In this document: in pieces, positions 1 to 37,327 of the stretch
Numbering within the stretch: the first letter of the stretch is position 1
Layout of the letters: every line of letters begins with the position of its first letter
NCBI GenBank assembly: GCA_943330915.2
Contig: CALQJO020000030.1
Location: 1-37,327 of the forward strand
Direction: 5' to 3'
Origin: Rhodoferax sp. OV413
GTDB taxonomy: Bacteria; Pseudomonadota; Gammaproteobacteria; Pseudomonadales; Pseudohongiellaceae
Length of the DNA stretch: 37,327 bases
Program-made: the position numbers and the translations under genes
Notes under the pieces: model-generated
Database searches by the model: none
The model's input: the letters and a program-made list of their open reading frames with translations, nothing else
Told to the model about the DNA's origin: nothing

Positions 1-369
1 GCAGCGGTATGTCCTAGCCATATACCGCTGGTCGCCTACTACCGCGACGAAAAAGCGTTGATTCATGAGGAAGCGGACTGCGGCGAATCGTCCAGATGGC
101 AAGCTTTATTCGAGAAACACCAGCAACGTCAGGCTGACAATGTTGTTGCAGTGCAGCAACGCAAACTTGAAAAACTACAGCACAAACTGGTGTCAATTGC
201 CGAAGGAGAAAACCCCGGCAAAGAACCTGTGGTGGAATCTGGCAGCCCGGTCAGCCATAAATCTGCTGAGCTGATTAAAAGTGAAATCGAAGCGGCTGTG
301 GCCAGAACACGCGCCCGCAAAGCAGAGTTGCTTCAAAAAGCTGACATAAACAGGGATGGTAGCCAGTGA
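1..369 (+). CDS. rnfC: RnfC/RsxC electron transport subunit, C-terminal part (5' end outside window)
   Basis: The reading frame is open from base 1 and ends at TGA 367-369. It starts AAVCPSHIPLVAYYRDEKA, which matches the end of the second ferredoxin-type cluster region of RnfC (Cys-Pro-Ser followed by PLV and a Tyr-Arg segment). The rest is a charged tail of about 100 residues rich in Lys, Glu, Gln and Ala, likely coiled-coil. RnfC tails in this class vary in length, and this one is fairly short compared with the long Ala-rich tail of E. coli RsxC. RnfC is the cytoplasmic NADH- and FMN-binding subunit of the membrane Rnf complex, which exchanges electrons between NAD(H) and ferredoxin. The stop overlaps the GTG start of rnfD, so translation is probably coupled. 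Confidence 0.88.
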   Translation, partial: AAVCPSHIPLVAYYRDEKALIHEEADCGESSRWQALFEKHQQRQADNVVAVQQRKLEKLQHKLVSIAEGENPGKEPVVESGSPVSHKSAELIKSEIEAAVARTRARKAELLQKADINRDGSQ

Positions 370-1463
370 TCCGCAACGAGCACCGCATCAGCAGCCCGTT
401 CTTAAAACCCGCCAGCACGGTGACAGGCGTGATGGCGACAGTCTTGATGGCACTTATTCCGGCTGCGATGTGTTACACATGGTTCTTCGGGATTGGTTTT
501 CTGATCAATCTGGCAATTACCTCTGTTTTGGGCCTGCTAATTGAAGCCTTGGTAATGCGCGCTAGAGGCCGGCCGGTGTTTTTTTATATTGGTGATCTGA
601 GCATGCTGGTCACTGCGGTGTTGCTGAGTTTTGCCTTGCCGCCAGGCTCACCCTGGTGGCTTGCAGCGAGTGGCATTTTTATCGCGAGCGTTTTTGGGAA
701 ACATGTGTTTGGCGGTTTAGGTCACAATGTTTTTAATCCCGCCGCATTGGCATATGTGAGTTTGTTGGTGATGTTTCCTCTGCATATGACGGGTTGGTAT
801 TTGCCAGGCTCGGGCAGTTATGCTGAGGCGCCTATTGATCCGCTGAGCGCTTTTGGAATCTATACCAGCCTGCAACTGAGTTTTCCTTTTCTACGCGAGA
901 TGGCACTGACCCCGTTTGCGGTAGTACCTGATGGATTTGCAACCGCGACACCCCTGATCGAATACAAGTTCGCCGCACCAGCACGCATCCTGATGGCTCA
1001 GACCGAAGGGTTCTCCGTATGGGACCGTCAGGCTCGCACAGGCTGGGAAATGCTGGCCCTGAGTTTTGCTGCAGGAGGCCTGATACTGCTGTGGCAAAAA
1101 GTCATCAGCTGGCACATACCGATGACGGTTATTGCCACGGTGCTCGTGCTGTCGACGTTGTTTTATCAGCCCGGACAAGAAGCCATTGTTGGTTCGCCAT
1201 GGTTACATTTGTTCAGTACATCCACGATCATCGGCGCCTTTTTTATCGCCACGGATCCGGCCAGCTCGCCGTCCAGTGCAGCTGGCAAGCTGATTTATGG
1301 TGTGCTGATCGGCACGGTTATGTACACCATCAGAATATGGGGAAGTTATCTGGACTCGGTAGCTCTTTCCATACTGCTGGTGAATATGTGTAGCCCATTG
1401 ATTGACGAGTGGACTGTTCGTACCCCCCTGGGACGCTCACGCGTCGGGAAAAAATCGCCATGA
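366..1463 (+). CDS. rnfD: RnfD/RsxD, membrane FMN-binding subunit of Rnf complex
   Basis: This is a 365-residue polytopic membrane protein of the NqrB/RnfD family. The GTG start at 366 overlaps the rnfC stop (GTGA). The conserved early segment RARGRPVFFYIGDLS and the loop GGLGHNVFNPAALAY (about 116-130) are family hallmarks. The covalent-flavin site lies in DGFATATPL, with Thr195 at the place where RnfD carries FMN in phosphoester linkage. Only the outer residues of the usual Dxx(S/T)GAT pattern are kept (Asp189, Ala194, Thr195). The C-terminal part has the expected SPSSAAGKLIYG segment and further membrane helices. The gene overlaps the next gene by ATGA, and that gene is rnfE rather than rnfG. 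Confidence 0.93.
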   Translation: MIRNEHRISSPFLKPASTVTGVMATVLMALIPAAMCYTWFFGIGFLINLAITSVLGLLIEALVMRARGRPVFFYIGDLSMLVTAVLLSFALPPGSPWWLAASGIFIASVFGKHVFGGLGHNVFNPAALAYVSLLVMFPLHMTGWYLPGSGSYAEAPIDPLSAFGIYTSLQLSFPFLREMALTPFAVVPDGFATATPLIEYKFAAPARILMAQTEGFSVWDRQARTGWEMLALSFAAGGLILLWQKVISWHIPMTVIATVLVLSTLFYQPGQEAIVGSPWLHLFSTSTIIGAFFIATDPASSPSSAAGKLIYGVLIGTVMYTIRIWGSYLDSVALSILLVNMCSPLIDEWTVRTPLGRSRVGKKSP

Positions 1464-2170
1464 AACCGCTAACGCATTTGTTTAACAGCAGCGGCAGTGT
1501 TTCTTCGCTGGTGGTGTTATCGCTGGCATCGTTGATTGCAGCGAGCAGCAGTAGCGGTCTGGCCTTGTTGATAGGCTTGAGCAGCTGGGTTGTGCTGTTG
1601 ATTTGCACGGCAGTGTTGTGCCTGCTGGCGCCTATGCTGCGAAAAGAGCCTCTGTTATTGGATGCCGGATCAGCCTTTACGCTGAGTATTGTGGCGGCTT
1701 TGCTGGCCACTGTTGTGACAATACTGAGTGTGACTCTGCAGTTGTTGCGCTACGAAGCCACCGTATTTGCGGGGTTATGGTTGCCGTTGATCGCTTCAAA
1801 TGCATTGATTTATATGCACCTGCTTGGCACATGGGAGCAGGCTAATGCAGCAGCCATAAAAGTTGCTCTGTGGCGAGGAGCCTTGTTTTGCTCTGTCCTG
1901 TTGGGGTTGGCGGTGATGCGCGAATTGTTGGGTACCGGCGTGGTCTTGAGTAATCTGCATCTGTTAAATCCGGCATGGTCAGAGTCAGGTTTTGTCATTA
2001 TCACTGACTATCCGCGACTGAAATTGTTTGCCATGTCCAGCGGAGGTCTACTCGTGACTGCAATGATGCTCGCCTTGATTAACTGGATTAAAAGTCAGCA
2101 GGCACCTGTATCTGATCGGCGCACACCCGCAGAGGACAAACGCGTGAGGGTAACCGGGAGAATCCGATGA
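1460..2170 (+). CDS. rnfE: Divergent RnfE/RsxE membrane subunit lacking the cluster cysteines
   Basis: This 236-residue hydrophobic protein has about six membrane helices. ATG 1460 is chosen because it overlaps the rnfD stop as ATGA; the frame is open further upstream but only inside rnfD. RnfE-family landmarks can be followed: LVVLSLASLIAAS (family LxGLCPLLA), GLWLPLIASNALIY (family GIFIPLIVTNC), MRELLGTG (family REIIGNG or RELLGTG), and a final helix like the family's last one. At both sites where RnfE has a cysteine that helps hold the shared RnfA/RnfE [2Fe-2S] cluster, this protein has alanine: Ala23 (GCA 1526-1528) and Ala115 (GCA 1802-1804). The family GRAEAFA segment after the second site is also lost. 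A deviant RnfE is more likely than another family, given position, length and the aligned landmarks. Confidence 0.8.
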   Translation: MKPLTHLFNSSGSVSSLVVLSLASLIAASSSSGLALLIGLSSWVVLLICTAVLCLLAPMLRKEPLLLDAGSAFTLSIVAALLATVVTILSVTLQLLRYEATVFAGLWLPLIASNALIYMHLLGTWEQANAAAIKVALWRGALFCSVLLGLAVMRELLGTGVVLSNLHLLNPAWSESGFVIITDYPRLKLFAMSSGGLLVTAMMLALINWIKSQQAPVSDRRTPAEDKRVRVTGRIR

Positions 2171-2802
2171 ATCGTGAAAAACGCACAGCCATCTTTACCC
2201 GGTTACGCGCTGAAAATCCTGACCCAACAACGGAGCTTGAGTTCAAAACTACGTTTGAGTTGTTAATCGCCGTTATTCTGTCTGCCCAGGCGACCGATGT
2301 CAGCGTGAACAAAGCGACCCAAGTGCTGTATCAGGTGGCGAACACACCCGAGGCGATACTTGCCTTGGGTGTTGATGGTTTAAAGCCATTTATCAAGACA
2401 ATCGGGTTGTTTAACACCAAAGCTGAAAATGTCATCAAGACCTGCAAAGCCCTGGTCGACAAGCATGAGTCGGTTGTACCGGCTACCCGGGAAGCGCTGG
2501 AAGCCCTGCCAGGCGTTGGACGAAAAACCGCTAACGTGGTGCTTAACACTGCGTTCAGGCAACCGGCAATGGCGGTTGACACACATATCTTCCGCGTCTC
2601 AAACCGCACAGGTATTGCGCAAGGTAAAAATGTGCTTGACGTCGAAAAGCGATTGCTGAGGCTGGTACCGTCTGAGTTTCTGCTGGACGCGCACCATTGG
2701 CTGATATTACATGGCCGTTATGTTTGTACCGCCAGAAAGCCTCGCTGCGGCGCGTGTACAATTTATGATTTATGCGACTTCAAGCAGAAAACTGAGGAGT
2801 AG
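2167..2802 (+). CDS. nth: Endonuclease III, DNA glycosylase/AP lyase
   Basis: This 211-residue protein removes oxidised pyrimidines from DNA and cleaves the abasic site by beta-elimination in base excision repair. The helix-hairpin-helix LPGVGRKTANVVLN carries the catalytic Lys, and VDTHIFRVSNR carries the catalytic Asp. Four cysteines at 187, 194, 197 and 203 (C-x6-C-x2-C-x5-C) bind the [4Fe-4S] cluster at the same numbering as E. coli Nth. The start at 2167 overlaps the rnfE stop (ATGA). The rnf-nth linkage is widely conserved in gammaproteobacteria, which supports the assignment of the upstream genes. No unusual features were seen. Confidence 0.97.
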   Translation: MNREKRTAIFTRLRAENPDPTTELEFKTTFELLIAVILSAQATDVSVNKATQVLYQVANTPEAILALGVDGLKPFIKTIGLFNTKAENVIKTCKALVDKHESVVPATREALEALPGVGRKTANVVLNTAFRQPAMAVDTHIFRVSNRTGIAQGKNVLDVEKRLLRLVPSEFLLDAHHWLILHGRYVCTARKPRCGACTIYDLCDFKQKTEE

Positions 2803-2806
2803 TCTG

Positions 2807-3646
2807 ATGCGCGTCAGCGTTATAGTGTCCACCTACAACTCCCCTGCATGGCTGGAGAAAGTACTGATCGGGTATATGTGCCAATCGACACAGGACTTTG
2901 AAATGATCATTGCGGATGATGGGTCTCGCGAAGAAACCGCCCGCTTGATCAGTGACTTGCAACAGCGCGCGGCGTTTCCGATAAAGCATGTCTGGCAACG
3001 AGATGATGGGTTTCGTAAATGCCGGATTCTGAACAAGGCAATTCTGCATGCTACAACGCCCTACATTGTTTTTACGGATGGCGACTGCATACCCAGAACC
3101 GATTTTGTCGCGACTCATGTCAATCGCGCCGAGCCCGGTTTTTATTTGTCAGGCAGCTATTTCAAATTGCCGATGAGCACCAGTACAGCCATTACTGAGG
3201 ATGATATAAAAAGCGCACGCTGTTTTGATAAACGCTGGTTATACGCGCACGGCTTGCCCCGTTCTCGCAAAACCCTGAAGATTTCAGCCAGTCCATTCTG
3301 GGCTCCCGTGTTGAATAAAATCACGCCGACCCGCTGTAATCTGAAAGGGTCCAACGCGTCAGCCTGGCGAGCAGATATCATGCGGGTCAATGGATTTGAT
3401 GAACGTATGCCCTGGGGCGGCGAGGACCGTGAGTTTGGCGTACGCTTGATCAATGCAGGCATCAAACCACGCCATGTTCGTTACGATGCCATTTGTATTC
3501 ATCTGGATCATGCCCGTGGATATGTTGATCCAGAGCGGGTCAAGGCCAACAAAGCGTTACGGCAGCTTAATGAAAAAAATCGGGTAACTCAGACGCAGCA
3601 CGGTATCAACCAGTTAGTCGACAGCGGTTATCTTGCGCAGCTTTAG
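2807..3646 (+). CDS. GT2-family glycosyltransferase with galactosyltransferase-like C-terminal domain
   Basis: This is a 279-residue GT-A-fold enzyme. The N-terminus MRVSVIVSTYNSPAWLEKVL and IIADDGS (about 34-40) form the nucleotide-sugar binding part, and FTDGDCIPR (Asp91-x-Asp93) is the metal-binding DxD motif. Near residues 200-212, MPWGGEDREFGVRL resembles the C-terminal acceptor domain of the glyco_transf_7 type. ATG 2807 is chosen over the longer frame because GAGGAG at 2794-2799 sits 7 bases upstream and nth ends at 2802. The likely job is adding a sugar to a surface glycan such as LPS or capsule, but donor and acceptor cannot be told. It overlaps the opposing gene by 33 bp at its 3' end. 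Confidence 0.85.
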   Translation: MRVSVIVSTYNSPAWLEKVLIGYMCQSTQDFEMIIADDGSREETARLISDLQQRAAFPIKHVWQRDDGFRKCRILNKAILHATTPYIVFTDGDCIPRTDFVATHVNRAEPGFYLSGSYFKLPMSTSTAITEDDIKSARCFDKRWLYAHGLPRSRKTLKISASPFWAPVLNKITPTRCNLKGSNASAWRADIMRVNGFDERMPWGGEDREFGVRLINAGIKPRHVRYDAICIHLDHARGYVDPERVKANKALRQLNEKNRVTQTQHGINQLVDSGYLAQL

Positions 3647-4537
3647 TTCCAGACTGTTCAACCACTTCAGCCATCGACTGCCCTGCAGCGGATGATAAAC
3701 CCAAGGGATTTTTACATTCAGCCGGCCGGCTACGTCCTCGCAAATCTGCAGGTAAATTTCCGCGTAAGGCTCCTCATCCGGTGAACGCGACAGGAAATCC
3801 TGTTCGGCTTGACCCTGCATTATCTGAAGAGGGTACAAACCACAATGATGCTTTTTCTCGCCAAGACGCAATGCCAACGTGCGTCGCTTCCCGCGCCAGG
3901 TCGGTGCGGCCGGCAGCCATGCCACAAAAGGGTTCTGCCAATAAGCCATCGGCTTAAACAAGTGCTTGGCCCGCTGTTCGTTCAGTGACTCACGGCCGCA
4001 AAATTGCCAGTTACTGGTTCTGAGCCTGCCCACGCTTGCAATAAAGATGTCGGAATACCAGGAGCCTACGCTGCTGCCCGGCCTTATGTTGTAGTAAACC
4101 TGCTCCGGTTCATGATAATCAATGTTATTGCGACGACGCTCGCTGCCTTTCATAAACGCATGGTGCACAAAACCTCGTTGTGCGCTCCCAGTGAACCACT
4201 GTTCCAGCGCGCTGGCCTCAGCGGTGGTGAAAGTGCGTATCAGTTGCATGTCATCCTGCACGGTACAGATCAGATCTTCATCGCTGAGTGTGTCCAGCGC
4301 CAATTGCAGATTCCCGTATAGTCCGCCATGTTTGCTGTGAGACTTGCCGTCGGGCTTGGGTGGTTGTATCACTCTGCAATGACTTTTTGCCTCGGCCAAC
4401 AGGTTGATGGTAGCCGGGTCGGTACTATTGTCATCGATGATTAGGACTGGAAAATCAGGAGCACAGCGTTTGAGGCTGGCAAGGCAATTCGCCAGAAAAT
4501 CGCCACGATTAAAAGAGAAGACTACAAAATGCAGCAT
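3614..4537 (-). CDS. Putative glycosyltransferase, GT2-like
   Basis: This 307-residue protein begins MLHFVVFSFNRGDFLANCL, followed by VLIIDDNSTD (about 31-40), the classic GT-A nucleotide-sugar segment. QDDMQ at 94-98 fits the DxD metal site. The frame is open 26 codons further upstream, but the GT fold begins at this Met, so 4537 is preferred. The C-terminal half (EPEQVYYNIRPGSSVGSWYS and on) matches no domain I can name. The gene lies about 100 bp downstream of argG on the same strand and may be read from the argG promoter. The last 33 bp overlap the end of the opposing glycosyltransferase. Acceptor and product are unknown. Confidence 0.72.
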   Translation of the reverse strand: MLHFVVFSFNRGDFLANCLASLKRCAPDFPVLIIDDNSTDPATINLLAEAKSHCRVIQPPKPDGKSHSKHGGLYGNLQLALDTLSDEDLICTVQDDMQLIRTFTTAEASALEQWFTGSAQRGFVHHAFMKGSERRRNNIDYHEPEQVYYNIRPGSSVGSWYSDIFIASVGRLRTSNWQFCGRESLNEQRAKHLFKPMAYWQNPFVAWLPAAPTWRGKRRTLALRLGEKKHHCGLYPLQIMQGQAEQDFLSRSPDEEPYAEIYLQICEDVAGRLNVKIPWVYHPLQGSRWLKWLNSLELKLRKITAVD

Positions 4538-4638
4538 CGCATCAGTCACTGCGCAGATTAGCGCCGGTTGGGTAGAGATAACAACGGTGTGGGCCATCAC
4601 TGATTGGCTCAGCAATGGCCCGGGTCAAAACTTCAGGC

Positions 4639-5853
4639 TCAGATTTTTCGTCCTTTACCTGCAGCGATGCGCAGGCGCAAGGCATTCAGTTTGATAAACC
4701 CGCCTGCGTCTGCCTGATTGTACGCACCAGCATCATCTTCGAAAGTGGCAATTTTGACATCAAACAGCGAGTCAGCCGATTCTCTGCCAACAACAGCCAC
4801 ATTACCTTTGTACAATTTCAGTCTTACGGTGCCATTAACGTACTGCTGAGAGTAGTCAATCAGCGCCTGCAAGGCTTTCCTTTCAGGAGAGAACCAGTAT
4901 CCGTTATAGACCAATGAGGCATACTTGGGCATCAGTTCATCTTTGAGGTGGGCGAGTTCTCTGTCCAGCGTCAGCGACTCAATTGCACGGTGCGCTTTTT
5001 GCATAATGGTGCCACCGGGGGTTTCATAACAGCCACGTGACTTCATGCCCACATAGCGATTTTCAACGATGTCCGCACGGCCAATGCCGTTTTCTCCGCC
5101 GACCTTGTTCAAATGAGCCAGTACGGTCGCAGGCGACATCGGCTGACCATCAATGGCTACGATGTCGCCATTCTGGTAACTCAGTTCAATGTAGGTGGCT
5201 TTATCAGGCGCGTTCTCGGGGGATACAGACCATAACCACATGTCGTCTTCAGGTTCTGCCCCTGGGTTCTCCAGATGATCGCCTTCGTAGGAAATATGCA
5301 GCAGGTTTGCATCCATAGAGTATGGTGACTTCTGACCGCGCTTCTTCTCGACTGGTATGTTATGAGCTTCACAGTAGGCCATAAGTTTGTCACGGGAAGT
5401 CAGATCCCATTCCCGCCAGGGTGCGATTACCCGGATGCCCGGTTTCAGAGCATATGCGCCGAGCTCAAACCGCACCTGATCGTTGCCTTTGCCAGTTGCG
5501 CCGTGGGAAATAGCATCTGCGCCGGTTTCATTGGCAATTTCGACCAGGCGTTTGGCGATCAGTGGTCTCGCGATAGACGTGCCCAGCAGATACTCCCCTT
5601 CATAAAGCGCGTTGGCACGAAACATGGGGTAGACAAAGTCACGGACAAACTCTTCGCGCAGATCTTCGATATAGATCTGTTTGATGCCCATCGCCTGCGC
5701 TTTTGCCCGCGCCGGCTCCAACTCCTCACCCTGGCCAAGATCTGCGGTGAATGTAATAACCTCGCAATGGTAGGTTTCCATCAGCCATTTTGCGATGACC
5801 GAGGTATCGAGGCCGCCGGAATAAGCCAATACGACTTTTTTAATGCCAGACAT
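4639..5853 (-). CDS. argG: Argininosuccinate synthase
   Basis: This 404-residue enzyme makes argininosuccinate from citrulline and aspartate with ATP cleavage to AMP and PPi, the penultimate step of arginine synthesis. The N-terminus [20 protein letters not shown] carries the ATP-pyrophosphatase P-loop SGGLDTS (12-18). The stretch [17 protein letters not shown] (from about residue 114) is a family signature for substrate binding. Length is normal for the short bacterial class (about 400). AGGAG 6-10 bases upstream supports the start. argF, which makes its citrulline substrate, is about 2.8 kb away on the other strand, so the two are linked but not in one operon. Confidence 0.98.
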
Positions 5854-6336
5854 GCTGAGCTCCTGATGAATAAAGCAGAATTCTATAGTTTGGAGGGAAA
5901 CTCGGATCCCCGGTCCTTGGGGAGCAGCATTAACAATGACTGGCTGTCACCCCGATTCAAGCGGGCATTGTAACCTTAACAAGTCAGGTTTTCGACCATG
6001 TCAGTTAGGAAGTAATCGGATGGTCACCCGCAGATTGCATCATCCAGATCGCGTTTACCTCGACATCATTACGGTGCCGATGTCAGGTTAATGAGCGGAC
6101 GCTGCTCGACGCTTAGGTGTTGGCATTTTCCAACATGAAGCGCGTTAAAAAGAAAGATAAGGTACACTTACGCCGCGTTTTCATGCTGGAGAAATTGTTC
6201 CTAGTGCTCAAGGTAAGACCTGGGCATTACAGTCAGCCAGAAATATGCAGACCGCGCTGCGAACGGTAGCACTCTGCTCTGTTGTTTTGATCGGCAGGTC
6301 GCGTAAAACTCTAAAACCTTCAGGTATTCTTTAGAC
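5854..6336. other. Divergent intergenic region between argG and pyrC, no gene supported
   Basis: This 483-bp region must hold the promoters of argG (leftward) and pyrC (rightward). I see no convincing ARG box: the closest stretch, near 5865-5885, has TGAAT-like and AATTC-like halves at the wrong spacing. A short C4/G4 hairpin (5907-5923) lies in what would be the argG leader. A 44-codon basic frame starts at ATG 6135 but has no ribosome site. No tRNA-like or repeat structure was seen. Confidence 0.5.
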
Positions 6337-7398
6337 ATGAATGAATTAACTATCATCCGGCCAGATGACTGGCACCTTCACCTGCGTGACGGCGATGTAC
6401 TTTCTAACCTGGTTGGTCACACCGCTCAGCGGTTTCACCGGGCTATTGTCATGCCGAATCTCAAGCCCCCGGTTAGTTCTGCCATCGCTGCCGAAGCTTA
6501 TTATCAGCGAATTGTCGCGGCGACCCCCTCCGGTATGAATTTTAAACCACTGATGACTTTATATCTGACCGATCAGCTGAAACCTGAGGAGATTTCTCGG
6601 GCTAAAGACAGAGGTTTGGTGGTTGCCGTTAAATACTATCCAGCAGGTGCAACAACCAATTCTGAAAGCGGTGTGACGGCGATCAACAAGGTTTATCCTG
6701 TTCTGGAGAGATTGGCCGAGTTGGGGATGCCTTTGTTGGTGCACGGAGAGGTAACCGATGCACATGTAGACATTTTTGATCGCGAAAAGGCCTTTATTGA
6801 TTCGTTGCTCGAGCCGTTAACCCAGAGATTCCCGACCTTAAAAGTGGTGATGGAGCACATCACCACTGCCGATGCCGTATCCTTTGTCAAAGGCGCTGGT
6901 GAACGGCTGGCTGCGACAATCACTCCTCAACACCTGATGTATAACCGCAATCATCTGTTAGTGGGCGGTGTCAGGCCACATCTGTATTGTCTTCCTGTGT
7001 TAAAAAGAAGTATCCATCAACAGGCCTTGCTGGATGTTGCAACCAGTGCACATTCGCGCTTTTTCCTGGGAACGGATTCCGCTCCACATGCAAGGCCAAC
7101 CAAGGAAACAGCTTGTGGCTGTGCTGGTTGTTACAGCGCTCATGCGGCAATCGAGTTGTACGCTGAAATATTTGATCAGGCCGGGGCGCTGGATAAGCTC
7201 GAAGCATTTGCTTCCTTTTTTGGGCCTGACTTTTACAAATTACCCCGCAACACCGATACCATCACACTGATACGTGATGCCTGGACAGTCCCCGCCACGT
7301 ATCCGTTTGGAGACAGCACTCTGGTTCCACTGAAAGCTGGGGAAAGTATTCAGTGGCGGCTCAAACATCTTCTTCCGGAGCAACCTGCCAATGCATGA
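6337..7398 (+). CDS. pyrC: Dihydroorotase, class II (PyrC type)
   Basis: This 353-residue zinc enzyme cyclises carbamoyl-aspartate to dihydroorotate in pyrimidine synthesis. [13 protein letters not shown] has the metal ligands His13 and His15. [12 protein letters not shown] has Lys99, the site of the carbamylated bridging lysine. His136 (LLVHGE) and His174 (MEHITT) are further ligands, and Asp247 in LGTDSAPH is the catalytic Asp. Length fits the E. coli type (about 348). It is the active short class II enzyme, not the inactive PyrC' partner of some ATCases. It overlaps rnt by 8 bp, so the two are probably cotranscribed. pyrB is 16 kb downstream. Confidence 0.97.
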
Positions 7399-8035
7399 TT
7401 ATGATGACCTGGACGGCGCTGACACATTGATGTCAGCACGTTTTCGTGGCTACCTGCCAGTGGTGGTAGATATTGAGTGTGGCGGCTTCAATGCCAAAAC
7501 GGATGCTATTCTGGAGATATCAGCCGTCATTCTTGGCATGAGCGAAAAGTCTGTTCTGCAGATCGAGCAGACTTACTTTCACCGGGTGATACCGTTTGAA
7601 GGTTCGAACATAGAGGAAGCAGCGCTCAAGTTCACCGGGATAGATCCTTGGCATCCGCTACGTATCGCACGCTCGGAAAAAGACGTTTTTAATGATCTAT
7701 TTAAAGCAATCCGTACATCGATGAAATCCAATGGCTGCAAACGAGCGATTCTGGTTGCTCATAACGCACACTTTGACCACGGTTTTATCAATGCTGCTGC
7801 AGCGCGACATGATCTTAAGCGCAACCCATTCCATCCGTTTTCCAGTTTTGATACCGCGACACTGAGTGGTCTGGCTTATGGACAAACAGTGCTTGCCCGT
7901 GCCTGTGAGGCAGCTGGAATCAGTTTTGATAACAAGGAAGCTCATTCAGCCAAGTATGATGCAGAAAAAACAGCTCAATTGTTCTGCAAGATAGTTAATC
8001 GCTGGCAATCGATGGGAGGGTGGCCACTGTCGTGA
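7391..8035 (+). CDS. rnt: Ribonuclease T
   Basis: This 214-residue 3'-5' exoribonuclease of the DEDDh superfamily trims the CCA end of tRNA and the 3' ends of other stable RNAs. The catalytic residues are visible: Asp27 and Glu29 in VDIECGGFN (E. coli has DVETAGFN), Asp129 in [12 protein letters not shown], and His185 with Asp190 in [13 protein letters not shown] 7391 lies within the end of pyrC (8-bp overlap), which suggests coupled translation. Other in-frame starts exist a few codons on, such as the Met in LMSARFRG, so the exact N-terminus is not certain. The gene converges with grxD across a 21-bp gap. Confidence 0.95.
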
Positions 8036-8056
8036 CCATCCCTTAAATCGCAAGTA

Positions 8057-8371
8057 TCAACTGGCGACGGTGTCTACCAAGGTCTGGAGTTCACCTTTTG
8101 AATGCATCTCGGTGACGATGTCGCACCCGCCTACCAGTTCCCCATTAACATAGAGCTGCGGGAATGTTGGCCAATTGGCTATTTTCGGCAAAGTGGCCCG
8201 AATTTCCGGGTTGGCCAGAATATCAACGTAAGCAAAACGTTTGCCGCATGCCATCAGGCACTGTACGGTCTGGGCAGAGAATCCGCATTGCGGTTGATCT
8301 GGAGACCCTTTCATATATAGAAGAATGCTATTGGCACTGATTTGATCGCGGATGGTTTGTTCAATACTCAT
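8057..8371 (-). CDS. grxD: Monothiol glutaredoxin (Grx4 type)
   Basis: This 104-residue CGFS glutaredoxin carries a single active-site cysteine, Cys29, in the motif QCGFS. Proteins of this family bind a glutathione-ligated [2Fe-2S] cluster as dimers and pass it on, together with BolA partners, in iron-sulfur biogenesis. WPTFPQLYVNGELVGGCDI shows the cis-Pro and the GG-x-D glutathione-binding elements. The length is typical. Neighbourhood with rnt is common in gammaproteobacteria. It is transcribed against rnt, and its promoter should lie in 8372-8630, shared with argF. Confidence 0.97.
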   Translation of the reverse strand: MSIEQTIRDQISANSILLYMKGSPDQPQCGFSAQTVQCLMACGKRFAYVDILANPEIRATLPKIANWPTFPQLYVNGELVGGCDIVTEMHSKGELQTLVDTVAS

Positions 8372-8630
8372 GGTTAGGCTGCACCTGCGTGACGTGATCG
8401 GAGAGCCGGCATTCTACATGAATTCAACAGAATCGCCGATAATTGCCGCCGTGATGACTCTTAATATAAGATACCAAACTGATTTGCGAAAACTTGACGA
8501 ATGTCATTGCATCTGAGCTTGGCGTAATCAGCAAGATCATGCCAGATTTAACTGAGTGCTGACCTCAGTATCAGCTTGAAACCCGGCAAAACCTGCCAGG
8601 CAAACGCACCCCCTGGAACCTTGTACCAAC

Positions 8631-9527
8631 ATGGCAACACGACACTTTCTGACCTTGCTGGATCTCAGCCCGGTCGAGTTAAGAGATATTATTCACCGCG
8701 CAATCGCTCTGAAAAACAATACAGCGTTGCAAGAAGAAACTTTAAAAAATAAAACACTTGCGATGATTTTTGAAAAATCTTCAACTCGAACGCGGGTCTC
8801 ATTTGAAGTTGCCATGACGCAGTTGGGTGGATCATCACTGTTCCTTTCTCCTGCCGATACCCAGCTTGGCCGTGGAGAAAGTATTGAGGACAGCGCTAAA
8901 GTCCTGTCGCGTATGGTCGATGTGATCACCATCAGGACTTATCAGCATGCCAAGCTTGAACTATTCGCCAGACACTCTAGTGTTCCAGTGATTAATTCGC
9001 TGACAGATGATTTTCATCCATGTCAGTTGCTGGCGGACATTCAGACGTTTTTTGAGCATCGGGGTGATATTGCAGGTCACAAAGTAGCTTGGGTGGGTGA
9101 CGGTCACAATATGTGCCAGTCCTACATCAATGCCTCAAAACAGTTTGATTTTGAGTTGGTAATTGCCTGTCCTCAGGGCTACGAACCTGATCAATATCTG
9201 CTCGACCGAACCAGTGACAGGGTATCGATTGTTAGAAATCCCGCTGACGCAGTAAAGGGCGCCAGTCTGGTAGCGACTGATGTCTGGGCTTCGATGGGGC
9301 ATGAGGAAGAGCGCAAGTTGCGCCTTGAACGCTTCATGGATTACCAGGTCACCCATGAATTGATGTCATTTGCAAAAAGCGATGCATTGTTTATGCATTG
9401 TTTGCCTGCTCACAGAGGCGAGGAAGTCGCTGCAGATGTCCTCGATGCCCCGGATAGTGTGGTTTGGGACGAAGCTGAAAACCGTTTGCATGCTCAGAAA
9501 GCGTTGCTTGAGTTTTTATGCTCTTGA
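8631..9527 (+). CDS. argF: Ornithine carbamoyltransferase, anabolic
   Basis: This 298-residue enzyme forms citrulline from ornithine and carbamoyl phosphate. [13 protein letters not shown] (about 50-62) binds carbamoyl phosphate, [11 protein letters not shown] is the second substrate motif, and [12 protein letters not shown] near the C-terminus carries the catalytic Cys of the HCLP loop that binds ornithine. The short length fits the biosynthetic form; catabolic forms are usually nearer 335. The upstream region 8372-8630 is 259 bp and shared divergently with grxD; I found no clear ArgR operator there. About 300 bp separate it from nrdA. Confidence 0.97.
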
Positions 9528-9663
9528 CCAAGGTTGCCCGTTTGCCGGCGCAGGAATAGTGCAGGCAAGGTTTGAGAATGCATAGCTCCTCAGCGAGTAA
9601 TCCTGCCTGCCTGTTGAGAATTGGCGACTGTCAGCCACAAGATGTAGTGGTCTTATACAAGAC

Positions 9664-9694
9664 TTAACCACAAGTTATCCACAAGCTATTCACA
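9664..9694 (+). promoter_or_regulatory. Three DnaA-box-like 9-mers in phase
   Basis: TTAACCACA (9664-9672), TTATCCACA (9675-9683) and CTATTCACA (9686-9694) start exactly 11 bp apart on the same strand. The middle one is a perfect consensus box (TTATNCACA); the outer two each differ from it by one base. They lie just upstream of the putative nrdAB promoter. DnaA is known to control nrdAB in E. coli through boxes upstream of the promoter, so a role in coupling dNTP supply to replication is likely. An origin is unlikely from the gene context. Confidence 0.75.
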
Positions 9695-9704
9695 CAAAAA
9701 CCAC

Positions 9705-9733
9705 TTGCAATCGCCCTGTGACCGCACTATCTT
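9705..9733 (+). promoter_or_regulatory. Putative sigma70 promoter of nrdAB
   Basis: TTGCAA (9705-9710) and TATCTT (9728-9733) are separated by exactly 17 bp. Each matches its consensus hexamer at four of six positions. The -10 element lies inside the distal NrdR-like box, and the -35 follows the DnaA boxes by 10 bp. Start of transcription would be near 9740, giving a leader of about 100 bases before nrdA. The assignment rests on spacing and context. Confidence 0.45.
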
Positions 9734-9737
9734 GTGC
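9722..9737 (+). promoter_or_regulatory. Distal NrdR-like box
   Basis: CCGCACTATCTTGTGC matches the known NrdR box pattern (acaCwAtATaTwGtgt) at 11 of 16 positions. It starts exactly 31 bp before the proximal box, the usual three-turn spacing of paired NrdR boxes, and overlaps the putative -10 element. Binding of NrdR here would repress nrdAB. Confidence 0.6.
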
Positions 9738-9752
9738 TTTGTTTCTAAAAAA

Positions 9753-9768
9753 CACCTATATATTGTAT
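9753..9768 (+). promoter_or_regulatory. Proximal NrdR-like box
   Basis: The central ten bases, CTATATATTG (9756-9765), fit the NrdR core exactly. The full 16-mer matches at 12 positions, the misses being in the outer flanks. NrdR is the nucleotide-sensing repressor of ribonucleotide reductase genes and binds paired boxes near the promoter. The nrdA start is 72 bp downstream. Confidence 0.7.
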
Positions 9769-9840
9769 TTCTGGCCTCTGTGCGAGCGGTTCGCCCGCAG
9801 TCAGGCGGCTGGTTATCATAAAAACATCATGGAGAACGCA

Positions 9841-12696
9841 ATGCAAACCAATACTCCCAGCTACGGCAGCATCTCTGTCAGCTCTCGACCGGTGTCGCGG
9901 GTGAGTGAAGAACTGCCAGCGACAGCACCCGGTCTGTTGCGCGTAATCAAGCGAAACGGTGCCGTGGTGACCTATGATGAATCCAAAATAGTGGTAGCGA
10001 TCACGAAGGCATATCTTGCCATTGAAGGTGGCCCTGCTGCCGCATCAGCGCGAGTCCGTGAAACGGTCAGCAAAATGGCTGCGCAAATCAGCACTATTTT
10101 TAAGCGTCGTATGCCTTCAGGTGGATCCATTCACATTGAGGAAATCCAGGATCAAGTTGAACTCGCGATGATGCGTACGGGTGAGCACAAAGTAGCCCGC
10201 GCATACGTATTGTACCGTGCGGAACACGCTCGCCTGAGGGACCAGCAGCGGGCTCGTGAGCAGCCGTCCGAGTCAAGCATACAGGTAACCTATGCTGACG
10301 GCTCCAAAGGCCCACTGGACACCTTGCGGCTGCGTACTGTCATTGATGAGGCCTGCGCGGGACTGGAAGGCGTTTCCAGTGATGCTATTTATCAGGAAAC
10401 TCTTAAAAATCTCTATCCTGGCGTCAAGATGGACGATGTGCGGACCTCGGCGGTAATGACCGCGCGCACGATGGTAGAGCAGGATCCCAACTATTCCTAT
10501 GTCACCGCACGCTTGCTACTGGATACTCTGCGCTCAGAAGCGTTGGGTTTTCTGGGCCTCACAGACAGTGCCACTCAAAGCGAGATGAATTATCGCTATC
10601 CGTCAGTGTTGCGCCCCTACATTGAAAAAGGCGTCGAACTCGGACTGCTCTCCCCTCACCTGCTTGAGTATAACCTTGATGTACTCGGTGATGCCCTGAA
10701 TGCCGAGCGTGACACACAGTTCACCTACCTTGGCTTGCAGACGCTATATGACCGTTATTTTATCCACAGCAATGGCGTACGATTTGAGTTGCCCCAGATA
10801 TTTTTTATGCGTGTGGCGATGGGTCTTGCCAGCAATGAGGCTAACCGTGAGGCACGGGCGATCGAGTTTTACAACCTGATTTCCAGTTTTGACTACATGG
10901 TTTCCACGCCGCAACTCTTTAACTCCGGCACATTACGCCCACAGCTGTCGTCCTGCTTCCTGACAACGGTTCCTGATGATCTGCACGGCATTTACAGTGC
11001 CATCAAAGACAACGCAATGCTGTCTAAATGGGCCGGCGGACTAGGAAATGACTGGACACCGGTGCGAGCTCTGGGGGCCGGCATCAAAGGAACTAACGGC
11101 AAGTCCCAAGGTATTGTGCCATTCCTGAAAGTGGTCAATGACACGGCGGTGGCCGTTAATCAGGGTGGCAAGCGTAAAGGAGCGGTATGCGCCTACCTCG
11201 AAACCTGGCACCTCGATATCGAAGAGTTTCTGGAACTGCGTAAAAATACCGGAGATGACCGTCGGCGCACCCATGATATGAACACCGCAAACTGGATTCC
11301 GGATCTGTTCATGAAGCGTGTGTTTGAAGATGGCGAATGGACATTATTCTCACCGAATAATGTACCGGAATTGCATGATTTACATGGCGATGCGTTTGAG
11401 CGCGCATATGAAGAATATGAGCGTAAAGCTGCCGCAGGCCAGGTAGAGATTTACAAAACCGTGCGTGCCAAAGATCTCTGGCGCAAGATGTTGTCCATGC
11501 TGTTTGAAACCGGGCATCCGTGGATTACCTTCAAGGACGCCTGTAACGTGCGATCGCCGCAGCAACACGTGGGTACTATCCATTCATCCAATCTGTGCAC
11601 AGAGATTACGCTGAATACCAGTCCTGATGAAATTGCGGTCTGTAACCTTGGCTCTGTGAATATGGTCAATCACGTTACTGATCAGGGTCTGGACACAGCC
11701 AAACTGGAACGCACTATCAAAACGGCAGTGCGTATGCTCGACAACGTGATCGACATAAACTATTACTCTGTGCCGCAGGCTGAGACTTCTAACCTGAAAC
11801 ACCGTCCGGTGGGCATGGGTATCATGGGTTTCCAGGATGCCTTGTATGTTCAGCGCATCCCCTACGGCTCCGCAGAAGCCCTCAAGTTTGCGGACGAGTC
11901 GATGGAAGTCATCAGTTACCATGCAATTCAGGCATCAACAGATTTGGCGGAAGAGCGTGGCAAGTACAGCAGTTACAAAGGATCATTGTGGGATCAGGGC
12001 ATTCTGCCAATTGACTCGCTGAAGTTGTTACAGGAAGTGCGTGGGGAAAAATATCTTGATGTAGACATGAGCCAGACATTGAACTGGGAAGCGTTACGTC
12101 AACGAATTGCTGCGGTTGGAATGCGTAATTCCAACGTGCTGGCGATTGCGCCGACAGCGACGATTGCCAATATTTCCGGCGTCTCTCAGTCCATTGAGCC
12201 GACGTACCAGAACCTGTATGTCAAATCCAATCTGTCCGGAGAGTTCACGGTTGTGAACCCGTACCTGGTGCGTGACCTCAAAGCACTCGATCTGTGGGAC
12301 AACGTGATGGTCAACGACCTCAAGTACTACGATGGCAGCTTGCAGCAGATCGACCGTATTCCTCAGCACATTAAAGAGCTGTATGCGACTGCATTTGAAA
12401 TTGAGCCGCGCTGGCTGGTTGATGCAGCCAGTCGACGCCAGAAGTGGATCGATCAGGCGCAGTCCTTGAACCTTTATATCTCAGGTGCTAACGGTAAAAA
12501 ACTTGATGTGACCTATCGGATGGCCTGGCTGCGTGGGCTTAAAACGACCTATTACCTGCGATCTCTGGCGGCGACCAGTACTGAGAAATCGACAGTGTCA
12601 GGTAGCAAACTGAATGCGGTAGCAAGCGCGCCTGTGGCCGCTGATGTACCTAAAGCATGTTCTATAGACGATCCTGATTGTGAAGCCTGTCAATAA
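9841..12696 (+). CDS. nrdA: Ribonucleotide reductase class Ia, large subunit
   Basis: This 951-residue catalytic subunit reduces ribonucleoside diphosphates. ATG 9841 is chosen because GGAG at 9831-9834 is 6 bases upstream; the frame is open earlier but carries no family sequence. An ATP-cone begins at LLRVIKRNGAVVTYDESKI. A second cone-like region follows (from IQVTYADGSKGPLDTLRLRT, about 145-225), as in Pseudomonas NrdA, making it longer than E. coli (761). Active-site segments are NSGTLRPQLSSCFL, SNLCTEITLN and IAVCNLGSVN (thiyl-radical Cys). The radical-transfer tyrosine pair is Tyr904-Tyr905 in LKTTYYLR. The C-terminal CEACQ is the redox-shuttle cysteine pair. nrdB follows after 40 bp. 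Confidence 0.97.
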   Translation: MQTNTPSYGSISVSSRPVSRVSEELPATAPGLLRVIKRNGAVVTYDESKIVVAITKAYLAIEGGPAAASARVRETVSKMAAQISTIFKRRMPSGGSIHIEEIQDQVELAMMRTGEHKVARAYVLYRAEHARLRDQQRAREQPSESSIQVTYADGSKGPLDTLRLRTVIDEACAGLEGVSSDAIYQETLKNLYPGVKMDDVRTSAVMTARTMVEQDPNYSYVTARLLLDTLRSEALGFLGLTDSATQSEMNYRYPSVLRPYIEKGVELGLLSPHLLEYNLDVLGDALNAERDTQFTYLGLQTLYDRYFIHSNGVRFELPQIFFMRVAMGLASNEANREARAIEFYNLISSFDYMVSTPQLFNSGTLRPQLSSCFLTTVPDDLHGIYSAIKDNAMLSKWAGGLGNDWTPVRALGAGIKGTNGKSQGIVPFLKVVNDTAVAVNQGGKRKGAVCAYLETWHLDIEEFLELRKNTGDDRRRTHDMNTANWIPDLFMKRVFEDGEWTLFSPNNVPELHDLHGDAFERAYEEYERKAAAGQVEIYKTVRAKDLWRKMLSMLFETGHPWITFKDACNVRSPQQHVGTIHSSNLCTEITLNTSPDEIAVCNLGSVNMVNHVTDQGLDTAKLERTIKTAVRMLDNVIDINYYSVPQAETSNLKHRPVGMGIMGFQDALYVQRIPYGSAEALKFADESMEVISYHAIQASTDLAEERGKYSSYKGSLWDQGILPIDSLKLLQEVRGEKYLDVDMSQTLNWEALRQRIAAVGMRNSNVLAIAPTATIANISGVSQSIEPTYQNLYVKSNLSGEFTVVNPYLVRDLKALDLWDNVMVNDLKYYDGSLQQIDRIPQHIKELYATAFEIEPRWLVDAASRRQKWIDQAQSLNLYISGANGKKLDVTYRMAWLRGLKTTYYLRSLAATSTEKSTVSGSKLNAVASAPVAADVPKACSIDDPDCEACQ

Positions 12697-12736
12697 GGTA
12701 GCTGTCAGTGACTAACCAAAATATCAGAGGTAAACA

Positions 12737-14161
12737 ATGATTTCCTGGGATGAGTTTTACGAAGATCCTGCCGTACCCGACGTCAGTGCTGCCAGTGTGG
12801 AAAGGGCCAGTGCCAACAGGCAGGCAGAGTTCAGGAAGGCTGACACAGCAGGTGCTATGGCTCTAGTGGGCGGTTCTGATGATTCGATGCAATTATCCCG
12901 CGCTGTTTCGGAAAAGGCAGCGGGCAGCTACGCCGATGCGATTGCGGCTGCTAAAACCATGACTGCCATGGAAATGGCCAGTTCTGCCAACAGGGATCTG
13001 GCCGAACCACCCGCCGGACGATCCGATAGAACTGTGACCGAAGCAGCAGCAGAGCTTGTTAATCAGCAAATTATGCAACGCATCCAGAATGAGTTAAAAG
13101 ATCTGGATACCAGCGCCGTTGAGCATGAAATCGGTGAATGGACTGAGCGTGTCACGGTTGATGACAAACGTATGATCAATTGCCGTGCTGACCTGAATCA
13201 ACTGGTGCCCTTCAAATATGATTGGGCATGGCAAAAGTATCTTGATGGCTGCGCCAACCACTGGATGCCGCAGGAAATCAATATGAATGCGGATATCGCG
13301 CTGTGGAAGAACCCTAACGGGCTTACCGCTGACGAGCGCATGATTGTCAAACGTAATCTGGGATTTTTCTCAACCGCCGATTCCCTGGTAGCGAACAATC
13401 TGGTATTGGCGCTGTATCGCCTTATCACCAACCCTGAGTGCCGTCAGTACATTCTGCGCCAGGCCTTTGAAGAAGCTATCCACACCCAAGCCTACCAGTA
13501 CTGCATTGAGTCATTGGGTATGGATGAAGGTGAAATCTTCAATATGTATCACGAGGTTCCTTCGGTTGCAAAAAAAGCGTCGTGGGGTCTGAAGTATACG
13601 AAAGAGCTTAATGATCCGAATTTCACCACGGGCACACAGGAAACGGATAAAGCGCTTCTGAAGAATCTGATCGCATTTTACTGCTGTCTGGAGGGTATTT
13701 TCTTCTACTGCGGTTTTTCACAGATTCTGTCCATGGGCCGCCGTAACAAGATGACTGGTACCTCTGAACAGTTCCAGTACATTCTGCGCGATGAGTCCAT
13801 GCACCTGAATTTTGGCATCGATGTGATCAACCAGATCAAGATCGAGAACCCGCATCTGTGGGACGACGCCATGAAGCGTGAAGCAACACAGATGATTCTG
13901 CAGGCGACACAACTGGAAATCGAATACGCGCGTGACACCATGCCCCGCGGTGTGTTGGGAATGAATGCGGTAATGATGGAAGAATACCTGCAGTTCATAG
14001 CCAACCGTCGCCTGGTGCAGATTGGTTTGCTAGAGCAGTTCAAAGGGGTGAAAAATCCTTTCCCGTGGATGTCTGAAATCATGGATCTGCGTAAAGAAAA
14101 GAATTTTTTTGAAACCCGGGTGATCGAGTACCAAACTGGTGGCGCTCTGAGCTGGGAATAA
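12737..14161 (+). CDS. nrdB: Ribonucleotide reductase class Ia, radical-generating small subunit, N-terminally extended
   Basis: This 474-residue NrdB holds the di-iron/tyrosyl radical cofactor. Metal ligands are Asp215 (STADSLVA), Glu246 and His249 (EEAIHTQAY), Glu319 (CLEGIFFY), and Glu353 with His356 ([10 protein letters not shown]), leaving one acidic ligand I did not pin down. Tyr253 sits four residues after His249, matching radical Tyr122 of E. coli, so it is a tyrosyl-radical enzyme and not the Chlamydia Phe type. Residues 1-140 form an extension: a conserved start [10 protein letters not shown], an Ala/Ser-rich low-complexity linker, then [20 protein letters not shown] where the core begins. 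Pseudomonas NrdB has a similar but shorter extension (about 415 residues in total). The C-terminus GGALSWE should dock on NrdA. Confidence 0.96.
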
Positions 14162-14182
14162 GCCCTGTCGAAATTACAAAGG

Positions 14183-14224
14183 GTCCGGTCTCTGTGGTGT
14201 ATCGACATGCCGTGGGGACCGGAC
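14183..14224 (+). other. Intergenic hairpin after nrdB, no U-tract
   Basis: GTCCGGTC (14183-14190) pairs perfectly with GACCGGAC (14217-14224). Six further inner pairs, three of them G-T wobbles, extend the stem towards a 14-base loop. No T-run follows, so it is not a standard intrinsic terminator. It could stabilise the nrdAB mRNA end or act as a Rho-linked or processing element before the MocA-like gene. Confidence 0.45.
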
Positions 14225-14246
14225 ACCAATGTGACGTGGAGATTAG

Positions 14247-14903
14247 GTGGCTGAAACACACACAAAACAGACCAAAGATAGCGGACTAAATCCTGTTGAT
14301 AACCTGCCCGGGGCGGTGTTGCTGGCCGCCGGGTTTAGCGTTCGTTTTGGCAGCATAAAGCTAAAAGCTGCCTTGCCTGACGGCAATACCATTCTAAGAA
14401 AAACCTTTAATAGTCTCCTTCAAGCAACTGAAAATATTATAGTCATAGGGCGAAAGGACTTGTTGGAACAAGGAGTCTACGACTTCATTCCAGCGTCTCA
14501 TCGGTCGTTTCTGTTTCTGTGCGAAGATGCCCGGTTTGGTATGGGGCACACGCTGGCGTGTGGGATAAGGCATATTCCGTCAAAGTGGCAAAGCGCAATG
14601 ATTTGTCTGGGTGATATGCCATTTGTAAGGCATGACACTCTTATCCGGCTGCTGTCTGCAGGACGTGCGCAGCAAATAATCATCCCGACATATCAATCTG
14701 CCCGCGGGCATCCTGTCATCTTTGGCCGACATTTTTTTCCTGAGCTGCAGATATGTCAGGGTGATACCGGTGCCAGGCATGTACTGCAGTCGCACCCGGA
14801 TTCCATCATTGAACTTGATACCGATGACCCGGGTATTTTGCAGGATATTGATACTCCGCAGGCCCTCGCTGCGCTCTGCGCACAGGTGACCGATCTGCGC
14901 TGA
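14247..14903 (+). CDS. MocA-like nucleotidyltransferase (molybdopterin cytidylyltransferase family)
   Basis: This 218-residue NTP-transferase begins at GTG 14247, with GGAG at 14238-14241. The N-terminal loop AVLLAAGFSVRFGSIKLKAAL is the nucleotide-binding signature (LAAGxSxRxGxxK), and LGDMPFVRHDTL carries the metal-binding Asp before Met-Pro, as in MocA and related enzymes. RGHPVIFGRHFFPEL and GDTGARHVLQ match the MocA C-terminal half. MocA transfers CMP to molybdopterin to make the MCD cofactor of xanthine dehydrogenase-type enzymes. An XdhC-family gene, the usual partner in loading such enzymes, is at 31031-32005, but no xdhAB or cox genes are in the window. Substrate could also be another sugar or cofactor phosphate. 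Confidence 0.8.
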   Translation: MAETHTKQTKDSGLNPVDNLPGAVLLAAGFSVRFGSIKLKAALPDGNTILRKTFNSLLQATENIIVIGRKDLLEQGVYDFIPASHRSFLFLCEDARFGMGHTLACGIRHIPSKWQSAMICLGDMPFVRHDTLIRLLSAGRAQQIIIPTYQSARGHPVIFGRHFFPELQICQGDTGARHVLQSHPDSIIELDTDDPGILQDIDTPQALAALCAQVTDLR

Positions 14904-14944
14904 TCCTTTACTATTGCCACTCACTTATCAACAGTCTGCGTGTC

Positions 14945-15856
14945 ATGAACAACATCAACAATAAAACGCTTTTATTCCCACGTCTGCATGTGTTGTGTGT
15001 CTCATGGTTGGCCCTGCTTTTAATGACAGCAGGTAACGCGCAGACCTTGCCTGAACAACTGCTGCCACTGCTTGAGAATCCGGTAAACCCGTTGCTGGAA
15101 ATTTCATCGTCGGAGGGCGATATCTATGTTGAGCTGTTTCCTGATGCCGCTCCGTTAAATGTTCGCAGAATTCTCGAACTGGCTAACGGTCAATTGATGC
15201 CACAGGGCAATGAACGGCGCTACTATGATGGTCTTACATTTCACAGGGTTGTACCCGGAACTTTTTTGCAGACCGGAGCTGCCGAGAGAGCTGGACGTGA
15301 ACGGCCACCCGCCATTGCAGATGAAATAAATGCACGAGGTCTGGGTCTTGAACAACAGCCGCTACTGGACAGTCTTGGACGACCTCATCCGTGGATGAAT
15401 ATCGCTGATACCGCTGATTTTCAGAACAGAGTACTGGTACCCTTCTACCGGAGTTTGGATATCCGCAGCACCGAACAGGCCATCGCCCAGCAAGAGCGCA
15501 TCACCGCAAGACTTGGCACAATGAATATCATGCAGGTTCATGAGTTGGTTGGATATCGGTACAACGCTTCTTTGCCCTCGCGCCGCCCGCTCTCTGGCAG
15601 CGTGTTGATGGCAAATACCGGGCCGGGTACCAATGATGCAGAACTGATTATTACCCTGATTGACACTCCTTGGTTGATGGCGACACACACTGTGATTGGC
15701 AGGGTGGTCTCCGGGCTGAGTCTTGCTAACAGTATCAGCCGTCAGCCAGAAGGCAGCGTACGCATCTACCACATTAGGACTGTTGATACTTCGACGGTCA
15801 ACCTACCCCTGCAAACCATTACCGAGGGAGCAACCAATGAGTCAATCCAGCCGTAA
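14945..15856 (+). CDS. Exported cyclophilin-type peptidyl-prolyl isomerase with internal insertion
   Basis: This 303-residue protein has a signal peptide (hydrophobic LHVLCVSWLALLLMTAG, likely cleavage after GNA), so it should act in the periplasm on protein folding. The cyclophilin fold begins at LLEISSSEGDIYVELFPDAAP and has the catalytic FHRV of YYDGLTFHRVVPGTFLQTG. The second half resumes at GSVLMANTGPGTNDAELIIT and PWLMATHTVIGRV. Between them lie roughly 85 residues where ordinary bacterial cyclophilins have only a short loop; this insert is Gln/Arg-rich and may be a substrate or partner arm. It overlaps the next small gene by 20 bp. No clear ribosome site precedes the ATG. Confidence 0.85.
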   Translation: MNNINNKTLLFPRLHVLCVSWLALLLMTAGNAQTLPEQLLPLLENPVNPLLEISSSEGDIYVELFPDAAPLNVRRILELANGQLMPQGNERRYYDGLTFHRVVPGTFLQTGAAERAGRERPPAIADEINARGLGLEQQPLLDSLGRPHPWMNIADTADFQNRVLVPFYRSLDIRSTEQAIAQQERITARLGTMNIMQVHELVGYRYNASLPSRRPLSGSVLMANTGPGTNDAELIITLIDTPWLMATHTVIGRVVSGLSLANSISRQPEGSVRIYHIRTVDTSTVNLPLQTITEGATNESIQP

Positions 15857-16061
15857 AAAGCCAACAAAAGCAAAGACCAGATTGAAGGCCACCAGCTTTA
15901 TGGCGATGTTTATCACTTGTGGGGTTTTTCTGGGTTTTGGTCTCGGAGCAATGCTTAACAATGTGTTGATGTTAACGCTGATGGGTCTGGTAGCAGGCGC
16001 CGCAGGCGGGTATTACATAGACAAACGAAATGGCATTGCCTACACACAGTCCAGGCGCTGA
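15837..16061 (+). CDS. Small two-helix membrane protein, function unknown
   Basis: This 74-residue protein has a basic N-terminus rich in Ser, Lys and Arg, followed by two hydrophobic segments (SFMAMFITCGVFLGFGLGAM and VLMLTLMGLVAGAAGGYYI) and a short charged tail. ATG 15837 is chosen because GGGAG at 15826-15830 sits 6 bases upstream; a longer frame exists but lies wholly in the cyclophilin gene. It overlaps the end of that gene by 20 bp, so the two are probably cotranslated. Glycine-rich hairpin membrane proteins of this size are common and of no assigned role. Its TGA directly abuts the dinG stop codon on the other strand. Confidence 0.7.
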   Translation: MSQSSRKKPTKAKTRLKATSFMAMFITCGVFLGFGLGAMLNNVLMLTLMGLVAGAAGGYYIDKRNGIAYTQSRR

Positions 16062-18359
16062 TTACACCCGGGCTGTCAGTGGCTGGGGCTGCTCAAGCCA
16101 GTCGGGGAATATCTCCCGCGAAAATGGCGGCAGTGAGGCAAGAATAGACTTACCATAGAATTTGTTGATGAGACGTTCATCAAAGACTGTAATCCGACCG
16201 GTATCCGTTTCACTGCGAAGCAACCGACCTGCTGCCTGAACCAGTCTGAATGAGGCTTCGGGCACCGATAACGTCATAAATGCATTTCTGCCTTGCTGTT
16301 CTACCCATTGTGCCAAGGTCGCCTCTATGGGGTCATTCGGAACTGAAAACGGTATTTTTGCGATAAGCACGTGTTCACAATACCGACCTGGCAGATCCAC
16401 TCCCTCAGCAAAACTTGCCAATCCAAAAATAACACTCTGATCTCCATCATCAACTTTTTGTCTGTGCAAGGTTAGCAACTGCGCTTTCTGGTAGTCATCC
16501 TGACACAAGACCACTTTGCGTAACTCAGGTGATAAACCTTCCAGTACATCCAGCATCTGTCGCCTTGAACTGAACAACATCAACGACGCTTCTTTAGGAT
16601 TCAGCAGGTCAGGCAACAAAGAGATGATGGCAGCAGTGTGTGCTCTTGTGTCGGCGGGATCGCAGTTTAAGCGCGGAATAATCAGTTTTGCGGCATTAGC
16701 ATAGTCAAACGGGCTGCTGATGCGGTGATAAACGGTATGTGTCGGAAGTCCTGCACGCATCGCCAGTACATCAAATGTGCCTAAGGCAGATAAGGTTGCC
16801 GATGTCAGGACCGCGCCGGCACAGCGTTGCCACAGATGCTCTACTAATGTTTGCGCCGCCAGCACCGGACTGCAACTGAGTTGATAGTCCATGGGTTCCT
16901 GGTGGTTTCCGGAACCCGCGCCTCCATAAGCTGAAGTGATCGCACTTAGCCAGCGGGCAGCGGGCGCTTCACCTGCCGCATCAAACCGTGCAAACGCCTG
17001 CCAGAGTTTTTCATTACCGTCCGAGCGTGCGACCATGCCGCCGATCATGGGAAACCATAACTCCGCGTGTTGTCTTGCTATCAATGTATCGGCTTCTTCC
17101 ATCTGCCTGCGAAGTGCAGAGGCTATTTCACGAAGGCGTCGACTGAAGATCATAAAAGATGCACCCAATTGCCGTGCATGCTCACGCAATTCTTCAGGCA
17201 CAACCCCCAGTTCAAAAGTCATCGTGTCGGCGCTATCAATAGTCCTTGCGTCAGAACTCTTGCTGTCCCCTGCTTTTAGTAAGTGCTGGGCATAAAGATG
17301 TTCAAGCATCATCAACACGGACGCACATTGTTCGCCTATTGATTTCGCGACTGGCTCAAGGTCGGCGCATTCTCGACTGATGACTCCATTGTCTTGTAAC
17401 CTACTATCAGTCATGAGTTTTCTTAGCGAGCGACTGGCTGTTTCCAGCCAGGCGAGTGTGCTTCGCAGACGGGTTGCTGAAGAAAAGTGTTGATTGGTCT
17501 TGCCGGGCAAATGATGGGCTTCATCAAATATATAGATGGTGTCTTCAGGAGCGGGAAGTATAACGCCCCCGCCCAGTGCGAGATCGACCAATACCAGATC
17601 GTGATTAGCGATAATGCAATCTACTTGTTGCACCTGTTCGCGTGCTTTGTAAAAAAAGCAACGTTTGAAATTACTGCACTTTTGGCCCGCGCATTGTCCT
17701 GCTTCAACGGTGACAGGCGACCAGTCTTTGTCACTGATCACTCCTGACCAGTCATCCCTGTCCCCTTGCCACTGGCCAGCGCTGATTTTTTCAAGCATGT
17801 GTTCGTATAGAGTCAGGTTGTTATCTACCGGGTTATCTAACGCAACACCAAACAACTCCAGCATGGCATCCTGGCTGGAATTTCCCTGCAGTAACTGATC
17901 AAGTCGTGACAGGCACAGGTAGCGACCCCGTCCCTTAGCCAACACAAAACTGAATTCCAGACCACTGTGCTGAAGAATATCCGGAAGGTCGCGCATGGAG
18001 ACCTGTTCCTGCAAAGCGACAGTAGCAGTTGCCAGCACTACTTTTTTCCCCAAATGACGTGCTAACGGGAGTGTCCCCAGCACATAAGCCAGGGTTTTAC
18101 CAGTCCCTGTTCCTGCTTCAATCACAACTACCGGACTTGTGGATTGCGGTTCCTCAGCCGCTTGAAGCGACGGGATCAATTCATGTCCTGTGTTTGCTTT
18201 ACTCGACTCGGGGACGGTCGCGTCAGTGTCGATCACCGACAAAGCGTTAGCAATTTCAGCAATCATCAGGCGTTGACCACTCCTGGCTCGTAACGACTTA
18301 CGACTTAGAATCTGCCGGTAAGCGTTCTGAATTTCGTCCTTGATATGATCAGCAAGCAT
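16062..18359 (-). CDS. dinG: ATP-dependent DNA helicase, DinG type
   Basis: This is a 765-residue superfamily 2 iron-sulfur 5'-3' helicase of the XPD/DinG family, which unwinds D-loops, R-loops and forks. Walker A is EAGTGTGKT (81-89) and the DEAH box is IFDEAHH (DEAH at 279-282). Four cysteines bind the [4Fe-4S] cluster: Cys149 (RYLCLSR), Cys223, Cys228 and Cys234 (C-x4-C-x5-C). Motif VI is at LVQAAGRLLRSETDTGRI. The start at Met 18359 is preferred over an upstream in-frame codon because the Cys-rich lead is not part of the family. About 35 extra residues lie between the N-terminal motif and Walker A. No LexA box (CTG-N10-CAG) was found upstream, unlike E. coli. Confidence 0.94.
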   Translation of the reverse strand: MLADHIKDEIQNAYRQILSRKSLRARSGQRLMIAEIANALSVIDTDATVPESSKANTGHELIPSLQAAEEPQSTSPVVVIEAGTGTGKTLAYVLGTLPLARHLGKKVVLATATVALQEQVSMRDLPDILQHSGLEFSFVLAKGRGRYLCLSRLDQLLQGNSSQDAMLELFGVALDNPVDNNLTLYEHMLEKISAGQWQGDRDDWSGVISDKDWSPVTVEAGQCAGQKCSNFKRCFFYKAREQVQQVDCIIANHDLVLVDLALGGGVILPAPEDTIYIFDEAHHLPGKTNQHFSSATRLRSTLAWLETASRSLRKLMTDSRLQDNGVISRECADLEPVAKSIGEQCASVLMMLEHLYAQHLLKAGDSKSSDARTIDSADTMTFELGVVPEELREHARQLGASFMIFSRRLREIASALRRQMEEADTLIARQHAELWFPMIGGMVARSDGNEKLWQAFARFDAAGEAPAARWLSAITSAYGGAGSGNHQEPMDYQLSCSPVLAAQTLVEHLWQRCAGAVLTSATLSALGTFDVLAMRAGLPTHTVYHRISSPFDYANAAKLIIPRLNCDPADTRAHTAAIISLLPDLLNPKEASLMLFSSRRQMLDVLEGLSPELRKVVLCQDDYQKAQLLTLHRQKVDDGDQSVIFGLASFAEGVDLPGRYCEHVLIAKIPFSVPNDPIEATLAQWVEQQGRNAFMTLSVPEASFRLVQAAGRLLRSETDTGRITVFDERLINKFYGKSILASLPPFSREIFPDWLEQPQPLTARV

Positions 18360-18473
18360 GGTTTTGCAGCCTTCAGATTTTTGGCATTGGCAGTACAATG
18401 ACTTCTTCGTGTGTGCTGTGATTATAGCACTCGTCTGCTATGATACATGGCCGATCAGGGAGAGCTGTAATTT

Positions 18474-20417
18474 ATGACTTCGTCGACTAACCAGAATACT
18501 CAAGAGCCAGAATCAATTGTGGATGTTGAAACCCTTATGCCACCCGAAGAGCCGGTGCCTGAAGGGGAAGCCGCTCATTCAGAACCCAGACAGGCAGCTA
18601 AGCCGGTTGATAATCGCACTGAATCTGAAAAATTGCAGAGTGCGATCCATGGTACGTCTTACAAGGATCAGCCTACCCTGCTTGCTCTGAAGCGCAGGCT
18701 TGAAAGACTGGCGCTCGCCGAGGCTACCGATCAGCCGCCGACAGATACCATCGTTGCACTATCAGCGTTGATTGATCAACGCTTGAGTGAATACGACAAC
18801 TGGCAAAAAAAGCAGGTGCTTGAAATTGAGCAAGATATCGCAAAGGTCAGTGTCCGGATTGCAGATGGAAAAATCACTGAAGCGCAAAGTCAACTTGATC
18901 GTAACCACAACCAGTTAAAACGAATCAATGCCGATGATCAGGCAAGGTTGCTTGCATTGATCGCACCACTGCGTGAAGAATTGGCCAGATTGCTGGATTG
19001 GAAAAAATTCGCTTCCTCCGAAAAGAAGAAAGAACTGATCGATAAAATGCAGGCCCTGACTGATAGCACGGTGCAGCCAGCCCAAAAGGCAAAACTGGTA
19101 CGTGCACTGCAGGATGAGTGGAAGACACTTGGACATTCGGATGATAACGATGCTCTGTGGACTCAGTTTAGTGAGTTTGCCAGGGTCGCATTTGAGCCCT
19201 GCAAAACCTACTTCAAGGATCGCAAAGATCAGCAGGCGGGCAACCTGATTGCCCGCAATAATATTTGTGAACAACTGGAGGCGTATTCTGTCACCATCAA
19301 AGACATCGGTGTCAATCTGAATGAACTGATGCGTCTCGAGAATCAGGCGCGCGAAGACTGGAAAAAATATGCGCCCGTCGCCCAGGCTAAGATCAATGCG
19401 TTACAGGAACGTTTTAATGCAGTCCTGACAGAACTGCGGCATCACCGTCGCGAGGCAACGCAGTCTCATAACGCTGCCAAACTGGCTTTGATAGAACAGG
19501 CCAAAGCATTGGTCACCAACGACGATATCGGCGGTTCGATACAACAGGCTAAATCATTACAGCAGCAGTGGAAGGATCTTGGTCCGGGATCATTTAAAGA
19601 TGATCGAAAACTCTGGACTGATTTCAGGGCTGCTTGTGACGCCCTGTTTGCACGCAGGGATGAGATCAGTAAAGAAAAGCGTCAGCAAGCTAAAAACTCG
19701 AGCACCACGTCGCCAGTCAAAGAAATTCTGAAATCTGTCAGTGCACTGCTTGCCCTCGATGATGAATCATTCAGCGATTCACGGGCAAAATTCACAGCGC
19801 TCTCTGACGCGTTTAAAGAAGCGCTGACGCCTGACATGAAAAACGAACGCAAAATTTTCCAGGAGCAATTCAGCAAACTTGCAAAGCAGTTTGATGCTCG
19901 TTTGCGCGCAACGCCTGATCGGAAAACATTGCAATTGTTTCAACAGGTTCACGCACAGGCAAATTTCTGCAGAGAGCATGAGGATCTTTTGGCCACAGGG
20001 TCTTCTATTGCTGAATCAACAGAAACGCTTGAACAACACTGGCAAACTTTCGAAAAAGTCTCAGATGATGCCCTTGAGCAGTTGCTGAAGAAACGATTTC
20101 AGCAGGTACTTAAAATGCATATCGATAATAATGGCTGGTCGGGTTTAGCTGAAAAGCACGATTTGCGCGCACGAGAATTGTGTGTAGAAGCAGAGATAAT
20201 GCTGGGGGCAGATACACCTGCCGCTGATAAGGCAATCCGCATGCAACAGCAACTGAATCAGTTGCAACTTGGACTTGGCAGAGCGCCGTTATCACAGAAA
20301 GAAAAAGCACAAAGATTGCAGACGATCGAATTGCATTTAATGGCGATGGGGCCATTGACCGCGCTCAACCGTGGCAATTTGGAACAGAGAATACAGCAGC
20401 TTAAGCTAAAACTGTGA
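18474..20417 (+). CDS. DUF349-repeat protein
   Basis: This 647-residue, highly charged, helical and probably cytoplasmic protein has a disordered acidic N-terminus of about 60 residues. Repeats of the DUF349 type follow, recognisable by W-K-x-(L/Y)-G openings: EWKTLGHSDDNDALWTQF, DWKKYAPVAQAKINALQERF and QWKDLGPGSFKDDRKLWTDF. Long coiled-coil prediction is likely throughout (many Gln, Lys, Glu). The molecular role is not established and I do not assign one. AGGGAGAG at 18457-18464 is a strong ribosome site that fixes the start. It is divergent from dinG over about 114 bp, and converges with the acyltransferase gene. Confidence 0.85.
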   Translation: MTSSTNQNTQEPESIVDVETLMPPEEPVPEGEAAHSEPRQAAKPVDNRTESEKLQSAIHGTSYKDQPTLLALKRRLERLALAEATDQPPTDTIVALSALIDQRLSEYDNWQKKQVLEIEQDIAKVSVRIADGKITEAQSQLDRNHNQLKRINADDQARLLALIAPLREELARLLDWKKFASSEKKKELIDKMQALTDSTVQPAQKAKLVRALQDEWKTLGHSDDNDALWTQFSEFARVAFEPCKTYFKDRKDQQAGNLIARNNICEQLEAYSVTIKDIGVNLNELMRLENQAREDWKKYAPVAQAKINALQERFNAVLTELRHHRREATQSHNAAKLALIEQAKALVTNDDIGGSIQQAKSLQQQWKDLGPGSFKDDRKLWTDFRAACDALFARRDEISKEKRQQAKNSSTTSPVKEILKSVSALLALDDESFSDSRAKFTALSDAFKEALTPDMKNERKIFQEQFSKLAKQFDARLRATPDRKTLQLFQQVHAQANFCREHEDLLATGSSIAESTETLEQHWQTFEKVSDDALEQLLKKRFQQVLKMHIDNNGWSGLAEKHDLRARELCVEAEIMLGADTPAADKAIRMQQQLNQLQLGLGRAPLSQKEKAQRLQTIELHLMAMGPLTALNRGNLEQRIQQLKLKL

Positions 20418-20461
20418 TCATAAACGTCCGGGATCGAGGCAATTATGTTTGCAGAATTTCC

Positions 20462-21643
20462 TCAATCCGCGCCCTGCATTTCAGACATCAGCCCATAGCG
20501 GCTAAAAAACGGATTAGCGTACATCTGTAAGACATATCGCCTGATGCTGGGATCCAGCTTTGAAATTCTTTCTTCAAACTGAGCTTTGCTATCTGGGGCG
20601 ATCTGCGATGTAGCAAGAATTCTGGCGCCTTCATCCGATACAAGCGGAACAAGGGTTTCATCGATCTGACGCAAAAATTCAACCGCCAGTATATTGGTGT
20701 TATGCAGGTGATAATTGCCAATTATCTGCTCATCAATCAATCTGGCTATATGTTCGTCATCATCATCTGGCGTCAGCACCAACTCCTTGCCAAACGCAAC
20801 ATGTACATGCCCTTTGTAACCGATCATTCCGGTTACGATGCTGTGGATATCACTTTTTTCATCTTTCTTGAAGCTGCCAAGTTCAATCTTTTGGTATAAC
20901 TCATTGCCCTTTAAGCTGTCGCAGGCATCAACCTCATAGGAAATAGACACTGGAATGATATGAAGCGATTGCAGTGCTTCGGCAATCGGTTTTGGACGTT
21001 TGGCCAACGCCAGCATTTTGAGAAGCGCTGTTTCAGTTTTATCGATGCCATCTTTAGCGCGCCCTTCCCGTTGCGCGATCCAGACACTGCAATGCGTCTC
21101 TACACAATGATGAATGTACTCCGATAACTGTTTCGACGATTTCAGTAGTTCCCGACCTTTTAATGATCGCTTGACGATAAAACTTTTGTTCAGGCGCATA
21201 AGATCGCTGACAAATTCTCTTTTCAGAAGATTGTCGCCTATTGCTATGCGCAGCGTTTCAAAATCAGCATGGTACAGCATATAGTTTACAAAGGCCGGGT
21301 CCATGGCAATATCGCGATGATTGCTGATAAAAAGATAGGATTTGTCCTTTGATAAACCTTCCATGCCACTGTGCGTCAATGACGTGGTGGTTCTTTCAAT
21401 CATCTTATCCATATAAGTGGCAATGACATCTTGCATGGATTTTACGTTGTTGACATTTTTTAACTCTGCAGTCAGTTTCCGACGAGCTAACGCGCACACA
21501 AGTGCAGGCAAAAACTTGAAAATTCGCGGATGACTGAATCCAGCAATGCTGCGGATAAACTCATCATCCACCAGCAATGAATCGAGCACTGGTCGGATTT
21601 CATCATCATTGTAGGGTCTGATATCTTTAAAAAGATCTGTCAT
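20462..21643 (-). CDS. PlsC-like glycerol/phospholipid acyltransferase family protein
   Basis: This 393-residue protein has the acyltransferase H-x4-D motif in ISNHRDIAMDPAF (His109, Asp114) and the second motif in WIAQREGRAKDGID (Glu193-Gly194-Arg195). These match LPLAT-superfamily enzymes that move fatty acyl groups to glycerol phosphate or related acceptors. The flanking regions do not match PlsC or PlsB closely, and I see no strong membrane span, so substrate is open. The long C-terminal part (about 200-393) is specific to this subfamily. It reads towards the DUF349 gene and lies about 126 bp downstream of sbcB on the same strand. Confidence 0.8.
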   Translation of the reverse strand: MTDLFKDIRPYNDDEIRPVLDSLLVDDEFIRSIAGFSHPRIFKFLPALVCALARRKLTAELKNVNNVKSMQDVIATYMDKMIERTTTSLTHSGMEGLSKDKSYLFISNHRDIAMDPAFVNYMLYHADFETLRIAIGDNLLKREFVSDLMRLNKSFIVKRSLKGRELLKSSKQLSEYIHHCVETHCSVWIAQREGRAKDGIDKTETALLKMLALAKRPKPIAEALQSLHIIPVSISYEVDACDSLKGNELYQKIELGSFKKDEKSDIHSIVTGMIGYKGHVHVAFGKELVLTPDDDDEHIARLIDEQIIGNYHLHNTNILAVEFLRQIDETLVPLVSDEGARILATSQIAPDSKAQFEERISKLDPSIRRYVLQMYANPFFSRYGLMSEMQGAD

Positions 21644-21769
21644 GTGCGATGAGCCTGATTAGCCGGATGTTGTTATTGATTTTGATGTTTGGATAGGACT
21701 GCGCAGGTAGCTGAAATTTGGCGCGATTCTACCGACTTTGATCTGGTCAGGCAAACAGCCATGCCAGAT

Positions 21770-23260
21770 TTAATCCGCCTCCGTTTCCACCCAATTCTCC
21801 AGCGAATGCAGCCAACTTTCCAGTTCGTCCAGCAAGCGCATGCTTTGACTGTCACTGCACTGACTTCGTTCCTGCTGTATGGCAAGGCGGCATGAAAAAA
21901 GATTCAGAGTGTCAGTCAGTTGTCTGTCGTCTACATTCAGGCATTGTTGTTTGCAATGGAGTCGCCAGCGTTTGAGTTCCTCCGTATTCAATGTTGAGCG
22001 AAAATTGCGAGCTCGGTAGCGGAACAACATTTCAGGAAGACGTACATCCTTAAACTGTGAACACAAATGATCATGCCGGGTAGCCAGTTCAGTTGGCGTC
22101 ATGCTGCGCAGGGTATTCATTAATCGTTTGTCGGCATCAGCAAAAAAACCTCCGCTGTAAATCTGTTCATCAGGATCTTCAACGATTGGTCTTTCAACGG
22201 CAGACATCTGCGCCCGAAACTGTATTGCCATCATCATCTCATTCAGAAAACCGGTTTTTGCGCGCAACAAATTCCAGTGTTGACGACATTTGCCCCAGTT
22301 GATTGAAGAGTGATTGCGTTGGGCTTCATCCATAACTGACATCGGCGCTATCGCTGGACATCGGTTGGTATGCAGTACTGAAACTGGCAGCCTGATCTCC
22401 CCTTCCTTTAGATCTTTTTTGGCAACAAACAATTTTTTTGCGAGTTCCGTTGCCTTCATTTCAAGCCAGGGAGATGGATCAATTGCCAAGTCGTAAATCA
22501 GGATGCCATTGGATTCTTGCGGGTGGGCAACCAATGGCATCACAAGCGCAAGGCAAGAATCACGTGCCGGATACACAGAGGCGGCATGCAAAAAAGGTTT
22601 TTGCGACCTCAGATCAATCATCGCCTGGACTTGCGTCTTGCTGCGCAGATCAAACGCAAACTTGTAAAATCTGGGCTGAGCCGTTTTCATTTTGCGCGCC
22701 AGCGCGATGGTGGCGCGCACGTCTGACAGCGCGTCGTGTGCGTTTTCATGTGCCAGACCGTTACTGCTGGTAAGCGCGCCCAGCTTAAACACCGGTGAAC
22801 CATCCTCCAGACGGGGCCAGATAATTCCCTCTGGCCGCAAAGCATGACACAAGCGCATCGCATCGATGATGTCCCATCGACTGTTGCCATTTTTCCACTC
22901 GCGCTCATAGGGATCGTAGAAATTTCGGTACAACAATTGCCGGCTGAGTTCATCATCAAAACGAATACTGTTGTATCCGGCAACACAGGTCTGGGCTTTC
23001 GAAAACTGCTCATAAATCTGCCGTACAAATTCTGCTTCAGGCAGACCTCGCTGTTGAGCAAGTGAGGGAGTGATCGCTGTAATCAGGCAGGCTTTAGGGT
23101 GTGGTAGCCGATCTGCTGAGGGCTGGCAGTACATGACTAGCGGCTGATCAATTTCGTTAAGTTCAAAATCTGTCCGCACACCTGCAAACTGAGATGCCCG
23201 ATCTCTTCTCGGATCAGCCCCCCATGCTTCATAGTCGTGCCAGTAAATAGTTGCTGCCAT
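21770..23260 (-). CDS. sbcB: Exodeoxyribonuclease I
   Basis: This 496-residue single-strand-specific 3'-5' exonuclease acts in recombination and mismatch repair. The DnaQ-like domain starts at IYWHDYEAWGADPRRDRASQ (catalytic Asp-x-Glu) and continues with GYNSIRFDDE, NSRWDIIDAMR and ENAHDALSDVRAT (His and Asp of the third motif). This matches E. coli ExoI block by block. The SH3-like and C-terminal ExoI domains follow. ATG 23260 is taken because GGA lies 8-10 bases before it; a TTG four codons upstream is possible. The gene is divergent from pyrB over 124 bp, which should hold both promoters. Confidence 0.96.
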   Translation of the reverse strand: MAATIYWHDYEAWGADPRRDRASQFAGVRTDFELNEIDQPLVMYCQPSADRLPHPKACLITAITPSLAQQRGLPEAEFVRQIYEQFSKAQTCVAGYNSIRFDDELSRQLLYRNFYDPYEREWKNGNSRWDIIDAMRLCHALRPEGIIWPRLEDGSPVFKLGALTSSNGLAHENAHDALSDVRATIALARKMKTAQPRFYKFAFDLRSKTQVQAMIDLRSQKPFLHAASVYPARDSCLALVMPLVAHPQESNGILIYDLAIDPSPWLEMKATELAKKLFVAKKDLKEGEIRLPVSVLHTNRCPAIAPMSVMDEAQRNHSSINWGKCRQHWNLLRAKTGFLNEMMMAIQFRAQMSAVERPIVEDPDEQIYSGGFFADADKRLMNTLRSMTPTELATRHDHLCSQFKDVRLPEMLFRYRARNFRSTLNTEELKRWRLHCKQQCLNVDDRQLTDTLNLFSCRLAIQQERSQCSDSQSMRLLDELESWLHSLENWVETEAD

Positions 23261-23384
23261 TACATTTTCCAAAAATATTCAGAGGCATCCGATCGTTGCC
23301 CGACTATAACATATTCAGCCCTTGACTCATTTTGTAGTAACATCAGGAACTAACGAACAACACCTGTAACAGGACACCCGCGTT

Positions 23385-24398
23385 ATGCAATTCCCCGGAT
23401 CTCACATTCTCAGTGTCGGTCAGTTTGAACGAACTGATGTCGAAAAAATTTTTGATGTGGCTGATGGAATGCGCCCTTTTGCTCATCGTGAACGCATGAC
23501 CAAAGTATTGGACGGGGCGATTCTGGGAAACATGTTTTTTGAACCCAGCACTCGTACACGCGTCAGTTTTGGATGTGCTTTTAACCTTCTGGGAGGCGAA
23601 GTTCGTGAGACAACGGATATCAAGGCCAGTTCTCTGACAAAAGGTGAATCGTTGTACGACACCGGCCGGGTGATGAGTGTATACAGCGATATTATTGTTA
23701 TGCGCCACCCTCAGGCAGGCTCCGTTGCGGAATTTTCACGTGCCAGCAGAGTGCCGGTTTTTAATGCCGGCGATGGCCCGAATGAACATCCCAGTCAGGC
23801 GTTGCTGGATCTTTACACAATCAAGAAAGAATTGGTGTCGCGCGACCAGGGTATTGATGGCATGCATATCGCCATGGTTGGAGACCTTAAACATGGCCGC
23901 ACCGTACATTCCCTTTCTCAGTTGATCAGCCTTTACAAAAAAATCCGATTTACGCTGATCTCTCCAAAAGAGCTGCGAATGCCTGAGGATATTGTGGAAG
24001 AGTTACGTAAACGCGAGCATCAGGTAGTTGAAACTGAAGACATGGAACACGGGCTTGAAGCCAACGATATCGTGTACCTGACCCGCATTCAGGAAGAACG
24101 TTTTGCGACCAAGCTTGAGGCTGACATCTACCGAGGTCGTTTCCGCCTTAATCAGGCGATTTATACGCGGTATTGCCGCCCGAATACCGTCATCATGCAT
24201 CCACTGCCGCGTGATTCGCGTGATGATGCCAATGAACTGGATAACGACCTGAATCAGCACCCGAGCCTGGCGATTTTCAGGCAGACAGACAATGGGGTAT
24301 TGGTGCGAATGGCACTGTTTGCGTTGACACTTGACGTAACTGATCAGATTGAAAAAAGCGCGCGCGCAGTTAATTGGTACACAGAACGACGTTTCTAA
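23385..24398 (+). CDS. pyrB: Aspartate carbamoyltransferase, catalytic chain
   Basis: This 337-residue enzyme condenses carbamoyl phosphate and aspartate, the first committed step of pyrimidine synthesis. [12 protein letters not shown] binds carbamoyl phosphate, NEHPSQALLDLYT is the second carbamoyl phosphate segment, and MHPLPRDSRDDANEL contributes the aspartate-binding PLPR loop. It is about 25 residues longer than E. coli PyrB. No pyrI (regulatory chain) or pyrC' follows; pilU is the next gene after 28 bp. It therefore may work as the unregulated catalytic trimer, or with a regulatory chain coded elsewhere. pyrC, which supplies the next step, is in the same window at 6337. Confidence 0.95.
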   Translation: MQFPGSHILSVGQFERTDVEKIFDVADGMRPFAHRERMTKVLDGAILGNMFFEPSTRTRVSFGCAFNLLGGEVRETTDIKASSLTKGESLYDTGRVMSVYSDIIVMRHPQAGSVAEFSRASRVPVFNAGDGPNEHPSQALLDLYTIKKELVSRDQGIDGMHIAMVGDLKHGRTVHSLSQLISLYKKIRFTLISPKELRMPEDIVEELRKREHQVVETEDMEHGLEANDIVYLTRIQEERFATKLEADIYRGRFRLNQAIYTRYCRPNTVIMHPLPRDSRDDANELDNDLNQHPSLAIFRQTDNGVLVRMALFALTLDVTDQIEKSARAVNWYTERRF

Positions 24399-24435
24399 AG
24401 CTTAATTTTTTGCAATATCAACCAGGATGTTGGAT

Positions 24436-25551
24436 ATGGGCTTCAAGGATCTGCTGAAGATAATGATCGCCAAAGAAGGCTCCGACCTGTTTTTGACAGC
24501 AGATGCTCCTCCAAGCATCAAAGCATTTGGACATATGGTGCCTTTGGGCAGCCAGGTTCTTCCCGATGGAGCCGTTGAAAAAATTGCTGCTCAGTTGATG
24601 ACCACGGATCAGGCGCGCGCCTTTGAGAAATATCCTGAACTGAACATTGCTCTCTCCGAGCCCGATATCGGCAGATTTAGGATAAACATTTTTAAGCAGC
24701 GCGGTCAGTTGGCAATGGTCGCACGGCACATCAAAACTGTTATCCCCAGTTGTGACCAACTGAGTTTGCCCGACACTCTAAAAGATCTGGTGATGAGCAA
24801 GCGCGGCTTGGTGATGTTTGTCGGCGGCACCGGTTCCGGAAAATCTACCTCTTTGGCCGCGCTGATCGATTATCGGAATCAGCACAGCGATGGGCATATC
24901 ATCACGGTTGAGGACCCTATCGAATTTATTCATCCGCACAAAAAATCCATCGTCAGTCAACGTGAAGTGGGTGTTGATACCGCCAGTTATGAATCTGCAT
25001 TAAAAAACACGCTCCGTCAGGCGCCAGATGTCATTCTCATTGGTGAAATCCGCAGTCAGGAAACGATGGAACATGCGTTGGCGTTTGCAGAAACCGGGCA
25101 TCTGTGTTTGTCGACTTTGCACGCAAACAATGCAAACCAGGCGCTGGATCGCATCATTAATTTTTTTCCGGAAGAACGTCACAAACAGTTGTTTCTTGAC
25201 CTGTCTCTGAATCTGCGTGGAATGGTTTCTCAGCGCCTGATTCCCTCGGTTGACGGACGACGTGCGGCAGCCTTTGAAATATTGCTGGGATCACCAAGGG
25301 TTTGCGATCTGGTAAAACAAGGTAAAGTTGACGAAATCAAGGAAGTGATCGATAAGTCTGAAGAACAGGGAATGCAGACGTTCGACTCTGCGTTATACAC
25401 CTTGTTCAGACAAGGTAGAATTTCCGAAGAAGAAGCGTTAAAAAACGCTGATTCACGCAACAACCTCAGACTGAAGATTCAGTTATCAGACAGTAAAACG
25501 CCACAACCTGCCAATGAATTCGCAGGCCTGGCGCTCAGTCCTAAAGACTAG
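24436..25551 (+). CDS. pilU: Type IV pilus retraction ATPase PilU
   Basis: This 371-residue PilT/PilU-family ATPase starts MGFKDLLKIMIAKEGSDLFLTADAPP. ATG 24436 is preferred over 24427 because AGGA (24424-24427) is then 8 bases upstream and the protein begins where PilU begins. Walker A is GGTGSGKST (130-138), followed by the Asp box VEDPIEFIH, Walker B-like VILIGEIRS and the His box ETGHLCLSTLHANN. The length, GLVMFVGGTGSGKSTSLAALID and the C-terminal NNLRLKIQL end favour PilU over PilT (about 344 residues). PilU helps PilT pull back type IV pili. No pilT is adjacent, whereas it is usual to find them paired. Confidence 0.9.
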   Translation: MGFKDLLKIMIAKEGSDLFLTADAPPSIKAFGHMVPLGSQVLPDGAVEKIAAQLMTTDQARAFEKYPELNIALSEPDIGRFRINIFKQRGQLAMVARHIKTVIPSCDQLSLPDTLKDLVMSKRGLVMFVGGTGSGKSTSLAALIDYRNQHSDGHIITVEDPIEFIHPHKKSIVSQREVGVDTASYESALKNTLRQAPDVILIGEIRSQETMEHALAFAETGHLCLSTLHANNANQALDRIINFFPEERHKQLFLDLSLNLRGMVSQRLIPSVDGRRAAAFEILLGSPRVCDLVKQGKVDEIKEVIDKSEEQGMQTFDSALYTLFRQGRISEEEALKNADSRNNLRLKIQLSDSKTPQPANEFAGLALSPKD

Positions 25552-25558
25552 AGATATC

Positions 25559-26737
25559 CTACAGTTCCCGTGCGATAAGCAATTTCATGATTTCGTTGCT
25601 GCCGCCATAGATTTTCTGGATACGTGCATCGATATACATTTTTGCGATTGGGTACTCCATCATGTAGCCATATCCGCCAAAGAACTGCAGACATTCATCA
25701 ACAATCTCGCATTGTTTTTGTGTTGTCCACCATTTCGCCATTGCAGCGGTGGAGGCGTCCAATTTGCCTTCCAATAATTTCATAGCACAGTCGTCAACAA
25801 AAACCCGGGCAATTTTTGCTTCGGTCAATCGTTCAGCCAATCTGAACTGAGTATTCTGGAAGTCGAGAATGCGCTTGCCAAACGCCTTTCGTTCCTTGAC
25901 GTATTCCCGTGTGTATTCGAGCGCCCTTTCAATTGCTACGCAGGCACTGACAGCAATGATCAGGCGTTCTTGTGGCAACTGCTCCATCAACTGCACAAAC
26001 CCCAGCCCTTCCTGAGCGCCCAACAGATTCTCCCTGGGAACTCTGACATCATCAAAAAACACCTCGGATGTGTCCTGGGCTTTCAGTCCAATCTTTTCAA
26101 GATTCCTGCCGCGAACAAAACCGCCATGACCTTCTACGGTGTCGGTCTCGACCATAATCAGCGACACACCTTTTGAACCTGCGGCAGGGTCCGTTTTGAC
26201 AACCACACAGATCAGATTCGCCAACTGCCCGTTGGTCAAAAAAGTTTTCTGGCCGGTTATGCTATAGGTATTATCAATTTTTTTTGCTTGCGTCGTGATG
26301 CCCTGAAGATCTGATCCGGTACCGGGTTCAGTCATGGCGATGGCGCCCACCAATTCACCGCTGGCCATACGCGGTAACCATTTTTGTTTCTGCTCTTCTG
26401 AACCATATTGCAGTATGTAATGCGCAACAATCCCGGAGTGCACTGAATTGCCAATGCCCGTAATACCCGCTCTTGCCATTTCTTCTTCAATGATCATTTC
26501 GTGTCTGAAATCACCACCGCCGCCGCCATACTCGTCAGGAATAGATGCGCACAAGATGCCGGCAGTTCCTGCTTTCAACCATGCATCTCTGTCGACTATG
26601 CCCTGCTCATCCCAACGTTTGACGTGCGGCACAAATTCTTTATTAAAAAATCGCGCGATATGATCGCGCATGATGCTGAGTTCCTCGTTCATCCATGGTG
26701 ATGTGGCCGACGAACTGTTTGCTGTAGCGTGTATCAT
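25559..26737 (-). CDS. Acyl-CoA dehydrogenase, long-chain type
   Basis: This 392-residue FAD flavoenzyme introduces the alpha,beta double bond in acyl-CoA. Visible motifs are IPDEYGGGGGDF, AMTEPGTGSDLQG (FAD/substrate), GQKTFLTNG and the C-terminal IYGGSNEIMKLLIARE. Glycine replaces the Glu that most ACADs place before GxxEI, as in long-chain and isovaleryl types. The base should instead be Glu257 in QLPQERLIIAVS, matching LCAD. The preferred acyl chain cannot be read from sequence. It lies 36 bp downstream of an SDR gene, probably in one operon, and its stop is 7 bp from the end of pilU. Confidence 0.93.
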   Translation of the reverse strand: MIHATANSSSATSPWMNEELSIMRDHIARFFNKEFVPHVKRWDEQGIVDRDAWLKAGTAGILCASIPDEYGGGGGDFRHEMIIEEEMARAGITGIGNSVHSGIVAHYILQYGSEEQKQKWLPRMASGELVGAIAMTEPGTGSDLQGITTQAKKIDNTYSITGQKTFLTNGQLANLICVVVKTDPAAGSKGVSLIMVETDTVEGHGGFVRGRNLEKIGLKAQDTSEVFFDDVRVPRENLLGAQEGLGFVQLMEQLPQERLIIAVSACVAIERALEYTREYVKERKAFGKRILDFQNTQFRLAERLTEAKIARVFVDDCAMKLLEGKLDASTAAMAKWWTTQKQCEIVDECLQFFGGYGYMMEYPIAKMYIDARIQKIYGGSNEIMKLLIAREL

Positions 26738-26773
26738 GCGGGGAAAGCTCCTGATGAGTATTCAATTCTATGA

Positions 26774-27544
26774 TTAACGAGCTGCCATGCGAATGCCAGC
26801 ATCAAGGCGGATGACTTCTCCGTTAAGATAGGCGCAACGGATGATATGCACGGCCATATCTGCGAACTCTTCAGGCTGCCCCATACGTTTTGGGAACTGA
26901 ATCATGTCGAGCAATGCGTCTTTTACCGGTTGCGGTGATGCCATCAGTAATGGTGTTGCAAAAATGCCCGGCGCAATGGTCATCACTCGGACGCCATCTC
27001 GTGCCAGATCACGTGCGATTGGTAATGTCATAGAGGCGATACCTCCCTTGGACGCGCTATAAGCTGCCTGACCCATTTGTCCATCGTATGCAGCAACCGA
27101 TGCAACGTTGACAATCACACCACGTTCATTGTCGCTATTTTGTGGTTCGTTCTTCACCATCGCGGCAGCGCAGAGTCTTAACACGTTAAAGGTGCCCAGC
27201 AAATTCACCCTGATAACACGGGTAAACTGCTCCATGCTCATGGGGCCGTCTCTGCCGACAGTTTTGGCTGCAGCACCAATGCCGGCGCTGTTAATGTTGA
27301 TATGCAGATTGCCAAAAGTATTCAGTGTCTTAGTAATCGCAGACTGAACCTGGTCCTCGTTACTGACGTCTCCGGCTGCCCAAATGGTCTGGGCGCCTAA
27401 TCGTTCAGCCTGTTCCTGCACACGAGTCGCATCCAGATCAAACATCATGACATTGACGCCCTCTGAAACGAGGCGCTGCGCGGCCGCCAATCCAAGGCCA
27501 GAGGCTGCACCGGTGATGAATGCTGTTTTTTGTTGCAATTGCAT
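26774..27544 (-). CDS. Short-chain dehydrogenase, 3-hydroxyacyl-CoA dehydrogenase type 2-like
   Basis: This 256-residue classical SDR has the NAD-binding TGAASGLG (11-18), NSAG at about 85-88, catalytic Ser149, and Tyr162 with Lys166 in AAYSASKGG. Asp36 (MFDLD) at the end of the second strand favours NAD over NADP. The overall pattern, including RDGVRVMTIAPGIFATPLL and FPKRMGQPEEFADMAVHII, is that of HSD10-like enzymes, which oxidise 3-hydroxyacyl-CoA, often branched (2-methyl-3-hydroxybutyryl-CoA). Being upstream of an acyl-CoA dehydrogenase and divergent from an AMACR-like gene supports a role in branched or fatty acyl-CoA breakdown. The divergent intergenic gap is 120 bp. Confidence 0.9.
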   Translation of the reverse strand: MQLQQKTAFITGAASGLGLAAAQRLVSEGVNVMMFDLDATRVQEQAERLGAQTIWAAGDVSNEDQVQSAITKTLNTFGNLHININSAGIGAAAKTVGRDGPMSMEQFTRVIRVNLLGTFNVLRLCAAAMVKNEPQNSDNERGVIVNVASVAAYDGQMGQAAYSASKGGIASMTLPIARDLARDGVRVMTIAPGIFATPLLMASPQPVKDALLDMIQFPKRMGQPEEFADMAVHIIRCAYLNGEVIRLDAGIRMAAR

Positions 27545-27664
27545 GGTAAAACCCCGTCAAATTCTTGTTATGAACGAATTCACAAAACATGTGGCCGGCC
27601 GCAAGAATGAAAGAACAGCGCCATAAAATCAACCATCAAAAGTCATCGTTACGGAAGCTTTGTT

Positions 27665-28753
27665 ATGGGCCCTTTGCACGGATTCAAAATCATCGAAATG
27701 GCGGCCATAGGCCCTGTGCCGTTCTGTGGCATGTTGTTGTCAGACATGGGTGCCGATGTTGTGCGTATTGACCGTCAAGGGGTTGTGAGTATGTTCCCGG
27801 ACAATCCTGTGAATCGTGGTCGCAGATCAATCGAACTTAATCTGAAAGCTGATAATGACCGGGAGTTGGCATTGGCCTTGATATCCAAAGCAGATGCGCT
27901 GATCGAAGGTTATCGCCCTGGCGTGATGGAGCGCCTGGGATTGAGTCCTGATGTGTGTCTGCAACAAAACAAAAAGTTGGTGTACGGCCGTATGACAGGC
28001 TGGGGCCAATATGGTCCGCTCGCCAATGCTGCCGGTCATGACATCAACTATATTGCGCTGACAGGGGCATTGCACGCGATGGGCGCTGATTCAAGGGCCC
28101 CTCACCCGCCACTGAATCTGGTAGGTGATTATGGTGGTGGTTCGTTATATCTGGCCATGGGTGTGCTCGCAGCACTGCTAGAGGCCAGTAAGTCAGGTCA
28201 GGGGCAAGTCATCGATGCAGCAATGACTGACGGCAGTGCAAGCTTGATGACCATGTTCTATGGCATGATGGCAGCGGGTAGTTGGCGGAACAAACCTGGG
28301 CACAATTTGCTGGACGGTGGGGCTCCGTTTTACGACTGTTATACCTGTGCAGATGGACGTCATATCAGTATTGGCCCGATTGAGCCTCAGTTTTATGCAG
28401 AATTGCTGCAGCGCTGCGAGATTACCGCCCCCGTCATGCAGGTGCAGATGGCGTTAAAGACCTGGCCTGAACAAAAGCAGATACTGAGTAGTGTATTTTT
28501 GGGAAAAACGCGCGATGAATGGTGTGAAATTCTCGAAGGTACCGATGTATGTTTTGCGCCAGTTCTGGATATGAATGAAGCTACCCGGCATGTTCACAAT
28601 GTTGCAAGATCTACGTTTGTGGAGAGCCATGGGCAATTGCAACCAGCCCCTGCTCCACGTTTCAGCCGCACTCAGGGCAAAATTTCCGGACCAGCACCCA
28701 GCACTGATCAACATCGTCAACAAATTATTGATGACTGGAAAGTTGTCAGGTAA
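27665..28753 (+). CDS. Alpha-methylacyl-CoA racemase-like protein (CoA-transferase family III)
   Basis: This 362-residue protein of the CaiB/AMACR fold starts [33 protein letters not shown]. The catalytic residues of alpha-methylacyl-CoA racemase are present at nearly the numbering of the M. tuberculosis enzyme: His125 ([13 protein letters not shown]), Asp155 (LVGDYGGGS) and Glu240 (GPIEPQFY). This favours racemase over CoA-transferase, whose nucleophilic Asp lies elsewhere. It would convert the (R) to the (S) form of 2-methyl-branched acyl-CoA so that acyl-CoA dehydrogenases can act. The SDR/acyl-CoA dehydrogenase pair is directly divergent, and the amidase gene follows after 39 bp. Confidence 0.9.
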
Positions 28754-28792
28754 CGGCTTTATGAGTCGATCACAAAAATTCAGAGAGTCATC

Positions 28793-30268
28793 ATGCTGAG
28801 CAATACTGAATATATCGTTAACGATGCAGTCGGCCTCGCTGATCTTAGGGCAAGCGGTGATGTCAGCGCGCAGGAACTGCTGCAGTGTGCCTTGTCGCAA
28901 TCTGCACGCTTAAACCCATCGTTGAATGCCGTTGTCACTGAAGACGCTGAGGGCGCACGGAAAATCGCAAGCGCGCTGGATGGTTCAAAACATCAAGGCT
29001 TGTTATCCGGTGTGCCGTTTCTGGTCAAAGAGGTCAATGCCGTTGCCGGATGGCCGCATACCCGCAGTACACAACTGTTAAAAAATCAGATCGCCAAGGT
29101 CGACAGCGCCGTTGTGCGTCGCTACAAGCAGGCTGGATTGGTGCCATTTGGCAGCACCAACACACCAGAACTTTGCCTGACCATCACAACTGAATTTTCT
29201 TTGTTCGGGGTTTGCCGAAATCCTCATAATCTTGCGCACACGACCGGGGGTTCCAGTGGTGGTTCGGCAGCCGCGGTGGCGGCGGGTATTGTACCGGCAG
29301 CTGATGCCAGTGATGGTGGTGGTTCTATCCGTATTCCTGCCGCAAACTGCGGTTTGATCGGTTTGAAACCCAGTCGGGGACTGACGGTGGTGGAAGCGGA
29401 TGTCGGGGCAGCCTGGAGTGGCATGAGTGTCAGTCACGTGGTCACGCGCTCGGTTCGCGACAGCGCAGCATTTTTGGATATTCTTAAACTCGGAAAACCA
29501 GAGTTGTTTGCGCTGCCAGAATATCGGGAGTCGTACTATTACACTCACACGCGCGTACCGGGAAAGCTGAGAATCGCGTTGCAGAGACGGCACCCGGGTG
29601 GTCACCCGGTTCACGCTGACTGTCTGGCTGCTTTGGATCAGGTCGGCCGGCTTTGTGAAGGCAACGGCCATAGTATTGAAGAGACTGCACTACCCGTCGA
29701 TTATGCAAAGGTCGGCGCAGCGATGGCGACATTGATTAACATCCATGTTGCACAGATCGTTAGCGCCGGGTTACAGACAGTCACGGCGAAAGAATTTGCT
29801 TCCGGCAAAAACCGCGACTCTGGCTCATCATTATCTCTGACACTGGAATCTGCCGGCCTGTCGGAATCCAGTCGACGTATGGCTGCCAGAGGCATGCAAA
29901 GCAGCGCTGCCCAATATCTGGCCGCGCTGGACACAATCAAACAAGCTGAGCGTCAAATGGCGACCCTGCATCAACAGTTTGATATTGTGCTGTCCCCAGT
30001 GCTTGCTCAACCGCCGGCGCCGCTGGGCTGGCTAGATATGAACTCTGGTGATGTCCGTGAATATGCAAGCCGGTATGCCAGTTACAGCCCGTTTACGGCA
30101 CTTTTTAATGGGACAGGCCAACCTAGTATCTCTCTGCCAATGTTTACCGACAGCAATAATTTACCCATCGGGGTAATGGCCAGTGCGGCCTGGGGTATGG
30201 ATCATCTGTTACTGCAATTGGCTAATCAGTTGATTCCCGGGGTTGTTGCAACGGCACACATGCCTTGA
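28793..30268 (+). CDS. Amidase signature family hydrolase
   Basis: This 491-residue amidase has the Ser-cisSer-Lys triad: Lys79 in PFLVKEVNA, Ser154 in TGGSSGGSAAAVAAG and the nucleophile Ser178 in DGGGSIRIPAANCG. Fold and spacing match the amidase signature family (GatA, fatty acid amide hydrolase and 6-aminohexanoate cyclic-dimer hydrolase relatives). It has no signal peptide, so it is cytoplasmic. Substrate is unknown. The pairing with an AMACR-like gene and the divergent acyl-CoA genes suggests that it frees a carboxylic acid from an amide before CoA activation, but no acyl-CoA ligase is present here. The frame ends with ATAHMP and no C-terminal extra domain. Confidence 0.88.
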   Translation: MLSNTEYIVNDAVGLADLRASGDVSAQELLQCALSQSARLNPSLNAVVTEDAEGARKIASALDGSKHQGLLSGVPFLVKEVNAVAGWPHTRSTQLLKNQIAKVDSAVVRRYKQAGLVPFGSTNTPELCLTITTEFSLFGVCRNPHNLAHTTGGSSGGSAAAVAAGIVPAADASDGGGSIRIPAANCGLIGLKPSRGLTVVEADVGAAWSGMSVSHVVTRSVRDSAAFLDILKLGKPELFALPEYRESYYYTHTRVPGKLRIALQRRHPGGHPVHADCLAALDQVGRLCEGNGHSIEETALPVDYAKVGAAMATLINIHVAQIVSAGLQTVTAKEFASGKNRDSGSSLSLTLESAGLSESSRRMAARGMQSSAAQYLAALDTIKQAERQMATLHQQFDIVLSPVLAQPPAPLGWLDMNSGDVREYASRYASYSPFTALFNGTGQPSISLPMFTDSNNLPIGVMASAAWGMDHLLLQLANQLIPGVVATAHMP

Positions 30269-30363
30269 GGTGACTGCCTACCCAGTGCATAAGGCAATTG
30301 GTATACTGCCGGCCTTTTTTGAATGGCGTTGATGCCAGCACAACCACAGGAAACAAATTTGTC

Positions 30364-30987
30364 ATGAGTACATCTTCTACTTTTTCGCGTTGGCGCCCTC
30401 ACCCCTGGCATGGTATTGCCGTGGGTACCGATCTGCCGCGCGTGGTTAATGCTTATATTGAAATCACCCCGTTTGACCAGATGAAGTATGAGATCGACAA
30501 AGATTCCGGCTACCTGTGTATCGATCGTCCACAACCCACGTCCGCTCAGCAGCCCACCTTGTATGGTTTTATTCCACGCACGTACTGCGGTAATCGTGTG
30601 CGAGATCTGATGCCGGGTACAGAGTGTGGTGATGGCGATCCCCTGGACATCTGTGTGATCAGCGAGCGCGCGATTGACCGCTCTGAAATCATCATCAAAG
30701 CCAAAGTATTGGGTGGTTTGCCTATGAATGATGGTGGGGAGGCTGACGACAAAATTATTGCTGTGATCAAAGATGATCCGGTCTTCGGCCACATGAACGA
30801 TATTTCAGAATTGCCGCCCACGCTTGTGCACCGCATTTCTCATTACTTTCAGACCTACAAAATGGTTCCCGGGAAAGCGAACAAAGTCTCCATTGGTGCT
30901 GCCTACGGCTACGAGCACGCTAAAGTAGTGCTAGCAGCCGCTATGGCTGACTACGATGAAGACTATGGAGATGTACTCAGCGAGTGA
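30364..30987 (+). CDS. ppa: Inorganic pyrophosphatase, family I
   Basis: This 207-residue enzyme hydrolyses PPi to phosphate and so pulls biosynthetic reactions such as ArgG. The signature is [12 protein letters not shown] (Asp90, Asp92, Asp95). [11 protein letters not shown] and the [12 protein letters not shown] segment hold further metal- and phosphate-binding residues. ATG 30364 is chosen over an upstream frame since the fold starts soon after and the family starts with W-H-G-like segments. It is about 30 residues longer than E. coli PPase (176), mainly at the N-terminal end and in loops. A strong hairpin terminator follows the stop by 17 bases. The gene symbol is by family, not by close similarity. 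Confidence 0.9.
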
Positions 30988-31004
30988 ATACCCGCTATTG
31001 AGAT

Positions 31005-31037
31005 AAAAAAACGGCCTACGGGCCGTTTTTTTATTTG
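31005..31037. terminator. Bidirectional intrinsic terminator between ppa and xdhC-like gene
   Basis: A-run 31005-31011, stem ACGGCC (31011-31016), loop TACG, stem GGCCGT (31021-31026), T-run from 31026. The perfect 6-bp stem is flanked by A and T tracts, so it can end transcription of the pyrophosphatase gene rightward and of the XdhC gene leftward. The XdhC stop codon (31031-31033) lies within the T-run side. Confidence 0.88.
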
Positions 31038-32005
31038 AGAACTTTGTGCCTGACTGCCGTTACCTCAGCAAGAATTGAAATGGCGATTTCTGCCGGTGTC
31101 TTGCTTCCTATCATGTAACCAATGGGTGCATGTAGTTTTGCGATTTCTGCCTCGCTCAATCCAAGTTCAGGCAGGCGCAATCTTCGGTTTTCAGAGGTCC
31201 GTTCTGATCCCATTGCACCAATGTAAAATGCATCGGTTTTTAAGGCTTCCATCAAGGCCATATCATCAACGCGCGGATCGTGTGCCAGCGCGATTATTCC
31301 GCTATAGGGATTGCTGAACTGATCACGCACCAGATCATCAGGCAGATCTGATGACAGATGCACACCTGGTACAAACCAGTTGTCCAGGTAGTCAGGTCTG
31401 GGGTCGCACAGGGTAACATCATAATCCATACTCAGCGCCAGTTCAGCGACATAACGTGCCACGTCACCCGCGCCAAGCAGCAGCAGTCGATATCGGGGAC
31501 TCAGACTATGCTGCATCTGCGTATGAGACCAGATAATTGCATCATCTGAAGACTCTGGAGAAGTATCGATATGACCGGTGATTAGATCCACTCGCCGACT
31601 GATACGTTGGTGCTGATTCAAAGCAGTATCAATAGCGGAAAATGTTTGGATATTGTGAGGGGTTGCCTGGATCAGTTCCAGCATGACATGCAGCTGACCA
31701 CCGCACGGTAATCGCAACCGCGCCTGCTCCTCGGCCGATACGCCATAATGAACCATAAAAGGTTTCTTTTCAGATTCATAACGGGTTTTTAGCGCACCCT
31801 CGCGTAATTGCTTTAAAAAGTCTTCCTCAATACAACCACCCGAGATAGACCCTACCAATTCACCATCCTGGGTACACGCCATCATCGCCCCAACAGGTCT
31901 GGGAGATGAACCCCATGTCTTTATAATGGTCGATAACCAGACGGATTTGCCCTCTGCCAGCCATTTGGAAACCCAGGCGATGATGTGGTGTTGACTGCTT
32001 TGCAT
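31031..32005 (-). CDS. XdhC/CoxF-family protein (molybdoenzyme maturation)
   Basis: This 324-residue protein has an N-terminal XdhC/CoxI domain: WLSTIIKTWGSSPRPVGAMM and VGSISGGCIEEDFLKQL (usual form SGGCVE). The C-terminal domain is Rossmann-like: LLLLGAGDVARYVAELALSMDYDVTLCDPRP, with ALAHDPRVDDMAL and FYIGAMGSERTSENRRLRL. XdhC proteins bind molybdenum cofactor, promote its sulfuration and insert it in xanthine dehydrogenase-type enzymes. No xdhA/xdhB or CO dehydrogenase genes are in this window. A MocA-like gene that could make the cytosine form of the cofactor is at 14247. It is downstream of ogt by 192 bp on the same strand, and ends in the shared terminator. Confidence 0.88.
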   Translation of the reverse strand: MQSSQHHIIAWVSKWLAEGKSVWLSTIIKTWGSSPRPVGAMMACTQDGELVGSISGGCIEEDFLKQLREGALKTRYESEKKPFMVHYGVSAEEQARLRLPCGGQLHVMLELIQATPHNIQTFSAIDTALNQHQRISRRVDLITGHIDTSPESSDDAIIWSHTQMQHSLSPRYRLLLLGAGDVARYVAELALSMDYDVTLCDPRPDYLDNWFVPGVHLSSDLPDDLVRDQFSNPYSGIIALAHDPRVDDMALMEALKTDAFYIGAMGSERTSENRRLRLPELGLSEAEIAKLHAPIGYMIGSKTPAEIAISILAEVTAVRHKVLK

Positions 32006-32197
32006 ATCTTTAAATCCTTATCACCGACAGTTTTATAACGGCAAGCGTTGACCAGACTTGAATACGCGACCGAGCTTCACAGGGCCAGCGGGCCTGAGTA
32101 TACACCTTCTTTTATTAGGGAAAAAAACAGACTGTTTGTGGATTTATCACGTGGCTCTGATCGGTACTCGGGCTAAACGCCTGGGGCTGCGAATAGG

Positions 32198-32701
32198 TTA
32201 TTGGAGACTGAAGGGCGCGTGAGTCTGTTCCAGTCGCAACAAAAATTCTTTACAGTCAAGGCCGCCACCAAAACCAATGAGAGCGCCGTTACTGCCAATA
32301 ACGCGGTGACAGGGGATTACAATTGGTAATGGATTCTGGCCGTTGGCTGCTCCAACCGCCCTGCTCGCTTCAGGTTTTCCGATGCGTCTAGCGATATCAC
32401 CGTAACTGCAAGTCGCGCCGTAGGGGATCTTCTCCAGTGCGGCCCAGACCGCTAACTGGAAATCGGTGCCTTTTGGCGTTAATGCCAGCGAGAATGTGTT
32501 CAGTTCTCCCGCAAAATAGGCTGCCAGCTGTTGCTTGACCGGTTTAAAAGCATCGTTACGTCTCATCCAGTCAGCAGACGGGAGCCTGGTAGCCTGGCCT
32601 GTCGGAAAACTGATGAGTTCTAGCGACACGCCATCACCGGCCAGCAGTAAACTGCCAACCGGTGAGTCGTAATAGCTGTAGTAAGTGGCGCTCATATTCA
32701 C
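32198..32701 (-). CDS. ogt: Methylated-DNA-[protein]-cysteine S-methyltransferase
   Basis: This 167-residue suicide enzyme repairs O6-alkylguanine and O4-alkylthymine. The acceptor cysteine is Cys131 in PIVIPCHRVIGSNG (PCHRV), and KGTDFQLAVWAALEKIPYGAT with SYGDIARRIG is the DNA-binding helix region containing the arginine finger. GTG 32701 overlaps the stop of the upstream dehydrogenase gene (GTGA), so coupling is likely; ATG 32695, two codons on, is the alternative, and neither has a clear ribosome site. There is no Ada N-terminal domain, so it is Ogt-type. It shares an operon with two quinohemoprotein dehydrogenases, an unusual context that may link it to aldehyde stress. Confidence 0.93.
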   Translation of the reverse strand: MNMSATYYSYYDSPVGSLLLAGDGVSLELISFPTGQATRLPSADWMRRNDAFKPVKQQLAAYFAGELNTFSLALTPKGTDFQLAVWAALEKIPYGATCSYGDIARRIGKPEASRAVGAANGQNPLPIVIPCHRVIGSNGALIGFGGGLDCKEFLLRLEQTHAPFSLQ

Positions 32702-34893
32702 CGAGTTTGCAGGTCTTCAGCCAGCGCAACTGCCCTTGAAATGACATACTGGAGGACTGCTTCTGTATCAGATTCACTCAGCTGACCGTCAAAAGCCACC
32801 ATGCCGCCAGCTGCCAATTCACCCCTCAGAACAACTGCATTCCAGGCGTCCAGATTATGCAAACGGGCAGAGTAGCGAAGGTCTGGGAAAACACCTGCAC
32901 CATCACTGGCGGCATTGTTTCCGTGGCACACGCTGCAGAAGCGTCCGTAAGCCTGTTCGCCTTGTGCCAACATTTCATTGTTTGCAATCAGCGGCGGAGG
33001 ATTGAGAGCGCGCTCTTCTGCGGTGATCACCTGAGTTGGCAGTTGATGTGTGCCGTTTAACGCATACACCAGTAGACGGGAGTTATTACTGGATTCACGG
33101 GTAGTAGAACCCAGCGCTCCGGGGCCTGTCTGCGGCAGAGCCCGAGATCCGCTCAGGACAGCCACATACTGGACGCCATCAATCATATAGGTTGAGGGCG
33201 CTGCAACCGTTGAAGATTGAGTAATGGCGGACCACAAGCGTTCACCATCCGTATCCCGGTAGGCCACAAATTCCCCTGCGCCGTTACCCTGGAAAACCAA
33301 GCCGCCTGCGGTTGATACAACACCCGCTGCATGCGTAGGGATTAATTGAGGCGCTCGCCAGACTTCGCGCTGTGCAACAGGATCCCATGCCAGCAGGTAT
33401 GCCTGCCGCACAGGTGCTGCATCGCCTGCTGCAGCCACAAGACGTGCCCCTTCAGCGAAGTCGGTCCCGGTATTCCAGCCCCTTTCCGAGATAACCATAT
33501 CGGGCTGTGCAACATAGCCCATGTTGTTCTCGGTCGCGGGTAGATAAACAAGGTTGGTTTTTTTGCTGAACGACATTGGATGCCAGTTATGTCCACCGAG
33601 TGGGCCTGGCTGAACAATCATTGGTATGCCGGTGATGTTATAACGCGCTTCCGGGACCTCAACAGGACGTCCGGTTTCCAGATCGACATGGGTTGCCCAG
33701 TTCACTGGCACAAATTTTTCAGCAGACAGCAGTCGACCTGTTAATGCGTCGAGCACATAGAAAAAGCCATTTTTGGGCGCCTGCATGACAACGCGGCGGG
33801 TTTCGCCGCCAATATCGAGGTCAGCGACGACAATCTGCTGGGTTGCGGTGTAGTCCCAAGTTTCGCCGGGAGTCGTCTGGTAATGCCACACATAACTGCC
33901 ATCGTCAGGATTGATTGCAACGATTGATGTCAGAAACAGATTGTCTCCGCCACCGGGGCTGCGAAGCGACTGGTTCCACGGTGAGCCATTGCCAACACCG
34001 ATATACATCAGATGCGATTGCGGATCGTACGCCATGGAATCCCAGACCGTACCGCCCGCTCCCATTGCCCACCACTCGCCTGTCCAGGTGTCAGCAGCCC
34101 ATTCCAGTTCCGGTTGTTCAAAACCATCTGCGGGATTGCCGGGTACCGTGTAAAAACGCCACTGTTGCTCACCGGTGTTTGTGTCGTATGCGGTGATATA
34201 ACCACGTACACCGTATTCACCACCGGCATTGCCGATGATCACCTTGCCATCAATAATGCGCGGAACGCCAGTAATCGTATATGGGCGCGACTGGTCAACG
34301 GTAACTACGCTCCAGAGTTCCTCGCCTGTGGTGGCGTTTAATGCGATCAGGCGCCCATCCAGCGCGCCTACAAACACCTTGCCCTCCCAGACAGCTACAC
34401 CACGGTTGACGACATCACAGCAGGCATCAACACCGCGCGCGCGATCGACCTTAGGATCATATTCCCACAACAGGCGTCCGGTTTTGGCATCAAAGGCTTT
34501 AACCATGCTCCATGCGGTGGTGATGTACAGCGCGCCATCAACGATGACGGGTGTGGCTTCCTGACCACGACTGGTGTCAAGATCTGCTGACCACAGCAGA
34601 CCTAACTGGTCAACGTTTTCAGTATTGATCTGGTCCAACGGGCTGAAACGTTGTTCCCAGTAGTCACGACCCGCGGCCATCCAGTTTCCCGGTTCAGAGT
34701 CAGCGTTGGTCAGACGCATGCTGTCAACGGCGGCGGCATACGTGGCTTGTGTTGCTGACCCATTTGAAGAGTTGACGACTGCCGATGCTGATTGAGTATC
34801 GGCAGGTGTTTCAGCGGGTTGTTCTGCCGGTCCACACGCGGAAAGCAGGATTGCGGCCGCGGCCAGCAATCCCAGGTTTCTAATTTTTATCAT
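32698..34893 (-). CDS. PQQ-dependent quinohemoprotein alcohol dehydrogenase, lipoprotein type
   Basis: This 731-residue protein has a lipobox LLSAC with Cys20, so it is probably a periplasm-facing lipoprotein. The eight-bladed PQQ propeller follows, with the vicinal disulfide pair Cys158-Cys159 (DACCDVV), Ca ligands Glu226 (GGEYGVRG) and Asn302 (GVGNGSPW), and catalytic Asp347 (GETWDYTA). Thr349 stands where lanthanide enzymes (XoxF, ExaF) have a second Asp, so calcium use is expected. The C-terminal cytochrome c domain binds haem at CSVCH (653-657). The order propeller then haem is that of type II alcohol dehydrogenase. It oxidises alcohols and passes electrons to the respiratory chain. It follows the cytochrome-propeller gene by 30 bp. 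No pqq genes are seen. Confidence 0.93.
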   Translation of the reverse strand: MIKIRNLGLLAAAAILLSACGPAEQPAETPADTQSASAVVNSSNGSATQATYAAAVDSMRLTNADSEPGNWMAAGRDYWEQRFSPLDQINTENVDQLGLLWSADLDTSRGQEATPVIVDGALYITTAWSMVKAFDAKTGRLLWEYDPKVDRARGVDACCDVVNRGVAVWEGKVFVGALDGRLIALNATTGEELWSVVTVDQSRPYTITGVPRIIDGKVIIGNAGGEYGVRGYITAYDTNTGEQQWRFYTVPGNPADGFEQPELEWAADTWTGEWWAMGAGGTVWDSMAYDPQSHLMYIGVGNGSPWNQSLRSPGGGDNLFLTSIVAINPDDGSYVWHYQTTPGETWDYTATQQIVVADLDIGGETRRVVMQAPKNGFFYVLDALTGRLLSAEKFVPVNWATHVDLETGRPVEVPEARYNITGIPMIVQPGPLGGHNWHPMSFSKKTNLVYLPATENNMGYVAQPDMVISERGWNTGTDFAEGARLVAAAGDAAPVRQAYLLAWDPVAQREVWRAPQLIPTHAAGVVSTAGGLVFQGNGAGEFVAYRDTDGERLWSAITQSSTVAAPSTYMIDGVQYVAVLSGSRALPQTGPGALGSTTRESSNNSRLLVYALNGTHQLPTQVITAEERALNPPPLIANNEMLAQGEQAYGRFCSVCHGNNAASDGAGVFPDLRYSARLHNLDAWNAVVLRGELAAGGMVAFDGQLSESDTEAVLQYVISRAVALAEDLQTR

Positions 34894-34923
34894 TTTTTCC
34901 CCTGAGCATTAGTCAGATTTCAT

Positions 34924-36756
34924 TTACTGCTGTTTAAGTCTGAATACCAGCACCGCGTTCCCCGGCATCTGGCCGAATGTAGCATAACCTGTGCTGACAA
35001 TCATGTAGTCGCCGGTGAGCACGGGGCCTGTCGCGTCGATCGAGCCGCCTTTGGCGGCAATTCCGTTTATGGTCTGATATTCCTGAACAGTATTGTACTC
35101 CCACACCAGTTCTCCTGTAGCAGCATCATGTGCAAACAGGTATCCACTCAACGAACTGGCAATGACCAATCCATCAGTGCTGGTAGCCGGTCCAGAGTAG
35201 GCATCCATACATCCTTGCAGTCCCTCCTGACATCGTTCTGGGACGGGTGCGTACCAGAGAACTTCGCCGGTTTTCATGTCGATGGCATGCAGGCCAGGCT
35301 GACGACTTTCACCCGAATCATTCACACCACCACGGTCCGATACCGGCACATACACAACGTCACCTGAGAAGGTCATGCCCCAATGAATGCCGCCAAGAGC
35401 ACCACCGCGACCAACGCGGGTTGACCATAAAAGTTCACCGTTATTATTCGGGTCAAGTCCAACAACAACAGCTCCTTTGGTGCCGGCGACAACAATATCG
35501 CGACCGTCTGAGAGGGTTGTTGTCACAATAGGAGCGCCAATATCAAGATCAGGGCCTGCATCCGGGCAGTTGGGGTGACTGCCGCCCATGGCACAGGCCA
35601 TGGTGAAAGCGTCATCTGATATTGTCTGATGGATCCAGTTTATCTGCCCACTTGCCATATCAAAGGCAATCACTGCATCGCTGCTGTCGCTGGCCGGACG
35701 TGTATAGTTTTGACCTGAGCCTGCGTACAGCACGCCGCGTTCAACATCCATGCTGGGTGCTTGCCAGATCGGCGCACCTGAGGGCGCCATCACAGGATTG
35801 CCTGCGCTGTTAACCCCGACCTGTGTTGCTTCTTCCATAATGTAGGTGTGCCAGGCTTTTTCGCCACTGTTAAGATCAAAAGCAGCAACGTTGCCCCGGA
35901 AAGTACAGCAATGATGATCTGGCCGACCCGCAGCGCTCACCTCAGCGGAGGAGACCGGTACAAATATTCGGTCGCCTGCTACTACCGGTGACCCGGTGCT
36001 GCGTGCAAACTGATGAGGATCAACTTCTGCTTCCCAGACCAGATCACCGGTAGCGGCACTAAGAACATGTAATTCATTGGAAGCCACAGCCACAACGGCA
36101 AGATGTTCGTTGCGTTGCTCGGACCATGCAATGGTGATTGCGGCGCGCACTTCCTGCGGTGCCTGATAGGTCCAGTAGGCACAGCCACTCGTGATATCCA
36201 TGGCATACACAGTCCCGGTCGTACTTCCCATAAACATGACATTATTTATCACGCTGGGCTGCGCACGCGCGGCACTGGCATTGTCCAGGCCGAAAGCCCA
36301 TACAAATTCCAGGTCCGCGACGGTGCTGGCAGAGATGCCGGTTCCCTCACTGGATTGAAAGCGAGGATTACTGTCACCGTTTCCCCAGCCATTCCAGTTA
36401 GTGGCAAGGTTCAGGTCAAGTGCAGGCATTGACTGTTCGCAGCGCGCAAGACCAGCTATGGTATCGGCCTGCATGCGCGAACCGCTCAGATATTCTGCCA
36501 GGGCAATCTTTTGCTCGTCAGTCAGCGCCGCGCCCTGGGGGGCCATGATCCCTTGAGTGAGTGATAAATAGACACTGTTGGCAGTGTAGGTAGCCAGGGC
36601 TTCCCGGCGCGGGGTACGTTCGTCGGTGGGCGCCGCATGGCACATGGCGCAGTACTGGGTGTAAAGACTTTCACCGTCCAGATTTTCTGCTGAATTGACA
36701 AGCGGCATTACAACAGCGGACAGCAAAACCAGTAATGTGCCTAACATTCTTTTCAT
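34924..36756 (-). CDS. Cytochrome c-PQQ propeller fusion, polyvinyl-alcohol dehydrogenase-like
   Basis: This 610-residue protein has a signal peptide (MLGTLLVLLSAVVMPLVNSA). A short cytochrome c domain binds haem at CAMCH (36-40), with a distal Met in GIMAPQGAALTDEQ. A PQQ-type beta-propeller begins at about residue 115 (NWNGWGNGDSNPRFQ), with Trp-docking repeats such as SGEKAWHTYI and TGELVWEYN. HHCCTFRG has a vicinal cysteine pair. Haem first, propeller second is the order of polyvinyl-alcohol dehydrogenase (cytochrome), which oxidises secondary alcohols. Substrate here is unknown; other secondary or polymeric alcohols are possible. It is the first gene of a probable three-gene operon with the lipoprotein alcohol dehydrogenase and ogt. 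Confidence 0.85.
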   Translation of the reverse strand: MKRMLGTLLVLLSAVVMPLVNSAENLDGESLYTQYCAMCHAAPTDERTPRREALATYTANSVYLSLTQGIMAPQGAALTDEQKIALAEYLSGSRMQADTIAGLARCEQSMPALDLNLATNWNGWGNGDSNPRFQSSEGTGISASTVADLEFVWAFGLDNASAARAQPSVINNVMFMGSTTGTVYAMDITSGCAYWTYQAPQEVRAAITIAWSEQRNEHLAVVAVASNELHVLSAATGDLVWEAEVDPHQFARSTGSPVVAGDRIFVPVSSAEVSAAGRPDHHCCTFRGNVAAFDLNSGEKAWHTYIMEEATQVGVNSAGNPVMAPSGAPIWQAPSMDVERGVLYAGSGQNYTRPASDSSDAVIAFDMASGQINWIHQTISDDAFTMACAMGGSHPNCPDAGPDLDIGAPIVTTTLSDGRDIVVAGTKGAVVVGLDPNNNGELLWSTRVGRGGALGGIHWGMTFSGDVVYVPVSDRGGVNDSGESRQPGLHAIDMKTGEVLWYAPVPERCQEGLQGCMDAYSGPATSTDGLVIASSLSGYLFAHDAATGELVWEYNTVQEYQTINGIAAKGGSIDATGPVLTGDYMIVSTGYATFGQMPGNAVLVFRLKQQ

Positions 36757-37025
36757 TTATCGCTTCTCCCGATGACAGTCTTTTTTGAAACAAAGGCCTG
36801 ACACCATTCCGATTATTACTTAACCAAGTGCGCAGACGGCCGAATGGTACCCGAAACCGGCCTCAAAACGAACAGATGTTCACTGCCATTGCGACTGATC
36901 CCCGGGTGGCTGCGTCAATCTTGTTTGGTGTATAGTCATGACCGTTAAACAACGACATAACCCATGACCTCAGTCGTGATGTTGTGCCTCCTTTGGGTTG
37001 CTGATAAACGGACAGGCTTGATTTT

Positions 37026-37327
37026 ATGCTGATTAGATTTCATCTTGATTCTCAGCAGTGTCTGCTCCCCGCGCAGGAAGACGTCACTAGTCAAAACCTG
37101 AGCGAAGCGATGTGGCTGGATCTGATTAATCCGGATGATGAAGAACGAGAGATGATGGCAAGTCTTCACAGCCAGCCATTACTAGACACAGAAGATGTTG
37201 AGGAACTTGAGGCTTCTGCCAGATCGTATCAGGATGAAGCAGGTCTGCATGTGCACTCCATGTTCCTGCATAAAGTTGATGAGCGACATCGCAATACCAG
37301 TGTCGCGTTCACCCTCTCCGATACACA
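37026..37327 (+). CDS. corA: CorA-family magnesium/cobalt transporter, N-terminal part (3' end outside window)
   Basis: One hundred codons are visible and the frame stays open to the window end. It begins MLIRFHLDSQQCLLP. AMWLDLINPDDEEREMM, DVEELEASARSYQDEAG and LHVHSMFLHKVDER match the cytoplasmic N-terminal alpha/beta domain of CorA. The GMN pore motif and both membrane helices would lie beyond the edge. CorA forms a pentameric channel for Mg2+ and also Co2+/Ni2+. The 269-bp region before it (36757-37025) is divergent from the quinohemoprotein operon; TATAGT near 36929 could be a -10 element, but no matching -35 was found. Confidence 0.88.
   Translation, partial: MLIRFHLDSQQCLLPAQEDVTSQNLSEAMWLDLINPDDEEREMMASLHSQPLLDTEDVEELEASARSYQDEAGLHVHSMFLHKVDERHRNTSVAFTLSDT

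Follow-up and report, generated by a model that had tools for sequence, protein, structure and literature searches.

An Rnf-type complex lacking the cysteine ligands of the membrane [2Fe-2S] cluster in Pseudohongiella and a second genus of its family

The rnf operon of the Pseudohongiella genome analyzed here encodes a membrane pair, RnfA and RnfE, that retains none of the four cysteines that serve as ligands of the [2Fe-2S] cluster in known Rnf complexes. Judged from its sequence, the encoded complex is an Rnf derivative both by descent and by architecture. We propose with moderate confidence that it is a settled form, predicted to lack the cluster, that has reached fixation within part of a single gammaproteobacterial family and that would run the NADH half of the original circuit.

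The window under study is the whole of contig C30 (37,327 nucleotides) of a 2.89-Mb draft genome in 127 contigs, and its genus is that of the records named Pseudohongiella. All features of the window described below lie on the forward strand. The contig opens with the 3' end of rnfC (positions 1..369), which encodes the C-terminal tail, including the final part of the last [4Fe-4S] motif, and is in the same frame as the remainder of the gene on contig C110 (4548 bases). C110 and the window share 149 bases, at the end of the former and the start of the latter; in the reverse-complemented contig, the opening 60 bases of the window map to base 4400 of 4548. On C110, metG and a rubredoxin gene are oriented away, and rnfA, rnfB, and rnfC come next. 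In the window the operon continues with rnfD (366..1463, 365 aa; 306.5 bits against TIGR01946, cut-off 207), in which alignment to PDB chain 8ahx_D revealed an intact FMN-attachment motif, DGFATATPL, with the codon of FMN-Thr195 at 948-950. This gene is followed by rnfE (1460..2170, 236 aa), whose frame is intact from the ATG at 1460 to the stop that ends at 2170, and by nth (endonuclease III, 2167..2802), which overlaps the rnfE stop and adjoins rnfE in most loci read. The pairs rnfC/rnfD, rnfD/rnfE, and rnfE/nth each overlap by four bases. No rnfG was found between rnfD and rnfE, and the operon consists of rnfA, B, C, D, and E. Five Pseudohongiella relatives carry metG, the rubredoxin gene, rnfA-B-C-D-E, and nth on single contigs, and rnfA to rnfE are single open frames in the six genomes of the window clade, with the window rnfC joined across the 149-base contig overlap.

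The sequence-only reading had assigned the gene at 1460..2170 to the rnf operon as rnfE and had read alanines at its cluster positions. Its location between rnfD and nth and its alignment with solved RnfE chains support this assignment, and an alignment with 29 relatives placed Ala23 (codon 1526..1528) and Ala115 (codon 1802..1804) at the first and second ligand positions. The same residues fall on both ligand cysteines of PDB chains 8ahx_E, 7zc6_E, and 9eri_E. The protein passes the PF02508 profile (39.3 bits, cut-off 23.8), and its best NCBIfam matches are far below their cut-offs (RsxE, 56.8 bits against 184; RnfE TIGR01948, 37.4 bits against 213.4). Across the six genomes with this type of RnfE, whose proteins are 54-97% identical to that of the window, the first site is always Ala and the second is Ala in five and Gly in one (G001). 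Chance or sequencing error is unlikely because this Ala/Gly pattern recurs in all six genomes at such distances. Compensating cysteines were also considered and rejected, as no other Cys of RnfE aligns with the ligand sites of relatives or PDB chains, and among the six closest RnfE no Cys is invariant, including Cys49, Cys54, and the Cys in ALFCSVL. With both sites occupied by Ala and no substitute Cys, RnfE is predicted to be unable to supply its half of the cluster, as had been claimed.

The partner subunit is altered in the same way. Alignment of the RnfA of the window genome with relatives and solved structures showed its two ligand cysteines replaced by Asp26 and Ser117, and the five RnfA from named records have no invariant Cys in common. 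A half-ligated cluster, one of the three options offered by the sequence-only reading, is thereby excluded, since RnfA lacks both of its ligands too. A PF02508 search of the 127-contig draft returned four members, namely NqrD and NqrE on contig C11, RnfA on C110, and RnfE in the window. Neither of the findings that had been named in advance as contrary to the claim was obtained when looked for: there are no other cysteines at the cluster sites, and no second rnfE that could serve the complex was found in the draft genome, in which RnfA is likewise single. Contig C11 carries a complete nqrABCDEF with apbE. Its NqrD and NqrE retain their cysteines upon inspection of the sequences, so the loss leaves the sister complex nqr untouched. 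The window operon is not itself that of an Na+-NQR, which is recognized by NqrF instead of RnfB, for it has rnfB and lacks nqrF.

A scan of 84,980 species (one genome each) with the six Ala-type RnfE returned five loci, although the two exact peptide patterns used detect near relatives only and may have missed some records near the window genome. The records that contain these loci bear the names Pseudohongiella or Gammaproteobacteria (LSUCC0112, UBA6173, and MAGs). A survey of relatives for the Ala/Ala type, which had been suggested along with the original claim, detected RnfE in 6 of the 15 genomes of the genus (window genome included), all of the Ala/Ala or Ala/Gly type. Within the family, 61 of 119 genomes matched the window RnfE type, eight of them weakly (E 1e-4 or worse; four within nqrD by place), and these eight were not read as RnfE. 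A further 38 stretches of family genomes were read for the ligand sites. In 51 genomes of the family, the window genome and G021 among them, all four sites could be read. None of the four ligands was present in 34 of these (the six Pseudohongiella and 28 of a second genus, g4), while 13 had all four and four were intermediate. The intermediates all belong to genus g8, with one ligand in G021, two in G026 and G061, and three in G078. The g4 sites are uniform, reading Ser, Ser, Ser, and a hydrophobic residue in 28/28. Outside the 51-genome count are G062 and G081, in which only RnfE was readable and has both Cys, the fragment G130, and five genomes in which only RnfA was readable (G003, G007, G011, G013, and G019); these five have no Cys at either site, save for a Cys at site 2 of G013 in an uncertain alignment. 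In other families both Cys were kept in 16/16 RnfE read, and the five genomes from outside the family that were read at all four sites are CCCC. One g4 genome, G128, additionally holds a second rnf cluster of the canonical type.

A tree of MetG, Nth, and RnfB from 73 genomes (G061 not included), in which deep branches and g6 are poorly resolved, joined Pseudohongiella, g5, and g4 into one clade with 98% ultrafast bootstrap. The g8 losses fall among CCCC relatives in two places of this tree, and their placement relative to the Pseudohongiella/g5/g4 clade points to at least three losses. The family thus presents canonical operons, operons with one to three ligands left (g8), cluster-less operons, A-B-D remnants, and RnfB alone. 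The last label is inexact for G017, G028, and G033; G017 and G028 show very divergent A-like and D-like frames.

The genes of the cluster-less complex are under purifying constraint. Values of dN/dS were below 1 in every computable pair, pairs with saturated dS yielding no value. Close pairs of the window clade gave 0.12-0.22 for rnfA, 0.11-0.44 for rnfE, and 0.05-0.11 for rnfD, and g4 gave 0.05-0.37 for rnfA and 0.13-0.42 for rnfE. For rnfD, cluster-less pairs overall ranged from 0.05 to 0.19. Canonical pairs of the family, by comparison, gave 0.013-0.07 for rnfA and 0.07-0.19 for rnfE, and the g8 pair G021/G026, which is part-way through ligand loss, gave 0.41 and 0.30. The membrane pair therefore evolves faster than in canonical relatives with dN/dS still below 1, that is, it is relaxed but not free. 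The sequence-only reading had taken the loss of both ligands for a settled change rather than decay, and the rnfA and rnfE values of the window clade (six species), together with the good conservation of RnfD and RnfB, agree with that view. On the other hand, the faster evolution of rnfA and rnfE means that the relaxation is real, which counts against a settled derivative.

The relaxation is unevenly distributed among the subunits. Sites that are invariant in canonical complexes were kept in all six window-clade genomes at 63/69 positions in RnfB (91%), 84/97 in RnfC (87%), and 60/75 in RnfD (80%), as against 30/90 in RnfA (33%), 20/69 in RnfE (29%), and 11/30 (37%) in a displaced RnfG homologue described below (RnfG'). 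In g4, the sites kept in >=95% of 27 genomes (G024 left out) were 50/64 in RnfB, 60/95 in RnfC, 56/73 in RnfD, 20/85 in RnfA, and 14/66 in RnfE. On these counts, the subunits freed from constraint belong to the leg RnfB - [2Fe-2S] - RnfG.

The FMN-bearing Thr of RnfD and the Asp of its motif are kept in 34/34 cluster-less genomes (6/6 in the window clade, 28/28 in g4), which predicts a covalent FMN site. The surroundings of this site differ from the canonical state. Ile replaces the Asp after ATPL in 6/6 of the window clade and 26/28 of g4, this Asp being present in 17/17 canonical sequences that have a residue at the position, and the residue three before the FMN-Thr is Ala for Ser/Thr in 6/6 and 24/28, respectively. 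Apparently, then, RnfD has changed jointly beside its FMN-Thr. The window RnfB scored 225.3 bits against TIGR01944 (cut-off 68.7), and the Fe-S motifs of RnfB and RnfC and the NADH/FMN region of RnfC are present in the window genome (motifs read by eye). RnfB exceeded the family cut-off in 55/56 genomes searched (window genome included), even where the rest of the operon was unrecognized. The operon of G024 has lost the NADH part of RnfC, of which the ferredoxin domain alone is left, fused to RnfB, and it keeps the FMN-Thr of RnfD. In four genomes with a reduced A-B-D form the FMN loop of RnfD is lost too. An insert between rnfB and rnfD (5 kb in G015, 2.6 kb in G022) was considered as a new NADH module; its frames, unlike redox subunits by eye, do not support this. 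A search for SoxR, the partner known in E. coli, gave scores over the cut-off in 12/56 genomes, including three of the window clade as well as some canonical genomes and some that have only RnfB, and gave none in the window genome itself. This distribution does not support SoxR as an obligate partner.

RnfG' lies near nqr and upstream of gpsA on contig C11 of the window genome (14829-15494). Its best NCBIfam matches are RsxG and RnfG (59 bits, below the cut-offs). It adjoins sthA near nqr in the six window-clade genomes and has gpsA on its other side in 5/6, the contig of G005 ending at RnfG' with the gpsA side not visible. The g4 counterpart, read in 20 genomes, is likewise upstream of gpsA. 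Both are under selection, with dN/dS of 0.06-0.18 in close pairs of the window clade and 0.07-0.14 in g4. The FMN-bearing Thr is replaced by Ser in 26/26 RnfG' (6/6 in the window clade, 20/20 in the g4 read), and the ETPGLG motif is absent from all 26. The motif, [ST]GAT in canonical RnfG, reads VGAS in 6/6 of the window clade, with Val at position 4 also found in some canonical relatives; it is VDAS in G114, and the G108 copy contains an in-frame stop. According to a section of PMC12052999, the flavin transferase ApbE recognizes D-x-x-[S/T]-G-A-[S/T] and accepts Ser less well than Thr. ApbE was present in 30/30 genomes searched. Flavinylation is nevertheless not certain, given that RnfG' lacks ETPGLG and that Ala stands three residues before the RnfD Thr.

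The occurrence of RnfG' follows that of the cluster-less pair. It was found in 26/34 genomes with cluster-less RnfA and RnfE versus 0/17 clade mates without full RnfE (Fisher p 7e-8, kinship ignored). It was not detected in eight of the 28 g4 genomes whose RnfA and RnfE are cluster-less (G024, G086, G096, G110, G129, G132, G134, and G137), of which four are 73-90% complete drafts, and it is therefore not indispensable. Weak RnfG matches in G018, G029, G096, G110, G132, and G137 and a second one in G006 scored at most 14 bits with the RnfG' profile, or did not match it, and none is RnfG'. A search of 293 genomes of the order gave more than 330 bits for G000 and G001 alone, which are part of the query alignment, and the next best reached 120 bits; this test is weak, as only two g4 genomes, neither with RnfG', are among those listed and 49 genomes without a match are unnamed. 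In view of its position we also considered whether RnfG' belongs to the NQR. We rejected this, as nqrF was not detected above the cut-off in 9/20 g4 genomes (drafts) that carry RnfG'. In Pseudohongiella, moreover, nqrF is present in 15/15 genomes and RnfG' in 6/6 with rnfE and 0/9 without.

A portion of PMC12174285 describes a U-shaped electron path for the known Rnf, leading from RnfB over the membrane cluster, RnfG-FMN, the RnfD flavins, and RnfC to NAD. With the ligands lost, the leg RnfB -> [2Fe-2S] -> RnfG presumably cannot work as it does in Rnf and Nqr, and the path between ferredoxin and NAD would be cut at this first, RnfB-side leg. What remains would be a half circuit of NADH, RnfC (FMN, two [4Fe-4S]), RnfD (flavins, FMN-Thr), and probably RnfG', passing electrons between NADH and a quinone or a periplasmic partner. 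RnfA and RnfE would then be a non-redox membrane scaffold, and RnfB, uncoupled from the half circuit, may have a cytosolic electron-carrier role of its own. The retention of RnfC, RnfD, and an altered RnfG' is why we prefer such a half circuit. Because the genes are still under selection despite the loss of the ligands, electrons probably move differently from the textbook Rnf. Of the three options of the sequence-only reading, a complex that runs in a different way consequently appears the most likely; another relay is unsupported, with no new invariant Cys in the window clade, although gained polar residues leave it some room. A narrower version, in which RnfG' would be flavinylated on Ser and RnfA and RnfE would act as a redox-silent scaffold or, by way of new acidic residues, as an ion path, is put forward tentatively and at somewhat less than an even chance. 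Several observations count against the half circuit: RnfG' is missing from eight g4 genomes and interrupted by a stop in G108, and G024, which has the RnfD FMN-Thr without the NADH part of RnfC, is unexplained. The uncertain flavinylation and the second, canonical-type rnf cluster of G128 also count against it.

The main rival is a cytosolic short circuit from NADH through RnfC and RnfB to a soluble partner, with no membrane crossing, in which RnfA, RnfD, RnfE, and possibly RnfG' would serve as an anchor and the complex would be an uncoupled, non-pumping NADH:ferredoxin-type reductase. It would account for RnfB and RnfC being the best conserved subunits of the window clade (RnfB and RnfD in g4) and for the persistence of RnfB without other recognized operon members, and the loss of the RnfD FMN loop in the four A-B-D genomes fits a scaffold role. 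A pure anchor, however, would need neither the FMN-Thr and motif Asp that RnfD keeps in every cluster-less complex nor a Ser-type flavinylation site under selection in RnfG', and the window genome yielded no SoxR above the cut-off; we regard this short circuit as rather unlikely, if worth serious attention. Slow decay, with the cluster-less form as a half-way stage that has little function left and is heading to RnfB alone, can draw on the coexistence of many stages in the family, on the accelerated rnfA and rnfE, and on the values of the G021/G026 pair. Such a course is hard to reconcile with dN/dS well below 1 in cluster-less genomes, with a state common to two genera joined in one well-supported clade, with the uniform g4 sites, and with the single open frames of the window clade, and we hold it to be improbable.

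A replacement, either by another cofactor at the old cluster site or by new acidic membrane residues carrying protons or Na+, was suggested by the residues gained. The first ligand site of RnfA is acidic in the window clade (Asp26 in 2/6, Glu26 in 4/6), His16 in RnfA and His120 in RnfE were gained in 6/6, and g4 gained a Glu at RnfA position 40 (28/28) and, two residues ahead of the former site 2 of RnfE, a Cys (27/28). These gains differ between Pseudohongiella and g4 and include no invariant Cys in the window clade, which makes replacement distinctly improbable. Other acidic gains, judged by eye, mostly sit near the termini or in loops. That the whole pattern is an artefact, whether through misassembly, through misalignment, or because the pair is a paralogue and a canonical complex is encoded elsewhere, has a negligible probability in our judgment. 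Such an origin could be suspected from a draft in which the operon is split over two contigs, and G128 does hold both types, but the cluster-less state recurs in five other genomes of the genus, including LSUCC0112 on a 940-kb contig, and in the 28 of g4; the operon is on single contigs in five relatives, and the window genome has no further PF02508 members.

Compared with known systems, the complex resembles RnfABCDGE/RsxABCDGE (8ahx/8rb8, 7zc6, 9eri) in the gene order rnfA-B-C-D-..-E-nth, in the homology of subunits A to E over most of their length, in the Fe-S motifs of RnfB and RnfC, and in the FMN-Thr of RnfD. It differs in having 0/4 ligands of the [2Fe-2S] cluster, an operon without rnfG, an RnfG' with Ser for the FMN-Thr and no ETPGLG, and RnfA and RnfE far below the NCBIfam cut-offs. 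With the cluster ligands and the rnfG of the rnfABCDGE operon missing, we have not classified it as a working Rnf ferredoxin:NAD oxidoreductase. RnfA and RnfE are also homologous to NqrE and NqrD of the Na+-NQR (NqrABCDEF), which has all four Cys in the window genome's own nqr. In the NQR these four Cys hold the cluster and are reportedly required for the proteins to fold or remain stable (Fadeeva et al., as cited in part of PMC9325719), whereas RnfA and RnfE of the window type exist naturally without them. A further parallel is NqrA, a relative of RnfC for which part of PMC4014512 proposes that its cofactors were lost and that it was kept as a structural subunit. In both cases a redox subunit of the same superfamily would have turned into a structural part, with the difference that here the cofactor would have been lost by the membrane relay pair A/E and not by the NADH head.

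In the open-licence PMC literature (preprints excluded), we found nothing on RnfA or RnfE without these cysteines and no paper combining Pseudohongiella and Rnf. LSUCC0112, a cluster-less member, carries an isolate-style strain name and is presumably in culture. A lineage without the cluster that is under selection, in two genera and with relatives that have one to four ligands, provides a ready series for testing the role of the cluster, and such a series could separate its roles in folding, electron transfer, and ion coupling. If the proposed reading is true, these bacteria would represent a natural experiment in which, for the Rnf/Nqr superfamily, the chemistry of the cluster is set apart from folding and from ion transport.

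The rnf region of Pseudohongiella and genus g5 lies between the metG and rubredoxin genes on one side and nth on the other. The rubredoxin gene (2231-2467 in L003) sits between metG and the rnf genes and is directed away from the latter, an arrangement found in the window genome and in all 14 of the other Pseudohongiella loci read. At the opposite end, RnfE finishes with a nine-residue tail, KRVRVTGxI (2138-2167 of the window), which reaches into the start of nth. This tail was invariant across the six Pseudohongiella genomes with a cluster-less RnfE, was common in other families too, and persisted at loci where the remainder of RnfE is gone. Its conservation may stem from the protein itself or from a signal for the translation of nth.

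Four loci (L073, L077, L081, and L083) displayed a reduced form with the order A-B-C'-D, in which RnfC consists of the ferredoxin domain only (frames of 186-223 aa) and RnfD is missing the FMN loop. In at least three of them, nth is immediately preceded by a short frame (65-125 aa) that has a single membrane helix as well as the RnfE tail, which here reads IRVRVTG or IRARVTG. Genome G128 harbors, in addition to its cluster-less rnf cluster, a second, canonical-looking one (L187), with the order C-D-G-E-A in the stretch read. At L107, from genome G042 of another family, the order is rnfB, a single 637-aa frame (8324-10234) that matches RnfD and RnfG profiles alike, and nth; rnfA, rnfC, and rnfE were not recognised at this locus.

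In five Pseudohongiella loci (L078, L079, L080, L082, and L084) and four from genus g5 (L088, L096, L100, and L106), rnfB was the sole rnf gene recognised from the metG and rubredoxin genes to nth, and its product has a tail that, judged by eye, resembles the RnfC C-terminus. Gene content thus points to an RnfB-only state that has retained its position next to nth.

The rnfC gene was also absent from loci of genera g3 (L086, L093, L098, and L104) and g2 (L085 and L092), where the C-terminal ferredoxin domain of RnfC is fused onto rnfB in frames of 332-425 aa. Pfam, run on two of these fusion frames, detected four and three Fer4 stretches, respectively. All four cysteine ligands of the [2Fe-2S] cluster are present in RnfA and RnfE of these loci. 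This state is the complementary loss, in which the membrane relay is retained and the NADH head lost.
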